From assembly GCF_016616235.1 (NCBI RefSeq), contig NZ_CP067100.1:2415001-2479000 (forward strand): a stretch of 64,000 bases of DNA, given 5' to 3'. The notes under the pieces were generated by a model, which was not told the origin of the DNA, ran no database searches, and was given only the letters and a program-made list of their open reading frames with translations. The translations under genes and the position numbers were made by a program. Below are positions 1-64,000 of this stretch, piece by piece; the first letter of the stretch is position 1, and every line of letters begins with the position of its first letter. Source of the DNA: Bradyrhizobium diazoefficiens. Lineage in GTDB: Bacteria > Pseudomonadota > Alphaproteobacteria > Rhizobiales > Xanthobacteraceae.

Positions 1-1
1 C

Positions 2-52
2 GGCCGAGTGAAGCGAGTACAGCCGAAGGACTTCGGAGGAGCTTACAAGTGA
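2..52 (+). CDS. C-terminal tail of an unseen upstream gene (partial)
   Basis: An open frame runs in from the window edge and ends at TGA 50-52. Its 16 visible codons end in a basic tail. The stop overlaps the GTG start of the next gene (bases 49-52 read GTGA), the usual sign of translational coupling. Nothing can be said of its function. The tight coupling suggests that it works with the PLD-fold protein downstream. The stretch is too short to exclude a chance open frame. Confidence 0.35.
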   Translation, partial: GRVKRVQPKDFGGAYK

Positions 53-1815
53 CGGCTCGGATGACGGTCTATATTCCGATCTACAAGGTTCGGGCGGATT
101 ACATCGTCAAGCAGGGCCGCACGTGGAGCGCGTTCGAGCACATGATCCTGTGGAAGCTTGCCCAGGAACGGGCAACTTCCGTCGAACTTGCTGAACTCTC
201 CAGCGTCCCGCTTCGACTCGTTGTCGAATGCCTGATCGAGCTGATCGGTGTCGGATGGGTCGACATTCACACGAGCTCAGGCCGTGTAGCGTTTGAGGCG
301 ACGGCAGGTGGCAAGAAAGCGGCGACTCTCAAGAAGCTGCCTGAAGATACCCGCAACCTGCGCAGGCGCGACACTTTGTGCATGGAGCGGATTACCATGA
401 GCTTTTTCCAGCCCGAGGATCTCACCCTTATCCACAAGGACAAGCTTCCCGAGAATGCTTTCGTTCTGAGACCGAGGGTTTTCAAGTTGACCATGTCGCC
501 GACAGGCAGTGTCGACCGGTTGTACATGAAGGAGGACGAGACCTTCGAGGAGTGGGTCGACCACAGGATCACGGCTCAGCGTCTTTTCGCGTCGGTGCAA
601 ATCTCCGGTTACCAGGTCGAGGGACTGCCGCAATATACCTCTCCCGAATTTCGCCAAGCGATCGTGGAGGCCGTAACCATGTCGCCTGAAGCGGGCGACG
701 ATACAGCTGCTGAAGAAGTGATCGCTCGTGCCGATACCCGCCTGGAAACAGAGGATGGCTATAGCTATGCCGAGGTGACCGCGGACGATCTCGTCGTTGG
801 TGGACCTGCTCATCTGTCGGAGCTGAAACGGGTCCTTTCGGATGCAAAATCGTTCGTGGTGATCCATACATGCTTTGTGGGAACGGAAGCCGTTCGCCGT
901 CTGATGCCAGATCTCGAGGCCGCGGCGAAGCGCAAAGTGAGAGTTGATCTCCTGTGGGGTCAACGAAACGAGGAGCTGAACGAGGAAGCGCTGAAGGATT
1001 TTCGAGAAGCAAAGGCGATGTTCGACAAGCTGTCTCCTCATACGAAATCATACCTGCGCTTCGCCGAGACCGAGACCGGATCTCATGCCAAGATCGTGCT
1101 CGCGGATTCGGGACCTCACGGATCCTATGAAGCTTGCGTCGGATCGTGCAATTGGCTTTCCTCGCTTTACAAATCCGTTGAAGTGTCGATCAGGCTGCGG
1201 GAGCCGCACGTGGTCGCCACACTTGCGTCGACTCTGGCGTTTCTTCGGATTCCATCATCGGGCAAGTGGACAAAGGACGTCTATCGTCTGGCTGAGCTCC
1301 GCAATGAATGTCGCCGAGCTGACGCGCGGATCGAGGGGCCACATCGTGTAGCGGTGCTGAGAGATCATGAACACTTGGCTGCCGTTCGCGAAGCCCGTGA
1401 TGGCGCAAACTCCAGCATCGTCGCCGTCTGCGATCTGTTGGGACCTGCCGGTGAAACATCGGTTTTCGTGCCGATGCGAGCGACCGACAGGGACCAGGTT
1501 GCCGTAGCGCTCATCCACAACAAGCTCGCTAAAAGCGTCTCACCCGAAGAGCGTGAGCGCACTGCGGCCGCGCTTTCTGAAGTTGGCATAAAGCTTTTCG
1601 CCGTCGATCAGGTCCACGGAAAATTCATGACCTGGGACGATGACGCTTTGCTGATCACGAGCTTTAACTGGCTCGCGACAACCTCCAATCCATGGAAGCC
1701 ACGCGGGGCGGAAATAGGTGTCATCGTCAAAGGACCGGGACTGGTTGGCCATCTCAAGAGTAAATTCAGCGAAATCGCCGGAATTGACCGCGATATTCTC
1801 GACTGCCAGGCCTGA
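49..1815 (+). CDS. Two-HKD phospholipase D-like protein with N-terminal winged-helix-like region
   Basis: The 588-residue protein has two HxKxxxxD motifs, at about residues 346-353 (HAKIVLAD) and 523-530 (HGKFMTWD). Each is followed by a short GSCNW or TSFNW segment, as in the bilobed phospholipase D superfamily, whose members cleave phosphodiester bonds in lipids or nucleic acids. The first 90 residues are helical and look like a winged-helix DNA-binding region (inference). There is no signal peptide, so it is probably cytoplasmic and more likely a nuclease than a lipase. The GTG start at 49 has GGAGGA at 35-40. A coupled upstream gene is cut by the window edge. PLD-fold proteins of this kind often accompany helicases in defence loci, but no partner is visible here. 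Confidence 0.75.
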   Translation: MTARMTVYIPIYKVRADYIVKQGRTWSAFEHMILWKLAQERATSVELAELSSVPLRLVVECLIELIGVGWVDIHTSSGRVAFEATAGGKKAATLKKLPEDTRNLRRRDTLCMERITMSFFQPEDLTLIHKDKLPENAFVLRPRVFKLTMSPTGSVDRLYMKEDETFEEWVDHRITAQRLFASVQISGYQVEGLPQYTSPEFRQAIVEAVTMSPEAGDDTAAEEVIARADTRLETEDGYSYAEVTADDLVVGGPAHLSELKRVLSDAKSFVVIHTCFVGTEAVRRLMPDLEAAAKRKVRVDLLWGQRNEELNEEALKDFREAKAMFDKLSPHTKSYLRFAETETGSHAKIVLADSGPHGSYEACVGSCNWLSSLYKSVEVSIRLREPHVVATLASTLAFLRIPSSGKWTKDVYRLAELRNECRRADARIEGPHRVAVLRDHEHLAAVREARDGANSSIVAVCDLLGPAGETSVFVPMRATDRDQVAVALIHNKLAKSVSPEERERTAAALSEVGIKLFAVDQVHGKFMTWDDDALLITSFNWLATTSNPWKPRGAEIGVIVKGPGLVGHLKSKFSEIAGIDRDILDCQA

Positions 1816-2004
1816 GAACTGACGCGAGTTGTTTGGAACCCGCCAAGGCACGCATATTCATTTTTGGAGTGAACCGGCGAGAAACCTACGCCTTTTTGAT
1901 CCCCGTCGTGGCATGGCGCTTGGAGCGCGATCGTCGCAGACGTTGTCTAGCGCCCCCCCCATGCGTCGATGCATGGTGGCGCCGTTGGTAGTCTGTCTCG
2001 TCGG

Positions 2005-2730
2005 TTACATTGTGGACCCTGCTTGGTCTTCCTTGACGCCCCGGGCGACGACCCGGGGGATTCCATCCGGAAGCGACCTTTGCAATTTCAGGGCCTCGTC
2101 CGGAGTTGCCGTCATCCAGGCTTCGACTTCGTCCTGTGTCGTCAGGATAGCGGGCATTGCCTTGGGGTGGATGGCGCCGACTTCGGCGTTCGGCTCCGTC
2201 GTGAGGAACGTATAAAGGTCGTTGGTAGTCTCACCTTCCTTGACCTTCCGCACAGACGTCCAGTTGGTCCAGATGCCGGCGAAGCAGGCGAGGGGGCGGG
2301 TCTCATCGAGCGCGAACCAGATACCGCCGCCCTCGGCCTTGTTGAACTCGCTGAACGAGTTGAACGGCACCACGCAGCGGTTTTCGACGCCGAGCCAGCG
2401 GGCCCAGTGTTTGCTCTTCACGTTGCGGATGTTGGTCGTGCCGCTGTCCGGCTCCATTCTGAGCAATTCCTTGAAATCCACCGCCTTGCCCTTGGCCTGC
2501 AACTTCTCGGCTCGCTTCTTCGTGGCGTCCATCAGCGCTTTTGACGACGATGGCATTCCCCACCGCGCCGTAGCGAGCTCGCGGCCCTCGGTCCCGTTTC
2601 GCACGATTGGTGCATTGTAGTCCGGAAACACGCCGGGCATCGGCGCCAGGTTGCCGACGTATTGGTTCACGACAGGAAACAGCGCGCTGATTGCGGCTTG
2701 GTTGGTCGTGATCGAATAAGGATTGCACAT
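2005..2730 (-). CDS. SRAP-domain protein (HMCES/YedK family, SOS-response-associated)
   Basis: The 241-residue protein starts MCNPYS, so Cys2 becomes the N-terminal nucleophile after Met removal, the hallmark of the SRAP family. The family forms a thiazolidine crosslink to abasic sites in single-stranded DNA and shields them. The other conserved features are visible: Asn3, a Glu in the VPFNSFSEF segment and the late His in the GAIHPKAMP segment. Length is normal for the family. Its ATG lies only 3 bases after the stop of the upstream small gene, so it is probably the last gene of a three-gene operon with a LexA box in front (3636-3650). Confidence 0.93.
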   Translation of the reverse strand: MCNPYSITTNQAAISALFPVVNQYVGNLAPMPGVFPDYNAPIVRNGTEGRELATARWGMPSSSKALMDATKKRAEKLQAKGKAVDFKELLRMEPDSGTTNIRNVKSKHWARWLGVENRCVVPFNSFSEFNKAEGGGIWFALDETRPLACFAGIWTNWTSVRKVKEGETTNDLYTFLTTEPNAEVGAIHPKAMPAILTTQDEVEAWMTATPDEALKLQRSLPDGIPRVVARGVKEDQAGSTM

Positions 2731-2733
2731 CGG

Positions 2734-3183
2734 TCAGGATTCGGTTCGAGGGTGACGCGGCTGCCACGTCAACTGTAGCAGAGTCGCGGATGGACGCCGG
2801 CCCGCCTTGGCGCATTTGCGGCAGCGCAGCCGGCTGGCGAGATCGTGCACGAAGGTGGTCGGCGGGTGCTTCATGGCCGCGAGGTCCACATCGCTCGGCG
2901 TCTTGCAGCGCGCGCACCTGATCTCGAGCCAAGCGAAGCCTCCGTTCACCGCCTGATCGATGGTCGGCGATGGATCGATCGGTTCGCCGTCACTCCACAT
3001 CCGCTCGTTCCAGCTTTCGCAAAGCAGCCTGTCGGCTTGCTGGATCATCGCCTCGCCTTTGGCCCGCATCTCCGCCGATTGGATGGCCAGGATGTTAGCC
3101 ATCGCACGTGCCTTGCCGAGCTCTTTCGCCAGAGCCTTGCGATCGCCGCCCGACAGGGGCGTAGGGTGATACTTCGGGGCCAT
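2734..3183 (-). CDS. Conserved small protein with two CxxC pairs (unknown function)
   Basis: The protein has 149 residues. I chose the ATG at 3183 because the longer open frame would overlap the preceding gene. The C-terminal half carries CARC (about residues 90-93) and CRKC (about 121-124), spaced like a zinc ribbon. The N-terminal half is helical with a probable coiled coil at residues 15-55. I do not recognise a function. It is the middle gene of the LexA-box operon, 46 bases after one gene and 3 before the SRAP gene, so a role in DNA damage handling is a fair guess by association only. Confidence 0.6.
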   Translation of the reverse strand: MAPKYHPTPLSGGDRKALAKELGKARAMANILAIQSAEMRAKGEAMIQQADRLLCESWNERMWSDGEPIDPSPTIDQAVNGGFAWLEIRCARCKTPSDVDLAAMKHPPTTFVHDLASRLRCRKCAKAGRRPSATLLQLTWQPRHPRTES

Positions 3184-3229
3184 CCGGACATCCAGGCGCA
3201 AAGAGATCGGATCGGCAAATCCAGAGCGA

Positions 3230-3625
3230 CTACGGCGTCTCGAACGCTGGCCAGCACCCGTCTTCTTCATGCCTGCCGGTGCGCTGCTGGCAGGTGTTGT
3301 CGAGCAACCGCTGCGCCACGTCCTTCCAGACTGCGTTGGTGCCATACAGCCGGACGGCATCGGCGGTCTGGATTTCCACGGTCCGCTCGCAGCGGCGGCA
3401 GGAGACGCGCAGCACGTGGGCTTTGATTTCCGAAAGACGTCGCTCACGAGCCTGCGCCACGGTCCCGTGGGCGCGAGGGTCTTTGAGGACCGATTCCCAA
3501 TATTCGGCCGGGAGGGGGGCATCTGGAGCGGCAGCGGGCGGCGCACGTCTACGGTAGGCTTCAACGGCCAATTTTTGCATCTGTTTCGGGGTCGGCATGC
3601 GCCAGCTCGCGGGTCGGTCGGTCAT
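3230..3625 (-). CDS. Small protein with CRRC motif, first gene of the SOS-type operon
   Basis: The protein has 131 residues from the ATG at 3625; a further start at 3652 would place the LexA box inside the gene and is not preferred. Residues 70-131 hold CRRC, then a short conserved-looking helical stretch (WKDVAQRLLDNTC) and a final Cys, possibly metal-binding. The function is unknown. It heads a minus-strand operon with the CxxC protein and the SRAP protein. The LexA-type repeat lies 11 bases upstream of its ATG. Confidence 0.6.
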   Translation of the reverse strand: MTDRPASWRMPTPKQMQKLAVEAYRRRAPPAAAPDAPLPAEYWESVLKDPRAHGTVAQARERRLSEIKAHVLRVSCRRCERTVEIQTADAVRLYGTNAVWKDVAQRLLDNTCQQRTGRHEEDGCWPAFETP

Positions 3626-3635
3626 GCTCGAATTA

Positions 3636-3650
3636 GAACATAACAAGAAC
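3636..3650 (-). promoter_or_regulatory. LexA box of alphaproteobacterial type (GTTC-N7-GTTC)
   Basis: On the plus strand bases 3636-3650 read GAACATAACAAGAAC. On the coding (minus) strand this is GTTC-N7-GTTC, the published direct-repeat LexA operator of Rhizobium and Rhodobacter relatives. It ends 11 bases before the ATG at 3625. This predicts repression by LexA and induction by DNA damage of the operon ending in the SRAP gene. The match is exact in both half-sites and in spacing. Confidence 0.75.
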
Positions 3651-3771
3651 AAATGTCGAGTCCGACCGGGACAGCCGGTCAGAAAAAATCCTCCTGTGGG
3701 ACGGGTCGCGATGTCGGAACCAAGCCGGATCGTTCGTCTTGAATCCGGTATTAGTATCGGAGTTCCCCGGC

Positions 3772-4701
3772 ATGGCCCCCCGCGCTAACTGGAAAGGCTT
3801 CCTGCGTCTTTCTCTCGTCACCTGTCCGGTCGCGCTCTATCCGGCCACCTCGGAATCCGAAAAAGTCTCGTTCAACCAGCTGAACCGAAAGACCGGCCAT
3901 CGGATCAAGTACGCCAAGGTCGACGCCGACACCGGCGAGGAGGTCGACAACGAGGACATCGTCAAGGGCTACAAGGTTGATACCGACACCTTTATCGAGG
4001 TGACCAAGGAGGAGCTTGAGAACGTCGCGCTGGAATCGACGCGCACCATCGAGATAGACGAGTTCGTCGACCGCAGCGAGATCGATCCGCGATATCTGAT
4101 CCGTCCATACTATCTGCGACCCGACGGTAAAGTCGGGCACGATGCCTTCGCCGTCATTCGGGAAACCATCCGCGAGATGAACAAGGTGGCAATTGGTCGG
4201 GTAGTGCTGACCAATCGTGAGCACATCATCGCGCTCGAGCCGCTGGACAAGGGGCTGATGGGAACGCTGCTGCGCTACCCTTATGAAGTGCGCTCCGCCG
4301 AAGAGTATTTCGACGATATCCAGGATGTCAAAGTTACCAAGGACATGCTCGATCTCGCCAAACACATCGTCAATCAGAAGGCGGGCCATTTCGAGCCGGA
4401 CAAGTTCCAAGACCAGTACGAAACTGCCCTCATCGATCTCATCAATCAGAAGCGCGCCGGCAAACCCATCACCGCGAAAGCGCGTCCCCGCGGCGAGAAC
4501 GTGGTGGACCTGATGGACGCGCTGCGCAAGAGCATCGGAAGAGAGGGGGCTGCGACAGAGGCACCCAAGAAATCAGGAAAAAAGCCGCGCAAGGCGGCCG
4601 TCGGGCAAAAAGAAATGCTGATGCCAATCGCAGGCAAGAAGCCGGCGAAGGAGACCGGGGCGAAGAAGCCGGCGGCCAAGCCGCAGCGGAAGTCGGCTTA
4701 G
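3772..4701 (+). CDS. ku: Ku homodimer protein of bacterial non-homologous end joining
   Basis: The protein has 309 residues from ATG 3772 (MAPRANWKGFLRLSLV), the usual bacterial Ku start; an open frame 33 bases longer has no support. The beta-barrel core covers roughly residues 5-250, followed by a lysine/alanine-rich tail of about 50 residues typical of rhizobial Ku. Ku rings bind DNA ends and recruit a DNA ligase. An ATP-dependent ligase lies 1.3 kb downstream on the opposite strand, so the window has the minimal end-joining pair. Full length, no defects seen. Confidence 0.95.
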   Translation: MAPRANWKGFLRLSLVTCPVALYPATSESEKVSFNQLNRKTGHRIKYAKVDADTGEEVDNEDIVKGYKVDTDTFIEVTKEELENVALESTRTIEIDEFVDRSEIDPRYLIRPYYLRPDGKVGHDAFAVIRETIREMNKVAIGRVVLTNREHIIALEPLDKGLMGTLLRYPYEVRSAEEYFDDIQDVKVTKDMLDLAKHIVNQKAGHFEPDKFQDQYETALIDLINQKRAGKPITAKARPRGENVVDLMDALRKSIGREGAATEAPKKSGKKPRKAAVGQKEMLMPIAGKKPAKETGAKKPAAKPQRKSA

Positions 4702-4706
4702 GTGTC

Positions 4707-4988
4707 GTGAAGCATCCGGTGACGCCGGACGGCCACTCCTTCGTCGTCCGCGGCAGGCTCTGGCGAATGGCAAATCCCGTCTCGACGAGGTCACGCGAGA
4801 TCATCTCGTCAGCCGTCTAATGGCGGCCCGGCGGGTCGGTGCGCGCGCCAGGAAGGCGGCCGACCGCGAGGCCGCAGTAACGGTGCATAGGACCGTGGAC
4901 GAGGCTAAGCAGGCGCTCGGCGAGCGCGGTCCGGTATGGCGGGACGACGGCTCGCCGGCTCTCGATTGCTCTGCAAAGCAGGAGCGAT
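4707..4988 (+). pseudogene. Frameshifted conserved small gene between ku and the NUDIX gene
   Basis: From GTG 4707 the frame reads VKHPVTPDGHSFVVRGRLWR and continues to ANP. It then loses register by one base near 4775 and resumes in another frame as LDEVTRDHLVSRLMAARR, continuing to ALGERGPVW near 4935. These two halves match a small protein widespread in rhizobia (recalled pattern: FVVRGRLWR then NP, LM-ARR, ALGERGPVWW). The tail after RGPVW also departs from the family and runs into the next gene. The original end is uncertain. It may be a real decay event or a sequencing error. Confidence 0.55.
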
Positions 4989-5492
4989 ATGGCTGCCGTG
5001 AAAAAGATCTCCAAGAGATCGACCTTCAGCGCGGGCATTCTCGCATACCGCAAGGGCGCTCGTGGGCTCGAGGTTCTGCTCGTTCATCCCGGCGGTCCGT
5101 TCTGGCGTAAGAAGGATGATGGCGCCTGGTCCATTCCTAAGGGCGAAATCGATGCTAATGATGCTCCGGAGCACGTCGCTCGACGCGAATTTGCCGAAGA
5201 ACTCGGCCCGAGCGCTTCGATTGGTCCACTCCAGGCGCTGGGGGAAGTCCGACAGCGAGGAGGGAAGCGCGTCATCGCATTCGCCGCCGAGGGCCACTTT
5301 GATCCGGCAGCGCTGACCAGTAATACCTTCGATATCGAATGGCCGCCTCGAAGCGGTCGAAGGAAGACCTTTCCCGAAGTCGACCGGGCGGAATGGTTTG
5401 ATATCGAGCTCGCGCGGACCAAGATGCTGTCCGCTCAAGCTGAGCTTCTCGATCGACTTTTGGCGATTGCGGTTGAGAGCGCCGAGAAATGA
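4989..5492 (+). CDS. NUDIX hydrolase of the COG4119 type
   Basis: The 167-residue protein starts with a short beta segment (SAGILAYR) and carries a NUDIX box at about residues 52-74 (G-x5-D-x7-REFAEELG). The usual Glu after the first glycine spacer is Asp here, while the catalytic REXXEE core is intact. Family members hydrolyse nucleoside diphosphates linked to another moiety. Its stop overlaps the start of the phosphodiesterase gene by 4 bases, so the two are probably co-translated. Located in the cytoplasm; substrate unknown. Confidence 0.88.
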   Translation: MAAVKKISKRSTFSAGILAYRKGARGLEVLLVHPGGPFWRKKDDGAWSIPKGEIDANDAPEHVARREFAEELGPSASIGPLQALGEVRQRGGKRVIAFAAEGHFDPAALTSNTFDIEWPPRSGRRKTFPEVDRAEWFDIELARTKMLSAQAELLDRLLAIAVESAEK

Positions 5493-5953
5493 TGTTCAGG
5501 ATTGGAATCATTTCCGACACGCACGGCCTGTTGAGGCCCGAGGCGGAACGAGGCCTGACGGGCGTCGATCACATCATCCATGCCGGCGACATCGGGCGCC
5601 CCGAGATCGTCGATGCGCTTCGCCGGATTGCGCCCGTCACGGCCATTCGTGGGAACGTGGATGGTGGCGAGTGGGCTCGCGACTACCCCGACACGAACCT
5701 TGTGCGCCTGGCAGGTAGGTCGATTTACGTTCTGCACGACTTGAAAACGCTGAAAGCCGACCGCGGCGCCGGCATCGACGTCATCGTCTCCGGGCATTCC
5801 CACGTGCCGAAGATCGACACGGTCGGTGGCGTTCTCTATCTGAATCCCGGCAGCGCGGGACCCCGGCGTTTCAAGCTGCCGATCACGTTTGCGACGCTCG
5901 AACTCACGCCTGATGGCATGCGTCCGGAAATCCACTACCTCGGAGGCGACTGA
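5489..5953 (+). CDS. YfcE/MJ0936-type metallophosphoesterase
   Basis: The 154-residue protein has the metal-binding motifs of the calcineurin-like fold in order: SDTHG at about residues 9-13, AGDIG near 32, RGNVD near 54, and GHSH near 105-108. Length matches the single-domain YfcE class, phosphodiesterases of unknown physiological substrate that use Mn or similar metals. It overlaps the NUDIX gene by 4 bases. The pair could act in turn on a nucleotide derivative; that is inference. Confidence 0.9.
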   Translation: MMFRIGIISDTHGLLRPEAERGLTGVDHIIHAGDIGRPEIVDALRRIAPVTAIRGNVDGGEWARDYPDTNLVRLAGRSIYVLHDLKTLKADRGAGIDVIVSGHSHVPKIDTVGGVLYLNPGSAGPRRFKLPITFATLELTPDGMRPEIHYLGGD

Positions 5954-6015
5954 GTGCCCACCGCGGAGGGCCGGTTAATCCCTTCCGTTTGCCGGGTTAC
6001 GCTCGGAGGGGAGCG

Positions 6016-6963
6016 CTATTTGCGCGGACGTTCTCGCTCGCGCACGACCTCCCTCGCCCGCTTGTCAGACCTGAGCCCAAGGTAGACGGCCTGGCGCAGT
6101 TCGCCCTTACTCGTCCACTCCGCGAATTTGACCTCGGCAACCAACGAGGGCTTGACCCAGGTCGTGGCGCCCTCGTCCTTCACTTTGGAAGGGAAGGGTG
6201 ATTTAGGAGTGGTCAGCTTCACGAGCTTGGCATGGAGATCTCCCAGGACCTTGTGACTGAAGCCGGTGCCGACATGCCCGATGTAGCGCCATGCGTCGTA
6301 TTCCCGCACGGCGAGGACCAGGGCGCCGAAGAACGGCCTGGAGCGCTTGGGCGCTGTGAAGCCCGCGATCACCACTTCCTGTCGCTTTGCCGTCTTGATC
6401 TTCAGCCAATCCGCCGTTCGGCTTCCGGAGGTATACGCGCTGTCGGCGCGCTTCGCCATGATGCCCTCCAGACCCTTCCGCTCGGCCTCGGCGAAGAATT
6501 TCGTGCCGTTTGCTTTGCGGTGGCGGCTGAAGGCGATCAACCGGTTGCTCGGCAGGATCGCTTTCAGCCGCTCCTTGCGCTCGAGAAGAGGCTGCTTGCG
6601 CAAATCAACTGCGTTCTGAAACATGAGATCGAAAGCGCAATACAGGAGCTTCGCTTCATGGCGCAGCGCGTTCTGAAGCAGCTGGAAATGCGAGACGCCG
6701 TCCTTTCCGATCGCGACGAGCTCACCGTCGATCACGGCGTCGCCCTTCACGCCCTCCAGCGCTTTGGCGACCTCGATATAGCTGCGGCTGATGATCTTGC
6801 CGTTGCGGCTGTAGAGCGAAACCTTGCCCCGGCGGATTTCCGCGATCATCCGGAAGCCGTCGTACTTATCCTCGAAAACCCAACCGGGATCGTCGAACGG
6901 CGCGTCGGTGAGCGTAGCAAGCATTGGCTGTAGGCGTTTGGGCAGGGTCGACGTTCGGCTCAT
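6016..6963 (-). CDS. ATP-dependent DNA ligase, stand-alone LigD-type ligase domain
   Basis: The 315-residue protein carries the adenylation motif EDKYDGFR with Lys33 as the nucleotidyl acceptor, then ELVAIG (motif III), FDLMF, EGIMAKR (motif IV) and WLKIK (motif V), followed by an OB-fold region with GTGF. It lacks the polymerase and phosphoesterase domains of full LigD, so it is a separate ligase of the LigC/LigD ligase-domain class. With the neighbouring Ku it could seal broken ends. Ends at a basic tail; start MSRTSTLPKRLQPMLA is typical. Confidence 0.92.
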   Translation of the reverse strand: MSRTSTLPKRLQPMLATLTDAPFDDPGWVFEDKYDGFRMIAEIRRGKVSLYSRNGKIISRSYIEVAKALEGVKGDAVIDGELVAIGKDGVSHFQLLQNALRHEAKLLYCAFDLMFQNAVDLRKQPLLERKERLKAILPSNRLIAFSRHRKANGTKFFAEAERKGLEGIMAKRADSAYTSGSRTADWLKIKTAKRQEVVIAGFTAPKRSRPFFGALVLAVREYDAWRYIGHVGTGFSHKVLGDLHAKLVKLTTPKSPFPSKVKDEGATTWVKPSLVAEVKFAEWTSKGELRQAVYLGLRSDKRAREVVRERERPRK

Positions 6964-7154
6964 TCAAGGGCCAATCCTTCAGAGCGTGTTGCGTAATGCA
7001 TGGACGGCACCTTATCGCTCGAGTGGCCAGGGCCGGTTCGATGAAGCCCGGGAAAAGCGCCGTGACACCGATAGCCGCCGGCCTTTTACGCTGAAACGCC
7101 ACTGAAGAACTCCACGCTACAGCCGATTCAAATTGGTACAGTTCGAATCGTTCC

Positions 7155-7179
7155 GGAACCTGCGAATCCTTGTCGCGTT
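7155..7179 (+). promoter_or_regulatory. EcfG (general stress response) type promoter
   Basis: GGAAC at 7155-7159 and CGTT at 7176-7179 are separated by exactly 16 bases, matching the consensus of EcfG/RpoE2 sigma factors in alphaproteobacteria. It lies 28 bases before the ATG of the DUF3606 gene. A gene of this type under EcfG control would fit the general stress regulon. Motif match is seen; sigma factor use is inferred. Confidence 0.65.
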
Positions 7180-7207
7180 TGCTTCGATGTCACAACGGGA
7201 GGCACCG

Positions 7208-7396
7208 ATGGCGGTAGCGAAGAAGAGCAAGACGGCGCGCGGACGAAAACAGGACCGGGCGCGGGTGGCTGGCGGGCAGGACTATGAAGTGCGGTACGAG
7301 GCGAAGAAGACGCGAAAGTCCGCACCCGCGGTGAAAAAGGCAGTCAAGAAGGTCGGCAACTCGCGCAAGCGTGTTGAGAAACGGCTGGGCCGCTGA
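7208..7396 (+). CDS. DUF3606 small basic protein
   Basis: The protein has 62 residues from ATG 7208, with a run of lysines and arginines at the N terminus, then the DUF3606 signature DYEVRYEAKKT and AVKKAVKKVGNSRK at residues 28-57. The domain is common in rhizobia and its role is unknown; the charge suggests nucleic-acid binding. An EcfG-type promoter lies just upstream. The longer open frame from 7133 would cover the promoter and is rejected. Confidence 0.8.
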   Translation: MAVAKKSKTARGRKQDRARVAGGQDYEVRYEAKKTRKSAPAVKKAVKKVGNSRKRVEKRLGR

Positions 7397-7437
7397 GTCG
7401 AGAGACGGGCTGGCGTCCGAGGGTGGCGGCGATCGTT

Positions 7438-7701
7438 CTAGTCGGAGGGGCATTCAGGGCAGGTATCACCGATCGAGTCCAGAACGTCGCGAACTGCGGC
7501 CTCCGCTGTTTGACGGGATACGCCTTCCGGCAGGTCTCGACGGGCGATGTCGAAGGCCCGCTCTCGGGCATGCGGATCGGCGCGGTCTTGCATCCAGCCG
7601 TGGTCCTCGCATTCGCGGATGGCGCCGGCTTCGTTCAGCACGTTGATCGCCCAACCGCGCAGGGTGCGGATCGCCGGCCGTCTCTGCTTGGTCATCAGCA
7701 T
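7438..7701 (-). CDS. Conserved rhizobial hypothetical protein (87 aa)
   Basis: From the ATG at 7701 the protein reads MLMTKQRRPAIRTLRGWAIN, then a central CEDHGWMQDR segment with DPHARERAF, and ends DTCPECPSD, with a terminal CPEC. I recognise this as a small protein recurrent in Bradyrhizobium-like genomes without a known function. It is acidic and helical with no membrane segment. Its 3' end faces the DUF3606 gene (convergent, 41 bases apart). Confidence 0.6.
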   Translation of the reverse strand: MLMTKQRRPAIRTLRGWAINVLNEAGAIRECEDHGWMQDRADPHARERAFDIARRDLPEGVSRQTAEAAVRDVLDSIGDTCPECPSD

Positions 7702-8195
7702 TGAAAGGTTCTCCCACGCTGAGACGAATCGTTTAGTCCCGCAGACGTTCCCCATCGCTAACACACGGCTGGGATTCCGGATCGTGGGATCTCGTGGTTT
7801 TTCGAAGGCCGAATTTTCCAGCCGGCCAGGTGGTAGGGTGGGCGAGAACGAACCGAAGAAACCGTTTTCCGATACTTCAGACGTGCGAGCTCAAGTGGTG
7901 CTCCCTTATCCGTTTTGCGCGTGCGGCTGTCGCCGCACTGGGCTCTGGTGAACCGAGCCACGCAGCGTCTCGGCCTTGCGGCTTCGATCCCTCGCACTAG
8001 AGCAGATCACCCCCTTGCGGGGGCAGAAACGAAAAACCGGACCTTTATGCAGCAGCCACCTGCACAAAGGTCCGGCCTTATCCTAGCGTGCCGCGATACC
8101 GAACGGCTGCAAAGGACGCTTCATATCCTTTGGGAGGTCTCGCTTTTCATCCGGGTTGCGACCCGGAGGCGGCAATAAATCAGTAGCCGATACGA
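7702..8195. other. Non-coding stretch with two strong hairpins
   Basis: No convincing gene. A perfect 5-bp CCCCC/GGGGG hairpin lies at 8010-8023 and a large hairpin at 8037-8075. A minus-strand open frame (7758-7997) has no family resemblance and poor composition. Bases 7960-7998 look faintly like a tRNA 3' end (a TTCGATCCC box) but the arms do not fold. Confidence 0.4.
8037..8075 (-). terminator. Rho-independent terminator for minus-strand transcription
   Basis: CCGGACCTTT (8037-8046) pairs perfectly with AAAGGTCCGG (8066-8075), and TGCAG/CTGCA pairs inside. Read on the minus strand the stem is followed by TTTTTCG. It lies about 120 bases beyond the stop of the lysine-rich miniprotein gene and probably ends that transcript. 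Confidence 0.7.
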
Positions 8196-8282
8196 CTACT
8201 TCTTTTTCTTTGAAGTCTTCTTTGCCACCTTCTTGGTGGCTGCCTTCGCGGTCTTCTTTGCCTTCTTGGCTTTCTTGGCCAT
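8196..8282 (-). CDS. 28-residue lysine/alanine-rich histone-like miniprotein
   Basis: The ATG at 8282 opens a 28-codon gene, MAKKAKKAKKTAKAATKKVA and eight more residues ending KKKK. More than half of the residues are lysine, and the rest are mostly alanine and threonine, as in the C-terminal tail of histone H1 and in small DNA-binding proteins of Bradyrhizobium. It probably coats or compacts DNA. The purine-rich sequence just upstream of the ATG (AGAGGAC on the coding strand) can serve as ribosome binding site. The terminator at 8037-8075 lies downstream. Confidence 0.6.
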   Translation of the reverse strand: MAKKAKKAKKTAKAATKKVAKKTSKKKK

Positions 8283-8634
8283 GTCGTCCTCTGTAAAGAA
8301 TTGACTCAGTGAACATGCCCACGCCGTGCATCGACATGCGCACCGGTGAGACGCTATCACAAAAGCAAAACTGATACCAACGAGACGTGATCCGCATTGA
8401 GTCGCTCGCCGGAGGCACTCGCCCTCGGGCCCGCCGTCATTGCATGCCGGCGTCGCTATCACTGCCCTTCGGATCGGGTGCCTTCTTAACCGGTCTCGCG
8501 ACTGCACTCGGTCCCGGGTCCCGCCGCTACGCGTCGGCGCTATGCTGACCCTCCTGCGGGTGCCTCTTTTGATTCTCTCACTCTTCTCTTGTTGTGAGCT
8601 CTGCCGGGCTACCCGGCATTCTCATGGTTGAGAT
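8283..8634. other. Non-coding junction between repair island and conjugation module
   Basis: No gene is supported. The stretch has several GC hairpins, the best being TGCCGGG/CCCGGCA at 8602-8618. The conserved leader sequence of the next gene begins at 8635. If the element has a border near here, I cannot identify an attachment site from the sequence alone. Confidence 0.35.
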
Positions 8635-8890
8635 CTAAGGGGCGCTGCCCCTCGCGCGCGCCAGGGTAAAGCGTCGGCTTACGCCGGCGCCGTCCCGAGC
8701 GGTCTCCCCGGTCTTCCGCGCGTCCTCTGATTCCTCACTCTTCCGAAAGACCGGCATGCGCTTGTGCAGACCCGCTCACTGAGCGGCCCTGTCGGGCGGG
8801 TGATCCCCCTCCGCCCGGTTCGCCCTGGCACTTGTTACCCCCGGTCTCGCCGACGGGCAGGGGCGCAGGCGCGGAGTGCGCCCTGCACCC
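8635..8890 (+). ncRNA. Conserved structured leader A, upstream of the ParB-like gene
   Basis: About 255 bases that align with leader B (12049-12295). Conserved blocks lie at 8635-8658, 8697-8721, 8790-8814 and 8821-8861. Between them are hairpins whose paired bases differ from leader B yet still pair: GGGGC/GCCCC near 8639-8651, GCGTCGGC/GCCGGCGC near 8671-8690, and CCGCTC/GAGCGG near 8772-8786. No in-frame coding is shared: the open frames over the two leaders differ relative to the downstream start. I read it as a cis-acting RNA or shared regulatory leader. Class unknown. Confidence 0.5.
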
Positions 8891-8913
8891 ATGAAGGCAA
8901 AGGGAGATTGATC

Positions 8914-10923
8914 ATGTCGGCCAAGCACATTGAAGCCATTCCCGAGAGCGGGACGGAGATTTTCATTCCGCTGAACAAGCTCAAGAAGTCGCCGAAGAAC
9001 GCGCGCAAGACGCCGCACAGCGAGGCGGCGATCGAGGCGTATGCAGCGAGCATCGCCGCCAAGGGCATCTTGCAAAATCTGGTGATCGAACCGGAGTTGG
9101 ACGGAGAAGGAGCGACCACGGGGTTCTATTTCGTGACCATCGGTGAGGGCAGACGCCTTGCCCAGCTTCTGCGGGCGAAGCGGAAGGAGATCAAGAAGAC
9201 CGAGCCGATCCGCTGCATCATCGACACCGCGAACGATCCGCACGAAATCAGCCTGGACGAGAACGTCACCCGGGAAAACATGCATCCTGCCGACCAGTTC
9301 GAGGCGTTCAAGAAGCTGGCGGAAGAACGCGGTTTCGGTGCAGAGGAAATTGCCGCCCGTTTCGGCGTGACGCCGCATGTCGTGCGGCAGCGCCTACGGC
9401 TCGGCGCGGTCTCCCCGAAACTGATGCAGGTCTATCGCGATGGCGATCTGACGCTAGAACAGCTGATGGCCTTTGCCATCACCGATGATCATGCCCGGCA
9501 GGAAGGCGTCTATGAGCGCCTGTCCTATAACCGGGATGCCAGCACCATCCGCCGCATGCTCACCGAAACCCACGTGGCCGCCACCGACCGCCGCGCGCGC
9601 TTTGTCGGGATCGAGGCCTACACCGAAGCAGGCGGTACGGTCCTTCGCGATCTTTTCACCGAGGATCGCGGCGGCTATCTGGAGGATGTGGCGCTGCTCG
9701 ATCTTTTGGTAACCGCAAAGCTCGGCCGTGAGGCCGATGCGGTGCGGTCAGCCGAGGGTTGGAAATGGACGGAAGCCCATCTTGATTTTCCGCACGCGCA
9801 CGGCATGCGGCGGACCTATCCGCATCCGGTCGAGCTTTCCGCGGAAGATCAGGCCGCTCTTACTGCGGCACAGACGGATTTCGATCGGCTGACCGAACAG
9901 CATCAGGCGGCTGAGGAACTTGCTGACGACGTAGATGCACGGTTCGGCGAGCTTGAGGCCGAAATCGAGCGGCTGGAAGCGAAGCGGCAGGCCTATGATC
10001 CTGACGACATTGCACGCGGAGGCGCTTTCGTGATCCTCAATCACGACGGCAGCATTCGGATCGAGCGCGGGTTCATCCGCCCGGCAGACGAGAAACCCCA
10101 AGCCCAAACGGAGGAAGGGAGCGACCCGCAGGGGGCGAATGAGGGCGCGGACACAGATGGCCATGCGGCGCAAGGTGGTCATGAAGAAGCCGTTGCGGAG
10201 GACGAGGACGACGACAGACCCCTATCTGACGTTCTCGTTCGCGACCTCACCGCACATCGCACCTTGGGGCTGAGGCTCAATTTGAGCGAACAGCCCGAAA
10301 CCGCAATCGTGGCCGTCACGCATGCGCTCGCGGCCCAAATCTTCTATCTCGGCGCGGATGCGCATGTCGTTGGTATCCAGCCAGTCAAGACCGATTTGGC
10401 TGGGCATGCGGACGGTATCGAGGATACACCCGCCGGCAAGGCCTGGGCGGATCGTCACGCCAATTGGGCAAGGCAGATGCCGCGGGACGTGGCTGGTCTT
10501 TGGGCTTTCGTGGCCGAACTCGACCACGACAGCCGCATGGCCTTGTTTGCGCATTGCACCGCATTGACCGTCAATGCGGTGAAACTGCCGTGGGAGCGGC
10601 GGCCGCGGGCGCTGTCAACGGCCGACCGGCTGGCGGAAGCCGTGTCTCTTGACATGACCGGCTATTGGCGGCCGACGGTGCGTAGCTATCTGGGTCGCGT
10701 CACCAAGGCGCGTATTCTGGAGGCGGTTTGCGAGGGCGTGAGCGCCGAGGCGGCCGAGCGTATGGTGGACATGAAGAAGGTCGACATGGCGGAAGCCGCC
10801 GAACAATTGCTAGCGGCGACCGACTGGCTGCCTTCGCTGCTGAGAACAGCGAAGTCGCAGGATCGCGCCGATGCTTCAACTGACGTGCAGGACGGCGACG
10901 CGTATTCGGAGGCCGCGGAATGA
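8914..10923 (+). CDS. ParB-like partition/nuclease-domain protein of the ICE
   Basis: The protein has 669 residues from ATG 8914 (AGGGAGA just upstream). The N-terminal ParB/Srx-fold domain covers about residues 15-110, with GEGRRLAQLL and the segment LDENVTRENMHPADQFEAF typical of ParB box II and its partner helix. A helix-turn-helix follows near 130-150 (IAARFGVTPHVVRQRLRLG). The middle has a coiled coil (310-350), and an acidic linker near 410-440 leads to a helical C-terminal domain. Such proteins open the transfer module of many rhizobial ICEs and plasmids. Their task is not settled; DNA binding is expected. Confidence 0.88.
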   Translation: MSAKHIEAIPESGTEIFIPLNKLKKSPKNARKTPHSEAAIEAYAASIAAKGILQNLVIEPELDGEGATTGFYFVTIGEGRRLAQLLRAKRKEIKKTEPIRCIIDTANDPHEISLDENVTRENMHPADQFEAFKKLAEERGFGAEEIAARFGVTPHVVRQRLRLGAVSPKLMQVYRDGDLTLEQLMAFAITDDHARQEGVYERLSYNRDASTIRRMLTETHVAATDRRARFVGIEAYTEAGGTVLRDLFTEDRGGYLEDVALLDLLVTAKLGREADAVRSAEGWKWTEAHLDFPHAHGMRRTYPHPVELSAEDQAALTAAQTDFDRLTEQHQAAEELADDVDARFGELEAEIERLEAKRQAYDPDDIARGGAFVILNHDGSIRIERGFIRPADEKPQAQTEEGSDPQGANEGADTDGHAAQGGHEEAVAEDEDDDRPLSDVLVRDLTAHRTLGLRLNLSEQPETAIVAVTHALAAQIFYLGADAHVVGIQPVKTDLAGHADGIEDTPAGKAWADRHANWARQMPRDVAGLWAFVAELDHDSRMALFAHCTALTVNAVKLPWERRPRALSTADRLAEAVSLDMTGYWRPTVRSYLGRVTKARILEAVCEGVSAEAAERMVDMKKVDMAEAAEQLLAATDWLPSLLRTAKSQDRADASTDVQDGDAYSEAAE

Positions 10924-10930
10924 GGACTGA

Positions 10931-10963
10931 GCCGGGGCCGCGTAGGCGCCCCCGGCGGGTTTT
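10931..10963 (+). terminator. Probable terminator after the ParB-like gene
   Basis: GCCGGGG (10931-10937) pairs with CCCCGGC (10950-10956), followed by GGGTTTTAAATTTT. It begins 8 bases after the stop codon of the ParB-like gene. Position and T-tract fit intrinsic termination. Confidence 0.55.
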
Positions 10964-11453
10964 AAATTTTCGGCCGCGCGCCGGACCCGCGCGCGGCCGC
11001 TTCGATCAATGCAAAGCGGCGACCGCCCACACAAGCCCTCGACTCGGATATGGGCCACGATCTGTCCGATCCACGCCGTTTGCCGCACCAGTGAGGACGG
11101 CTGTGTCGCACTCGCCTCATCAGGACGATGCGATTCAGGGCGGACGCTTTGATGGTGTGATGACTGCGAGCATCGAGATCGCGCGCAGGCAGATAACTCC
11201 AGCGGCACATTTGGTCTCCTACGCGAAAATGCGCTTGGTTTCGCTTGTGTTTGCCAAGATGCGTCTTTTTTGCCGTTGATGCGCGGGTGCCAGCAGATGT
11301 TCGATCCGCCCAGGCATGTCCTTGTGCCGCGTCGGTGTCGGCCGCCATGGTTGTCTCCGTCAGTTCGTTCATGGCGCGTCCAACGCAACCTCGAATGGGC
11401 TGATCAGGCCCGAGGGCCGGCAAGAGCCTTGATCGCCTTCCCGCAACGGCTGC

Positions 11454-11515
11454 GCCTGCTTTTTTCCCCTGCCGCGAAGTGGCGGCATTCCTCGCGGGAA
11501 GACAAAAAAGCAGGC
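11454..11515. repeat. Long inverted repeat with nested hairpin
   Basis: GCCTGCTTTTTT (11454-11465) is perfectly complementary to AAAAAAGCAGGC (11504-11515). Inside, TGCCGC pairs with GCGGCA around 11470-11487. It lies about 120 bases upstream of the DUF736 gene. It may be a terminator, an operator or part of a structured leader. Confidence 0.5.
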
Positions 11516-11632
11516 TATCGCCGTCCTCCGCTGTCGCTGCGGGCCTGACGGCTGCGGGCCGATCGCTCCCCGGGCCAAGGATCGCCATCGAGGCTGCGAT
11601 GGGCGCGGCCCGAGCAACAAACGGAGACCATC

Positions 11633-11944
11633 ATGGCTACCATCGGCACCTTTACCGCTTCGGACAACGGCTACATCGGTTCGATCAAGACGCTGACCCT
11701 GAACGTCAAGGCAAGGTTCGCGGCATCCGAGAAGGACAACGACAAGGCGCCCGACTACCGCATCTTCGCCGGTACGACCGAGCTCGGTGCCGCCTGGAAG
11801 AAGACCGCCCGCGAGACCGATCGCGAATACCTCTCGGTCAAGCTCGACGATCCGACTTTCCCGGCCCCGATCTACGCCTCGCTGGTGAAGGTCGAAGGCG
11901 ACGAGGGCTTCGCCTTGATCTGGTCCCGCCGCAACGGCGACTGA
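11633..11944 (+). CDS. DUF736 family protein
   Basis: The 103-residue protein begins [20 protein letters not shown] and ends [14 protein letters not shown], the full DUF736 domain. These small proteins are a constant part of rhizobial ICE and plasmid transfer modules, next to DUF932 and ParB-like genes; some reports call them conjugal-transfer accessory proteins, but the function is not established. GGAGA lies 5 bases before the ATG. A strong terminator follows at 11961. Confidence 0.93.
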
Positions 11945-11960
11945 TCCCACGGGATCGTCA

Positions 11961-11988
11961 GCCCCGCCTCCTCGGAGGCGGGGCTTTT
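11961..11988 (+). terminator. Rho-independent terminator after DUF736
   Basis: A perfect 10-bp stem, GCCCCGCCTC / GAGGCGGGGC, with a CTCG tetraloop (11961-11984) is followed by TTTTC. It starts 16 bases after the stop of the DUF736 gene. Confidence 0.85.
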
Positions 11989-12048
11989 CTGCATTTTATT
12001 TCGCCGCTTCGGGAGGAAGAAGAAGCGCATTTTTCTTTGAGGAGATTG

Positions 12049-12295
12049 CTAAGGGCTCCGCCCTCGCGCAGGCAAGGGTGAAGCACGGCTCGCCGTGCCG
12101 GCCGGAGCGGTATCCCCGGTCTTCCGCGCAAAAGATCTTCACGACGACGATGTCGTCGGGCGCGTGCAGACGCGCGCTTCGCGCGCCCTTGTCAGGCGGG
12201 TGATCCCCCTCCGCTCCGGCCGCCCTTGCCCTTGCTACCCCAGGTCTCGCCGACGGGCAGGGTTGCAGCGCAGCGCTGCGCTTCAACCTCAGCCC
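12049..12295 (+). ncRNA. Conserved structured leader B, upstream of the DUF932 gene
   Basis: The partner of leader A (8635-8890). Hairpins: GGGC/GCCC near 12053-12063; CACGGC/GCCGTG near 12083-12098; GACGAC/GTCGTC near 12142-12158; GCGCGC/GCGCGC near 12171-12185; GCGCA/TGCGC near 12267-12281. A long-range perfect pairing joins GGCCGGAGCGG (12100-12110) to CCGCTCCGGCC (12211-12221) and would close a multibranch structure. The block 12105-12129 differs from leader A at one base of 25. It ends 15 bases before the DUF932 start. Confidence 0.5.
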
Positions 12296-12309
12296 ATAGG
12301 AGAACGACC

Positions 12310-13506
12310 ATGAACATGATGACATTGTCCCAGAGCGAACAGCCTGTTTCGGGAGGTTTCCGCGTGGATGTATCGCGCGGCCAGCGGATCGGCCGCGTGT
12401 CGTCCGAGTGGTTTGCGCGACCGGATGACGAGCGGTATCTGAACCTGCCGGACCTTTATGAAGCAGTGCGAGGACGGGCCGAGCGCGCGCAGGCGCGGAC
12501 GGTGGAGAGCCGCGCGATCCGGGTGGAGGCGAGCCGGGACAATGCCGAGCGGCTGACCCTGACGGTGCCGGGACGTGACGAGCCGGTGGCGCCGACCCAT
12601 TGGAGTTTTGGCCAGTTGTGTACGCTGGTCAGTGCGCCGACATCTTATCTGCGGCAGCTTCCCGCAGCCCTATCCGCTATCAATCTGCAACACGGTTTTT
12701 TGTCACATCGCGCCGAGCTCGTGAAAACCTTGGAGGCCAACAACGGACGCGTTGAGCTTCGTGCCGTGACCGGGCCGGACTATGGCCGCATCTGGGATCA
12801 TGAGTTGGTCGCAGCGGTCATGAAGATCGCGGGCAATGGCACGGGTGACACGCGGTGGAAGGTCCCGGGCGTGATGGACTGGGCCACCATGACCCATAAT
12901 CCGTTTGTGGACGTGACCAAGGACACGACCACGCTCTATGGCAGTGACCGGGATGTGTTCCTGTTTCTGGTCGACGACACCAACCCGATCGAAGCCGGGC
13001 GCCTGCCGGATGGATCACCGGATTTGTATTTCCGGGGGTTCTACTGCTGGAACAGTGAAGTCGGCAGCAAGACGCTTGGGATCGCGAGCTTCTATCTCCG
13101 CGCCGTCTGCATGAACCGTAATCTTTGGGGCGTCGAGAATTTCGAGAAGATCACGATTCGGCATTCCAAATTTGCCGCTCAACGGTTCGCCCATGAAGCT
13201 GCGCCAGCGCTAACGAGCTTTGCCAACTCGTCACCTGCGCTATTCGTGGCCGGGATCAAGGCAGCGCGGGAGCGGATCGTTGCCCGCACGGACGACGACC
13301 GGGAGACGTTCCTCCGCAAAGGCGGGTTTTCCAAATCCAAGACCTCGAAGATCATCGAGACCGTCTTGGGCGAGGAAAACCGCAAGCCGGAAAGCATCTT
13401 TGATTTCGTGCAAGGCATTACTGCGTTTGCTCGCGGCAAGGCTCATCAGGACACACGACTTGAACTGGAAGGCAAAGCGAAACGATTGATGGAGCGCGCA
13501 ATCTGA
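12310..13506 (+). CDS. DUF932 domain protein
   Basis: The 398-residue protein starts at ATG 12310, which follows AGGAGAACGACC. The DUF932 domain covers about residues 50-300, with the FYCWNSEVGSKTLGI and LRAVCMNRNLWGVE segments typical of the family (phage- and plasmid-borne proteins, sometimes labelled anti-restriction or YfjQ-like). Function is unproven. It is a standard member of this ICE type. Separate transcription is likely: it has its own leader (B) behind a terminator. Confidence 0.9.
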   Translation: MNMMTLSQSEQPVSGGFRVDVSRGQRIGRVSSEWFARPDDERYLNLPDLYEAVRGRAERAQARTVESRAIRVEASRDNAERLTLTVPGRDEPVAPTHWSFGQLCTLVSAPTSYLRQLPAALSAINLQHGFLSHRAELVKTLEANNGRVELRAVTGPDYGRIWDHELVAAVMKIAGNGTGDTRWKVPGVMDWATMTHNPFVDVTKDTTTLYGSDRDVFLFLVDDTNPIEAGRLPDGSPDLYFRGFYCWNSEVGSKTLGIASFYLRAVCMNRNLWGVENFEKITIRHSKFAAQRFAHEAAPALTSFANSSPALFVAGIKAARERIVARTDDDRETFLRKGGFSKSKTSKIIETVLGEENRKPESIFDFVQGITAFARGKAHQDTRLELEGKAKRLMERAI

Positions 13507-13515
13507 TGACCTGAG

Positions 13516-13595
13516 CCGCGCGACCGGCTTTCGGTTGCGCGGCCATGCTATCCAGAATGGTGCGTCGCCGCCGATCCGGCAGGCTGGATCGGCGG
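13516..13595. terminator. Two strong hairpins between convergent DUF932 and XRE genes
   Basis: The first stem has 11 pairs (13516-13526 with 13532-13542, one G-T). The second, CCGCCGATCC/GGATCGGCGG, lies at 13568-13577 and 13586-13595. Neither is followed by a T-run. Position between two converging genes suggests a bidirectional stop or RNA-stabilising structure. Confidence 0.4.
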
Positions 13596-13647
13596 TGACG
13601 CGTATCCGCGTCCGGCGTTCGCCGGCCTCCGGCCGGCTCGTGGAAGG

Positions 13648-13875
13648 TCAGGATCGAACCTTGGACACTTTTTCCTCAAGCAGATCTGCAGGTCGGACAT
13701 CCAACGCTTGGGCAATCTGCCAGATTGTAAGCAACGTTGCGTTTTGCAGCCCTCGCTCCATGCTGCTTACGAAGGCCCGGTCGACGCCCATGCGTTCTGC
13801 AACTGCCTCTTGGCTCAAGCCAAGGGCCAGTCGAAATCGACGCGCGTTCGCTCCGAAGACCTTGCGAATATCCAT
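13648..13875 (-). CDS. XRE-family regulator (QseC-like position)
   Basis: The 75-residue protein from ATG 13875 is one helix-turn-helix domain: ARRFRLALGLSQEAVAERMG, VDRAFVSSMERG, then NATLLTIWQIAQALDV, the standard XRE five-helix pattern. A TTG start at 13893 is possible but less likely. It stands divergent from a small DUF2285-related gene at 14107. In the symbiosis island ICEMlSymR7A an XRE protein, QseC, is likewise divergent from the antiactivator gene qseM and binds operators between them. The inverted repeat at 13895-13927 would be its target here (inference). Confidence 0.8.
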   Translation of the reverse strand: MDIRKVFGANARRFRLALGLSQEAVAERMGVDRAFVSSMERGLQNATLLTIWQIAQALDVRPADLLEEKVSKVRS

Positions 13876-13894
13876 CCGCAGGATAGGAAGCAAT

Positions 13895-13927
13895 CGCGTA
13901 TTTTGGCGCTACGTGTTATAATACGCG
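13895..13927. promoter_or_regulatory. Candidate operator between the XRE and DUF2285-related genes
   Basis: CGCGTATT (13895-13902) is repeated inverted as AATACGCG (13920-13927), 17 bases apart, about 20 bases upstream of the XRE start and 180 upstream of the divergent gene. Geometry fits binding by a dimeric XRE regulator. Confidence 0.5.
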
Positions 13928-14106
13928 GAGCTTGGATGTTGAGGGTCACGGACGGAGCTTCGATTGCTGAAACGTCGAGAAATGCGGCTTATTGAGCCCT
14001 CGCCCGAGCGGGTGGCATGCCATATGCTCAGGCTGGGAACCGTTCGAGCCGCCGAGGCTCGCGCGTCCCAATTTGATTTTCGATCACGCGCATATTGTAG
14101 TCTCTG

Positions 14107-14379
14107 ATGTCGAAGCCGCCGCTAAATCCTGACGTCGCAGATGTCGCACCGAACGAGCCGGCGCTGACTGCCTATGACGAACAGCATGTCGTCACGTACA
14201 TTCGCCTTTTGCAGGCGGAAGGCGAGAGGGCAGACTGGCGAGAAGTGGCTCGCGTGGTCTTGCATATGGACCCAGAGCGAGAGCCAGACCGCGCGAGAAG
14301 CGCATATCAAAGTCATCTTGCGCGCGCTAAATGGATGACTGAACAGGGCCGCCTATTACGTGGCACCGGCTCGAAATAG
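14107..14379 (+). CDS. Small DUF2285-related protein (QseM-like antiactivator)
   Basis: The 90-residue protein carries TAYDEQHVVTYIRLLQAE and WREVARVVLHMDPEREPDRA, ending SHLARAKWMTEQGRLLRG, the pattern of the small stand-alone DUF2285-type proteins of rhizobial ICEs. In ICEMlSymR7A the counterpart QseM binds and silences the activators FseA and TraR, holding down excision and transfer. The divergent XRE gene and the downstream FseA-like gene match that circuit gene for gene. The assignment is by family and context. Confidence 0.8.
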   Translation: MSKPPLNPDVADVAPNEPALTAYDEQHVVTYIRLLQAEGERADWREVARVVLHMDPEREPDRARSAYQSHLARAKWMTEQGRLLRGTGSK

Positions 14380-14447
14380 AACAGAATCGCCGCCTGGTGA
14401 CCTGCAGGAAGAACTATTTTCTTTTGGTGACCGGTGGTCATTCCGGT

Positions 14448-14461
14448 GCACCACGTGGTGC
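14448..14461. promoter_or_regulatory. 14-bp perfect palindrome upstream of the FseA-like gene
   Basis: GCACCACGTGGTGC is self-complementary over 14 bases and lies 84 bases before ATG 14545. LuxR-type regulators such as TraR bind palindromes of 18-20 bases in this position, and this ICE carries its own LuxI/LuxR pair. It is a candidate tra box. The length is shorter than typical. Confidence 0.4.
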
Positions 14462-14544
14462 CAAACTAGGGTCTTCCTGCAACCGCTTCGTTCATACCTA
14501 TTGCGGCGCAATCGTTGTTAGCTGTGTGCAATGGGGCGGAAGCA

Positions 14545-15316
14545 ATGCCTGAATTCGACTGGCGGTCGCCGGAATCCTACAAAAGCCTAAAAGACGCTGA
14601 AATCACCGACATCGCCTGGGAATGTCTTCGCCGCAACGCGGACTACCGACGCGACTTTGAGGCGATGATCGCCAGCAGCCCGGACGGCGAAGTGACCGAG
14701 GAATTCAGGAGGAGGTGGGGCCTCTGCTTTCGCCCATGACCCGCAGAGGTCCTACGACGAGCAAACGATCTTTTGGGCGCCAGAGGTTTTAGCGGCGGTC
14801 GTTCCGGTCAAGGTCGCAGTGCCTGAAGAGGGCGGGGCGCCGTCTCAGCCACTGCTCGACCTTACAGCTGGGGAGGTGCGCCGAGCTGTCGATGGCTGGC
14901 ATGCCGTGCTGCGTATCGGCCCGGTTGATCACCGTGTCTGGTCCAAAGAGCCGCCGGTGCTCGGCGCGTCATACGCAGCCGAACTGCCGTTTGACGGCGA
15001 TTTCGACGCGCGTGCGTATGCAGCCCGCCGGCTGTGGCGAGCGATGAATGGACGCGCGCCAGGTCCTGCCTTTCATCATCTCTCGAAACAGCGACGCGAA
15101 CGCTTGAGCGCTGCGATCCGAGCGCTCGATGCGCATAGCGCCGGCGGCAGCTATCGCGTTATCGCCGAAGCGCTGTTCGGCAAGAAGCGCGTGCCCGATC
15201 GCGCGTGGAAGACGCATGATCTGCGCAATCGAACGGTCCGCTTGGTGCAAAGCGGCCTCGCGTTGATGCGCGGTGGTTACCGCAAACTCCTGCGGCCAAG
15301 GCGCAGGGACGAGTAG
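14545..15316 (+). CDS. FseA-like activator: DUF6499 and DUF2285 halves joined by a +1 frameshift
   Basis: Frame one (14545-14739) gives MPEFDWRSPESYKSLKDAEI and on to EEFRRRWGLCFRP, the DUF6499 domain, then stops at TGA 14737. One base on, the frame starting GAC 14738 reads DPQRSYDEQTIFWAPEVLAA straight into the DUF2285 domain and ends at 15316. The fused product has about 256 residues, the family's usual length. In ICEMlSymR7A the same two halves are fused by programmed +1 ribosomal frameshifting to give FseA, activator of the excisionase gene. The shift site here is CCC-A-UGA-C: a stop in the poor UGAC context exactly at the junction. A plain mutation gives the same picture. Confidence 0.8.
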
Positions 15317-15329
15317 CGCAGTCGCCCGA

Positions 15330-15369
15330 GGGGTGCCGAAAATCATACCCTCAACATTCGGCATTCCCC
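15330..15369. promoter_or_regulatory. Inverted repeat upstream of the excisionase gene
   Basis: GGGG-TGCCGAA (15330-15340) faces TTCGGCA-TT-CCCC (15357-15369), an inverted repeat with 16 bases between arms. It begins 13 bases after the FseA-like stop and ends 81 bases before ATG 15451. It could be the activator's operator for the excisionase gene, or a transcript end structure; no T-run follows. Confidence 0.4.
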
Positions 15370-15450
15370 TTCGAGATCTTGCTCCTCCATGATGTCCGCA
15401 CACACGCCGGCCTAGCCAAGCGTGGTGCGCTGTCCTCTTGGAGTCCTCAA

Positions 15451-15732
15451 ATGCCCGATCCGATGGCCGGTCTTCCCCCGCGCTTCCTGCGTACACCTGA
15501 GGCCGCGCGCTATCTTGGCCTGTCCGGTCGCACGCTGGAAAAGCACCGCACGTACGGTACTGGACCGACCTATCGGAAGATTGGCGGACGTGTCGTCTAC
15601 GCCCTTGATGACCTGAAGGCGTGGGCCGACCGGGGCGCCAAGACGTCGACCTCCGATCCGGGGAAGGGGACCGTTCTGCCGGCCAAAAAGCATCCGGCGC
15701 TGCGGCCGTATGCAGGCCAAGAGCGCCGCTGA
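15451..15732 (+). CDS. MerR/AlpA-type excisionase-like protein (RdfS-like)
   Basis: The 93-residue protein from ATG 15451 has one winged-helix motif of the HTH_17 class: FLRTPEAARYLGLSGRTLEK, then HRTYGTGPTYRKIGGRVVYA and LDDLKAW. The DNA-recognition helix lies at residues 20-32. This is the fold of recombination directionality factors such as RdfS, which steer the integrase toward excision. It directly follows the FseA-like activator, as expected if activation drives excision. No integrase is in the window. It overlaps no gene; the initiator gene starts 22 bases downstream. Confidence 0.75.
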   Translation: MPDPMAGLPPRFLRTPEAARYLGLSGRTLEKHRTYGTGPTYRKIGGRVVYALDDLKAWADRGAKTSTSDPGKGTVLPAKKHPALRPYAGQERR

Positions 15733-15754
15733 TTGCCGCGTGAGAGCAACGATC

Positions 15755-16636
15755 ATGCGGCGTAAACACCATTCGGAGCGCGAGCAGCTTGAGCTCTTTC
15801 GGGCATTGCCCGGTGATCTTGCCGCCCGAGACGCGCAGGATTTGATGGCTTATCCGTTCTTCTCGCTCGCAAAGACCAGGCGGATCGTGCCGATCGATTT
15901 TCGTGCCGGTCCGATCGCAATTCGTGTCGAAGCCGTGCCGGAACACGGCATGGCGACCATCTGGGATGCAGACGTTCTGATCTGGGCCGCCTCGCAGATC
16001 GTCGAAGCCCGTGACGCCGGCCTGAAGACGTCGCGCCTAATGGCTGCAACGCCTTATGAGATCCTGACGTTTGTCGGGCGCGGGACTAGCGCGCGCGACT
16101 ATGACCGGCTGAAGGCCGGTCTCGACAGACTTCAGTCAACGACCGTGCTGACATCGATCCGCCAGCCGGCAGAACGACGGCGGCACCGTTTCTCCTGGAT
16201 CAACGAGTGGAAGGAGACCGCCGATGCAAACGGTCGTCCATTTGGCCTCGAGCTAATCCTGCCTGATTGGTTCTACGCGGGCATCATCGATGACGCGCTC
16301 GTGCTGACGATCGATCGCGCCTATTTCGATCTGACGGGCGGACTGGAGCGCTGGCTCTACCGGCTCGTGCGCAAGCACGGCGGCCGGCAGGAGGGCGGCT
16401 GGAGTTTTGATCTTGTGCACCTCCATGCCAAGTCCGGCATCCTCTCGCCGCTGAAGCATTTTGCATACGACGTCCGTCAGATCGTCCAGCGCCAGACATT
16501 GCCAGGCTATCAGCTTGTGCTCACGCGCGATCCTGATGGCACCGAGCGGCTGAACTTCGCGCCGACACCCGTTGATCCCTTAACGATACGCCTGCGCCGG
16601 CGCGGTCTCATTCCAAATTCGGAGGACAACCTGTGA
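15755..16636 (+). CDS. repA: Replication initiator protein A (RPA, PF10134 type)
   Basis: The 293-residue protein from ATG 15755 shows the RPA signature throughout: REQLELFRALPGDLAARDAQ, MAYPFFSLAKTRR, GMATIWDADVLIWAASQI, and YDRLKAGLDRLQSTTVLTSI. Two winged-helix domains are expected. The family initiates replication of plasmids such as RK2-like and rhizobial elements, and its presence in ICEs suggests autonomous replication of the excised circle. Three direct repeats immediately downstream could be its iterons. The ParA gene that often follows RPA in related modules is missing. Confidence 0.9.
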   Translation: MRRKHHSEREQLELFRALPGDLAARDAQDLMAYPFFSLAKTRRIVPIDFRAGPIAIRVEAVPEHGMATIWDADVLIWAASQIVEARDAGLKTSRLMAATPYEILTFVGRGTSARDYDRLKAGLDRLQSTTVLTSIRQPAERRRHRFSWINEWKETADANGRPFGLELILPDWFYAGIIDDALVLTIDRAYFDLTGGLERWLYRLVRKHGGRQEGGWSFDLVHLHAKSGILSPLKHFAYDVRQIVQRQTLPGYQLVLTRDPDGTERLNFAPTPVDPLTIRLRRRGLIPNSEDNL

Positions 16637-16641
16637 GTCAG

Positions 16642-16706
16642 CTCGTGCTATCGGGGACCGCAACCCTCGTGCTATCGGGGACCAGATCCTCGTGCTATCG
16701 GGGACC
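16642..16706 (+). repeat. Three iteron-like direct repeats after repA
   Basis: CTCGTGCTATCGGGGACC occurs three times without a mismatch, at 16642-16659, 16666-16683 and 16689-16706, with periods of 24 and 23 bases (about two helical turns). They begin 5 bases after the repA stop. A comparatively AT-richer stretch follows (16707-16800). Such an array next to an initiator gene is the layout of an iteron origin of replication. Confidence 0.75.
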
Positions 16707-16925
16707 GGAATCGGACTTAAGAGCTTGTTTCTCCGCGCCTTCCAGCCGCTCTAACTTTACTAACCGGAAATCCTTCGGATTTCTTCTAACGGATCAGGCC
16801 GAAAGCCGCGTGGTCGGCGCCCGGCAACGGCGGTCCGGCAGTCTAGCCCGCGTTTGCAGGCCACACACACTCTCCACCGAGCCCTCAGTTCACGGCTGCC
16901 CGCTCCAGCGTCAGAGAGCCACGGC
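16707..16925 (+). other. Region between iterons and DUF2840; possible replication origin core
   Basis: No gene. An AT-richer patch and a hairpin GAAATCC/GGATTTC (16767-16783) with a TTC loop followed by TTCTTCT may be a weak terminator. Together with the repeats it could form the origin. No clear DnaA box was found. Confidence 0.35.
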
Positions 16926-17390
16926 ATGACCGATCTCACGGAAGTGGAAGTGTTGTGGCTCGAGAAGCGCATCGAAAACCGCATTCGGTTCGGTCGTATC
17001 GTCAAGGAACGGAAGCTTGATCGCCACCGGCGTGTCCTGTCATTTGCGCCCGGTAGCATCTTTGCCTTCGTCCGGTGGACCTCGAACGACTTTGGGACGA
17101 TCATTTCGCGCATCGACATCTTGCGCGCGGTCGCACCAGGACAGCGCTGCTCGACTGTGCCGTATGTGACGCCGGGCGGGGAGATCCTGCTGCGTCTGTC
17201 TGGCTGGCCGAAGGTCGAACGAGTGTTGCAGATGACCGATGCCATTGAGGCGCTCGGGATTAATCCCGCTGATGTTGCGCCCGATCATTGGCATCACGTT
17301 CATAACCGCCTGTCCGTCAACGAAAACCCGCGCCCGTACACGAAAGCCCGCCACCAGGCGTGGCTTCACCGGCAGAGGATTGTGCGATGA
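16926..17390 (+). CDS. DUF2840 protein
   Basis: The 154-residue protein from ATG 16926 reads MTDLTEVEVLWLEKRIENRI and has the core GSIFAFVRWTSNDFGTIISR and AVAPGQRCSTVPYVTPGGEI typical of DUF2840. The family occurs only beside TraF in transfer modules of this class. Its stop overlaps the TraF start (ATGA at 17387-17390), so it is translated with TraF. Function unknown. Confidence 0.88.
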   Translation: MTDLTEVEVLWLEKRIENRIRFGRIVKERKLDRHRRVLSFAPGSIFAFVRWTSNDFGTIISRIDILRAVAPGQRCSTVPYVTPGGEILLRLSGWPKVERVLQMTDAIEALGINPADVAPDHWHHVHNRLSVNENPRPYTKARHQAWLHRQRIVR

Positions 17391-17899
17391 CACCGCGGCT
17401 CAAGACGTTGACTGCGATGCTCGGCGGCGCCGTCGCACTTGTTGCGCCAATCGTTCTGGAGATCACGCCGGCCTACATCTGGAATGCATCCGAGAGCGTA
17501 CCGATCGGGCTCTACCGTGTGCAGCCGCCGGGCAAACTATTCGTTCCAGAACTCCTCGCCATACAGCCGCCGGAACCGCTCGCGACCTTCCTCGATCTGA
17601 ACGGCTATCTGCCAGCTGGTGTGCCGATGCTCAAACGTGTGCTGGCGCTTCCGGGGCAAACCGTCTGTAGAAGCGGGCTCGCGGTGTCCGTCGATGCAAT
17701 CGAAATTGGCGAGGCACGAGATCGCGATGGACGCGGTCGACCGCTGCCGAAATGGCAGGGATGCCGCGTAGTCGGCGAGGGCGAGCTCTTCGTCATGAAC
17801 TGGCAGTCCACCAGCTCGCTGGATGGGCGCTACTTCGGGCTACTGCCGGCATCGTCCGTCATTGGCCGTGCGCTTCCCGTCTGGACCTGGGAGGATTGA
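17387..17899 (+). CDS. traF: TraF, S26-type signal peptidase of the conjugation system
   Basis: The 170-residue protein has an N-terminal membrane segment (residues 8-27) and the S26 peptidase motifs: Ser near residue 37 in SVPIGLYRV and Lys near 83 in MLKRVLALPG, followed by the GRALPVW C-terminal box. In RP4 TraF circularises the TrbC pilin by cleaving its C terminus; the trbC gene here is its likely substrate. Overlaps DUF2840 by 4 bases. Confidence 0.9.
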   Translation: MTPRLKTLTAMLGGAVALVAPIVLEITPAYIWNASESVPIGLYRVQPPGKLFVPELLAIQPPEPLATFLDLNGYLPAGVPMLKRVLALPGQTVCRSGLAVSVDAIEIGEARDRDGRGRPLPKWQGCRVVGEGELFVMNWQSTSSLDGRYFGLLPASSVIGRALPVWTWED

Positions 17900-17901
17900 T
17901 C

Positions 17902-18795
17902 GTGCGCGAATTGAGTTTCCGAACAGCCATTCCTCTGTTCGGCCAAGTGCTGCACCATTCCTCCGTCCCGACCAACGATCGCACGGCCGTCGCGCGCAGC
18001 GGCGGTCCAGGGCGGCCGAATGGCCGGCGCGAAGCGGCTTCACCCTGGACGGCCGGGAGCACGGCGGCATGCTTGCGCTTGTTCGAGGGGAGCCTGCGCG
18101 CTGTCGTACCGGTATTCGTTGCGCTGACCGTGAGCAACACCGTTGCTGTCGCCGAGACGCGATCCGTGGAGCCTTCAGCGAGTCATCGAGCTGGCGATCA
18201 GTTTGGGGAGTTCGTCGAGCAGGCCTCGCGCCGCTTTGGCGTGCCGGTGCGCTGGATAGGCGCAGTTCTGCACGTCGAAAGCGCCCGGGGCGTGCGTGCC
18301 AGATCACCAAAAGGCGCCATGGGACTGATGCAGATTATGCCGGAGACGTGGGCGGAGCTACGGCTGCGGTACCAGCTCGGCAACGATCCCTACGATCCGC
18401 GTGACAACATTCTTGCTGGCACGGCGTACCTTCACGAACTGCACGAGCGGTACGGTTCACCGGGCTTTCTTGCGGCGTACAATGCGGGACCTGCTCGCTA
18501 CGAAGAGCATCTCGCAAGCGGCTCTCTGCCAGATGAGACGCGAGCATACGTCGCAAAGCTTGCAAATCTGCTTGGCATCGAACTGCCGCCGACGTGGACG
18601 TCCAGCGGACAGTCATCAGCAGCTGCGACGCTATTTGTCACGCGATCCGATCTCATGAAAACGCGCGATCGGTTACTGGCGCTCATGCCCTCGAGCGGTG
18701 TCACGACCGCAATCTCGGCGCACGATGTAGCGCCCATGGTGCCCCGGCCTGTTGGCATGTTCGTCCCTCGATCGGATTCGGGTGTATCGCGATGA
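17902..18795 (+). CDS. Lytic transglycosylase (SLT domain) of the transfer apparatus
   Basis: The 297-residue protein starts at GTG 17902, 2 bases after traF. A hydrophobic segment at about 68-84 (VVPVFVALTVSNTVAVA) acts as signal or anchor. The SLT domain follows: catalytic Glu near residue 125 in LHVESARGV, then AMGLMQIMPETWAEL and NAGPARYEE. It opens peptidoglycan so the type IV channel can cross the wall, as TrbN or VirB1 do. Long C-terminal tail of unknown role. Confidence 0.88.
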   Translation: MRELSFRTAIPLFGQVLHHSSVPTNDRTAVARSGGPGRPNGRREAASPWTAGSTAACLRLFEGSLRAVVPVFVALTVSNTVAVAETRSVEPSASHRAGDQFGEFVEQASRRFGVPVRWIGAVLHVESARGVRARSPKGAMGLMQIMPETWAELRLRYQLGNDPYDPRDNILAGTAYLHELHERYGSPGFLAAYNAGPARYEEHLASGSLPDETRAYVAKLANLLGIELPPTWTSSGQSSAAATLFVTRSDLMKTRDRLLALMPSSGVTTAISAHDVAPMVPRPVGMFVPRSDSGVSR

Positions 18796-19180
18796 CCACG
18801 TGTGCGGGTTCGCAAGGTGATGGCGTATGGGCGATGCCTTCGGCCCGCGCTCTACTCGTCGCTTCGCTCCTCACCGAGCCACCCTTCGGGTGTCTCGGCC
18901 CTTCGGGTAACGATCGCTATCGCAAGCGCTCGGAAGCAGTGGGGGCTTCGCATGTTGGCTGCCAAGGCGCGGCGGCTCTTTCCGGATTCAGCGACTTTGA
19001 GACCACGACGGCAGGACGGCGAGATAAAAGCGGCTCGCCGGTCGAACCGCAAGCCATTGTCATGGCTTGGGTTCTGGCGTGCCGGTCGGTCGGGGCGCGT
19101 GCCGCGCCTTGCGTTTTGAACAATGTGATCAAAGACATTTTCGGCACTGCAGCTGTTTTAATGGTGTTCGAGGCTCCGCC
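18796..19180. other. Non-coding region before the relaxase gene, likely to hold oriT
   Basis: No gene is well supported; a plus-strand frame at 18802-19119 has atypical composition and no family. A 10-bp interrupted stem CCGAG-C-CACCC / GGGTG-T-CTCGG lies at 18874-18898. Bases 19125-19165 are AT-richer than the surroundings. Relaxase genes usually sit beside their origin of transfer, so this is the best place for oriT, but I see no convincing nic consensus. Confidence 0.4.
18874..18898. repeat. Strong interrupted palindrome upstream of the relaxase gene
   Basis: Ten base pairs with a single opposed C/T mismatch and a TTC loop. Relaxases bind inverted repeats near nic, so it is a candidate recognition arm of oriT. 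Confidence 0.4.
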
Positions 19181-20944
19181 ATGACCGCCGGCGACAGCGA
19201 TCTGCGCATTCGGCCCGGGCGTATCCGCAGCACCCGCGCGCCGAAGCCCAAGAGCTTCATCAACCAGGTGCTGCGTGCCGCGAAGAAAGCAGGACACACC
19301 TCGGGACAGGTTGCCGCGGGCAGGCGCTCGGCGGCCTATGGGCGTTCGACGTTCGGCCGCGGCCGGCTCGCTTTTAGTCGCAGCCGGTTGTTCAGTCCGA
19401 TACGGCGAGTTGTGGTGAAGGCGCGCATCGTGCGCCACAAGGGGCGTTCATTCCGTTCGGCGCCGTTAACCGCGCATCTTTCATACCTGAAGCGCGATGG
19501 GGTGACCCGAAGCGGCGAGCGGGCCGAGATGTTCGATGCTGGCAGTGACGGAGCCGATGGCGCGGCCTTCGCCGAGCGGTGCCAGCACGACCGGCATCAT
19601 TTCAGATTCATCGTCTCGCCCCAGGACGCTGACGACATGACCGACCTCAAGGCGTTCACCCGCGATCTCGCCAGGCAGATGGAGACCGATCTTGCCACGC
19701 GGCTCGATTGGTTGGCCGTCGACCATTGGAATACCGACAATCCGCACGTCCACCTTCTCGTCAGGGGAGTCGATGAGCAAGGGGCGGACCTCGTAATCTC
19801 CCGCGACTACATCAGTCGGGGCCTGCGTTCACGAGCCGAGGAGCTCGTCGCCATCGAACTCGGTCCAAAGCCCGAGCACGAGATCCGCAATTCGCTGGAG
19901 AGGGAAGTCACGGCGGAACGATGGACGCGGCTTGATCGGGAGATCCGGCTGTCGGCCGATGAGACCGGCTATATCGATCTTCGCCCAGAAAATCCCGGCA
20001 GCTCCGATCCCGAGATCCGGCGACTGATGGTTGGCCGCCTCCAGCAGTTGGAGAAGATGGGCCTCGCCACGTCCGCCGCGCCCGGGGAATGGATGGTGGG
20101 GCTCGAGGCCGAGCGTAGCCTGCGCGACCTTGGCATGCGCGGCGACATCATCAAGACCATGCACCGCGCCTTTACCGAGCGTGGGGAGGCGCGCGGCGTG
20201 TCGGACTACGTCATCGAAGGCGGACAGCCGACGTCCCAGATCATCGGACGATTGGTCGATCGTGGATTGCTTGATGAACTGACGGGCGAGACCTATGCCC
20301 TGATCGACGGAACAGACGGACGCGCTCACCACGTCCGCTTCCGAGGAATCGAGGCCTTCGAACATGCACCGCCCGTCGGTGGCATCGTCGAAGTGCGACG
20401 CTTCGGTCAAACCGATGATCCGCGCTCCACCTTGGTGCTCGCAACTCGTTCCGATCTAGATGTTGGTGATCAGGTGACCGCGAAAGGTGCGACCTGGCTC
20501 GACCACCGGCTGGTCGAACGCGATCCGATGCCGCTCGCCATGGGTGGTTTCGGCCGCGAGACCCGCCGTGCCATGGAAGCCCGTGCCGAGCATCTGGTTA
20601 ACCAGGGTCTTGCGCGGCGGCAGGGGCAGCGCATCATCCTGCAGCGCGATCTCCTGGATACCTTGCGCCGGCGCGAGCTGGATGAGGTGGCGGCAAAAGT
20701 CTCGGCCGACACAGGTCTGCCTCATCTGAAGGCCGCCTCCGGGGAGCACGTGACGGGCACGTATCGCCAGCGGCTGACGCTCGCGTCGGGGCGCTTTGCC
20801 ATGATCGACAATGGGCTCGGCTTCCAGCTCGTGCCCTGGTCGCGTGACCTCGAAAAGCGGCTCGGCCAACACGTCATCGGTGTCGTCAAGGACGGCGGTG
20901 GCATCGAGTGGGGCTTTGGTCGCAAGCGCGACCTAGGCCTCTAG
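19181..20944 (+). CDS. Relaxase of the VirD2/RlxS type (DUF3363)
   Basis: The 587-residue protein from ATG 19181 has a basic N terminus, the relaxase motif LDWLAVDHWNTDNPHVHLLV with the metal-binding histidines at 189 and 191, and a long DUF3363 C-terminal region. It nicks oriT, stays covalently bound to the 5' end and is pulled through the channel with the strand. In ICEMlSymR7A the counterpart is RlxS. TraG follows 37 bases downstream. The catalytic Tyr is probably in the first 50-130 residues; Tyr63 and Tyr108 are candidates. Confidence 0.9.
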   Translation: MTAGDSDLRIRPGRIRSTRAPKPKSFINQVLRAAKKAGHTSGQVAAGRRSAAYGRSTFGRGRLAFSRSRLFSPIRRVVVKARIVRHKGRSFRSAPLTAHLSYLKRDGVTRSGERAEMFDAGSDGADGAAFAERCQHDRHHFRFIVSPQDADDMTDLKAFTRDLARQMETDLATRLDWLAVDHWNTDNPHVHLLVRGVDEQGADLVISRDYISRGLRSRAEELVAIELGPKPEHEIRNSLEREVTAERWTRLDREIRLSADETGYIDLRPENPGSSDPEIRRLMVGRLQQLEKMGLATSAAPGEWMVGLEAERSLRDLGMRGDIIKTMHRAFTERGEARGVSDYVIEGGQPTSQIIGRLVDRGLLDELTGETYALIDGTDGRAHHVRFRGIEAFEHAPPVGGIVEVRRFGQTDDPRSTLVLATRSDLDVGDQVTAKGATWLDHRLVERDPMPLAMGGFGRETRRAMEARAEHLVNQGLARRQGQRIILQRDLLDTLRRRELDEVAAKVSADTGLPHLKAASGEHVTGTYRQRLTLASGRFAMIDNGLGFQLVPWSRDLEKRLGQHVIGVVKDGGGIEWGFGRKRDLGL

Positions 20945-20981
20945 CAATCTCTCCAATTCCAATTGCGGAAGGGCGTTCGGG

Positions 20982-22967
20982 ATGTCCGGAACCAAGATCC
21001 TCTGGGGACAGGTGATCGTTGTCGGCTTGATCGTTCTGCTGGCGATCTGGGGAGCAACCGAATGGACGGCGTGGCGGCTCGCCTATCAACCGGAGCTTGG
21101 CCGGCCCTGGTTCGAACTGCTGGGTTGGAAATTCTACTACCCGCCGGTCTTTTTCTGGTGGTGGTTCGTCTTTGATGCCTATGCGCCTCAGGTCTTTGTC
21201 GAGGGAGCCTTCATCGCGGCGTCGGGGACCTTCATTTCGATCGCGGTGGCGATCGGCATGTCGGTCTGGCGGGCGCGTGAGGCCAAGAACGTCGAGACCT
21301 ATGGTTCTGCGCGCTGGGCCAACGCGGAGGAGGTCAAAGCCGCCGGGCTTCTCGGTCCCGATGGCGTGGTGCTGGGCAAACTTGACGGCGACTACCTTCG
21401 CCATGACGGACCGGAGCATGTGCTGTGTTTCGCGCCCACCCGGTCGGGCAAAGGTGTTGGGCTGGTTGTGCCCTCGTTATTGGCTTGGCCCGGCTCGGCC
21501 ATCGTTCACGACATCAAGGGCGAGAATTGGCAATTGACCGCCGGCTTTCGCTCGCGACATGGCCGGGTGCTGTTGTTCGACCCGACGAACCCAAAGTCTT
21601 CGGCCTACAACGCGCTGCTCGAGGTCCGGCGTGGAGAGTGGGAAGTTCGCGATGTCCAGAACGTGGCCGACGTTCTGGTCGATCCCGAAGGCTCGCTCGA
21701 TAAACGAAACCACTGGGAGAAGACCAGTCATTCGCTCCTGGTCGGGGCCATCCTCCATGTCCTTTATGCCGAGGCCGACAAAACCTTGGCAGGCGTCGCC
21801 GCCTTTCTGTCCGACCCCAAGCGGCCAATCGAGGCGACGCTGAAGGCAATGATGACCACCGCGCATCTGGGCGAGCAGGGCGCCCATCCCGTTGTCGCCT
21901 CCACCGCGCGCGAACTCCTCAACAAATCGGAGAATGAACGTTCTGGCGTCCTGTCCACCGCGATGTCGTTCCTTGGGCTTTATCGGGATCCCGTGGTGGC
22001 CCTGGTGACCTGCCGGTGCGACTGGCGGATTGCCGATCTGATCGCAGATAGCCCTACAACGCTTTACCTTGTGGTGCCGCCCTCCGATATCTCGCGGACC
22101 AAGCCGCTGATCCGCCTGGTGCTGAATCAGATCGGCCGGCGGCTGACCGAGGACTTGCATGCCCGCGACCGCCGGCATCGGGTCCTGATGATGCTCGATG
22201 AGTTCCCGGCTCTGGGGCGGCTCGACTTCTTCGAATCCGCGCTCGCCTTCATGGCGGGGTACGGCCTTAAGAGTTTTCTGATCGCGCAATCGCTCAATCA
22301 GATCGAGAAGGCCTACGGGCCCAACAACGCCATCCTCGATAACTGTCACGTCCGCGTCAGCTTCGCGACCAACGACGAGAGGACCGCAAAGCGGGTGTCC
22401 GACGCGCTGGGCACCGCGACGGAAATGCGGGCGATGAAGAACTATGCCGGGCACAGGTTGAACCCCTGGCTGGGGCACCTCATGGTCTCGCGCCAGGAGA
22501 CGGCAAGGCCGCTCTTAACCCCTGGCGAGGTAATGCAGCTCCCGCCAATGGATGAGATCGTCATGGTGGCGGGCACGCCGCCGATCCGGGCGAAGAAGGT
22601 CCGCTACTACGAGGATAGGCGATTCACGGAGCGGGTTCTACCGCCGCCCGATCCGGCAAGGGCCGGTCGATCATCGCGAACGGACGGATGGTCAGCGCTT
22701 GGAATGTTGAAGCCGACGGGAGGTCCAACTGACAAGGCCGCGGAGGTCGAGGACGACACGGCGAACAGTGGGCTCCGCCGAGAGCCCGAACTGCCTGATC
22801 ACGTTGCCATCGCTAAAGAGACGACCGAACGGACGCCAGCCGAGGAATTTGCCATCGTGTTTGACGATGACGACGAAGCGGTCCGCCAGTCTCGGCTCGT
22901 ACGAAAACAGATGCGAGGTGTGGCCCGCCAGGTCGCGCTCGACCCAGATGACGGGATGGAGCTCTGA
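20982..22967 (+). CDS. traG: TraG/VirD4-family type IV coupling protein
   Basis: The 661-residue protein has two membrane segments near residues 7-26 and 75-95, the Walker A motif APTRSGKGVG with Lys near 157, and Walker B VLMMLDEFPALG. An AYGPNNAILDNC stretch and a QSLNQIEKAYG stretch match the TraG/VirD4 family. It couples the relaxosome to the mating channel at the inner membrane. Acidic, poorly conserved tail of about 110 residues. CopG-type gene follows after 6 bases. Confidence 0.95.
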   Translation: MSGTKILWGQVIVVGLIVLLAIWGATEWTAWRLAYQPELGRPWFELLGWKFYYPPVFFWWWFVFDAYAPQVFVEGAFIAASGTFISIAVAIGMSVWRAREAKNVETYGSARWANAEEVKAAGLLGPDGVVLGKLDGDYLRHDGPEHVLCFAPTRSGKGVGLVVPSLLAWPGSAIVHDIKGENWQLTAGFRSRHGRVLLFDPTNPKSSAYNALLEVRRGEWEVRDVQNVADVLVDPEGSLDKRNHWEKTSHSLLVGAILHVLYAEADKTLAGVAAFLSDPKRPIEATLKAMMTTAHLGEQGAHPVVASTARELLNKSENERSGVLSTAMSFLGLYRDPVVALVTCRCDWRIADLIADSPTTLYLVVPPSDISRTKPLIRLVLNQIGRRLTEDLHARDRRHRVLMMLDEFPALGRLDFFESALAFMAGYGLKSFLIAQSLNQIEKAYGPNNAILDNCHVRVSFATNDERTAKRVSDALGTATEMRAMKNYAGHRLNPWLGHLMVSRQETARPLLTPGEVMQLPPMDEIVMVAGTPPIRAKKVRYYEDRRFTERVLPPPDPARAGRSSRTDGWSALGMLKPTGGPTDKAAEVEDDTANSGLRREPELPDHVAIAKETTERTPAEEFAIVFDDDDEAVRQSRLVRKQMRGVARQVALDPDDGMEL

Positions 22968-22973
22968 GGCATC

Positions 22974-23402
22974 ATGCGCGACAGGATGAACGTGTATTTC
23001 CCGCCCGAGCTCTTGAAGCAGATCTCAGACCTCGCCGATCGCAGGAACCTCTCGCGATCCGCGATCGTGGAAGCAGCGGTCGCTTCCTTTCTATCGCCGG
23101 ATGGTGCGGACAGGCGGGAGGCGGCGTTTACCCGGCGCCTGGATCGTTTATCGCGTCAGATGCAGAGACTGGAACGTGACGTCGGTCTGACTGCCGAGAC
23201 TTTGGCCCTGTTCATCCGCTTCTGGCTGACGATCACGCCGCCATTGCCCAACGACGCGCAGGCTGCTGCCCAGGCAAAAGGCCGGGAACGCTTTGAGGGA
23301 TTTGTCGAGGCGCTCGGGCGCCGTTTGCAAAAGGGGCAGAGCTTCCTGCGTGAAATCTCGGAAGACGTCGTTCGTGACGAGCCGGTCGCCAAACTGGATT
23401 AA
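22974..23402 (+). CDS. CopG/ribbon-helix-helix protein
   Basis: The 142-residue protein starts with RMNVYFPPELLKQISDLADR and RNLSRSAIVEAAVASFL, a ribbon-helix-helix DNA-binding unit at residues 4-42, followed by a helical segment with LTAETLALFIRFWLTITPPLP. In this module the gene always lies between traG and trbB and may act at oriT or as a regulator. Here the trbB gene is not adjacent: an MFS gene intervenes. Confidence 0.88.
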   Translation: MRDRMNVYFPPELLKQISDLADRRNLSRSAIVEAAVASFLSPDGADRREAAFTRRLDRLSRQMQRLERDVGLTAETLALFIRFWLTITPPLPNDAQAAAQAKGRERFEGFVEALGRRLQKGQSFLREISEDVVRDEPVAKLD

Positions 23403-23426
23403 TCCACCAGAGGAGCTACTTCGCCG

Positions 23427-23458
23427 GTCCTTCCTTTTTCTACGCCAGCCTACGATCG
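23427..23458. repeat. Left copy of an imperfect direct repeat flanking the MFS gene
   Basis: The stretch from 23427 resembles 24880-24911, sharing a pyrimidine run, CTACGC and TACGAT in the same order; roughly three bases in four match, with one gap. It may be a scar of the event that brought in the MFS gene. Confidence 0.35.
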
Positions 23459-23534
23459 CAGCAATGTAGCTAAGTCGACAAAAAGCTGGACGCGCTATCG
23501 GCTCGAATGAGCTGAGTGAGCAAGAAGGGCCAGC

Positions 23535-24851
23535 ATGCCAATTTCAATAGCATGGCGTCTCATCGCCTCCGTTTTTCTCCCATTTGCTGCTGGATACTAT
23601 CTTTCATATTTGTTCCGAACGATCAACGCTCTGATCTCAGGTCATCTCATTTCCGATATCGGACTTGATGCTGCGGACCTCGGGTTACTGACGTCCGTCT
23701 ATTTCCTGGTCTTCGCCGCGGCCCAGATCCCCGTCGGCATAATGTTGGACCGCTTTGGCCCACGTCGCGTCCAGAGTGCTCTGCTCCTGATCGCTGCCGC
23801 TGGTGCCGGAGTGTTCGCGATATCGGCCGGATTTTTTTCACTCTTGATCGCGCGTGCAATGATTGGGCTTGGCGTAGCGGCAGCGCTGACGGCGGGGTTG
23901 AAATCGATCGTCCTCTGGTTTCCGAGAGAACGAGTGGCCTTGCTTAATGGCTACATGGTCATGTTGGGATCGCTCGGGGCGGTCACCGCTACGGCGCCCG
24001 CCGAGCACCTACTCGCGTGGATAGGATGGCGACAGTTTTTCGAGATCCTTGCAGTCGCAACCGGCGTCACGGCCATGCTGATCTATGTCGTGGTTCCCGA
24101 GCAAGTCGTCGTCCCGTCGACAGCGTCAATCTCTAACACCCTCAGCTCTGTTGTTGGCGACAGGCGTTTCTGGCGAATTGCCCCATTGTCGGCCACGTGC
24201 GTGGGGTCGGCTTGGTCACTGCAAGGATTATGGGCCTCGACGTGGCTAACAGACGTGGAGGGCTTTGATCGGGGAAGTCTCGTCAGACAGCTGTTCACGA
24301 TGTCGATCGTGTTGAGCGGCGGTGCTTGGTTGTTCGGTACGACGGTCCACTACATCAGACGAAGAGAAATCGGAGCGGAATCAATATTGGCGACGATTGC
24401 GGTGCTGTTCATCGCTGCCCAACTTTTTTTGATGTTTCGTGTGCCTTTGCCGTCCCTCTTGCCATGGTCCGTTGTCGCAGTCGTCGGAGCGGCCTCCGTG
24501 GTCAGTTTCGCTGTGATAGCCGATTACTTTCCGCCCGGGCTTGCGGGTCGTGCCAATGGCGCATTGAACGTGCTGCACTTCGGATGGGCATTTTTGGCCC
24601 AATGCGCGACGGGCTTGATCTTGGAGCAATGGTCTCCCGGGGCGAGCCATAAGCCCATATTGGCCTACCAAGTCGCGTTTGGTCTCAACGTATTGCTGCA
24701 GATCGCGGCGCTCGCGTGGTTCGGGCTGCCATGGGTCCGCTACGTCGGCCGTTGGATCGGCGCATTTGACGCTTCCGATGTAATCGAACCGGTCTGTTTC
24801 TACGAACAAGCGGTCCTACAAGGGCCCGCGGATGACGATACGGAGTGGTGA
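23535..24851 (+). CDS. MFS transporter inserted between the CopG and trbB genes
   Basis: The 438-residue protein has 12 predicted membrane segments and the loop 2-3 motif of the major facilitator superfamily (GIMLDRFGPRRVQSALLL). The first helix pair includes YYLSYLFRTINALISG, as in the anion-cation symporter/nitrate-like group. The substrate cannot be told. AAGAAGG precedes ATG 23535. This place in the transfer operon is normally free of cargo, and the two flanks carry imperfect repeats, so it is probably an acquired gene. Confidence 0.85.
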   Translation: MPISIAWRLIASVFLPFAAGYYLSYLFRTINALISGHLISDIGLDAADLGLLTSVYFLVFAAAQIPVGIMLDRFGPRRVQSALLLIAAAGAGVFAISAGFFSLLIARAMIGLGVAAALTAGLKSIVLWFPRERVALLNGYMVMLGSLGAVTATAPAEHLLAWIGWRQFFEILAVATGVTAMLIYVVVPEQVVVPSTASISNTLSSVVGDRRFWRIAPLSATCVGSAWSLQGLWASTWLTDVEGFDRGSLVRQLFTMSIVLSGGAWLFGTTVHYIRRREIGAESILATIAVLFIAAQLFLMFRVPLPSLLPWSVVAVVGAASVVSFAVIADYFPPGLAGRANGALNVLHFGWAFLAQCATGLILEQWSPGASHKPILAYQVAFGLNVLLQIAALAWFGLPWVRYVGRWIGAFDASDVIEPVCFYEQAVLQGPADDDTEW

Positions 24852-24879
24852 GTGGCGACCCACGTTAAATTGCTCTGCT

Positions 24880-24911
24880 CGTCTTTCTTTTCCTACGCTG
24901 TTCTACGATTG
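24880..24911. repeat. Right copy of the imperfect repeat flanking the MFS gene
   Basis: Partner of 23427-23458. The two lie about 1.45 kb apart and bracket the MFS gene. Confidence 0.35.
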
Positions 24912-24994
24912 CCCGAAGTGCTTGTTGCCCTAGATCGGTTGGTGGCTTTTCTAATCATCCCCATCTGAGGGCGCTCTTTGGACGTCCTCATTCC

Positions 24995-25969
24995 GTGGGG
25001 GCAGCGGTGGCGATCAAATCCATTCAGTCGGAGACGACATCACGCGGCGCGCGTATGCTGCGGAGCGCGCTTGGTGTGGCAATTTCAGGCTACCTTGAAG
25101 ATGAATCGATCGTTGAGGTCATGCTCAATCCAGACGGGAGGTTGTGGATCGACCGCCTGTCGAGTGGCCTTGTTGATACCGGCGAGACATTGTCCGCGGC
25201 GGACGGCGAGCGCATCGTTCGCCTGGTAGCCCACCACGTAGGGGCGGAGGTGCACGCCGGTTCACCTCGCGTTTCGGCCGAACTGCCCGGCACCGGCGAG
25301 CGTTTCGAAGGTCTCCTGCCTCCGGTCGTTGCGGCGCCAGCTTTTGCAATCCGCAAGCCGGCGGTGGCCGTGTTCACGCTCAACGATTACGTCGCTAAGG
25401 GGATCATGACCTCGAGGCAGGCCGCGGCACTGAGAGGTGCCGTCTCCGCTCGCAAAAACATCCTCGTCGCCGGTGGCACATCGAGCGGCAAGACAACACT
25501 GACCAACGCGCTGTTGGCTGAAGTGGCGAAAACCTCCGATCGCGTCGTTCTGATCGAGGATACGCGCGAACTGCAGTGCAAAGCACCCAATCTCGTTGCG
25601 CTGCGCACCAAGGATGGCGTTGCCACCCTATCCGACCTCGTCCGCTCCTCGCTCCGACTGCGCCCGGACCGCATCCCGATCGGCGAGGTCAGGGGCGCCG
25701 AAGCGCTCGATTTGCTCAAGGCCTGGGGCACGGGCCACCCCGGCGGCATCGGCACCATCCATGCGGGTACGGCACTCGGCGCGCTGCGGCGGCTCGAGCA
25801 ACTCATCCAGGAAGCCGTCATTACGGTTCCGCGTGCCCTTATCGCCGAAACCATCAACCTCGTCGCCGTGCTTACAGGCCGTGGCGGCGATCGTCACCTC
25901 TCTGAGCTCGCCCTCGTCACCGGCCTTGGAGCAGCGGGCGACTACAGCCTTTCACAAGCAGGAGACTGA
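24995..25969 (+). CDS. trbB: TrbB, type IV secretion ATPase (VirB11 family)
   Basis: The 324-residue protein (GTG start at 24995; the real start could be a little later) has [16 protein letters not shown] in its N-terminal domain, Walker [10 protein letters not shown] at about residues 160-168, the Asp box LIEDTREL and the His box [11 protein letters not shown]. It forms the hexameric ring that powers pilus assembly and transport on the cytoplasmic side. First of ten trb genes in one tight operon. Confidence 0.94.
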
Positions 25970-25970
25970 C

Positions 25971-26297
25971 ATGCGTCCGCAATTTCGTTTTCTTCGAGAA
26001 GCCGCTGGTTTGGCTGCTTCGGGTGCGCTTCTTCTGACAACGCCGCCGGCATGGGCGGCTGGTTCGAACATGCCGTGGGAGCAGCCGCTCAACCAGATCC
26101 TGCAATCGGTCGAAGGTCCGGTCGCCAAGATCATCGCCGTGATCATCATCGTCGTCACCGGTTTGACGCTCGCGTTCGGCGATTCGTCCGGCGGTTTCCG
26201 CAGGCTGATCCAGATCGTGTTCGGCCTGTCGATCGCATTTGCCGCCTCGAGTTTCTTCCTGTCGTTCTTCTCGTTCGGCGGCGGCGTGGTGATCTGA
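25971..26297 (+). CDS. trbC: TrbC, conjugative pilin precursor
   Basis: The 108-residue protein has a signal peptide ending near AWAAGS (residue 30), then two membrane helices around IIAVIIIVVTGLTLAF and LIQIVFGLSIAFAASSFF. In RP4 TrbC is processed and circularised by TraF into the pilus subunit. Its stop TGA shares a base with the trbD ATG. Confidence 0.92.
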   Translation: MRPQFRFLREAAGLAASGALLLTTPPAWAAGSNMPWEQPLNQILQSVEGPVAKIIAVIIIVVTGLTLAFGDSSGGFRRLIQIVFGLSIAFAASSFFLSFFSFGGGVVI

Positions 26298-26560
26298 TGG
26301 ATGATCCCGTCGCAGGTTTTGTCGTGCCCGTTCACCGTGCGCTCACGGAACCGATCTTGATGGGCGGCGCGCCGCGGTCGGTCGCGATCGTCAACGGCAC
26401 ATTGGGAGCCGCGCTTGGACTTGGACTGCGGCTGTGGATCGCGGGCCTCGTGCTCTGGTTCATCGGACACATGGCCGCTGTCTGGGCCGCCAAGCGTGAT
26501 CCCGCCTTCGTCGATGTCGTGCGCCGACATCTGCGCATTCCCGGTCATCTCGACGTCTGA
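26297..26560 (+). CDS. trbD: TrbD, small inner-membrane component (VirB3-like)
   Basis: The 87-residue protein begins MDDPVAGFVVPVHRALTEPI, the family's opening with PILMGGAPR, and has one to two membrane helices (GAALGLGLRLWIAGLVLWF). It anchors the TrbE ATPase. It overlaps trbC by one base and ends 10 bases before trbE. Confidence 0.92.
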   Translation: MDDPVAGFVVPVHRALTEPILMGGAPRSVAIVNGTLGAALGLGLRLWIAGLVLWFIGHMAAVWAAKRDPAFVDVVRRHLRIPGHLDV

Positions 26561-26570
26561 GCTCTCGATC

Positions 26571-29012
26571 ATGATGAACCTTGCTGAATACCGCCATTTC
26601 AATGCACGTCTGGCCGACTTTCTGCCTTGGGCAGCCCTCGTCGGCGAAGGAATCATCCTGAACAAGGACGGTTCGTTTCAACGGACCGCGAAATTCCGGG
26701 GACCCGACCTGGATAGTGCAGTGCCGGCTGAACTTGTCGCCGTCGCCGGTCGCTTGAACAACGCCCTGCGTCGCCTCGGATCTGGCTGGGCCATCTTCGT
26801 CGAGGCGCAGCGTCATTTTGCGGGGGCTTACCCGCCGAACAGCTTTCCAGACGTCGCGTCCGCGCTGGTCGACGCGGAGCGCAGGGCTCAGTTCGAGGAG
26901 GCTGGCGCCCACTATGAATCGAGCTATTTCCTGACGTTTCTCTACCTGCCGCCGGAGGAGGGCGCCGCCAGGGCAGAGCGACTGCTCTATGAGGGCCGCG
27001 ATCGTACGGTTGGAGCCGACGCTCGCGAGGTGCTCCGCGGATTTATCGATCAAACCAACCGCGTGCTTCAGCTAGTGGAAGGGTTCATGCCCGAATGCGG
27101 CTGGCTCGATGATCAGGACACCCTGACCTACCTGCACTCGACGATCTCGACCAGGCGTCATCGCGTTCGCGTGCCCGAAAGTCCCATGTACATCGATGCG
27201 CTCTTGGCTGATCAGCCGCTGACCGGCGGGCTCGAGCCGATGCTGGGTTCGGCCAATGTGCGGGTTCTGACGATTGTCGGCTTTCCAGGTGCGACGACGC
27301 CGGGAATCCTGGACGACCTGAACCGCCTGGCCTTTTCGTATCGCTGGTCGACACGGGCGATCATGCTCGACAAGACCGATGCGACCAAGCTGCTGACCAA
27401 GATTCGCCGACAGTGGTTTGCCAAGAGAAAGTCGATTGGCGCGATCCTCAAGGAAGTCATGACCAACGAGGCGTCGACACTCCTTGATACCGACGCCCAC
27501 AACAAGGCGATGGACGCTGACGCGGCGCTACAGGAACTGGGTTCGGACCAGATCGGGCAAGCCTTTGTCACGGCAACTATCACGGTCTGGGACCGCGATC
27601 CCGGTGCAGCCGACGAGAAGCTGCGGCTGGTCGAGAAGGTGATCCAAGGTCGCGATTTCACCTGCATGATTGAGACGGTGAACGCCGTTGAAGCCTGGCT
27701 CGGCAGTCTCCCCGGGCACGTCTATGCCAACGTGCGGCAGCCACCGGTTTCGACCCTCAACCTGGCTCATATGATTCCGATGTCGGCGGTGTGGGCGGGC
27801 GAAGCCCGGGATCTCCACTTCAAGGCTCCGCCGCTCCTGTTCGGCAAGACCGAGGGCTCGACACCGTTCCGGTTCTCGCTCCACGTCGGTGACGTCGGCC
27901 ACACCCTTGTGGTGGGGCCGACGGGTGCCGGCAAGTCGGTGCTGCTGGCACTGATGGCATTACAGTTCCGCCGCTACCCGAATTCTCAGGTCTTTGCGTT
28001 CGATTTCGGCGGTTCGATCCGGGCCGCCGCTCTCGCCATGGACGGCGACTGGCATGATCTCGGTGGCGCATTGTCTGACGGGGACGATCAACCCGTCGCA
28101 TTGCAGCCGCTGGCCTGGATCGACGATTCCATCGAGCGGGGGTGGGCCACGGAGTGGCTCGGCGCGATCCTGGCCCGAGAGAAGATCGAGATCACCCCGG
28201 AGGTGAAGGACCATCTCTGGTCGGCGCTGACATCTCTCGCTTCCGCGCCGATGCAGGAACGCACCCTGACCGGTCTGTCCGTGCTGCTGCAATCGAGCTC
28301 CCTGAAACGTGCGTTGCAGCCCTATTGTCTGGGCGGACCATCCGGGCGCCTGCTTGATGCCGAGTTCGAGCGTCTCGGTGAGGCCTCGGTCCAGGCCTTT
28401 GAGACCGAAGGTCTGATCGGAACGAGCGCAGCTCCGGCCGTGCTGGCGTACCTCTTTCATCGGATTGGAGATCGCCTCGACGGCAGGCCAACACTCCTCA
28501 TTGTCGATGAGGGCTGGCTGGCTTTGGACGATGAGGACTTCGCCGGCCAGCTTCGCGAGTGGCTGAAGACGCTTCGGAAGAAGAATGCGTCCGTCATCTT
28601 CGCCACCCAGTCTCTCTCGGATATCGACGGCTCCGCAATCGCGCCGGCCATCATCGAAAGCTGCCCGACGCGCCTCCTGCTGCCGAACGAACGGGCGATC
28701 GAGCCGCAGATATCAGCCATCTACCGACGTTTTGGCCTCAACGATCGCCAGATCGAGCTTCTGAGCCGTGCAATGCCGAAGCGGGACTATTACTGCCAGT
28801 CTCGCCGCGGCAACCGGATGTTCGAACTCGGCCTAGGCGAAGTGGCGCTCGCCTTTACCGCAGCCTCTTCAAAGACCGACCAGGCCGCCATCGAGCAACT
28901 CCTCGCCGCACATGGGCGCGAGGGCTTCGTGACGGCCTGGCTTCAGCACCGCGGCATCGCGTGGGCTACGGACCTGATCCCCAATCTCGTCAACCTGGAG
29001 AAATCGCTATGA
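26571..29012 (+). CDS. trbE: TrbE, large transport ATPase (VirB4 family)
   Basis: The 813-residue protein starts at ATG 26571 (a second ATG follows at once). N-terminal CagE/TrbE domain, then Walker A GPTGAGKSV at about residues 449-457 and Walker B TLLIVDEGWLALD. It energises pilus biogenesis and substrate passage at the inner membrane. Stop overlaps the trbJ start by 4 bases. Confidence 0.95.
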   Translation: MMNLAEYRHFNARLADFLPWAALVGEGIILNKDGSFQRTAKFRGPDLDSAVPAELVAVAGRLNNALRRLGSGWAIFVEAQRHFAGAYPPNSFPDVASALVDAERRAQFEEAGAHYESSYFLTFLYLPPEEGAARAERLLYEGRDRTVGADAREVLRGFIDQTNRVLQLVEGFMPECGWLDDQDTLTYLHSTISTRRHRVRVPESPMYIDALLADQPLTGGLEPMLGSANVRVLTIVGFPGATTPGILDDLNRLAFSYRWSTRAIMLDKTDATKLLTKIRRQWFAKRKSIGAILKEVMTNEASTLLDTDAHNKAMDADAALQELGSDQIGQAFVTATITVWDRDPGAADEKLRLVEKVIQGRDFTCMIETVNAVEAWLGSLPGHVYANVRQPPVSTLNLAHMIPMSAVWAGEARDLHFKAPPLLFGKTEGSTPFRFSLHVGDVGHTLVVGPTGAGKSVLLALMALQFRRYPNSQVFAFDFGGSIRAAALAMDGDWHDLGGALSDGDDQPVALQPLAWIDDSIERGWATEWLGAILAREKIEITPEVKDHLWSALTSLASAPMQERTLTGLSVLLQSSSLKRALQPYCLGGPSGRLLDAEFERLGEASVQAFETEGLIGTSAAPAVLAYLFHRIGDRLDGRPTLLIVDEGWLALDDEDFAGQLREWLKTLRKKNASVIFATQSLSDIDGSAIAPAIIESCPTRLLLPNERAIEPQISAIYRRFGLNDRQIELLSRAMPKRDYYCQSRRGNRMFELGLGEVALAFTAASSKTDQAAIEQLLAAHGREGFVTAWLQHRGIAWATDLIPNLVNLEKSL

Positions 29013-29737
29013 GGCGTCTTGGCCTATTGGCAGCCGCCGGCACCGTCGCGCTTGGGCTTGGCCTCGCGGTGCCCGCGCGGGCGCTGATCGTCTTCGATCC
29101 CAACAACTACGTCCAGAACGTCCTGACAGCCGCTCGAGAACTCCAGCAGATCAACAATCAGATCGTCTCGTTGCAGAACGAGGCGCAGATGCTGATCAAT
29201 CAGGCGAGGAATCTGGCAAGTCTGCCGTATTCGTCGCTGCAGCAGCTGCAATCGTCGATCCAGCGGACCCAGCAATTGCTCGCCCAGGCCCAGCGGATCG
29301 CTTACGACGTCCAGCAGATCGATCGGGCGTTTTCAACCAGCTACGCGCCGGCCAACGGCAGCCAGTCCAACCAGGCGTTGATCACCAACGCCCAATCGCG
29401 CTGGCAGAATTCTGTCGCCGCACTGCAGGATGCGCTCCGGGTCCAGGCCGGCGTCGTCGCCAACCTCGATACCAACCGCGTCCAGACGTCGGCGCTTGTG
29501 ACGTCGAGCCAGGGCGCCAGTGGCGCTCTGCAGGCAACCCAGGCCGGCAATCAGCTTCTCGCCCTTCAGGCGCAACAGCTCGGCGATCTCACGGCTGCCG
29601 TGGCGGCGCAGGGCAGGGCGCAGAGCTTCGAATCCGCGCAACGCGCCGTAGCCCAAGACCAGGGCAGAGAGCAGCTTCGGCGGTTTTTGACGCCTGGGCA
29701 GGGCTATCAATCGCAAGACGTGCGGATGTTTCACTGA
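29009..29737 (+). CDS. trbJ: TrbJ, periplasmic P-type conjugation protein (VirB5-like)
   Basis: The 242-residue protein has a signal peptide (residues 1-26, cleavage after ARA), then the IVFDPNNYVQNVLTAARELQ opening of TrbJ and glutamine-rich coiled coils through residues 30-110. It is thought to cap or initiate the pilus. Its stop shares a base with the next ATG. Confidence 0.93.
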   Translation: MRRLGLLAAAGTVALGLGLAVPARALIVFDPNNYVQNVLTAARELQQINNQIVSLQNEAQMLINQARNLASLPYSSLQQLQSSIQRTQQLLAQAQRIAYDVQQIDRAFSTSYAPANGSQSNQALITNAQSRWQNSVAALQDALRVQAGVVANLDTNRVQTSALVTSSQGASGALQATQAGNQLLALQAQQLGDLTAAVAAQGRAQSFESAQRAVAQDQGREQLRRFLTPGQGYQSQDVRMFH

Positions 29738-30108
29738 TGCCGGATGTAAAAGCGTTCAAAGCGCTGTCGCTGGCGGTGTCGGCCGGGGTGTTTGTTGTCG
29801 CAGCCTGCACGATTCAGCTTCGTGGTGGAGAGGATGCTTCTTCGCCGCCAAAGGCAGAGAAGACCACGGACGGCGATCCTATTGACCTCGCCCGCTGCCG
29901 CGCCGTCACGCCGGATGAAACGGCCAAGTATCAGCACTGCCAGCAGGTCTGGGCCGAAAACCGGCGAAGGTTCCTTGGCAAAAAGGATGGTGCTGCTGCG
30001 TCCCGCCGCGCGGATCCCGCCGCCGGTCCAACACCCGCGCCAAAGGATCAGAGCCGGATGCCGCAGGGGTATCCATCCGTGGCATCACCCGAAGCGAGCA
30101 AGCCATGA
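29737..30108 (+). CDS. TrbK-alt, putative entry exclusion lipoprotein
   Basis: The 123-residue protein has a hydrophobic N terminus ending VVAACTIQ, a lipobox-like site with Cys24. The core PIDLARCRAVTPDETAKYQH and CQQVWAENRRRFL matches TrbK-alt of rhizobial trb operons. Such small proteins are thought to block entry of a second copy of the element. Overlaps trbL by 4 bases. Confidence 0.85.
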   Translation: MPDVKAFKALSLAVSAGVFVVAACTIQLRGGEDASSPPKAEKTTDGDPIDLARCRAVTPDETAKYQHCQQVWAENRRRFLGKKDGAAASRRADPAAGPTPAPKDQSRMPQGYPSVASPEASKP

Positions 30109-31334
30109 CCAGTACTGGGATCATCGATCAGTTCCTGGAGACGTTCACCCGTTACATCGACAACGGCTTCGGGCTCTTGGGTGGGGATGTCGGATATCTC
30201 GCAACGACCCTTGCCGCGATCGACATCACGCTCGCTGCGTTGTTCTGGAGCTGGGGGCCAGACGAGGACATTATCGCGCGCCTCGTCAAGAAGACGCTGT
30301 TCGTTGGTGTCTTCGCTTACCTCATAAGCAACTGGAACAGCCTGGCGCGCATCGTTTTCGAGAGCTTTGCCGGTCTCGGGCTGAAGGCATCCGGCGCAAG
30401 CCTCTCCGCTGCAGATTTTCTGAGACCTGGAAAGATCGCTCAAGTAGGACTCGACGCCGGCCGGCCGCTGCTCGATTCGATTTCGAACCTGATGGGCTAC
30501 ATCAGTTTCTTCGAGAATTTCGTCCAGATCGTCGTTCTCCTGTTTGCCTGGATCGTGGTGCTGCTCGCTTTCTTCATTCTGGCGATCCAGCTCTTCGTCA
30601 CTCTGATCGAGTTCAAGCTGACGACGCTGGCTGGCTTTGTGCTCATTCCCTTTGGCCTGTTTGGTAAGACCGCCTTCGCTGCCGAACGGGTGTTAGGCAA
30701 CGTCATATCATCCGGAATCAAGGTTCTGGTTCTGGCCGTCATCGTCGGCATCGGCTCGACCCTGTTCTCGCAATTTACCTCCGGCTTCGCTGGCGGCCAG
30801 GCGACCATTGAAGACGCGATGACGCTGGTGCTCGCGGCGCTCTCGCTGTTGGGCCTCGGTATCTTTGGACCCGGAATCGCAAACGGCTTGGTGTCCGGTG
30901 GGCCGCAGCTCGGCGCCGGTGCTGCAATCGGAACTGGACTTGCCGCGGGCGGTGTCGTTGCAGCTGGCGCGGGTCTTGCCGCGGGAGGTGCTGGTCTGGC
31001 CGGCGGTGCGATTGCAGGTGCCGCGCGCGGGGGCGGCGCCGTCCTAAGCGGAGCCACTGCAGCGTATCGAAGTGGCGGTCTTGCTGGCGTCGCGGAAGCT
31101 GGAGGATCGGCGGTCATGAGCCCGTTGCGTCGCACAACGGCAGCATTGGGCGGAGGCGGGCATGCCGGCGAGCAGGCCGCCGGCACTTCGGCCGAAGGGC
31201 AGCCCGATTGGGCGCGGCGCATGAAGCGTGCCGAGACTATTCGACATGGCGCGTCGGCTGCTGGTCACGCGGTGCGCTCCGGCGATCAAGGTGGCAGCGG
31301 CTCGTCCGTCGACTTGTCCGAAGGAGAGCGCTGA
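30105..31334 (+). CDS. trbL: TrbL, polytopic inner-membrane channel protein (VirB6-like)
   Basis: The 409-residue protein has 6 or more membrane segments between residues 30 and 265, then a long alanine/glycine-rich segment (270-340) and a soluble tail with DWARRMKRAET. TrbL forms the channel through which DNA crosses the inner membrane. Length and tail are normal for rhizobial TrbL. trbF follows after 96 bases. Confidence 0.93.
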   Translation: MTSTGIIDQFLETFTRYIDNGFGLLGGDVGYLATTLAAIDITLAALFWSWGPDEDIIARLVKKTLFVGVFAYLISNWNSLARIVFESFAGLGLKASGASLSAADFLRPGKIAQVGLDAGRPLLDSISNLMGYISFFENFVQIVVLLFAWIVVLLAFFILAIQLFVTLIEFKLTTLAGFVLIPFGLFGKTAFAAERVLGNVISSGIKVLVLAVIVGIGSTLFSQFTSGFAGGQATIEDAMTLVLAALSLLGLGIFGPGIANGLVSGGPQLGAGAAIGTGLAAGGVVAAGAGLAAGGAGLAGGAIAGAARGGGAVLSGATAAYRSGGLAGVAEAGGSAVMSPLRRTTAALGGGGHAGEQAAGTSAEGQPDWARRMKRAETIRHGASAAGHAVRSGDQGGSGSSVDLSEGER

Positions 31335-31430
31335 CACGCAGCATTGCAGCTTCGCCACGCACTGCGCGGGCGTCTCAAGCGGACACCGCTCGACTCGAAA
31401 CCGATCACTTGATCTCAGGGGCAACCATCG

Positions 31431-32114
31431 ATGTTCAAACGACCTTCTGTCCACTATGGGCGCATGCCCGAGCCGATCACGCCTTATCAAAAGGCAGCGC
31501 AGGTTTGGGACGAACGCATTGGGTCGGCGCGCGTGCAAGCCAAGAACTGGCGCTTGATGGCGTTCGGCTGCCTGATGATGTCCGCCGGCCTCGCCGGGGG
31601 GCTTGTTTGGCAATCGAGCCAGGGATCGATCACGCCGTGGGTGGTCGAAGTCGATCGTCTCGGCCAGGCTCAAAGGGTCGCGCCCGCCAACATCGACTAT
31701 CAACCCACCGACGCCCAGATCGCCTACCATCTTGCGCGCTTTATCGAAGATGTCAGGGGCCTGCCGGCCGACGGCATCGTTCTGCGTCAGAACTGGCTCC
31801 GGGCCTATGATTTTACGACCGATCGCGGGGCGGCCGCGCTCAACGACTATGCGCGCAACAATGACCCCTTTGCCAAGCTCGGCAAGACGCAGATCTCCGT
31901 CGACGTGTCGAGCGTCATACGCGCGTCTCCGGATAGCTTTCGGATCGCATGGATCCAGCGAACCTACGACAACGGTTCGTTGAGTTCGACCGAGCGCTGG
32001 ACCGCCATTCTCACAATCACGATCGAGACGGCGCGCGATGCCGAACGCCTGCGCAAGAACCCCCTTGGCGTTTACGTCCGCGCTATCAACTGGTCAAAGG
32101 AGTTGAGTCAGTGA
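31431..32114 (+). CDS. trbF: TrbF (VirB8-like) scaffold protein
   Basis: The 227-residue protein reads MFKRPSVHYGRMPEPITPYQ, with one membrane helix at residues 42-62, and a periplasmic domain with VEVDRLGQAQ, YDNGSLSSTERWTAIL and NPLGVYVRAINWSKEL. It bridges inner-membrane and core parts of the channel. Its stop overlaps the GTG of trbG by 3 bases. Confidence 0.94.
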   Translation: MFKRPSVHYGRMPEPITPYQKAAQVWDERIGSARVQAKNWRLMAFGCLMMSAGLAGGLVWQSSQGSITPWVVEVDRLGQAQRVAPANIDYQPTDAQIAYHLARFIEDVRGLPADGIVLRQNWLRAYDFTTDRGAAALNDYARNNDPFAKLGKTQISVDVSSVIRASPDSFRIAWIQRTYDNGSLSSTERWTAILTITIETARDAERLRKNPLGVYVRAINWSKELSQ

Positions 32115-33145
32115 CCAAGACGAAGTCCGACGTTCATTCGAAGCATCACTTCGCAGAATCTAGGCTCAATTCGGCTTGGCCCGAATTCGTGGGCTCGAAG
32201 CGCGCATTTCTGTCCGCTCTTCTGCTTTGTTCGTCGGCGCTTGGCGGGTGCGCGACCTACATTCCGCCGGAGATCAGCTATGACGCCGAAGTCCCGCCGT
32301 TGCCGGCGCCTCCCGTGCCTCTCGACGATAGATCGCGACCGCTGCACGTTCCACCCCTCTGGAAGCCGGCTCTTGGCGGGCAATCAGGAGGGAAGGAAGA
32401 CGCTGAACCCGTGAGCCGAATTGAGACCGCAAACAGCGCAGCCCGCGTTGAACCTCGCAGGCGCGGGTATTTCAACGCAGCCCAAATCTACGCTTACAGT
32501 CCCGGAGCGCTCTATCAGATTTACGCAGCGCCCGGGCAGATCACGGATATCGCGCTCGAGGAGGGAGAGCAGTTGACGGGATCGGGACCCATCGCGGCTG
32601 GAGATACCGTACGCTGGGTGGTGGGCGATACCGAGAGCGGGAGCGGCGACGCGCGACGGGTTCATATCCTGGTGAAGCCCACCCGCGCATCGATCGAGAC
32701 CAACCTGGTTGTCAATACCGATCGGCGCACCTATCTGATCGAGCTTCGCTCCCGCGAGCGGCCATACATGCCATCTGTTGCCTGGTACTATCCGGAAACA
32801 GTGCGCGAACGATCGCGTTCAGTCGCTCTGAAACCGGTCCTTCCCGATCCGGCGCGACGCATTTCCCGCTATGCCATCGAAGGGGACAGCCCTCCCTGGC
32901 GGCCGCTTGCCGCATATGACGATGGCCGCAAGGTCTATGTCGAATTCCCGCAAGGCATCGTGCAGGGGGAAATGCCGCCGCTCTTTGTCATTGGTCCCGA
33001 CGGCAAGACCGAACTCGTCAACTATCGCGCCTACGGCAACGTGTTGATCGTCGATCGGCTGTTTGCAGCCGCCGAACTCCGGCTCGGCGGGGAGCACCAG
33101 CAGAAGGTCAGGATTGTGAGGACCGACGGGAGGCCGTCGTCATGA
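32111..33145 (+). CDS. trbG: TrbG (VirB9-like) core-complex lipoprotein
   Basis: The 344-residue protein starts at GTG 32111. The N terminus has a signal ending LCSSALGGC, a lipobox. The VirB9/TrbG domain follows, with TDIALEEGEQLTGSGPIAAG and TNLVVNTDRRTYLIELRS. It makes the outer-membrane ring with TrbI. The longer frame from 31949 overlaps trbF and is not used. Confidence 0.94.
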   Translation: MTKTKSDVHSKHHFAESRLNSAWPEFVGSKRAFLSALLLCSSALGGCATYIPPEISYDAEVPPLPAPPVPLDDRSRPLHVPPLWKPALGGQSGGKEDAEPVSRIETANSAARVEPRRRGYFNAAQIYAYSPGALYQIYAAPGQITDIALEEGEQLTGSGPIAAGDTVRWVVGDTESGSGDARRVHILVKPTRASIETNLVVNTDRRTYLIELRSRERPYMPSVAWYYPETVRERSRSVALKPVLPDPARRISRYAIEGDSPPWRPLAAYDDGRKVYVEFPQGIVQGEMPPLFVIGPDGKTELVNYRAYGNVLIVDRLFAAAELRLGGEHQQKVRIVRTDGRPSS

Positions 33146-34353
33146 ACACGCGGAGGGGAGACGATCACGAGGCAACAGTGCCGCCGGAGACACAACAGGA
33201 GCAGTCCAAAAGCTTCCGCTTAAGAGCAGAGCATCCGCGGGTGACACGGTTGTCGCGAAAAGTACTGGCCGGAGGGAGCGCGGCGGCCCTGCTTGTCATC
33301 GGCGGAGCGGTCCTGTGGTCGCTGCAGAATAAGCATCCCGGACGACAGGCGACCGATGAGCTTTACAGCACCGACCATCACAATGTTGCCGACGGCATCA
33401 CGACGCTGCCGAAAGATTACGCTGGCGTTCCGCGCCAGCCGATCCCCCAGCTTGGTCCACCGCTCCCTGGGGACCTCGGCCGACCGATCCTTGCTGCTCA
33501 AGGCCAGTTACCGAACATGGGCGCTGATCCGGACCAGCAGCGCCGGGATCAAGAGACCGAAGCAGCCCGCATCAGCCATTTGTTCGCATCGACCAATGGA
33601 CGAGAAGTGCGTCCGACCGCCGCCGCAGGTCTTGGAGGCGAGCGCGTCGTGCCGCCAAACGCCACGAGTACTGGCGACGATGGATCTGCGCAGAATGGTC
33701 AAGACCGCAAGCTTGCCTTCATCAACGCCTCTGTGGACCGTCGCACCGTCAGCCCTGACCGTGTCACCAAGCCCGCTTCACCGTATATCGTCCAGGCTGG
33801 CACGCTCATTCCGGGAGCCCTGATCAGTGGGATTCGGTCGGATCTTCCTGGCCAGGTCACAGCGCAGGTGACCGAAAATGTCTTCGATACGCCGACCGGC
33901 CGGTTTCTGCTTGTGCCTCAGGGAGCGCGTCTGATCGGCATCTACGATAGCCAAGTCACTTTCGGCCAGTCCCGCGTTCTGCTCGCCTGGACCCGGCTGA
34001 TCATGCCGAATGGACGTTCTATCGTTCTCGAGCGGCAGCCTGGCGCTGACAGCGCCGGATATGCAGGCCTCGAAGATCAGGTCGACAATCACTGGGGCGA
34101 GTTGTTCAAGGCTGCGGCACTATCGACCTTTTTGGCGGTCGGGACTGAATTGGGGGCCGGCTCGGACACCAACAGCAACGACAGCGCCATCATCCAGGCA
34201 TTGCGACACGGCGCCTCCGGCTCATTAAGCCAAACCGGACAGCAGGTGGTTCGCCGTAGTCTTAACATTCAGCCCACTCTGACCGTGCGACCTGGTTTCC
34301 CAGTTCGCGTTCTCGTCAATCGTGACCTTATACTTGCGCCTTACAGAGGATAG
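33142..34353 (+). CDS. trbI: TrbI (VirB10-like) core-complex protein
   Basis: The 403-residue protein has one membrane helix (residues 45-61), a proline-rich spanning region (95-115) and the VirB10 C-terminal domain with AGTLIPGALISGIRSDLPGQ, TPTGRFLLVPQGARLIG and LNIQPTLTVRPGFPVRVLVN. It spans the periplasm and gates the outer channel. DUF2274 starts 2 bases after its stop. Confidence 0.95.
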   Translation: MNTRRGDDHEATVPPETQQEQSKSFRLRAEHPRVTRLSRKVLAGGSAAALLVIGGAVLWSLQNKHPGRQATDELYSTDHHNVADGITTLPKDYAGVPRQPIPQLGPPLPGDLGRPILAAQGQLPNMGADPDQQRRDQETEAARISHLFASTNGREVRPTAAAGLGGERVVPPNATSTGDDGSAQNGQDRKLAFINASVDRRTVSPDRVTKPASPYIVQAGTLIPGALISGIRSDLPGQVTAQVTENVFDTPTGRFLLVPQGARLIGIYDSQVTFGQSRVLLAWTRLIMPNGRSIVLERQPGADSAGYAGLEDQVDNHWGELFKAAALSTFLAVGTELGAGSDTNSNDSAIIQALRHGASGSLSQTGQQVVRRSLNIQPTLTVRPGFPVRVLVNRDLILAPYRG

Positions 34354-34355
34354 GG

Positions 34356-34601
34356 ATGCCCAAGCTTAGAATAGGAACACTGCCCGACGACAAGCCGGTC
34401 AAGGTCACCGCGGAGCTCCCGGCATCAGTGCATCGGGATCTCGTGGCCTATGCAGAGGCTGTGGCACGCGAAAACGGGCAGAGCATCGATCCAGTGAAGC
34501 TGATCGCGCCCATGCTGGCGCGATTCATGGCCACTGACCGTGGATTTGCAAAGGCAAGGCGAAGCGCTCATCCCCCGAGAGCCGGTGGAGGCGAGGGATA
34601 G
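34356..34601 (+). CDS. DUF2274 protein at the end of the trb operon
   Basis: The 81-residue protein has LPASVHRDLVAYAEAVAREN and DPVKLIAPMLARFMATDRGF, the whole DUF2274 domain, constantly found after trbI. Function unknown; the helical segment resembles small DNA-binding proteins. Its last 34 bases overlap the 3' end of the convergent LysR gene. Confidence 0.9.
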   Translation: MPKLRIGTLPDDKPVKVTAELPASVHRDLVAYAEAVARENGQSIDPVKLIAPMLARFMATDRGFAKARRSAHPPRAGGGEG

Positions 34602-35506
34602 CGCTCTGCCAGCAAATCGAGGAAACGCTTCAGGGCCGGGTTTTCGTTATCTTGCCGCCAATACGCATAGAAGCCGATGCGGCTCATGCCGGCGTCGTCG
34701 TGCAATTCACGGTAGACCAAACCAGCGAAGCTGGCTCCCACATCCGACTCCATGACGAGACCAATTCCAAGTCCCATACTGATCAGGCTCTTTATGATGC
34801 CCCGACTCACATCGTGACGTTCGATTGTTGGGCGATGCTCGTCGGTCACCAGCCTGGAGACCAACAGATCTTCGAGCTCGCTTCCAAGATCCTGCTCGCC
34901 CAAGAGCACCGTCTGGCTGCGAAGATCTGTCCAGTAGATGACTTGACGCGTAGCCAGAGGATGATCGTTTGGAACCAAAGCTAGTGCACGCTCGCTCCAG
35001 ACTGGCAGTGTCTTGACATCGGACAGCGGTCTTCGCCCCGGAACGATGGTTATGTCGAGAGTACCGTTCCTGAGAGCGCTCATTAGAAGAGGGCGTGGCC
35101 GCTCGATAGTCGCGAGCTCGACCAGGGGCAATCTCTTCTTAAAATCGATCATGGTTGCCCTCAGGTTTCCCGCTGAAATGGACGTGCAAAACCCCACTGA
35201 GAGACGTCCAGCTTCGCCGCGACCGCTGGATCGAGCGGTCGCAAGTATCGCGTCGACTTGCTCTAGAATTGTTCGCGATATCCGTAGGACGCTCTGACCT
35301 GCAACGGTAGGCACAACTCCTGCATTGGAGCGCGCAAATAATGTCGCTCCGACCAGATGTTCTAACTGGCTGATCAAGCGGCTTAACACGGAATGTCGGA
35401 CCACCAGAAGCTCCGATGCTTGCCGAAAGCTTCCGCATTCTGCGGCAGCTATCGCGGCCCGCAAGTGACGCAACTCGATCCGGGTAGCTTGCGAAGAAGG
35501 AGTCAT
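34568..35506 (-). CDS. LysR-family regulator at the end of the transfer module
   Basis: The 312-residue protein from ATG 35506 has the LysR winged helix (IELRHLRAAIAAAECGSFRQ, ASELLVVRHSVLSRLISQLE) and the effector domain with VGFCTSISAGNLRATM and a normal C terminus. This LysR gene is standard next to DUF2274 in related elements. Effector unknown. The longer frame to 35638 adds 44 residues without family likeness. Confidence 0.92.
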   Translation of the reverse strand: MTPSSQATRIELRHLRAAIAAAECGSFRQASELLVVRHSVLSRLISQLEHLVGATLFARSNAGVVPTVAGQSVLRISRTILEQVDAILATARSSGRGEAGRLSVGFCTSISAGNLRATMIDFKKRLPLVELATIERPRPLLMSALRNGTLDITIVPGRRPLSDVKTLPVWSERALALVPNDHPLATRQVIYWTDLRSQTVLLGEQDLGSELEDLLVSRLVTDEHRPTIERHDVSRGIIKSLISMGLGIGLVMESDVGASFAGLVYRELHDDAGMSRIGFYAYWRQDNENPALKRFLDLLAERYPSPPPALGG

Positions 35507-35562
35507 TTGAAGCTTCCTGATGCTGGGATCTGACAGTCGAACATTCGAAACGGCGTGCATTT

Positions 35563-36192
35563 TTATGCGGCTTTCACTGCAGGTTCCCAAAGTATCGGAG
35601 ACTGCAGGTTTCCAGCAGTTCGTACCTGTGTTAGGCATTCCGAGGAGACCGCAAGATACCCAGCAACTGCCTCAGTGTTTCCAAATCTTCTTGGCTGGCC
35701 TGTTCGGCGTAGGGGCCATCCCGCACGGCGTAAGAGGCGCTCCATGCGGCTGTCCGTGACGGTCACAATATCCGTTAGATGTCGCGATAGACCGAATTCG
35801 ATCATGCCAGCGAAGAGCTCGTAAGTTGCGTTGGTCATTCCACGAATTGTGCTGCGCGCATCATTGGCAACGTCGAGTGCGAAACGGCTACTTTCCCAGA
35901 CCGATGGAGTTGCTTGGAATGACTTCCCATCCAGCAAGGCGGGGAAGATATCTCGCAACATCGTCGGTCCCGTAGACGGAAGCATTCGAACGCAACCTTG
36001 AATACGGGAGTCGCTTGCTCGCTGAATTAGGTAAATGGGATGGAGTGCATCGAATTCGTCTATCTCCATATCGCCGCTGATTTGGACGTCCCATTGGAGG
36101 CGTTCTTTGAATACCCGGTACCGAAGCCGATGCATTTCGGCGATCTCATAGGCGAGAGCCCCGTAGTATTCTGACGTTATGACCTGCATCAT
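35563..36192 (-). CDS. traI: LuxI/TraI-type acyl-homoserine-lactone synthase
   Basis: The 209-residue protein has the conserved LuxI residues: HRLRYRVFKERLQWDV with Arg24 and Trp34, the Asp pair in DEFDALHPIYLI, and WESSRFALD near residue 100 with ERL near 150. It makes an N-acyl-homoserine lactone from acyl-ACP and S-adenosylmethionine. GGAGG lies 6 bases before the ATG at 36192 (a second ATG follows). The LuxR gene lies just upstream. Confidence 0.93.
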   Translation of the reverse strand: MMQVITSEYYGALAYEIAEMHRLRYRVFKERLQWDVQISGDMEIDEFDALHPIYLIQRASDSRIQGCVRMLPSTGPTMLRDIFPALLDGKSFQATPSVWESSRFALDVANDARSTIRGMTNATYELFAGMIEFGLSRHLTDIVTVTDSRMERLLRRAGWPLRRTGQPRRFGNTEAVAGYLAVSSECLTQVRTAGNLQSPILWEPAVKAA

Positions 36193-36211
36193 GATGTGCC
36201 TCCAAAGACGA

Positions 36212-36224
36212 CAATAGTCTATTG
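36212..36224. promoter_or_regulatory. 13-bp palindrome upstream of the LuxI gene
   Basis: CAATAGTCTATTG is a perfect inverted repeat around one T, 20 bases before the synthase ATG and within the luxR-luxI intergenic region. It could be an operator of the LuxR regulator, though it is shorter than usual tra boxes. Confidence 0.35.
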
Positions 36225-36289
36225 AAGGACAAGCTTCGTGGGCCTACAGCCTCCTCAACTAAGGAGGGGGCTAACGTCAGGCTCATGCT

Positions 36290-37012
36290 TCAGGTGCTCG
36301 ACCTCGCTGAAGCAAGACGCGCGACTGCCTGAATTGTTGATCTAACACCGAGCTTTGCCTTGGCATTTTCGAGATGGAATGCCACCGTATGACGCGAGAT
36401 TCCCATGATGCGTCCAGTTTCCCAGGCCGATTTCCCCTCAGCAGCCCATTTGAGACATTCAACCTCTCGCGGCGAAAGATTAACGCCGTCTATCCGGTTA
36501 TCGAATGCGATCTTGCGCTGGGCGTGAGCATGAAAGAAAATCGCCATGAGCTGCAGGACGAGTGCATGATCGTCGATTGTGCGCTCGAAAGTGGACCGAC
36601 GCTCATCGGCAGCAAAGGTAACCGCGGCAATGGCTCCGCTGCTATCATGGATGGGAATTGTGAACCCGCAGCGAATACCAAAGCGAGCCGCTTCCTCGAA
36701 TAATAGACGCTCCGAGTCCGAACTCGCTGCCAATCCTACTCCGAGGCCCCAACGAAACGGACCTGGATGACGGGTCGCTTGAACAATTACTGGATCGATC
36801 CGCTCATATTGCCTTTGTAAATATAAGGACGTCCAAGTTGAAGGATAGTTTGAAATTAGCAGAGGCAGCGCGCCGGGAGCGCGCGGCAGAGAAAGGTAGG
36901 CGAAGCAGCAGAGATTCAGCGCCGCAGCAGTTTCGGCCAATCCGTCTCCGAGATCGTTGGGATCCCTACTTTCGACGAGACGATCGACAAACGTTTGAAA
37001 GACAAGCCGCAC
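36290..37012 (-). CDS. traR: LuxR/TraR-family quorum-sensing regulator
   Basis: The 240-residue protein has the autoinducer pocket residues in the usual order: WTSLYLQRQYERIDPVIVQA and FRWG, and the LuxR helix-turn-helix near residues 175-225 (LSPREVECLKWAAEGKSAWE, TVAFHLENAKAKLGV). Related TraR proteins switch on transfer genes when the lactone builds up. Here the targets probably include the FseA-like gene. A short copy of the N terminus lies upstream (37293-37388). Confidence 0.93.
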   Translation of the reverse strand: MRLVFQTFVDRLVESRDPNDLGDGLAETAAALNLCCFAYLSLPRAPGALPLLISNYPSTWTSLYLQRQYERIDPVIVQATRHPGPFRWGLGVGLAASSDSERLLFEEAARFGIRCGFTIPIHDSSGAIAAVTFAADERRSTFERTIDDHALVLQLMAIFFHAHAQRKIAFDNRIDGVNLSPREVECLKWAAEGKSAWETGRIMGISRHTVAFHLENAKAKLGVRSTIQAVARLASARSST

Positions 37013-37767
37013 GGTACTGTGTCTCGCTTTTATCTTAGGCCACTGGTCTTGCCTGTCGGCTCAGCCGCAGCATCCGAAAAGCCGCCGCGCAATGCGGCCT
37101 CGGCTCCTTCCGTTCCGATGCACGAGACAGCCGCTGCTTTGGAGGCCCGCTGATTGAAGCGTGATCACGCCCAGGGAAACCTACTCGGGCTGCACCGTCG
37201 CCCTCACAGACGCGGAATATGCGCGTCAGACCTTGCACCTGAGCTTGGGCTGCAGCGCGAATGACCTCCCGTCAAAGCCGGCATACCCGAGGTCACTTAA
37301 AGTCAGAAGGAACCGTCGCATTCGAGAAGCCTTTCGCGTCTTGCGCACTTACAAGCGAATCAATAAACCGCTGGAAAACGCGATGCATCTGCGCCTGCGC
37401 AGTAGTGCGGCCGAATCTTCCCTGATCGGACTCCTCTGAGAAAGGTTGCGACTCTCCCCCCAAAGTTAAGCCGAAGCGCCGGATACTCCGAAGTTGATGA
37501 AGCCAATGTACAGAAGCGTAGCCGATCAAGGCTTGTAGGGATGCGACATGCCAATTGCTGCTGTTGATATCGGCGATCAGCTGGCCAGAGTCGGGTGTCG
37601 ACGACGCAATGGGCCCCCTCACGGACGTGTTGCGGGGCGAAGTGCAGCCCCTCAACGATCACGCCGGCGACCTCGCGCTCCGGTTCACAACTCGCAATAT
37701 GCACTATCCTAGAGTTGCGCATTCTACTCTTCCAGTTCGTTCCCGCCAATCGGGGCCGCCCCTACGG
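37013..37767. other. Mostly non-coding stretch after the LuxR gene
   Basis: About 750 bases without a supported intact gene. It holds the LuxR N-terminal fragment at 37293-37388. Other open frames (for example minus 37360-37749) have no family resemblance. It may include a border or debris of earlier insertions; no repeat or transposase motif seen. Confidence 0.4.
37293..37388 (-). pseudogene. Fragment of a second LuxR/TraR gene (N terminus only)
   Basis: The minus frame from ATG 37388 reads MHRVFQRFIDSLVSAQDAKG and stops 11 codons later. It resembles the start of the intact regulator, MRLVFQTFVDRLVESRDPND. The rest of the gene is absent, so it looks like a broken duplicate. Truncated TraR copies can act as antiactivators elsewhere, but 31 residues are too few for dimerisation. 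Confidence 0.45.
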
Positions 37768-38493
37768 TCAGAAGTGTGAAGCCTTGAGAAAGGCGGCTGT
37801 TTCCGGCTGCTGTGGACACTCAAAGATCTGTTGCGGCGTCCCGATCTCATGGACCAAGCCTCCGCGAAAGAAAGCGACTCGGTCGGATACCTCTCGCGCA
37901 AACCGCATTTCATGCGTGACGCAGATCATCGTCATGCCCTCCTTGGACAGCATGCGCATTGTATCGAGCACTTCACCGACGAGTTGCGGGTCAAGTGCCG
38001 ACGTGACTTCGTCGAACAGCATATAGTCGGGAGACATCGCGAGCGCCCGAGCGATCGCCATTCGCTGTTGCTGTCCTCCCGATAGGCGAGATGGAAACAC
38101 CTTGAGCTTGTCGTGGAGGCCGACATGCCGAAGCTGTTCGACAGCGATTGCCTCTGCCTCCAGCCGGGTCTTCCCGAGCACCTTGCGCAGAGCCAACATG
38201 ACGTTTTCGATCACGGTCAGGTGAGGGAAGGCGTTCCATTGCTGGAAGACGATACCGATCTTGCGACGCAGCTCGTTGAGATCGGTCGTTGCGGCATGAA
38301 CATCCACGCCATCGACAATGATGTTGCCGGACTGAATGGGCTCGAGGCCGTTAATGCACATCAACAACGTCGACTTTCCGGAGCCGGAGCCACCGATCAG
38401 CGACAGAACCTCTCCTTTATTGACCGTGAGGTTAATTCCTTTGAGCACCTCAAGGGAGCCGAACGACTTACGCACATCCTTGATATCAATCAT
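37768..38493 (-). CDS. Polar amino-acid ABC transporter ATPase (GlnQ/HisP type)
   Basis: The 241-residue protein from ATG 38493 has Walker A GGSGSGKST, signature LSGGQQQRMA, and YMLFDEVTSALD, the version found in amino-acid importers. Start set by family and by 4-base overlap with the upstream permease gene. It is the last gene of a four-gene importer: solute binder, two permeases, ATPase. Confidence 0.92.
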   Translation of the reverse strand: MIDIKDVRKSFGSLEVLKGINLTVNKGEVLSLIGGSGSGKSTLLMCINGLEPIQSGNIIVDGVDVHAATTDLNELRRKIGIVFQQWNAFPHLTVIENVMLALRKVLGKTRLEAEAIAVEQLRHVGLHDKLKVFPSRLSGGQQQRMAIARALAMSPDYMLFDEVTSALDPQLVGEVLDTMRMLSKEGMTMICVTHEMRFAREVSDRVAFFRGGLVHEIGTPQQIFECPQQPETAAFLKASHF

Positions 38494-39140
38494 TGCATCT
38501 GCCACTTTCTCTCGAGATATCCGCCGACGCGCGCAATCGGGAAGCTCATTGCGAAGTAGATGAGGCCGGCGATCGCTAATACGAGCAGCGGCTCTTGGGT
38601 CCGAGTGACGATTGTTTGCGAGGTTCGAAGAAGCTCGGCGATCCCGATCCAGAGGACCAGGGCCGTGTCCTTCATCACAGCCAGGACCAAGCCGATCCAA
38701 CTCGGAAGCATGACTCGTGTTGCAATCGGAAGCACGATCGACATCAGGTCCTGGCACCTCGTGAGGCCGAGCGAGCGAGCGGCACGGCGCGTCGTTTGCG
38801 GCACGGCCAGGACACCGCTTCTGACGATCTCAGCGCAATAAGCTGCCGTGTATATCGCGAGCGTTATGCAAGCGATTTTAAAGGGCGGTAGTCCGAATTT
38901 CGCGATCGAGCTGAACGAATTGATCAGGACAAGCTGGATCAGCAGCGGCACCGATCGAAAGATCTCCAGGAAAGCGCCGAGTACGATTTGGACCCAACGC
39001 GCAGCGCTGGCACGCACGACGCCGAAGACGAGCCCGAGAATGGTTCCGCCGAGGACGGCCCAGAATGTGATCGCAAGCGTCACACCTGCGCCCTGCAGCA
39101 TGAGCAGCACATCATTCCATGACAGAGAGCCCTGAAACAC
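38490..39140 (-). CDS. Amino-acid ABC transporter permease 2
   Basis: The 216-residue protein starts at GTG 39140, preceded by GGGAGAG. It has about five membrane helices and the inner-membrane EAA loop of the HisMQ class (AAYCAEIVRSGVLAVPQTTR followed by RAARSLGLT). An open frame reaching 39545 overlaps the other permease and is a shadow. Overlaps the ATPase gene by 4 bases. Confidence 0.88.
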   Translation of the reverse strand: MFQGSLSWNDVLLMLQGAGVTLAITFWAVLGGTILGLVFGVVRASAARWVQIVLGAFLEIFRSVPLLIQLVLINSFSSIAKFGLPPFKIACITLAIYTAAYCAEIVRSGVLAVPQTTRRAARSLGLTRCQDLMSIVLPIATRVMLPSWIGLVLAVMKDTALVLWIGIAELLRTSQTIVTRTQEPLLVLAIAGLIYFAMSFPIARVGGYLERKWQMQ

Positions 39141-39151
39141 GACGCTCTCCC

Positions 39152-39817
39152 TCAGTACCGAAATAGCCGTACGGCCATCAGACCCGCCGAAAATGTGAAC
39201 GTCTTGGCGACAAGCAGGTATAGAACCGCTGCTGCTAGGAAATATTCGAACGTGCGGAATGTGCGCACATTCAGTTCCTGCGTCACGCCGGTCAGATCGG
39301 ACGTGAGGCCAACGACCACGCCCAAGGAGGTCATCAATATTGACCACACCATCTGATTGGTCAGAGCGAAATAGACGACACGAAACATCTGTGGAAGGAT
39401 AATCAGGCGCATGCTTTGCCCGGCGGCCATGCCGAGCGAGCGAGCCGCGCGCATTTGCGTGTCGGGCACCGCCTTGAAGCCACCGCGGAAGGTTTCTGCC
39501 AGATAGCCGGCGTTGTTGAACGAGATCCCAACCAGCAACGCCCAATAGGAGTCGATGCGGATGCCGAGCGATCCGAGCCCGAAATAGATCATATAGATCT
39601 GAAACAAGGCTGGCGTGTTGCGCGCGATTTCAACCCAGGTTGCGGCGACCGCCGACACCAATAGGCTTTCGCTACGCTTGAAGAGAGCGAGGCTTAGGCC
39701 GATGATTGTGCCCACCAGCATCGCGAGGGTGGCAATCTCGAGTGTAACGAGCGCTCCCCACAACATGTCCGGAAGTGCCTGGAACACCGGGCGCCAGTGA
39801 AACGAATACTTGAACAT
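39152..39817 (-). CDS. Amino-acid ABC transporter permease 1
   Basis: The 221-residue protein has five to six membrane helices and the family loop GYLAETFRGGFKAVPDTQMR followed by AARSLGMAAG. It pairs with the second permease to make the channel. It lies 67 bases after the binding-protein gene and 11 before the second permease. Confidence 0.92.
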   Translation of the reverse strand: MFKYSFHWRPVFQALPDMLWGALVTLEIATLAMLVGTIIGLSLALFKRSESLLVSAVAATWVEIARNTPALFQIYMIYFGLGSLGIRIDSYWALLVGISFNNAGYLAETFRGGFKAVPDTQMRAARSLGMAAGQSMRLIILPQMFRVVYFALTNQMVWSILMTSLGVVVGLTSDLTGVTQELNVRTFRTFEYFLAAAVLYLLVAKTFTFSAGLMAVRLFRY

Positions 39818-39884
39818 GATGACGCCAACCTCGCCTGTGAACCTTGGGGAGGCGAAGCGTGGATGCTCCGCCTCCTTGCAAGGT

Positions 39885-40721
39885 TCAGCGATACACGCCG
39901 GGAACGGTCAGAGCCGGCACATCGCCGGCCGCCTTACCGACCCACTTGTCGTAGAGTGCATTGTACCGGCCTGATCGAACCTGCTGATTGATGAACAAAT
40001 TCAGGTAGTTGAGGAGGCCCTGCTCCTGACGCAGCGCGATGAGTGCGACGTAATCGGGCACAATGGGTGCAACGCCGACGACCTTTAGGCCGGGATACCT
40101 GCCGGACTTGATGATGTCGGCCGCAACCGTCGATGCGACCCAGGTCGCGTCGATCTGCTTCTGACTGAGCGCCAGAAACACATCGGCTTGCGACTGAAAT
40201 GCGCGGAAGCGACCTCTAGGATCGTTGAGGGCCTTCACATTGGCCTCAAGGCCGATCGTTTCATAGTTGCCTGCGACCCCACCGACAGGGTGGCCCTTGA
40301 TCTCGTCAGGCTTGGTGATGCTTGCGTCCTCGCGCGCGAGTACGACCGTGTTCAGAACGAAATACGGGATGGTGAACCCAATCGTTTTCGCACGCTCGAG
40401 CGTATCCGAGGTCGAGGCCACGCCGACATCTGCGCGATCGGAGATCAGCGCGGGAATACGATCGGGAAACGGCGTTTCCACGATTTGGGGCTCGACACCG
40501 AGAGCCTTTGCCAGATCGCGGCAATACTCGACATCGAAGCCTTCCGGTTCGTTCTTGGCATTGCGATAGCCCATCGGCGGATAGTCGAGGACCACCGCGC
40601 AACGCAGCTTTCCGGAGGAGATAATATCGTCGATTTTGTCGGCTTCCGCGCCGGTGCTGACACCGATCGCGAGGACAGCCACGACACAGCCGATGTGTAG
40701 GTTGCGAAATGGGTAGAACAT
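39885..40721 (-). CDS. Periplasmic amino-acid-binding protein of the ABC importer
   Basis: The 278-residue protein from ATG 40721 has a signal peptide (residues 5-27, ending GAEA) and the family-3 binder pattern: LRCAVVLDYPPMGYRNAKNE, GFDVEYCRDLAKALG and ADVGVASTSDTLERAKTIGF. It captures a polar amino acid or similar compound in the periplasm. An in-frame ATG 48 bases upstream is possible but lengthens the pre-signal region. Confidence 0.9.
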   Translation of the reverse strand: MFYPFRNLHIGCVVAVLAIGVSTGAEADKIDDIISSGKLRCAVVLDYPPMGYRNAKNEPEGFDVEYCRDLAKALGVEPQIVETPFPDRIPALISDRADVGVASTSDTLERAKTIGFTIPYFVLNTVVLAREDASITKPDEIKGHPVGGVAGNYETIGLEANVKALNDPRGRFRAFQSQADVFLALSQKQIDATWVASTVAADIIKSGRYPGLKVVGVAPIVPDYVALIALRQEQGLLNYLNLFINQQVRSGRYNALYDKWVGKAAGDVPALTVPGVYR

Positions 40722-41087
40722 CAGGCGTTTCCAGAATTTTGTTGTGGTCTGCTCGGTCGGATTCCCCATTGCCGTACAGCCGTCACAATCTAAACGCCGC
40801 GGGACAGCAGTTCCTGCCGTTAAGAGGGCGGAGCTCAGGGCCACTTCGTCGTTTTCTCGCGAATTTCCTTGGCATTCTGCTGGTAGGGCTGCGTGATGGT
40901 GAGCCCTGAATGGTTGCTACGGGAACGTTGCGTCTGGATCGGGCCAAGTATTAGCAATGGGCGACTGCTGCCGAAAGAAGGCCTTCGGCACAGCTTGGTG
41001 GCAATGCTCGTCGTCTGCTTCCCTGAACACTCATCCAGACTAGCGTCAGCCAACACTAACGAAGAAGGACTTGTAGAAGAGGACAAA

Positions 41088-41429
41088 ATGACAAAGCCTA
41101 TAAGCATCGATGATTTTCTATCCGTTGATATCAGGGTTGGCACTGTCGTTGAGGTGGCCGCCTTTCCGGAGGCCCGCAAGCCTGCATGGAAACTGAAGAT
41201 CGATTTTGGCGCCGAGATCGGTGTCAAGAAATCCAGCGCGCAGATTGTTGCGCTGTATTCGCGTGAGCAATTGATCGGCCGGCAGGTCGCGTGCGTCGTC
41301 AACTTGTCGCCCCGTAAGATCGGTCCGTTTCTCTCTGAAGTGCTGACGCTGGGGTTTCCCGACGAGCAAGGCCGCGTGGTTCTAATCGCTCCGGAACGCA
41401 GTGTTCCGAACGGCGCTAGGATGTTTTAG
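41088..41429 (+). CDS. csaA: CsaA-like tRNA-binding domain protein
   Basis: The 113-residue protein from ATG 41088 reads ISIDDFLSVDIRVGTVVEVA and has KLKIDFGAEIGVKKSSAQIV, GRQVACVVNLSPRKIGPFLS and VLTLGFPDEQGRVVLIAPER, the whole EMAPII/CsaA OB-fold. CsaA is an export-related chaperone in Bacillus; in proteobacteria the role is open. GAAGAGGAC precedes the ATG. Confidence 0.9.
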   Translation: MTKPISIDDFLSVDIRVGTVVEVAAFPEARKPAWKLKIDFGAEIGVKKSSAQIVALYSREQLIGRQVACVVNLSPRKIGPFLSEVLTLGFPDEQGRVVLIAPERSVPNGARMF

Positions 41430-41792
41430 CCGCACACCGAATGGTGGGTAATAGCCTGTCCTTGTCTTGTGATCGGAAAGGACAGGCCGCCGTCCCGGTG
41501 GCGCTCTTGGCTGTAGATCGGGAAGTCGCGTACTACTCAGGCCAAGATGCTTGTTCAAATTGACGATCTTGAGATGTCGGAATTCGTTTTGGAGATGCCT
41601 GACGAAAGAACGCAAGTCCTTTAAGACGAGCAGGAATTTCGCGCCGTAAGTCTCGGCGCCGCACTATACGCCGCGGCCCGGCTGCGTTGCTGCGCCGCTG
41701 ACGTTCCTCGGCTAGTCCCACGTGTGGCTCCGGCTACCCTAGAGCCACAGGGTCGATTGATCTACTGCTGCGCATGATCCAGGTGACCTGCT
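41430..41792. other. Non-coding stretch after csaA
   Basis: A 10-bp perfect stem (GCCTGTCCTT at 41454-41463 with AAGGACAGGC at 41478-41487) probably ends the csaA transcript, although no T-run follows. No gene seen in the rest. Confidence 0.45.
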
Positions 41793-42347
41793 CTAGGCCG
41801 TTAGCAGGAGAGTTATCAACTCCGCAGTGTTCGCGGCATTGTACTTCCGCAGCAGTCGCGTGCGATAGATGTCGACTGTTCTCGGGCTGATACCCAAGGC
41901 TTTCGCGACCTCTTTTCCAGTCTTCCCCTCGATGAGAAGCGTGGCCACGTCGCGCTCGCGATCCGTCAAAGATGATCTGAGCGATTGCCCTTCGGCGCCG
42001 GTCTTTGCCAGTTCTGTGAACACCCACAAGGTGTGCGCGTGAGCGTTCCTTGGCGTATAGGTGAAGCCGCTCACCCGGACCCAGAATAGGTCGCCGTTGA
42101 TCCGGCGCATGACACGGTCGTCACTATAGCTACGCTCCGCCGATAGCCGAGCACCAACCCGACGTCCCGTGCTCTCGTAGTCCGCCTGGGTTGGATAAAG
42201 GCGCTCGAAGGTCTGACCGACCAGATCTGCGATCGAGCTGCGGAAAATGGCTGCGAACGTGTGGTTGCACGCAACGATCACGCGGTTACGCGCAATCGCT
42301 TGGCCGACGGGAGAGTTCTCGAACGCGCGCTTGTAATCCACCTCCAC
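41793..42347 (-). CDS. PAS-LuxR transcriptional regulator
   Basis: The 184-residue protein has a PAS domain (residues 5-110: AFENSPVGQAIARNRVIVAC, ending FWVRVSGFTYTPR) and a LuxR helix-turn-helix (LTDRERDVATLLIEGKTGKE, then ISPRTVDIYRTRLLRKY). It is divergent from the LivGFKHM-type operon and probably its regulator, sensing a small molecule through the PAS domain. Palindromes in the intergenic region are candidate sites. Confidence 0.9.
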   Translation of the reverse strand: MEVDYKRAFENSPVGQAIARNRVIVACNHTFAAIFRSSIADLVGQTFERLYPTQADYESTGRRVGARLSAERSYSDDRVMRRINGDLFWVRVSGFTYTPRNAHAHTLWVFTELAKTGAEGQSLRSSLTDRERDVATLLIEGKTGKEVAKALGISPRTVDIYRTRLLRKYNAANTAELITLLLTA

Positions 42348-42388
42348 CCCTGTGTGCTCCCGGTTGTGCGAACGGCGCTGATCGGCCC

Positions 42389-42427
42389 GAACACTTAAGT
42401 GTTCAACACCTATAGCATTAAGTGTTT
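42389..42427. promoter_or_regulatory. Palindrome and half-sites between the PAS-LuxR gene and the liv-type operon
   Basis: GAACACTTAAGTGTTC (42389-42404) is a perfect 16-bp palindrome. A second TTAAGTGTT occurs at 42418-42426, 23 bases away (about two turns). ACACCTA just before it is mirrored as TAGGTGT just after. This is a probable operator for the divergent regulator. Binding itself is inferred. Confidence 0.55.
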
Positions 42428-42543
42428 AGGTGTCATACCGTAAATGAACGCACCTGGAGGATTTCCCGTCGTGAGGTTCCAGGTGAAATCAAAAGAGCCC
42501 GGTTCTGGGCCGAAATCGCGGGGAAGCGTTAGGTAGAGCGGAA

Positions 42544-43314
42544 ATGGCAGAAGCACAGCTTGAGATTTCTGATCTCTCGATCCATTTCGGAGGCGTTCAC
42601 GCGCTTGATGGTGCCTCCTTTGCAATCAGGTCAGGCATCACGACAGGTCTGATCGGCCCCAACGGCGCCGGGAAGACAACGCTCTTCAATTGCATCTCGG
42701 GACTGACGCCTGGAGCGAGCGGGACCGTCAGGTTTGGCGGGCGCGATATCTCCCGCGAATCTCCCCAGCAAATCTCCCGCGCGGGTCTGGTCCGCTCGTT
42801 CCAACTGGCTCGCGGCTGCGAGAACATGACGGTGTTCGAGCATCTCATGCTTTATGGTCCACGCCAGCGTGGTGAGGGACTCGCGAGCGCGCTGCTAGGC
42901 AACGCCGAGGTGCGCAGGCAAGAGGAAGCGCTTCGCGAGGAGGCGCTCGACATCGCGCGGCGCCTCAAGCTTGCGCATGTTCTCGACAACCTCGTCACGC
43001 GCCTGTCCGGCGGCCAGAAGAAGCTGTTGGAGGTCGGGCGTGTTCTTCTCGCCAAGCCCAAGATGATCCTGCTCGACGAGCCCATGGCGGGCGTGAACCC
43101 CACGCTTGTCCAGGAGATCGCCGATCATCTCGTTGAGATGCGCAAGAGCGGCATCTCGATTGTGCTGATCGAGCACGAAATGGAACTGATCGAGCGCCTT
43201 TGCGACGAGGTCATCGTCATGGCGGGCGGGCGCTTCCTAACGCGCGGCAGCTTCTCCGAAATCGCGGCGAACCGCGACGTCCAGGAGAGCTATTTGGGGA
43301 TTCGGCGCCAATGA
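42544..43314 (+). CDS. LivG-like ABC transporter ATPase
   Basis: The 256-residue protein has Walker A GPNGAGKTT, signature LSGGQKKLLE and Walker B MILLDEPMAGV; the length and the conserved C-terminal VIVMAGGRFLTRGSF box place it in the LivG class. First of the five-gene branched-chain-type importer, whose true substrate is unknown. Its stop overlaps the second ATPase by 4 bases. Confidence 0.92.
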   Translation: MAEAQLEISDLSIHFGGVHALDGASFAIRSGITTGLIGPNGAGKTTLFNCISGLTPGASGTVRFGGRDISRESPQQISRAGLVRSFQLARGCENMTVFEHLMLYGPRQRGEGLASALLGNAEVRRQEEALREEALDIARRLKLAHVLDNLVTRLSGGQKKLLEVGRVLLAKPKMILLDEPMAGVNPTLVQEIADHLVEMRKSGISIVLIEHEMELIERLCDEVIVMAGGRFLTRGSFSEIAANRDVQESYLGIRRQ

Positions 43315-44078
43315 CCGACCTTGCTGTCCAAGGCATCCGGGGCGGCTACCCGAACGCTGAAGAAATTGTTAAAGGCATCGACCTGGACGTCCGGCCTGGC
43401 GATCTCACGGTCATTATCGGCCCAAACGGAGCCGGAAAATCGACGTTTCTGAAACTCGTCGCGGGTTTGCTGAAACCATCCTCGGGAGTGATCAGCCTGC
43501 AAGGGCAGCCGCTCCAACTTGGAAATGCTCAAGCCGCGTGCAGGGCCGGAATGAGCTTCGTCCCGCAGGAGAGAAACGTTTTCGCGAGCCTGACGATTCG
43601 CGAGAACCTTGAGATGGGCGGATATCTTCTCCGCAAGGGCGTGAAGGACCGGATCGACGAGCAACTGTCGCGCTTCCCGCTGTTGAAGACCAAATTCCGC
43701 GAAAGGGCGGGGAACCTGTCGGGCGGGCAGCGCCAGGTGCTCGCCATGGGCGTGGCGCTCATGACCAGTCCGAGCGTGCTGCTGCTCGACGAGCCGACGG
43801 CCGGGCTATCGCCGGCTGCAGCGGACGAGATATTCGAACTCGTTCGGGATTTGGCGAAGTCGGGCCTCGCAGTCCTTATGGTCGAGCAGAACGCCCTCCT
43901 GGCTCTCGAATACGGGACCAAGGGCCTGGCTCTGGTCGCGGGCCGAAAAGCACGCGAGGCCTCCGCGTCATCGTTGCTCGCCGACGACGAAGTGCGTCAC
44001 CTGTTCCTTGGCCGACGCGAGCACGGTCCAGCCATCCAACACGAAGCAAAACGCGAGGATCATCATGAGGGAATTTGA
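43311..44078 (+). CDS. LivF-like ABC transporter ATPase
   Basis: The 255-residue protein from ATG 43311 has GPNGAGKST, LSGGQRQVLA and VLLLDEPTAGLS, the LivF pattern with the FVPQERNVFASLTIRENLEM segment. The C terminus is longer than usual by about 20 residues and overlaps the start of the binding-protein gene by 14 bases. Confidence 0.92.
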   Translation: MTDLAVQGIRGGYPNAEEIVKGIDLDVRPGDLTVIIGPNGAGKSTFLKLVAGLLKPSSGVISLQGQPLQLGNAQAACRAGMSFVPQERNVFASLTIRENLEMGGYLLRKGVKDRIDEQLSRFPLLKTKFRERAGNLSGGQRQVLAMGVALMTSPSVLLLDEPTAGLSPAAADEIFELVRDLAKSGLAVLMVEQNALLALEYGTKGLALVAGRKAREASASSLLADDEVRHLFLGRREHGPAIQHEAKREDHHEGI

Positions 44079-45276
44079 CCGTAGGCGTTTCCTTGCCGGT
44101 GCCGCCGGTGCCGGCTCTATGGCGGCTTTTTGGCCGCGTGCGCTGCTGGCGCAGGGCACGCAGCCCATCAAGATCGGCATCCTGATCCCCCTGACCGGGT
44201 CAACCAGCCAGTTCGGGGCGACGATGAGTGCTGCGGCCAAGATTGCCGTCAGCAACATCAACGCCGCCGGAGGCGTGGCCGGCCGGCTGGTCGAAGTCCT
44301 GATCGAGGATGACCAGAGCAACCCGGAAGCCGCGGTTCGGGCGGTACGCAAACTGATCGACGTCGACAAGGTCGTCTCGATCGGCGGTTCCTACGCTTCG
44401 GCCGTAACATCGGCGATCGCGCCCTTGTGCTATGAGAGCAAGACGGTGCTCTTCACCTCGTCGGGGGCGGATAGCATCACAAAGACGCCGCACAACGGCT
44501 ACGTCTTCCGCACCTCCCCGACCGTCACTTTGCAAGGCACGCGGGTGGGACAATACGCGCTGGAACTCGGCGCCAAAAAGATGTTCTTCCTCGGGCCGCA
44601 GACCCCCTTTGCCCAGTCCTACATCGACATCATCTCGAAACTGTTCAAGGATGCGGGCGGATTCGGACAGGGACTGATCTACGAGGACAAGCGCGCCAGC
44701 TACCGGACCGAGGTCGATCAAGCGCTGCGGACGAATCCAGACGTCGTTGTGCTCGGCGGCTACGTACCGGACACCTCCGTCGTTCTCAAGGACCTCTATC
44801 GCGCCGGCTTCGGCGGCAAGAAGATCGGGTACTCTTTCGGAGTGAACCAGGTCCTGGCCGACGGACTGCCTCACGAGGTGTCAGAAGGCACCGCCTCGCT
44901 CGTGCCGTCGGCGTCCGAAGATTCGACGGCCTATAAGACACTCATCGGCAAGATGGGCCGGTCGGCCCTCGATAGCTATTCGTGTCAGGTCTACGATCAT
45001 GTCGTTCTGACCACTTTGGCACTCGCGCAGGCTGCGGCCGCGTCACCGAACGGCACCGTCGTCCGCGACGCCGTGAGAGCGATTTCTCAGGATCCGAAGG
45101 GGGAAAAGGTCAGCGACGTCGCACAGGGGTTGAAACTCATCGCCGACAAGAAGCCGCTCAACTACGACGGCCCGAGCGGCCCACTCGAATTTGCTGCCAA
45201 CGGCGATGTCGAAGGCGTCTTCTTTCGGTATGAGCAGGTTCAGAAGGGTAAGATGGCCCTTCTGAAGGTCGCCTGA
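44065..45276 (+). CDS. LivK-like substrate-binding protein with Tat-type signal
   Basis: The 403-residue protein from ATG 44065 begins MREFDRRRFLAGAAGAGSMA; the twin-arginine-like RRRFLAG box suggests Tat export. It then shows KIGILIPLTGSTSQFGATMS and the family's periplasmic fold (Leu/Ile/Val-binding, Peripla_BP_6). The ligand may be an amide, peptide or amino-acid derivative, given the amidohydrolase gene downstream. Confidence 0.9.
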   Translation: MREFDRRRFLAGAAGAGSMAAFWPRALLAQGTQPIKIGILIPLTGSTSQFGATMSAAAKIAVSNINAAGGVAGRLVEVLIEDDQSNPEAAVRAVRKLIDVDKVVSIGGSYASAVTSAIAPLCYESKTVLFTSSGADSITKTPHNGYVFRTSPTVTLQGTRVGQYALELGAKKMFFLGPQTPFAQSYIDIISKLFKDAGGFGQGLIYEDKRASYRTEVDQALRTNPDVVVLGGYVPDTSVVLKDLYRAGFGGKKIGYSFGVNQVLADGLPHEVSEGTASLVPSASEDSTAYKTLIGKMGRSALDSYSCQVYDHVVLTTLALAQAAAASPNGTVVRDAVRAISQDPKGEKVSDVAQGLKLIADKKPLNYDGPSGPLEFAANGDVEGVFFRYEQVQKGKMALLKVA

Positions 45277-45295
45277 GCGAATTAGGTGGCGATCC

Positions 45296-46183
45296 ATGTT
45301 CACCGAATTCGCACAATATGTGCTGAACGGCCTTGTGCTGGGAGCGCTCATCGCATTGCCGGCGCTGGGGCTCACGTTGATCTTCTCCGTGCAGGGGTTC
45401 GTCAACTTCAGTGTTGCCGCCCAGATGACCGTCGGCGCCTACGCCGCTTGGCTCGCAGGAGCTTATTTGGGATGGTCTTCCATCCTGATGCTGCTTTTCG
45501 CATTCCTGGTCCCTGGCATGCTGGGCGTCGCGGCCGACCGGCTCGCGCTCGCTCCGATCCGGCGCCAATCCGGTGCCCACACCGCCTTGATGCTGGCGGT
45601 CGTCTCAATCGCGCTGAATCTCGCAATCGAGAATGCGCTCCGCTTCCTCTTCGGGAGCAATCTAAACAGCTTCGACATTCCGGTCGAACGCAACCTTCAG
45701 ATCTGGGGGTTGAGCGTCGGTCCCCAGCAGCTTCGCAATCTGGTCACCGCACTCCTCATCGCGGTAGCGCTTGCGGCATTCTTTTCGCTGACCCGGTGGG
45801 GCAAAGCGATGCGGGCGGTTGCCGACAATACTGACCTCGCCAGATTGAAGGGCATCGAGCCACGCAATCTGGCGAACCTCGCGACGTTCATCGGCATGGG
45901 GCTCGCCGGCATCGGCGGCTCGCTGCTGGCGATCGATACCAGCGTCGATCCATCGACCGGCTCGCGGCTTATTCTAGTTATTTTTTCGGCGAGCGTGCTG
46001 GGGGGATTGACGAGCCTTTACGGTGCGGTCCTGGGGGCGCTGATCATCGGTGTCATGGGCGAGGTCGCGATGATCGCGATGCCTCCCGTATATCAGTCCC
46101 TCACGGCCTTTCTCGCGATTCTCTTCATCCTGCTGGTGAAGCCGACAGGCCTCCTCGTCGGCGCGGAAGGGGTGAGAAAATGA
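45296..46183 (+). CDS. LivH-like ABC permease
   Basis: The 295-residue protein has about eight membrane helices and the GLTLIFSVQGFVNFSVAAQM opening typical of LivH, then MRAVADNTDLARLKGIEPRN (the ATPase contact loop). Start ATG 45296 is 20 bases after the binding-protein stop. It overlaps the next permease by 4 bases. Confidence 0.92.
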   Translation: MFTEFAQYVLNGLVLGALIALPALGLTLIFSVQGFVNFSVAAQMTVGAYAAWLAGAYLGWSSILMLLFAFLVPGMLGVAADRLALAPIRRQSGAHTALMLAVVSIALNLAIENALRFLFGSNLNSFDIPVERNLQIWGLSVGPQQLRNLVTALLIAVALAAFFSLTRWGKAMRAVADNTDLARLKGIEPRNLANLATFIGMGLAGIGGSLLAIDTSVDPSTGSRLILVIFSASVLGGLTSLYGAVLGALIIGVMGEVAMIAMPPVYQSLTAFLAILFILLVKPTGLLVGAEGVRK

Positions 46184-47124
46184 CCTCGTATCTTTTGTTC
46201 ATCGGAACCATTGCCGCCATCTACTCCCTGCTCTCGCTCGGCCTCGTCGTCAGTTGGGGCCAGACCGGTATGGTCAATCTCGGCCTGGTCGGTTTCTTTG
46301 GCCTTGGCGCTTATTGCTCCGCACTGCTGACGAAGTTCGGGGCACCGATCGGAGTTGGATGGGTCGCGGGAGCGGCACTATCAGCCGCGATCGGCGTGGC
46401 GTTCTGTCTTCTGACTCGAACGCTCCGAGGCGACTACCTCGCCATCGTGACACTGGGCTTCGGCGAAGGCCTGCGTCTTGTCGAGCTCAATGAGCGCTGG
46501 CTCACGGGCGGCAGCGACGGCATCTCTGGCATCCGCGCCCCGTTGAAGGATACGCTCGGCGATCTCTATCCCTGGTTTTATTTTGCGCTGGCGTGGGCCC
46601 TCGTCGCCCTCGTTGTCTGGGTCCTCACACGCATCCTTGGCAGTCCCTTCGGCCGAGCCCTTCGCGCGGTACGGGACGACGAGAAGATCGCTGCCGTGGC
46701 GGGCAAGAACGTGCTGCGCCTGAAATGCCAAGCCTTCGGAATAGGGGCAGCTCTTTTCGGCCTTGCCGGCGCGCTCTATGCCCACCTCACGAGCTACATC
46801 TCCCCCGACAACTTCGTCGTTCAACTCACCATCTATATCTTCCTCGCCGTGACCGCCGGCGGTTATAGCCGATTGATTGGCGCTGTGTTCGGCTCCCTGG
46901 CAGTACTGACGATCCTGGAATCCTCGCGTTTCGCTGCTGAGTACATTCCGGGCCTGAGCGCCGTGCAGATTGCATCGCTCAGGGAGTTCGCGATCGCGGT
47001 CGCACTAATCGTGATCATGCAACTACGGCCACAGGGCGTTTTCGGCCTTCGGAACGAGCGTGCGGGTGCTGGCGCTATCGACGCCACGTCCTCTGCGCCG
47101 ACCGTTGCGACAGCATCGAAGTGA
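46180..47124 (+). CDS. LivM-like ABC permease
   Basis: The 314-residue protein has about nine membrane helices, SLGLVVSWGQTGMVNLGLVG near the start and FGRALRAVRDDEKIAAVAGK as the ATPase contact loop, ending with RPQGVFGLRNE. It completes the importer. The amidohydrolase gene starts 10 bases after its stop. Confidence 0.92.
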   Translation: MTSYLLFIGTIAAIYSLLSLGLVVSWGQTGMVNLGLVGFFGLGAYCSALLTKFGAPIGVGWVAGAALSAAIGVAFCLLTRTLRGDYLAIVTLGFGEGLRLVELNERWLTGGSDGISGIRAPLKDTLGDLYPWFYFALAWALVALVVWVLTRILGSPFGRALRAVRDDEKIAAVAGKNVLRLKCQAFGIGAALFGLAGALYAHLTSYISPDNFVVQLTIYIFLAVTAGGYSRLIGAVFGSLAVLTILESSRFAAEYIPGLSAVQIASLREFAIAVALIVIMQLRPQGVFGLRNERAGAGAIDATSSAPTVATASK

Positions 47125-47134
47125 GAATGCCACT

Positions 47135-48709
47135 ATGACAAATAGCTCCATTGCCGGGGGGCCGGGAGACGAGTTCGCCACCATGTTCGCCGCGGCCGGC
47201 CTGCCGGGATTGACGGCGGCGACCAAAAGAACACGAGGCCGCGAGCCCCATCGATATCTCAAACTGACGGGCGCCCGCGTGATCGACGGGACGGGCGCGC
47301 CGCCGTGGGGGCCGGCGGATCTAGTCGTTGAGAATGGCCGGATCGTCGCGCTCGCCAAGACAGGCAAGGCGAAGCTTCCAGAGACGGAGAATGCCAACGA
47401 TGTGCTGGAGATCAACTGCTCCGGCAAGTTCCTCACTCCAGGGCTCATCGACTGCCATGCTCATATCGGCGCCCCGTTCCATGCCAAGAACGGGCCGCAA
47501 CCTTCAGCCGACTACATCTACAAGCTCTGGCTCGGACATGGCGTCACGACCGTGCGTGAGACTGGATGCTTCAACGGCCTATCCTGGACGTTGCAGCAGA
47601 AGGCGGCGGCCGAGGAGGGGCGTATCGACGCCCCACGGATTATGGCCTATGCGCCTTTCCCGGCGACGACCGACTATGTCAAGAGTCTGCATACGCCGGA
47701 ACAGGCCGCGGCCTGGGTCCGTGATGTCAAGGAGGCCGGCGCTGACGGCATAAAGTTCTTCGGAGCGCCGCCGGCTTTGATGAAAGCGGCGCTCGAAGAG
47801 TGCACTCGGCGCGATCTGCGGAGTTGCTGTCACCACGCTCAGCTCGCGGTCGGCCGGATGAACCCGCTCCAGACGGCCGGTTGGGGTCTCAGCAGCACCG
47901 AGCATTCCTACGGAATCCCTGAGACGCTGCTCGAAAACCAGACGCTGCAGTCGTTCCCTCCGGATTACGATTACGGGGACGAATATCTGCGCTTCTCGGC
48001 GGCAGGCCAGACCTTCATGCAGGCCGCCCTCCCGGGCTCGCCGAAGTGGGAAGCGGTCCTTGGCCTCTTCCTTGAGGCGCGCCACACCTTCGTCCCGACC
48101 TTCAACGTCTACGACGGCAATCGCGACCTAATGCGCACGCGGCGGGCCGATTGGCACGAGCGGTTCACCGATCCGACGCTCTGGGCCTATTTCCAGCCGC
48201 AGCGCGGCGGACACGGGGCCTACTGGTATCGCTGGTCGACGACGAACGAGATCGAGTGGCGGGAAACTTTCCGTCTCTGGATGCGCTTCGTCAACGACTA
48301 CAAGAATCTCGGCGGTCGCATCGCCGTCGGTAGTGATTCCGGCTTCATGTTCCAGACATACGGCTTCGGATATATCCGGGAGCTGGAGCTCCTCCAGGAG
48401 GCCGGATTTACGCCGCTAGAGGTCCTACGCTCTGCGACGGCGTGCGGTGCAGAACTGCTGGGCATCGAGCAGGATACGGGGACGCTCGAGATCGGAAAGC
48501 GCGCCGACATCCTCATCCACCGCAGCAATCCGCTGACAGATTTCAAGCTGCTCTACGGCACCGGGGCCATGCGCCTGAACGACGTGATGAAATCCGTCGA
48601 CTGGGACCGCAGCCTGGAGACCGTGATCAAGGGTGGGCTGCTCTATGACCCGGTCGAACTCCTCGACGATGTCGAGGCGATGGTCTCCGCAGCCAGACAG
48701 GAGCGCTGA
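47135..48709 (+). CDS. Metal-dependent amidohydrolase
   Basis: The 524-residue protein from ATG 47135 has the amidohydrolase metal ligands: CHAHIG (near residues 108-113), GIKFFG with the likely bridging Lys, CCHHAQ, TEHSY, and the catalytic Asp in AVGSDSG. A long N-terminal extension precedes the LTGARVIDGTGAPPWG domain. The family hydrolyses cyclic or linear amides. It sits in one operon with the importer and shares one base with the CobW-type gene downstream. Confidence 0.88.
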   Translation: MTNSSIAGGPGDEFATMFAAAGLPGLTAATKRTRGREPHRYLKLTGARVIDGTGAPPWGPADLVVENGRIVALAKTGKAKLPETENANDVLEINCSGKFLTPGLIDCHAHIGAPFHAKNGPQPSADYIYKLWLGHGVTTVRETGCFNGLSWTLQQKAAAEEGRIDAPRIMAYAPFPATTDYVKSLHTPEQAAAWVRDVKEAGADGIKFFGAPPALMKAALEECTRRDLRSCCHHAQLAVGRMNPLQTAGWGLSSTEHSYGIPETLLENQTLQSFPPDYDYGDEYLRFSAAGQTFMQAALPGSPKWEAVLGLFLEARHTFVPTFNVYDGNRDLMRTRRADWHERFTDPTLWAYFQPQRGGHGAYWYRWSTTNEIEWRETFRLWMRFVNDYKNLGGRIAVGSDSGFMFQTYGFGYIRELELLQEAGFTPLEVLRSATACGAELLGIEQDTGTLEIGKRADILIHRSNPLTDFKLLYGTGAMRLNDVMKSVDWDRSLETVIKGGLLYDPVELLDDVEAMVSAARQER

Positions 48710-49695
48710 TGGATCGCTCGGGCTCAACCGCCGATCGTCCGGAATTCTTCGTGCTGACGGGGCCTTTGGGGACCGGCAAGACGACGCTCCTGTCGGAGTA
48801 CCTCTCCTTCGCCGACACGTCCGACACGGGTGTGCTCGTCAATGATGCTGGCGAGGTCAACATTGACGGTGCGGTGATTGGTTCGGACCATCGTAATCTC
48901 GCCCTCGCCACGCTGGACGGTGGCTGCGTGTGCTGCTCGCTCGGCAACGATCTTCAGGAGGGGATCGATGCCTTGCTGCAGGCGCGCGCTGAACGACGTC
49001 TGGGCCCTCCGCGGCGGATCATTCTCGAAACGAGCGGGCTTGCCGAGCCCGCGCCCATCATCCGATACCTGCGCGCGATTCGGCAGGTCGAGTTCGACGT
49101 CCGGATCGTCGCCACCTTCGACGCATCGGGACCAACCGTCGGCGAAAGCTTTCTTCCACACTACGCATCCCAACTCGCGGCCGCGCAAACGATCGTGCTG
49201 ACCAAGCTCGACAAGATTTCCGAGCGACAATGGGCTCGCAGCGCCGCAGAGGCTCAACGCTTCAACCCGCTAGCCGGGCAGGTCGTAACGGATCGGGCTT
49301 GGGAACGGGCGCTTGCCGCGTTCTCTAGGCATGGCGACCGACCTTTCGCTCGGGCTCCGCAATTCTCCGCAAGCGCGGCCTCACCCTCCCGTATCACGGT
49401 GGTCTTCGCGCAATGGCACGCGACTGCGTCCTGGGAGGCAATTTCCGAGTGGATCGAGAACCTCGCGGGTTTCTTCGGAAGCCGCCTCTTGCGCCTGAAG
49501 GGTCTGGTCAGGCCCGACGGCTATCTAGACCCCGTGCTAATCAACGGTGTCGGCGACGCGTTCTCGCCGCCCAGGCGGATCCGCGTCTTGGACGACATTC
49601 GTCTCGGCGTGATGCTGATCATGCGTGATGTGGCGAGAGATGAACTCTTCCAACCCTTCGGGGTCGAGAACCCACCCACGGTGAGGATCCGATGA
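48709..49695 (+). CDS. COG0523 (CobW-type) GTPase / metallochaperone
   Basis: The 328-residue protein has Walker A GPLGTGKTT, the GGCVCCSLGND metal-site motif with CxCC, and the family's TKLDK guanine-binding box. Proteins of this class load zinc or other metals into enzymes. Its ATG overlaps the amidohydrolase stop, so metal insertion into that enzyme is an attractive guess. C-terminal CobW_C domain is present with an atypical end. Confidence 0.88.
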   Translation: MDRSGSTADRPEFFVLTGPLGTGKTTLLSEYLSFADTSDTGVLVNDAGEVNIDGAVIGSDHRNLALATLDGGCVCCSLGNDLQEGIDALLQARAERRLGPPRRIILETSGLAEPAPIIRYLRAIRQVEFDVRIVATFDASGPTVGESFLPHYASQLAAAQTIVLTKLDKISERQWARSAAEAQRFNPLAGQVVTDRAWERALAAFSRHGDRPFARAPQFSASAASPSRITVVFAQWHATASWEAISEWIENLAGFFGSRLLRLKGLVRPDGYLDPVLINGVGDAFSPPRRIRVLDDIRLGVMLIMRDVARDELFQPFGVENPPTVRIR

Positions 49696-50195
49696 TTGCG
49701 TTTGACGATCTCCGGGACTTCCTCGGCTCGTTGACGCGAGCGACGAGCGAGGGGGCGGCGTTCTCCGCTCTCGAGAAGAGGTCGGCGCGTCTTCACAATC
49801 ATGTCCTCTTCACTTGCTTGCGCTTCGACTATCGCGATCAGGTCATGTTGAGGCTCTATTCGAACCGTGAGGAGGTTAGCCCGATAGGAGGCCAGAAGCC
49901 GCTGCCGAGCGGACCATGGGCCGATCGGCTCATTCAGGAAGGCAGGAGCTATATCGGGCGGAGCCGGCAGGATCTGAAAGAGGTCTTCTTCGACTATGAG
50001 CCGCTCTGGGCCATCGGCTGCGAGAGCGTGATGAACATCCCCATTCGTTGGAAAAGCCACACCGTCGGCTCAATCAACATTCTCGGCCGCGCCAGCCAAT
50101 ATGATGACGTTTCGGCCGAGCATTTCGCACCCTACGCCCAACTCGCCGTTCCGTTGTTTCTGGACACTCGAGGACCGTGCGATGCTCGCCTTTGA
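49692..50195 (+). CDS. GAF domain protein
   Basis: The 167-residue protein is a single GAF domain: ALEKRSARLHNHVLFTCLRF, YSNREEVSPIGGQKPLPSGP, and CESVMNIPIRWKSHTVGSIN. It has no output domain. It overlaps the CobW-type gene by 4 bases and may sense the pathway's substrate. Function beyond small-molecule binding is unknown. Confidence 0.8.
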   Translation: MIAFDDLRDFLGSLTRATSEGAAFSALEKRSARLHNHVLFTCLRFDYRDQVMLRLYSNREEVSPIGGQKPLPSGPWADRLIQEGRSYIGRSRQDLKEVFFDYEPLWAIGCESVMNIPIRWKSHTVGSINILGRASQYDDVSAEHFAPYAQLAVPLFLDTRGPCDARL

Positions 50196-50624
50196 CGCGA
50201 CCCTTCCGGCCCGTCGGGACAGATCAGGCGCGACAGCGCCTGAGTATAAGATACCGAATCTCGCGTTCCGTTCGGGCGACGCGACGACGGCAGCGCGAAG
50301 CGATCTCCTTCGACGCCCTGTCGCAGCGCGACTTTCCCTTCGTCCGCGTTTAAGTCGCCGTAAAACAAAACGGCAGAACGGATCGATTTGGTGGCTATTT
50401 TCGGCAGCGTCTGCGGTCTAGCCAGAAGAGTTGTTTCCCAATTGCTTCCCCTTTGGAGGCAATGTGGTTGTGTTCAAAGGGAGCGAACGATCTTGCGGGG
50501 CAGGTTTTTATAAGCGCGATATGAGTGAAGCGGTCAGCAGGATCCGACTTGGTTTTCCGACGACGCAACACTTCCCTGGATGAGACGATCCGCGTCTCCT
50601 TCCGTAAAAGCAGGATATAGGTCG
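50196..50624. other. Non-coding stretch before the HAD gene
   Basis: TCAGGCGC/GCGCCTGA (50224-50243, loop GACA) is a strong 8-bp hairpin that may end the upstream transcript. No gene is supported in the remainder. Confidence 0.45.
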
Positions 50625-51350
50625 ATGAAACTGACAGACTTCAAGGCGCTGACGTTCGATTGTTACGGAACGCTGATCGATTGGGAATCGGGCATGTTCG
50701 AGGCGCTGAAGCCCCTTACGGCCCGGCTCTCTTCTCCGCTGACGCGCGATCAGGTCCTTGAGGCCCACGCGCGCCATGAATCGTCGCAGCAGACTCAAAC
50801 ACCGGCCACGCGCTATAGCGATGTCCTGCCGATCGTGTACAAGCGGCTCGCCGAAGAATGGGGGCTGCCTGTGACGTGGGATGAATGCGTCACCTACGGG
50901 CAATCGGTCAGAAACTGGCCCGCTTTCACGGATTCGGCCGGCGCGCTCCGGTATCTCAAGCGCCACTACAAGCTCATCATTCTGTCGAACGTCGACAATG
51001 CGAGCTTTGCCGCGAGCAACAAAAGGCTTCAGGTCCAGTTTGACGCGATTTACACGGCCGAGGATTGCGGTTCCTACAAGCCCTCGGATCGCAATTTCGA
51101 ATACATGCTGAAGAAGCTTGAGGCCCTCGGTATCAAGAAAAGCGAGATTCTTCACACTGCCGAGAGCATGTTCCACGACCACGGACCCGCCAACAGGCAC
51201 GGTCTTGCCTCCTGCTGGATCTATCGTCGCCACGACCAAGAAGGTTTTGGCGCGACCATGCATCCCGGCGATATGCCGAAAGTCGACTTTCGCTTCAACA
51301 GCATGGCCGACCTTGTGAAGGCGCATCAGGAAGCGCTCAGGGACGGTTGA
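50625..51350 (+). CDS. HAD-superfamily hydrolase, type II haloacid dehalogenase-like
   Basis: The 241-residue protein from ATG 50625 has FDCYGTLIDWESGM with the nucleophilic Asp near residue 12, LSNVDN (motif II), KPSDRNFEY (motif III) and TAESMFHDHGPAN (motif IV). These match the HAD type II dehalogenase family. The substrate may be a 2-haloacid or a phosphate ester. It precedes the Lrp gene by 17 bases. Confidence 0.88.
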   Translation: MKLTDFKALTFDCYGTLIDWESGMFEALKPLTARLSSPLTRDQVLEAHARHESSQQTQTPATRYSDVLPIVYKRLAEEWGLPVTWDECVTYGQSVRNWPAFTDSAGALRYLKRHYKLIILSNVDNASFAASNKRLQVQFDAIYTAEDCGSYKPSDRNFEYMLKKLEALGIKKSEILHTAESMFHDHGPANRHGLASCWIYRRHDQEGFGATMHPGDMPKVDFRFNSMADLVKAHQEALRDG

Positions 51351-51367
51351 AATGGGGTGGCGCGAAA

Positions 51368-51856
51368 ATGGCTGGAGCACCAAGGCTAGATCGGATCGAC
51401 ATCAACATCCTTGCGCAGCTCCAGGAAAACGGTCGGCTGACCAATGTCGACCTCGCGGAGGCCGTGGGCTTGTCAGCAAGCCCATGCCTTGCCCGCTTGA
51501 GGCGGCTGGAGGATGCGGGCTACATCATTAGTTACAACGCTCGGATTCATCTTCCGAAGCTCATCGAACATATCACCGTCTTCACGGAGGTGACCCTCAA
51601 CGATCATCGCCGCGAGGACTTTATCAAGTTCGAAACAGCAATCCGCCGGTACGATGCGCTCCAGGAATGCCACCTCGTTAGTGGAGGCTATGACTATCTG
51701 CTGAAGTTCGTCATACGGAGCGTGGCAAAGTATCAGGAAATGATGGAACGCATTACCGAACGAAATATCGGTGTGGAGAAATACTTCAGCTACATCGTAA
51801 TAAAGACGATTCACGATCGCGGCAGCGTACCCGTCAAGTCGCTCATGGAGCATTAG
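51368..51856 (+). CDS. Lrp/AsnC-family regulator
   Basis: The 162-residue protein from ATG 51368 has the Lrp winged helix (LDRIDINILAQLQENGRLTN, LAEAVGLSASPCLARLRRLE) and an AsnC ligand-binding domain (HLVSGGYDYLLKFVI). An alternative TTG start at 51347 overlaps the HAD gene by 4 bases. It probably senses an amino acid and controls nearby catabolic genes. Confidence 0.92.
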   Translation: MAGAPRLDRIDINILAQLQENGRLTNVDLAEAVGLSASPCLARLRRLEDAGYIISYNARIHLPKLIEHITVFTEVTLNDHRREDFIKFETAIRRYDALQECHLVSGGYDYLLKFVIRSVAKYQEMMERITERNIGVEKYFSYIVIKTIHDRGSVPVKSLMEH

Positions 51857-51972
51857 CTCTCGCTTAGTTTTCCCGTTGGTAAGTCACATCCGCCATGCGA
51901 CAGCTGCGGTCTTCAGAGTGTTGCCTTGTGGGCAAGTCGCTTCGCGGTTTGCCATTGCACTGAGAGAGAACT

Positions 51973-53385
51973 ATGGACGCCATCGGCACTGTTCTTGCCC
52001 GACTTCCCGCCGGCATCGTTACCGACGATCCGCATATCGTCGCCGGCTACACGACGGATTTTCGCGGCGTCTATACCGGAAGCGCAAGGGCGGTACTGCG
52101 CCCCAGAAACGTGGCAGAGGTGCAGGCGATCGTGCGGACCTGCGGCGAATTGCATGTTCCGCTTGTTCCGCAAGGAGGCAATACGAGCTACTGCACAGCC
52201 GCCACCCCGAGCCGCGAGGGAAATGAGCTCGTTCTCAGCCTTGAGAGGATGAATCAAATCCGCGAGGTTGATCGTGCCAATCTTTCGATGTGCGCGGAGG
52301 CGGGCGCAATCTTGAGTGAACTCCAGGACGCAGCCGCGAAGGCGGATCTTCTTCTTCCTCTCTCGCTCGGATCCCAGCAGTCCTGCCGTATCGGCGGAAA
52401 TTTGTCGACGAACGCTGGAGGAATCTCCGTGCTCCGGTACGGAATGGCGCGCGACCTCGTACTCGGTCTTGAGGTGGTGTTGCCGGATGGCAGCCTCTAC
52501 AGTGAGCTCAGCCCACTTCGAAAAAACAACACCGGTTACGACGTCAAGCAACTTTTTGTCGGCGCGGAGGGCACGCTCGGCGTCATTACTGCGGCAAGCT
52601 TGAAGCTCACTAGAAAGCCGCAGCAGAGCGTCACCGCCTTTCTTTTGCTGCAGAATATCGGCGATCTGGATGAAGTGCTCGAGCGCGCTCAGATCCAAAG
52701 TGGCGAGGCCGTCACGTCATTCGAATACATTTCCGTAACGTCGCTTCAGTTGCTTCTGAGTGCCAATCCAAATCTGCGCCTTCCCGTCGAAACGACCGGC
52801 AATCATTACGTTCTTCTAGAACTGGCGACGGCGTCTCCAACGCTCAATTTCAACGAAGTGGTGACGCAGCTCCTTACCGAGCTCATGCAGCAAGGCCTGA
52901 TCGTTGACGGCTCGATCGCCTCCAGCGGGCAACAAGCGACGGAGTTCTGGCATCTCCGGGAAAACATCCCCGAAGCTGAAGTCCGCCATGGAGGTTCGGT
53001 GAAGCACGATATCGCGGTTCGGACCTCGCGTGTCGCAGCCTTCATCGAAGCCGCATGCTCGCTTGTCCGTGGCGCTTCGCCCGGTTCGATTCTGTCGGTC
53101 TATGGTCATGTTGGAGACGGGAACGTTCATTTCAACGTTCTCGCGGCGCCCGGCGTCGAACCGCAGGACTTCAAGCAACAGTTCGAAAAAGACGTTTCGC
53201 CGCAGATCTACGATCTTGCCGCGCAGATGGAGGGAACCTTTAGCGCCGAGTACGGCATCGGACGGGTGAAGCTTAAGCACCTTGAGCAGTATGGCGCTCC
53301 GGGCAAAGCCGAGCTCATACGTCGCGTTAAGTTGGCTTTTGATCCCGATGGCCTCCTGAACCCGGGCAAGGTCGTCAGCGTCTGA
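51973..53385 (+). CDS. FAD-linked oxidase (GlcD/D-2-hydroxyglutarate dehydrogenase class)
   Basis: The 470-residue protein has an FAD_binding_4 domain (VPLVPQGGNTSYC, NLSTNAGGISVLRYGMARD, GLEVVLPDGSL, FVGAEGTLGVIT) and the C-terminal FAD-oxidase C domain (YGHVGDGNVHFNVL, GIGRVKLKHLEQY, DPDGLLNPGKV). It oxidises a 2-hydroxy acid. It is a soluble or membrane-associated flavoprotein. It may be under the adjacent Lrp regulator. Confidence 0.92.
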   Translation: MDAIGTVLARLPAGIVTDDPHIVAGYTTDFRGVYTGSARAVLRPRNVAEVQAIVRTCGELHVPLVPQGGNTSYCTAATPSREGNELVLSLERMNQIREVDRANLSMCAEAGAILSELQDAAAKADLLLPLSLGSQQSCRIGGNLSTNAGGISVLRYGMARDLVLGLEVVLPDGSLYSELSPLRKNNTGYDVKQLFVGAEGTLGVITAASLKLTRKPQQSVTAFLLLQNIGDLDEVLERAQIQSGEAVTSFEYISVTSLQLLLSANPNLRLPVETTGNHYVLLELATASPTLNFNEVVTQLLTELMQQGLIVDGSIASSGQQATEFWHLRENIPEAEVRHGGSVKHDIAVRTSRVAAFIEAACSLVRGASPGSILSVYGHVGDGNVHFNVLAAPGVEPQDFKQQFEKDVSPQIYDLAAQMEGTFSAEYGIGRVKLKHLEQYGAPGKAELIRRVKLAFDPDGLLNPGKVVSV

Positions 53386-53619
53386 GAATCCTTCTTGACG
53401 ACGTACGTCGAGGCAAGGGTTTCGGGCGCGCCCAAGGCGGCTCTCGAGGCGGCAGGCTCGCTCCATGCTTCCCTTGACGCCGCTTACTCGCCCGGTATGC
53501 CGATGTTCGAAGCGGGCGAAATCGGTTCTATCTAGGTCCCGTTGACCGACTGTAACGTGCCGAGGCTGGTCCGCACAGCAACTCACTTAGTGAGCGCCGC
53601 GGTGAGGCGGCGAACGAAG
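53386..53619. other. Spacer after the FAD oxidase
   Basis: In the same frame as the oxidase the sequence stays open for about 49 codons after its stop (to 53535), but this has no family likeness. Nothing else was seen. Confidence 0.3.
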
Positions 53620-54015
53620 TTTGCGCAAATCCGGGGTTTTCACCTCGTCGCGACGCTTGGAACGCTTGGATGTTCGCGCAGGTCGGAGTGAGCCTCAATG
53701 CAACGCCGCCTGCGGTCTCGGCGCGGACGAACAATCGCTGGTTGTCACCTTGTTTGATCGGTCTGGCCTGGCGTCACGTTGACACAGGACGGCCGCGCAT
53801 TTCTTCAGACAGCAGAACGACCGCTGCAGATCGAGGCTGAGTTCCTGTCCGGTTCGCGTTCGGGCAAATTGGCTGGCATCCCAAAGATCGGCATAGCCGA
53901 CACGATCGCGACGTTTGAGAGATTGACCCGGCCCTTCCAGCAACTGGAGAACGAAATCAACGCCTCTGGAATTCCCTTGCGTTTGAGTCGGAGCGTCGTG
54001 ACCTCGAACATGTAG
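53620..54015 (+). pseudogene. Relic of a LysR-family regulator gene
   Basis: Segments of a LysR N-terminal half appear in order on the plus strand but in three frames: FAQIRGFHLVATLGT (53631-53675), LNATPPAVSAR near 53693-53725, TLFDRSGLAS near 53750, then TLTQDGRAFLQTAERPLQIE and SGSRSGKLAG onward to 54015. The effector-binding half is missing after 54015. Several frameshifts and stops separate the pieces, so it is a decayed gene. Confidence 0.65.
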
Positions 54016-54091
54016 CCCGCCTGCGTTGATCGAGGTCTGCATGCGTTTCCTTCGCAATTAAATTCGGCGTTGCCGCCTCGGGCCACGATGC

Positions 54092-54126
54092 GCAAAAAAG
54101 AGGGCCCGGCGATTGTCGCCGAGCCC
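54092..54126 (-). terminator. Terminator-like hairpin (minus strand)
   Basis: GGGC-C-CGGCG (54102-54111) pairs with CGCCG-A-GCCC (54117-54126). On the minus strand the stem is followed by TCTTTTTTG. No intact minus-strand gene precedes it, so it may be a remnant of a lost gene. Confidence 0.5.
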
Positions 54127-54399
54127 ATAGTATTGAGGCGCGCAATGCCACCCCAACCGGCGGGAGGAGCCGGATTTCGACGAAGAGGATGCTAGCGCCC
54201 GACCGCGGATAGAGATGCTGAAGGCCTCGCCGGAACGGCAGATTCTAGGGTTCGCGAAGCGCTCTCCAGCCGTTGTTGCTGTCGCGCTAAGCCAATCGTG
54301 TCCGACTAACTAAGCTAACGCTCACATATCCCGAGCGACAGGCTGCGCAATACACACTTGCCCGTTCACGTATCTACCAACTCAGATTGGACCCTTACG

Positions 54400-55474
54400 C
54401 TGATCGACGGACTCGTCTTCCCTGAATTCAACGATCGCTCGATCCTCAGATGTTCGAAAGCGGGCTCAATTCCGCTATCTATGCTGCTGCCATTGGGCAA
54501 GATGCGCCAGACGCATTTGCCGCGTTCGCTCGTGTCCGTCGCATCATCGGTGCGAGCGACAAAGGGCTTCTTGTCCTCGGGAGCGGACATTAAGACAGCC
54601 AGGGCCATTGGAGCGGTCGGAATCATTTCAGGTCGGTAAAAATCTGATGGATTCGCAGCCAACCTTGATTTAGTTCCACTCCATCACGAGCTTGGGCTAC
54701 GGAGACCTGCGCCTGCGTTCAACTCCGCTAACGCTGCAGGCGGAGGATACTACGAGCCGAACAACGGTTTGACTCCTACGGTCGAGATCTAGTCGAGCGC
54801 TGCAACCATATAAGTATCCTTGTCGATCTCACCCATGTCGGCGATCGGACGGGTGCTGAGATCATCGAACTGTCAACAAGGCCGCTTTGCTGTTTCCGCG
54901 CGGGGTGCGAGCCTTTGCCGGCCAACGTTCGGAAAAAAACTGATCGACAATTGCGAGCGATAGCTGAGAAAGGGGGAATTGTAGGCATCGCCGCAATACC
55001 TCTCTCATCAAACTCCAGTCGACGTTCGATGACTATGTAATTGTGGTTCGGCACGTTTTTCTTGATTGGTGAAGATCATCTGGGTTTCGGAACCGATAGG
55101 ATTTCCGGGCCAAATAGCGGCGTTTCTCAAACGCCGCTGGCGAAATGGTATTGGCGTGTTCCTCGGCCATGTCCGTCAGCTTCGTTGCGCAATCGCGCCT
55201 GCGGCTCACGGAAGCTCTTTACCGGCGGGTTGCGCGCTCGATATCGAACTATCGACGATGAGCCACGTTATCCTGAAACTGGAGCGCTCGATCAGACTGC
55301 CGTTCCGTGGCCGACGAGTTTGCGACAGCGTGACTGGAGGACATGCGGGGTACCGTGGCGGGACTTTCGTCGGTGTTGGGTTCGGCTTTCCCTCGGCCGT
55401 CGGCCCGGATCCAAAGACTCGGGGCGACGAACCTGTAGCCGTTGGCGGAGCGCATCGGCGCTTGATGAATTGAG
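54400..55474 (+). pseudogene. Relic of an M19 membrane dipeptidase-type gene
   Basis: The segment shows parts of the peptidase M19 fold in order and in changing frames: LIDGLVFPEFNDRSI near 54400, ADIKTARAIGAVGIISG near 54590, GGGYYEPNNGLTPTV near 54740, SILVDLTHVGDRTGAEIIEL near 54812, RQLRAIAEKGGIVGIAAIPL near 54952, then LIGEDHLGFGTD near 55060 and AGLSSVLG with FPRPSA near 55370. Interruptions, shifts and short deletions throughout make it a pseudogene. Active M19 enzymes hydrolyse dipeptides with two metals. Confidence 0.65.
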
Positions 55475-55482
55475 GTGAAGGG

Positions 55483-56388
55483 ATGGCGAGTGTTGCAAGT
55501 TGGATGGCGTCGCTTGCCATCGCACTCATTCCGACTGTACATGCAGCCGCAGCGCCAGCCGGCTTTATCTCTGCGGTTGAGGCGGTTAATGGTGCGCAAA
55601 TCCACTATGTTCGTGGCGGTTCCGGGCCGCCCCTCTTACTGATCCACGGATTCCCGCAAAATTGGTCAGAGTATCGGCCAGTGCTCGAGCGCCTCGCTCG
55701 CCGCTACACTGTCATAGCTCTCGACATCCGCGGCATTGGTGAATCCAAGGGCGATGGTCCTTACGATGCGCGGACCCTCGCCGAGGACGTTAGGCAACTC
55801 GTGGCTAAGCTTAATCTGAAACGGCCGTACGTGGTCGGCCATGACATCGGGGGTCAGGTCACATACGCGTTAGTCCGGCTAGATCCAAGCTTTGCACGCG
55901 GCGCGATGCTGATGGACGCGCCGATCCCGGGCATCGATGGATGGGACGAAAGTTTAAAGCTACCTGGCGTGTGGCACGTCGGCTTCATGCAGACACCGGG
56001 CCTTCCAGAACAATTGCTCGCCGGCCGAGAAGCGGTGTTCATCGACTATTTTATGGGATTCAGTCGCTTTACGCCAGCTGAGCAAGAGGCGAGCCGGGCG
56101 GCCTACGCCACGCCCGCACAGTGGCGTGCCGCACTTGGCATCTACCGAGCCTTCCCTGAAAATGCGCGGTGGAACGCCGCTCAACACGGTGCGAACCCAA
56201 CACCTATGGTGCTCGGAGCGGGCGAACGATCGCCCTTCTTACACCTGCTCCCAAAGTTCGCTGCTGGGCTACGTGCGTCGGGGTTCGCGCAAGTGAAAAC
56301 CGAAGCCATCTCGGGAGCAGCGCACTACGTTATCGGAGAACAGCCAGCGTTTGTGACGGAGCTAATCGAGCGGGAAGCGGGCTCCTAG
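55483..56388 (+). CDS. Secreted alpha/beta hydrolase (epoxide hydrolase-like)
   Basis: The 301-residue protein has a signal peptide ending near AAAAP (residue 25) and the fold's motifs: LLLIHGFPQNWSEYRPVLER, ALDIRGIGESKGDGPYD, nucleophile Asp in VVGHDIGGQV and the catalytic His in SGAAHYVIGEQP. Asp as nucleophile points to epoxide hydrolase or haloalkane dehalogenase-like activity, with the HGFP oxyanion motif. AGGTGAAGG precedes the ATG. Confidence 0.88.
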   Translation: MASVASWMASLAIALIPTVHAAAAPAGFISAVEAVNGAQIHYVRGGSGPPLLLIHGFPQNWSEYRPVLERLARRYTVIALDIRGIGESKGDGPYDARTLAEDVRQLVAKLNLKRPYVVGHDIGGQVTYALVRLDPSFARGAMLMDAPIPGIDGWDESLKLPGVWHVGFMQTPGLPEQLLAGREAVFIDYFMGFSRFTPAEQEASRAAYATPAQWRAALGIYRAFPENARWNAAQHGANPTPMVLGAGERSPFLHLLPKFAAGLRASGFAQVKTEAISGAAHYVIGEQPAFVTELIEREAGS

Positions 56389-56490
56389 ACCTTGCAGTCA
56401 TGCATGAAGGCGCGGCCTGGTTGACGTCGGACTTCAGATTGTCGGGCACGATCAGGCGCGGCATGCACGAAGTTTGGGTCGGAAACGTGG

Positions 56491-57015
56491 TTAACTGAGC
56501 AAAGCCGGTAGCTCCAGAAGATCAGTCGGCTCTGGGTCTGCGCCCGCGGCCGTCAGCATGGCGTGGACCTGACCCCGATGGTGTGTCTGGTGGTTGAAAA
56601 GCTGCATGACACAGAACGTTTTTGGCTTCTCGATCCGGGTGGAGCCATCCCCGGAATACCAGACAAGGATCCCATCCAGGTCCGCGTCGAACAATCTCGC
56701 CGATCACTCTTCGATTTGCTCGTTCCTCTGCAAACGTAGCGCTTTGAAGTCAGCCCAATCCGATGGACTTGTAAGGGAGTGCTTGATGGTTTTCTCGGGA
56801 CGCTCGTTCCCTTTTAATCGCCCCAGGATCAGGGCATCAGCCCAATAAAGGTGGTTTAACGTAGCTGCGATCGAGCGGAAGAACGCGCCTCGGTCCTTCC
56901 AGCGATCCTCGTTGGTAAGCCCCTCGGCGGCAGCAACCAATGAAGTGTTCTGCCAACTGTTGTAACGAGCCATAAGTCGGCAGTATCCGGCTGAGATCAT
57001 TTTATCAGGCTCCAT
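56491..57015 (-). pseudogene. DinB-family gene with one in-frame nonsense codon
   Basis: The minus frame from ATG 57015 (or 57000) reads MISAGYCRLMARYNSWQNTS and the metal-binding NHLYWAD segment, stops at TGA 56704-56706 and continues in the same frame with SARLFDADLDG, VWYSGDG and FNHQTHHRGQVHAMLTAAGA to 56491. The stop falls where the family usually has a Trp codon (TGG to TGA). Both metal-binding His regions are otherwise intact. DinB-fold proteins are damage-inducible metalloenzymes of uncertain substrate. It appears recently inactivated. Confidence 0.7.
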
Positions 57016-57570
57016 GCTTGTCAGTATTTGGCTGGAACAGTGCCGGACAGATTAGTCTTGTCCTATGCAATCCGCGATCACATCGCTAAGCGTCAGGCTG
57101 ATGCCTGACTGACGGAATTGCCACACGTGAATAGCTTACGCTCTTTGCTGTCTCTGACAAGAGACTATTAGATCGCCCACATGGTTGTACGGGAATGGGC
57201 TACCTCCGTCCGCCGGCTACATCTTCGGCGATGAGCTCTTGTCGGCTTATGCGAACGTCGAGCGGCTCGTGACCCAGCGGCGGGCCGTGCGTCAAGAACC
57301 GCTGGCGAAATGCCCGTATGCTCGGTAAGGATCGTCTGCGCAGCACCGCAAAGGCCGATCAGCTACTTCCGTGGTTGATCTCGATCGTCTTCGGATGGAC
57401 AATGCGCGCTGATCGATGACGCGCGCGAGTTCGGGAGTACAGTCAACAAATGTCGCGCGCATAGGTCGCCTCCAGAGCGATCAAGCTTTAATCCGCTCGA
57501 TTTCTTATGCTTTCGGAATCGATCCAGGCCGGCGAACATTCGGCCTGGACCACCGCATTGTGTCGAGGTG
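57016..57570. other. Non-coding stretch between the DinB relic and gabT
   Basis: A short hairpin GTCAGGC/GCCTGAC (57092-57109) lies here. A frame at about 57180-57330 faintly recalls a glutathione S-transferase C-terminal helix but is too short to call. No gene supported. Confidence 0.4.
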
Positions 57571-58875
57571 CTAAGCGGCGCGAGCGACCTTGCCGGCGTC
57601 GAGTGCAGCCGCCAAGAGGCGCAATGCTTCCTCCAGGTCTTCATCTGACAGCACGATCGGCGCGAGGAAACGCACGATATTGCGGTGAACGCCGCACTTG
57701 ATCACCAGTAGCCCCTGCTCGCGAGCCAGCTCCATGACTTGCTGCGCTCGATCTGCGTCGGGCTTCTTGCTTTCGGGGTCGGTGACGAATTCGATTGCGC
57801 GCATGAAGCCACAACCCCGTACGATGCCGATGTCGGAATGCTTCGCCTTGAGCGCTTCCAGGTTAGCTCCAAGCTTCTCGCCGAGTGCGGCAGCACGCTC
57901 GACTAGGCCGTCCTGTTCAAACGCGTCGAGCACCGCGAGCGCTGCGGCGCAGGCAATGGCGTTACCGCCATAGGTGCCGCCGAGACCGCCGGGTGTCGGA
58001 GCGTCCATGATCTCGGCCTTGCCGACGACGGCCGAGATGGGAAAGCCGCCGGCCAGGCTTTTGGCAACCGTGACCAGATCGGGCTGGATGTCAGAGTGCT
58101 CGAAACCGAACAGTTTTCCGGTTCGGCCGAAGCCGGTCTGGATTTCGTCGACGATGAGGACAATGCCATGACGCTGCGTGAGTTCGCGCAGCGCCCGCAT
58201 GAATTCGACGGGTGCGTGTAGAAAGCCACCATCCCCCTGAACCGGCTCGATGATGATCGCGGCCACACGATCGGGAGCAATGTCGGTCGCGAAGACCTCC
58301 TCGAGCGCGGCGAGGGCGTCGTCCGAAGAGACGCCACGATAGCTGTCCGGGTAGGGCGTGTGGAAGACCTCGGGCGCGAAGGGCCCGAAATTTTGCTTAT
58401 AGGGCTGGGCGAACCCGGTCAGCGTCACGCCCAGAAGCGTGCGCCCATGGAATCCACCGCGAAAGGAGATGATCCCGGGGCGATTGGTGAAGCCCCGCGC
58501 GATCTTGACTGCATTCTCGACAGCTTCGGCACCTGTCGTGAAGAGGGCACACTTGTACGGTGCGCCCTTGCCGATGAGTTTGTTCAGGCGCTCCGCCAGA
58601 ACGACATAGGGCTCATAGGCAGCAACCTGGAAAGCGGTGTGGGTGACCTTCTTTAGCTGTTCCTGGACTGCGGCGACCACGCGCGGATGGTTGTGACCGA
58701 CGTTGATGACGCCAATGCCGCCGACGAAATCGAGGTAGCGCCGCCCGGACTTGTCCCAGATATGGGCGCCCTCGGCGCGGTCGACTACGATCGGATGGGC
58801 GCTCAGCACGCCCCGCGGGATGTTGCTGGAGCGGGCGGCCAAGAGATCTTCGGAGGTTCTCTGGTTCTTAGACAT
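57571..58875 (-). CDS. gabT: 4-aminobutyrate aminotransferase (class III, GabT-type)
   Basis: The 434-residue protein has GGFHGRTLLGVTLTG, the PLP-contact VDEIQTGFGRTGKLFG and the Schiff-base lysine in TVAKSLAGGFP. It transfers the amino group of 4-aminobutyrate (or a similar omega-amino acid) to 2-oxoglutarate. Its stop is followed downstream by no gene on this strand; the oxidase gene lies 37 bases upstream. With GabD it forms the GABA shunt. Confidence 0.9.
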   Translation of the reverse strand: MSKNQRTSEDLLAARSSNIPRGVLSAHPIVVDRAEGAHIWDKSGRRYLDFVGGIGVINVGHNHPRVVAAVQEQLKKVTHTAFQVAAYEPYVVLAERLNKLIGKGAPYKCALFTTGAEAVENAVKIARGFTNRPGIISFRGGFHGRTLLGVTLTGFAQPYKQNFGPFAPEVFHTPYPDSYRGVSSDDALAALEEVFATDIAPDRVAAIIIEPVQGDGGFLHAPVEFMRALRELTQRHGIVLIVDEIQTGFGRTGKLFGFEHSDIQPDLVTVAKSLAGGFPISAVVGKAEIMDAPTPGGLGGTYGGNAIACAAALAVLDAFEQDGLVERAAALGEKLGANLEALKAKHSDIGIVRGCGFMRAIEFVTDPESKKPDADRAQQVMELAREQGLLVIKCGVHRNIVRFLAPIVLSDEDLEEALRLLAAALDAGKVARAA

Positions 58876-58912
58876 GGGTTTTCCTTTCTGTCAGAACATT
58901 TCGTGTGCCGGA

Positions 58913-60091
58913 TCACTCGAATTCTTCCATCGTGCCCACCACCGGCGCGGCGTGGTTCGGGTCGACCACGCAGCGGCGGCCCGGCGAGACGTTTTCGGTG
59001 GTAATGCCGAGCGCTGCGATGTCTTCCGGGATGTTGGTGTTAAGCGCGAAACTCGCCGCCAAGCGCGCCGCGGCCGCGCCGCCCATCACGCCATTGCCGC
59101 CCTGACCCGCCAACCAGACGAAACTCGGTTGTTCAGGATCACGACCGATGACGGGCTCATGATCCGGTGCGAACGTCCGCAGCCCACCCCATTTGTGCAC
59201 AACCGTGCGGACATTCATCGTGGTGAAGCGGTGAATCCGGTCGACGGCAATCGCCACCTCAAGCTCATCCGCCTGGGCGTCGCACGGCGGGGAGGGCGCC
59301 ATATCGATCGGCGAGACCATGATCCGGCCGGCCTCGGGCTTGAAATAGAACGTCTCGGAGACGTCGAACGTCATTGGCCAGGTTTGAATCACGCTGCCCT
59401 CTGGCGGATCGAAAACGACAGCGGTCCGACGGAAGGGAACGACATTGCGGTAGGAGAGACCCGCAAGCTTTGCGATCTCCTGCACCCATCCGCCAGCAGC
59501 GTTGACAATAACCGGCGCTTCGAATTCGCCGCGCGGCGTGGAAGCTCGCCAAGTGCTCCCAGACCGTTCGAGCGCCTCAACCCTGGCGTCGGTGAGGAAG
59601 GTGCCGCCATTCTTCCGGAGAGCCTTGAGGTAGCTCGTCACAAGAGCATTTGAATCGATATCCTTGCAGTCCGGCTCGTACATCGCCGTCGCAAATTCTT
59701 CGGCTCGGATGACGGGGCAGAATTTGAGCGCCTGCTCGGCGGTGGTCATTTCGATTGCCGCGCCCCTGCGAAGCAATTCGTCAGCCTGCCGGTGCAACTG
59801 CTTCCGCTCATGCTCGTGCGCGAGGAACAGCGCGCCGCGCGGCATCACGAGCGGGACTTCCGTGAAGTGGTCGGGAGGTGACTCCAGAAACGCCCGCGAG
59901 GCCGTCACCAGTCGACTCCAAAGGGAGGGCCCATAATTCTCCGACATCACCGCCGCGGATCGGCCGGTCGAGTGATATCCCGGGGACGATTCCATCTCGA
60001 GCAGGACGACCTTTCCCTCTCGACTAAGCTCGTATGCGACTGATGCGCCGGCGATGCCGCCACCGATGACAATGAAATCTGCTGTTTCCAT
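58913..60091 (-). CDS. FAD-dependent amine/amino-acid oxidase (DadA-like)
   Basis: The 392-residue protein from ATG 60091 starts FIVIGGGIAGASVAYELSRE, the Rossmann FAD site, with YHSTGRSAAVMSENYGPSLW and a C-terminal HKWGGLRTFAPDHEPVIGRD and GQGGNGVMGGAAAARL of the DAO fold. Substrate probably a D-amino acid or secondary amine. It is co-directional with gabT and divergent from gabD, with a shared regulatory region. Confidence 0.9.
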   Translation of the reverse strand: METADFIVIGGGIAGASVAYELSREGKVVLLEMESSPGYHSTGRSAAVMSENYGPSLWSRLVTASRAFLESPPDHFTEVPLVMPRGALFLAHEHERKQLHRQADELLRRGAAIEMTTAEQALKFCPVIRAEEFATAMYEPDCKDIDSNALVTSYLKALRKNGGTFLTDARVEALERSGSTWRASTPRGEFEAPVIVNAAGGWVQEIAKLAGLSYRNVVPFRRTAVVFDPPEGSVIQTWPMTFDVSETFYFKPEAGRIMVSPIDMAPSPPCDAQADELEVAIAVDRIHRFTTMNVRTVVHKWGGLRTFAPDHEPVIGRDPEQPSFVWLAGQGGNGVMGGAAAARLAASFALNTNIPEDIAALGITTENVSPGRRCVVDPNHAAPVVGTMEEFE

Positions 60092-60136
60092 GTTCCGTTT
60101 TTCCAGTCTCCACAAAGCGGACGTCATGGCGCTCGT

Positions 60137-60188
60137 ATTCGCTTTGTTACGGAGTCTTGCACATCATGGTCAGTGACAAAGCGCGAAT
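60137..60188. promoter_or_regulatory. Inverted repeat between the oxidase and gabD genes
   Basis: ATTCGCTTTGTTAC (60137-60150) is mirrored by GTGACAAAGCGCGAAT (60173-60188), differing by a two-base insertion and one base. It lies in the divergent intergenic region and is a candidate operator for both transcripts. Confidence 0.5.
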
Positions 60189-60288
60189 CGGCAGGTCGAA
60201 TTCGTGCATTACTATCGTGCTTGAGCGCACCTTCGGCAGATCATGCCGCAGCCCTCGGGTGATGATTGCGACCAATCTGGAGGAAGCC

Positions 60289-61746
60289 ATGACAATCGCG
60301 TCGCAGCTTAAGGACCCATCATTGCTTGCCGAGCGCTGCTTCGTCGGCGGCGGATGGATAGATGCGGACGGGGAGGCGACGTTCCCGGTCGACAATCCCG
60401 CCACAGGCGCGATAATCGGGAACGTTCCGCAGTGCGGCGCACGCGAGACCGGAGCGGCCATTGCCGCAGCCGAACAGGCTTTTCAAGTTTGGCGAAAGAA
60501 GACGGCGGGCGAGAGGGGGGAACTCCTCGAACGCTGGTTCGATCTCATGATCCAGAATAGCGAAGATCTCGCTCGCATCATGACTTTGGAGCAGGGCAAG
60601 CCACTTGCCGAGGCCCGCGGTGAAATCACCTATGGCGCTTCCTTTGTGAAGTGGTTCGCGGAGGAGGCGCGCCGCGTGTACGGCGAGACAATTCCCGCCG
60701 CTTCCGTCGACGGACGAATCATCGTCCAGAAACAGCCGATCGGGGTTGTGGCAGCCATAACGCCTTGGAATTTTCCGAACGCCATGATCACGCGGAAAGC
60801 GGCGCCGGCTCTCGCTGCCGGCTGCACGATCGTGATCAAGCCGGCTGAGGCGACGCCGTTCTCCGCTCTGGCGCTCGCTGTGCTCGCCGAACGAGCTGGG
60901 ATTCCCAAGGGCGTCCTCAACGTTCTCACGGGTCGGCCGGCCGATATTGGCGCCGCGCTCACGAAGAGTCCGGTGGTACGCAAGCTGACATTCACGGGTT
61001 CGACCCGTGTTGGCAAGCTCCTGATGGAACAGTGCGCAGCGACGGTGAAGCGGGTCGGGCTCGAACTGGGCGGGAATGCCCCGTTCGTCATCTTCGACGA
61101 CGCGGACCTCGACGCCGCGATCACCGGTGTAGTGGCGAGTAAGTTCCGCAATGGCGGGCAGACATGCGTTTGCGCCAATCGCATCTTCGTTCAAAGTGGC
61201 ATCTACGACGCTTTCGCCGACCGGCTCGTTGCGGCCACCTCAAAGCTGAAGGTTGGCGACGGGCTGGTCGACGGAACGACTATCGGCCCGATGATCAACC
61301 AGGCAGCCATCGACAAGATTCAGCAGCACGTCGATGATGCTGTGTCGCGGGGAGCGGCCATCGTCCTCGGCGGCAATGCCATGGGAGGATTGTTCTATCA
61401 ACCGACTGTACTGAAGGACGTCACGACGGAGATGAGAGTCGCCCAGGAAGAGACATTTGGGCCCGTGGCTCCGCTCTTTCGGTTCGCCAATGAGGCGGAT
61501 GCGATTGCAATGGCGAACGACACGCCCTTCGGTCTGGCGTCTTATCTCTATACGCGCGATATTTCGCGAGCTTTCAGGGTCGCAGAAGCGCTTGAATTCG
61601 GCATGATTGGGATCAATGCCGGGTCGGTGTCGACAACGACCGCGCCGTTCGGCGGAATCAAGGAATCGGGGCTGGGACGCGAAGGGTCCCACCATGGCAT
61701 CGAAGAGTTTCTTGAGATGAAGACTCTTCATCTCGGTGGCATCTGA
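60289..61746 (+). CDS. gabD: NAD(P)-dependent succinate-semialdehyde dehydrogenase (GabD-type)
   Basis: The 485-residue protein from ATG 60289 (GGAGGA at 60279-60284) has PWNFPNAMITRKAAPALAAG, LELGGNAPFVIFDDADLDAA with the catalytic Glu and GGQTCVCANRIFV with the catalytic Cys, the aldehyde dehydrogenase pattern. It oxidises succinate semialdehyde to succinate, the step after GabT. A longer frame from 60157 lacks family residues. Confidence 0.92.
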   Translation: MTIASQLKDPSLLAERCFVGGGWIDADGEATFPVDNPATGAIIGNVPQCGARETGAAIAAAEQAFQVWRKKTAGERGELLERWFDLMIQNSEDLARIMTLEQGKPLAEARGEITYGASFVKWFAEEARRVYGETIPAASVDGRIIVQKQPIGVVAAITPWNFPNAMITRKAAPALAAGCTIVIKPAEATPFSALALAVLAERAGIPKGVLNVLTGRPADIGAALTKSPVVRKLTFTGSTRVGKLLMEQCAATVKRVGLELGGNAPFVIFDDADLDAAITGVVASKFRNGGQTCVCANRIFVQSGIYDAFADRLVAATSKLKVGDGLVDGTTIGPMINQAAIDKIQQHVDDAVSRGAAIVLGGNAMGGLFYQPTVLKDVTTEMRVAQEETFGPVAPLFRFANEADAIAMANDTPFGLASYLYTRDISRAFRVAEALEFGMIGINAGSVSTTTAPFGGIKESGLGREGSHHGIEEFLEMKTLHLGGI

Positions 61747-61757
61747 GATTCGCCGTC

Positions 61758-61982
61758 ATGGAACAGCGCGTCTTTCCTGGGGAAATCGAGAACCCTCCGA
61801 AGTTCAGACTAAGAACTCAACATTTGATGGCGACGATCTCCGTTGTGGTCATGGTGGCAATCATCTTCGTCGTCGCTTGGGCTGAACGATATTTGCCCGG
61901 GTCAAGTACGACCGACGCTGGCGCCGCTCGGATTCCGGCAAAGCACGACACGATGAAATCTACACGTAGGCTCCATAACTAA
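61758..61982 (+). CDS. Small membrane protein between gabD and the glutamate dehydrogenase gene
   Basis: The 74-residue protein has one predicted membrane helix (about residues 24-46, ISVVVMVAIIFVVAWAERYL). No family is recognised. It follows gabD by 11 bases and could be co-transcribed; no clear ribosome binding site. Confidence 0.35.
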   Translation: MEQRVFPGEIENPPKFRLRTQHLMATISVVVMVAIIFVVAWAERYLPGSSTTDAGAARIPAKHDTMKSTRRLHN

Positions 61983-62065
61983 GCTTGTGCGAGCGGCACC
62001 CTCCGCGGCGGAATCCATCCTCCCTGGCATGATCGAAAGCCATGAACAAAAACAGGTGAAGCACC

Positions 62066-63325
62066 ATGACTCTATTTGCAGGGCCGGTTTTCGACATGGC
62101 TCGCACTCAGTTCAATATCATCGCAGACCACCTTGAAATTCCCAGTGACGAACGCGATCGCTTGCTCTTGCCGAAGCGCGCCATCTCGGTTTCCTGCCCG
62201 ATCCATATGGACGATGGCAGGACCGCGGTTTTCACGGGATATCGCGTGCAGCATCACCTAACACTGGGCCCGGCAAAAGGCGGAACCCGCTACGCCCCGA
62301 ACGTCGATATAGGCGAGATTGCCGCCCTAGCTATCTGGATGAGTTGGAAATGCGCGCTGGCCGACCTGCCCTATGGCGGAGGCAAAGGCGGCGTGACTGT
62401 CGACCCAAGACTACTGTCGCCTCGAGAACTCGAGAGCCTATCGCGTCGCTACATGCAGGAGATGATTCCCTTCGTCGGTCCGCATACCGACGTGATGGCG
62501 CCCGATATGGGTACGAACGAGCAGGTGATGGCTTGGTTCATGGATACCTATTCCATGTACCAGGGAGTGACCGTCACGGAAATCGTTACTGGTAAGCCGG
62601 TCGGATCGGGCGGCACCCTCGGCCGTAATGAGGCCACTGGTCATGGAGTAGCCTTTCTCGCCAGCCGAGCTCTTGATCATCTAGGAATAGACCCGCTCGC
62701 CTCAACCGCGATCTTGCAAGGTTTCGGTAATGTCGGATCACATGCCGCAATTGGGCTGGCTCGTCGCGGCACCAGAATCGTCGGTCTGAGCGATCACACG
62801 GTGGCCATCTACGATCGGAACGGCTTTGACGCCCAGAGCGCGTTCGACCATGTCATGAAACATCGCGTGCTGAAGGGCTTCGCCGATCAAGCCGAGATTG
62901 ATCCCACAGAGCTTCTAACAAAGCCGTGCGATATTCTGGCGCCCTGTGCGGTCGAGCGGGTCATAGACGAAGAGGTGGCGGCTGCACTGAACTGTCGAAT
63001 TCTCGCCGAGGGCGCCAACGGACCGACAACACCAGATGCCGATCTTGTGCTTGGCAATCAGAACAACGCGATCTTCGTGATACCGGACATCCTCTGCAAC
63101 GCCGGCGGTGTGATCGTTAGTTATTTTGAGTGGGTGCAATCGCTTCAACAATACTTTTGGTCGAAAGACGAAGTCATGGAAAAGCTCGAGCGCGCGCTCG
63201 ATCGCTCATGGAGACAAGTCGTTGATCGCGCCAACCGGCACGGCGTTTCCAACCGAACCGCGGCAATGTCGATCGGTGTCGACCGAGTTCGTAAAGCGAA
63301 GCAAGCACGTGGATTGTTTCCATAG
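62066..63325 (+). CDS. Glu/Leu/Phe/Val dehydrogenase family (glutamate dehydrogenase)
   Basis: The 419-residue protein has the dehydrogenase dimerisation domain with GPAKGGTRYAPNVDIGEIAA, the catalytic Lys in WKCALADLPYGGGKGGVTVD, and the C-terminal NAD-binding domain with LQGFGNVGSHAAIGLARRGT. Length and motifs match glutamate dehydrogenase. It links 2-oxoglutarate and ammonia, and so would feed or drain the aminotransferase reaction of gabT. Confidence 0.93.
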   Translation: MTLFAGPVFDMARTQFNIIADHLEIPSDERDRLLLPKRAISVSCPIHMDDGRTAVFTGYRVQHHLTLGPAKGGTRYAPNVDIGEIAALAIWMSWKCALADLPYGGGKGGVTVDPRLLSPRELESLSRRYMQEMIPFVGPHTDVMAPDMGTNEQVMAWFMDTYSMYQGVTVTEIVTGKPVGSGGTLGRNEATGHGVAFLASRALDHLGIDPLASTAILQGFGNVGSHAAIGLARRGTRIVGLSDHTVAIYDRNGFDAQSAFDHVMKHRVLKGFADQAEIDPTELLTKPCDILAPCAVERVIDEEVAAALNCRILAEGANGPTTPDADLVLGNQNNAIFVIPDILCNAGGVIVSYFEWVQSLQQYFWSKDEVMEKLERALDRSWRQVVDRANRHGVSNRTAAMSIGVDRVRKAKQARGLFP

Positions 63326-63550
63326 CGGCACGCCGACTGATCTCCGGTCTTCCAGGTGCGGCCCAAGGTCGGTCGAGCTTGAAGCGGCCACAGACCTAAC
63401 GAGCGATCTCTGACAAGGGGCTGCCGACGGCCTGATGATTTGTCGGGATAGGCTTCGTGTGCCGCCAACACGCATATCTGAGCAGGAACCTGTCCATTGT
63501 CTGATCGGTCACCCCTAATCGCTCGCGAAAATGCGTCGCGAAAACTTGAC

Positions 63551-63930
63551 ATGTCGAAAAAATCCGACACTGAAGGCATGATTGCTTCCGCTATCCCCAC
63601 CGTCGACGTCTTTTCAATCCTAGCAAATCCGGTTCGGCGGCAAATTCTGGCCGATTCGAGGAAGCGCGCGCTTAGTGCCACCGAGATTTCGCAGAGCTTC
63701 AAAAACCTTAAACGGCCTGCAGTTTCCGAACATCTCCAATCACTCCGAAGAGCGGGCTTGCTTCGCGAGGAGCATTGGGGCGCCATCGGTTCTATCATCT
63801 TGATCCGCGGCCGCTTGCTGAGCTCGATCATTGGCCCCAGCGGGCGAACAGGTCGTCGGTGAGGCGAGCTTGGGCAGTCATCCTGCCGGCTGAAACTGCG
63901 GTTGAAGAGGCAGATCGGTGCGTGTCTTGA
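63551..63930 (+). pseudogene. ArsR-family regulator gene, frameshifted in its 3' part
   Basis: From ATG 63551 the frame shows VFSILANPVRRQILADSRKR, TEISQSFKNLKRPAVSEHLQ and LRRAGLLREE, an ArsR winged helix. The C-terminal part then leaves the family. In another frame the continuation reads GRHRFYHLDPRPLAELDHWP, the expected ArsR end, running to TGA 63928. The shift lies near 63775. It may be an inactivating indel or a sequencing error. Confidence 0.65.
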
Positions 63931-64000
63931 AGTTCTCGTCCGCCTACCAGAAATATGTTGGTAAACACCTCGGTCGGCACCAATCTCCCCGCAGGAGAGC

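Follow-up and report, generated by a model that had tools for sequence, protein, structure and literature searches.

The window, a stretch of 64,000 nucleotides of Bradyrhizobium diazoefficiens DNA, contains two related folded elements, copies A and B, which lie ahead of genes encoding a ParB-like and a DUF932-like protein (Table 1). An earlier note on this DNA had described twin copies with shared blocks at 8635-8890 and 12049-12295, placed before mobile-element genes; they are in place, and the two can be aligned across about 245 bp. Both carry the 17-base core GGTCTCGCCGACGGGCA. The single difference in 25 bases that had been remarked upon is seen in GAGCGGTMTCCCCGGTCTTCCGCGC, and the window has two exact occurrences of GGCGGGTGATCCCCCTCCGC, where 0.01 occurrences would be expected by chance at three mismatches or fewer. 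All of the hairpin arms listed in the note as differing and yet pairing were found, namely (A versus B) GGGGC/GCCCC versus GGGC/GCCC, CCGCTC/GAGCGG versus GCGCGC/GCGCGC, and GCGTCGGC/GCCGGCGC versus CACGGC/GCCGTG. The perfect long-range pairing claimed for copy B is present, its length being 12 bp rather than 11; a perfect long-range arm of at least 9 bp was looked for in copy A, and none was found.

Table 1. Position of the two elements and of neighbouring features, numbered within the window
Feature	Position	Strand	Remarks
Block U, second conserved structured block	7919..8015	.	also in both F-plasmid Frpo repeats
Copy A of folded element	8635..8899	- (structure read on bottom strand)	before ParB-like gene
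Core of copy A	8843..8859	+	17 bases
ParB-like protein	8914..10923	+	HTH_ParB PF17762
DUF736 protein	11633..11944	+	PF05284
Terminator-like hairpins	11970..11992	+	3' of DUF736 gene, 57 bp upstream of copy B
Copy B of folded element	12049..12298	-	before DUF932-like gene
Long-range helix of copy B, left arm	12099..12110	.	12 perfect bp with right arm
Long-range helix of copy B, right arm	12211..12222	.	partner of 12099..12110
Core of copy B	12243..12259	+	17 bases
Terminal hairpin of copy B	12260..12288	+	between core and Shine-Dalgarno
DUF932-like protein	12310..13506	+	PF06067 at E 0.011, below family cut-off
Expected oriT region	18796..19180	.	between transglycosylase gene and rlxS, by ICEMlSymR7A gene order
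RlxS-like relaxase	19067..20944	+	DUF3363 PF11843; NF041267 591 bits, below cut-off 850

A covariance model (R1) matched both copies on the minus strand, copy A at 8654-8899 with 92.4 bits and copy B at 12066-12298 with 136 bits. Folded as gene-strand RNA, copy B is unusually stable (z -4.13, 0/200 shuffles) and copy A weakly so (z -1.68, 8/200 shuffles). Among 1276 steps of 250 bases across the window, copy B has the strongest raw fold energy on either strand and, once GC content is corrected for, comes out strongest on the bottom strand and third-strongest on the top, with copy A outside the first ten. The note's remark that no RNA class matches these sequences was borne out in Rfam: the whole window gave no match at gathering thresholds, and the best weak match in an E-value scan of 8400-12700 (E 0.82) lies outside both copies.

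Homologues and the genes behind them

Homologues were sought with a 24-letter pattern around the core against GTDB contigs, and at least 118 contig stretches matched. The 17-base core itself is present in 20 of 60 genomes of the same genus and, in an even sample of 385 genomes across the class, in 9. The carriers are mostly alphaproteobacterial genomes of many genera (Micavibrio being counted inside the Alphaproteobacteria and not as an exception), integrated elements included. Partly related sequence occurs on Xanthomonas and Burkholderia plasmids. A phage origin was considered and rejected, as a comparison of copy B with 50,697 phage records gave no match and the core pattern was found in one viral contig stretch.

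Among 129 de-duplicated copies of the element, 114 lie about 50 nt ahead of one of six gene families, each named from one representative: 56 precede ParB-like genes, 20 DUF932 genes (PF06067), 18 DUF932-like genes of the type found in the window, 9 ArdA (PF07275), 7 an orphan methylase (PRK13699 type), and 4 ArdC (PF08401 and PF18818). From core to start codon the distance is 37-101 nt (median 52, n = 125), and where one of the 118 loci holds two copies both are on one strand (7/7). The same cis element stands before unrelated genes whose putative function, in establishment or anti-defence, would be related. A conserved leader peptide, which by the note would have refuted its reading, can be set aside, since the distances from core to start codon are spread over the three reading frames (56, 40 and 29 of 125) and single-base length changes occur ahead of the core.

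Compensatory change and the folding strand

Two copies would have been insufficient on their own to establish the compensatory change that the note read from them; the homologues, many of which have covarying pairs, establish it. In the consensus structure, read as stems on the bottom strand, 97.9% of the cells are paired. Changes on both sides were found in 15 pairs and 54 cells, against 7.0 and 12.2 in shuffled alignments (0/500), which upholds the note's claim of a structure under selection, and when arms were swapped among 27 elements, the set left after thinning 59, they paired less well than the native combinations (0/20,000 permutations). The arms therefore change in step, and the terminal hairpin, variable in sequence among the homologues, largely retains its pairing. 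That several genes of one element share a single site with the long conserved core might suggest a duplex or cruciform operator-like site for a regulator encoded by the element, the fold being secondary; this reading leaves the long-distance, in-step changes of the arms and the strand bias of the mismatches described below unexplained, and we regard it as improbable.

The mismatches indicate which strand folds, because an A.C mismatch on the gene strand is a G.T pair on the other. On the gene strand, helix P4 has 63 A.C against 2 G.T when C.A and T.G cells are dropped (cells that come mostly from one sub-type, for which the script shifted the pairing register), and 68 against 19 when all cells are kept; the long-range helix has 36 against 8. 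The bottom-strand alignment has 44 G.T and 2 A.C, or 25 and 2 without one invariant pair. Relatedness among the copies enters these counts, which are uncorrected for kinship. The G+T excess in the alignment columns is small and alike in paired (0.518) and unpaired (0.519) positions. A check of this mismatch test on the F-plasmid Frpo gave no validation (A.C 6, G.T 4), and the partly related sequence of a Xanthomonas plasmid points in the opposite direction (A.C 3, G.T 11). Fold energy had been considered as the main evidence on the strand and was demoted after a shuffle control: the bottom strand is the more stable in 87 of 97 cases, and shuffles yield -3.3 of the -4.16 kcal/mol difference, so that the bias is mostly one of composition, with an excess over shuffles in 61/97 (p = 0.008). 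Taken together, the bottom (template) strand seems to be the one that folds.

The 'RNA leader' of the earlier note is for this reason probably wrong, given the gene-strand A.C mismatches in P4 and the long-range helix. A structured mRNA 5' leader, the transcript of which would fold to control translation or elongation, perhaps through a protein encoded by the element, would be consistent with the covarying helices, the good RNA fold of copy B and a terminal hairpin that ends near a Shine-Dalgarno-like AGGA (copies read by eye). On the transcript strand, however, P1/P3 and P4 show more A.C than G.U, with an A.C mismatch of P4 in 28 of 68 type-1 and 32 of 32 type-2 RNAs, and no Rfam class corresponds; we judge such a leader rather unlikely. 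An exception to the strand rule is the terminal hairpin, with 26 G.T (G.U in RNA) against 11 A.C on the gene strand, so that the leader may function in part as RNA. The strand test cannot separate bottom-strand DNA from bottom-strand RNA, and a non-coding RNA antisense to the leader would satisfy it equally. Such an RNA would need a start inside or just before each of the unrelated genes, and a consensus scan in the window found neither a terminator-like site at the far end of such an RNA nor any promoter-like site; we give this reading very little credence.

Orientation towards the relaxase and relation to Frpo

Orientation towards the RlxS gene was examined for 38 copies in 27 genomes. In all 13 copies that have such a gene within 15 kb (8/8 sites), it lies downstream on the same strand; 24 of the 38 have none within 100 kb on their own contig, and in one genome (G427) it lies 27 kb upstream of the element. 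Further exceptions are two Caulobacter plasmids, each with one copy that lies beside mobC and points away from it, at 9924-10100 on L008 and at 17422-17600 on L009; behind the latter is a MerR family gene, whereas the former has no annotated same-strand gene in at least the next 5 kb. In the window, the start of the RlxS-like relaxase is likelier the ATG at 19181, judged by eye, and an RP4-type nick motif was searched for near the expected oriT and was absent. The gene order fits that of the rlxS/trb elements of Mesorhizobium, given for ICEMlSymR7A as rdfS-traF-msi107-oriT-rlxS in the portion of PMC11963761 consulted, where the leader element is unmentioned. With the relaxase gene as a proxy, a leading-region position with genes pointing to oriT would fit. 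If the region does lead transfer, a bottom-strand fold means that the T-strand folds, an identity that is supported by the side on which the relaxase lies rather than by a mapped nick.

The leading region of the F plasmid offers a close comparison. It likewise has ParB-like and DUF932 genes, each downstream of a copy of an approximately 548-bp repeat (90% alike), and the ParB-like protein of the window is homologous over its full length to that of F (28% identity, E 1e-59). By position, the repeats are taken to be Frpo2 and Frpo1, on which the genes behind them depend for their early expression in recipients (PMC9849209). Block U is common to F Frpo1/2, eight loci and the window, where it lies upstream of the folded element; in seven loci and the window it is near the core. 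The two sides of its inner stem vary together (CCGAG/CTCGG, CGGAG/CTCCG, CCGGG/CCCGG).

As with Frpo/ssi of F and ColIb-P9, the element stands ahead of leading-region genes, occurs several times along a single strand of the mobile element, lies in a region with ParB-like, DUF932 and methylase genes, and is predicted to fold on the bottom strand. Unlike Frpo, its own sequence and fold have no match in F (model R1 gave none at E<=1 in the leading region); the fold is branched with two small hairpins, whereas that of Frpo/ssi is mainly one long stem, and the element is GC-rich, has no visible -10/-35 and is mostly alphaproteobacterial. The best explanation would be that it works like Frpo and yet is, by comparison with F, outside Frpo by sequence.

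The islands described by Samuel et al. 2024 (PMC11541004) similarly group co-oriented anti-restriction and methylase genes with Frpo-like promoters; those in its Fig. 2 were, however, found through five known Frpo/ssi and a -35/-10 consensus, and the main text does not contain 'Alphaproteobacteria', 'DUF932' or 'ArdC'. An alphaproteobacterial single-strand promoter is not named in the portions consulted of the open-licence PMC literature. Frpo transcripts are said to act as both primers and mRNA (PMC7736820), and the element might accordingly be an ssi site, at which the folded T-strand would load primase or RNA polymerase for second-strand priming, with expression a by-product or separate. 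That block U, the part shared with F, lies apart from the folded element would agree with this, as would the L008 copy without a gene behind it; priming, on the other hand, requires neither a spacing of about 50 nt to anti-defence genes nor repetition before several of them, and we consider this unlikely.

A putative promoter on the entering strand

We favour as probable the reading that the copies belong to a putative family of Frpo-like single-strand promoters, which would switch on anti-restriction and related genes when DNA enters a cell. Each copy would act in cis within the leading region of an rlxS/trb-type integrated conjugative element. When that DNA is transferred, its bottom strand would reach the recipient single-stranded and the copy would fold into a long branched hairpin, from which host RNA polymerase, or a factor loading it, would transcribe toward oriT. 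The ParB-like and DUF932-like proteins and, in relatives, ArdA, ArdC and DNA methylases would be made before the DNA turns double-stranded, and second-strand synthesis would then abolish the fold and turn the genes off. The conserved structure, its covariation, the nature of the genes behind it and their co-orientation with a nearby RlxS gene are direct observations; folding of the bottom strand, and its being the T-strand, are deductions with some support; promoter activity, its timing and the protein that would read the fold are what we infer here. The wider claim, to which we lean slightly, is that of an undescribed family of single-stranded-DNA promoters in many alphaproteobacterial genera, largely independent of enterobacterial Frpo and lacking a classical -10/-35, through which the strand that enters with an ICE or plasmid would yield ArdA, ArdC, orphan methylases and the DUF932 and ParB-like proteins.

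To our knowledge, single-strand promoters have been shown experimentally only for a few enterobacterial plasmids. If the proposal holds, they would extend to integrated symbiosis-type elements in many alphaproteobacterial genera, and the core would serve as a simple sequence marker of leading regions and of new anti-defence genes. The covariation of the element also provides a means of asking on which of its two strands a mobile element functions as folded DNA.

The conventional signals around the copies lend this proposal weak support. A scan of the linear sequence 8500-12330 found no sigma-70-like double-strand promoter, where only 0.7 was expected. Against the proposal, the conserved right arm is GC-rich and no -35/-10 boxes are recognisable, whereas the fold of Frpo/ssi rebuilds both. 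Their absence weighs less because the alphaproteobacterial promoter consensus differs from sigma-70-type hexamers and the scan covered linear sequence. Terminator-like sites, which are consensus matches only, number 6 in the region against 2.9 expected, and on the strength of the hairpins before it copy B may begin a transcription unit of its own.

Architecture, homologues and covariation

Copies A and B align as one element of about 245 bp, with more sequence in common than expected by chance, and copy B has the strongest raw fold in the window on either strand. From left to right on the top strand, the element comprises a small GGGC-NNN-GCCC hairpin, the left arm of a long-range helix (P1/P3), the left arm of P4 (CCCGRCCT-like), a variable apical part, the right arm of P4, a conserved TGATCCCCCTC, the right arm of P3/P1, a conserved core CTTGCTACCCC-GGTCTCGCCGACGGGCA with a small hairpin inside, a terminal hairpin of variable sequence, and a Shine-Dalgarno-like stretch followed by a start codon. 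A ParB-like gene lies downstream of copy A and a DUF932-like gene downstream of copy B.

BLAST relatives of the two copies (14 and 7 records) are on plasmids of Rhizobium, Bradyrhizobium, Caulobacter, Defluviicoccus, Nitrosospira, Sphingomonas, Paracoccus and Acuticoccus. The pattern CCCCN{0,1}GGTCTCGCCGACGGGCARGG matched at least 118 stretches of GTDB contigs. Titles were listed for 80 of these, which are alphaproteobacterial in their majority, together with two Pseudomonas, one Solidesulfovibrio and three titled 'Proteobacteria' only. Queries from other sub-types matched 55 and 62 records and found part of the element on plasmids of Sinorhizobium, Agrobacterium, Roseibium, Xanthomonas and Burkholderia. 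The 17-mer core occurs in 9 of 385 genomes drawn evenly from the window's class (12 matches, against 1 for a reversed control pattern) and in 20 of 60 genomes of the same genus, and both genes and both elements are present, in a form very similar to that of the window, at a B. elkanii locus (L053).

Twenty bottom-strand sequences were aligned out of 31 picked, the other 11, which had long inserts or irregular ends, being omitted. The RNAalifold structure has 37 pairs, with 97.9% of cells paired, a figure that falls to 35-56% in slid controls. Both sides had changed in 15 pairs and 54 cells, as against 7.0 and 12.2 in shuffles (0/500), which, with homologues beyond the two copies, bears out the earlier note in its claim of compensatory change under selection for structure. 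A swap test, for which 59 elements were thinned to 27, is concordant, as the native pairing score was reached in 0 of 20,000 permutations and the native right arm was best or tied in 16 of the 27; the terminal hairpin also passes (27/20,000), with 6 thinned forms only. By eye, arms are replaced whole between sub-types (for example CAAGGG/CCCTTG, CGGAG/CTCCG, AACTCT/AGAGTT).

Coordinates of the element and of neighbouring or related features
Feature	Record	Position	Remark
Block U	window	7919-8015	common to both F Frpo repeats and eight loci
Copy A	window	8635-8890	
Strong fold	window	11351-11600	bottom-strand-biased, -69.5 vs -62.0 kcal/mol
Copy B	window	12049-12295	
Replication initiator protein A (PF10134)	window	15710-16636	within transfer module of chromosomal element
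Copy adjoining mobC	L008, Caulobacter plasmid	9924-10100	points away from mobC; nothing annotated behind it on that strand for >5 kb
Copy adjoining mobC	L009, Caulobacter plasmid	17422-17600	points away from mobC; MerR-family gene behind
Truncated element (core + terminal hairpin)	L011	4979-5070	apparently broken ParB-like gene behind, adjoining Ti-type traA
Three very strong hairpin regions	L139, Xanthomonas plasmid	5801-6250, 10801-11250, 15501-15900	upstream of ParB-like gene, DUF932 gene and a third gene; ~60 bp of one common to methylase-type element, three such places in record

The folding strand

The earlier note took the element for a folded RNA leader; the structure stands, but the transcript is probably not the folding strand. 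In a folded transcript, G-C and A-U pairs should interchange via G-U, yet on the gene strand they do so mainly via A.C, equivalent to G.T when the opposite strand is read. In P4, A.C exceeds G.T by 31 to 2 in 68 type-1 elements and by 32 to 0 in 32 type-2 elements. The raw tally additionally holds 17 T.G and 5 C.A, of which 16 and 4 are in elements with right arm NNGGCGGG (both window copies included), where the script is out of register because an extra hairpin interrupts that arm; with nothing dropped, the count is 68 to 19. The long-range helix gives A.C 36 and G.T 8 in 80 elements, plus 14 C.C and 21 C.T mismatches, and the terminal hairpin has the opposite sign (G.T 26, A.C 11; 97 elements, gene strand). 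The bottom-strand alignment has G.T 44 and A.C 2, or 25 and 2 minus one invariant T.G pair, and per element the sign is positive in 14, negative in 1 and zero in 5. The copies being related, none of these mismatch counts are independent. Control stems from 30 window stretches gave G.T 92 and A.C 60 on the top strand.

Bottom-strand G+T is near balance (0.505 overall; 0.519 in unpaired and 0.518 in paired columns, invariant pair excluded), and so small a mutation bias would, by argument rather than from a modelled null, predict a ratio of about 1.1, not 12. The bottom strand also folds more stably in 87 of 97 elements (controls 50/97, 52/95 and 59/96); this comparison is not relied on, since dinucleotide shuffles largely reproduce the bias. 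The F plasmid's Frpo1/2 have bottom-strand biases of -11.5 and -10.1 kcal/mol (single-base shuffles -3.4 and -2.0, sd ~4). Their few mismatches (A.C 6, G.T 4) are uninformative on the strand rule, and a Xanthomonas plasmid runs against it (A.C 3, G.T 11).

Downstream genes and orientation

Among 129 de-duplicated copies from the loci collected, 125 have an open frame behind the element, and six BLAST clusters of downstream genes, named from representatives, take in 114 of the copies: ParB-like (56), DUF932 (20), DUF932-like of the window type (18), ArdA (9), N6/N4 methylase of the PRK13699 type (7) and ArdC (4). In the remaining 15, the gene is a singleton (DUF2958 in one case), the frame is short or broken, or the contig ends. 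Core and start codon are 37-101 nt apart (median 52); these distances occupy all three frames, so the leader is non-coding.

According to PMC11963761, the gene order of ICEMlSymR7A is rdfS-traF-msi107-oriT-rlxS. In the window an HTH gene is followed by traF, a transglycosylase and rlxS, and by this match oriT is expected on the downstream side of both copies, at about 18.8-19.2 kb. If the relaxase gene is in the lagging region, as is typical according to PMC11541004, the left side would lead, the bottom strand would be the T-strand, and the element's genes would be read from it. Of 38 copies in 27 genomes with a core match, 13 copies at 8 sites lie no more than 15 kb from an RlxS gene, which is downstream and on the same strand for all 13; for one copy (G427) it lies 27 kb upstream, and 24 copies have none within 100 kb on the same contig. 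On two Caulobacter plasmids, 6 of 8 model matches with E < 1e-13 point toward mobC and one copy per plasmid, adjoining mobC, points away. A similar AACCGCGCC-AACCGGCCA stretch, which may be part of oriT, lies behind both of the latter copies.

Parallel with the F plasmid

The best-supported mechanism is a putative leading-region single-strand promoter, on the combined grounds of structure, distribution, neighbouring genes, orientation and likeness to F. In the F leading region, genes for methylase, antirestriction, SSB, ParB-like, PsiB and DUF932 proteins share one strand and point toward oriT. The ParB-like protein of the window is homologous over its full length to that of F (28%, E 1e-59); the window DUF932-like protein had no BLAST match to the F DUF932 protein (E 0.72), whose Pfam family is that of the representative of the cluster holding 20 of the 129 downstream genes. 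The F ParB-like and DUF932 genes each lie downstream of one of two repeat copies, which are 90% alike over 548 columns; by position these are taken to be the published Frpo2 and Frpo1, on which early expression in recipients depends according to PMC9849209. In its position, the genes it accompanies and its predicted fold the element is like Frpo, and it is predicted to act as a promoter; it has no recognisable -10/-35 boxes and no sequence match to Frpo, and is therefore not to be filed as such.

Block U, structured and about 75 nt long, stands at the left end of both F repeats, and both sides of its inner stem change in step. Its listing has 12 rows, with the L032 match judged to be chance; the eight loci are L034, L040, L041, L043, L056, L089, L093 and L100, and L022 and L053 match a 19-mer of it with three mismatches. 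In the window and seven of the loci it starts 187-904 bp upstream of the core, but in L093 the distance is 5.7 kb; it may be a single-strand initiation module in its own right. The strong fold between the two window copies contains an inverted repeat, CCTGCTTTTTT...AAAAAAGCAGG, directly upstream of a DUF736 gene, and may be a different single-strand element.
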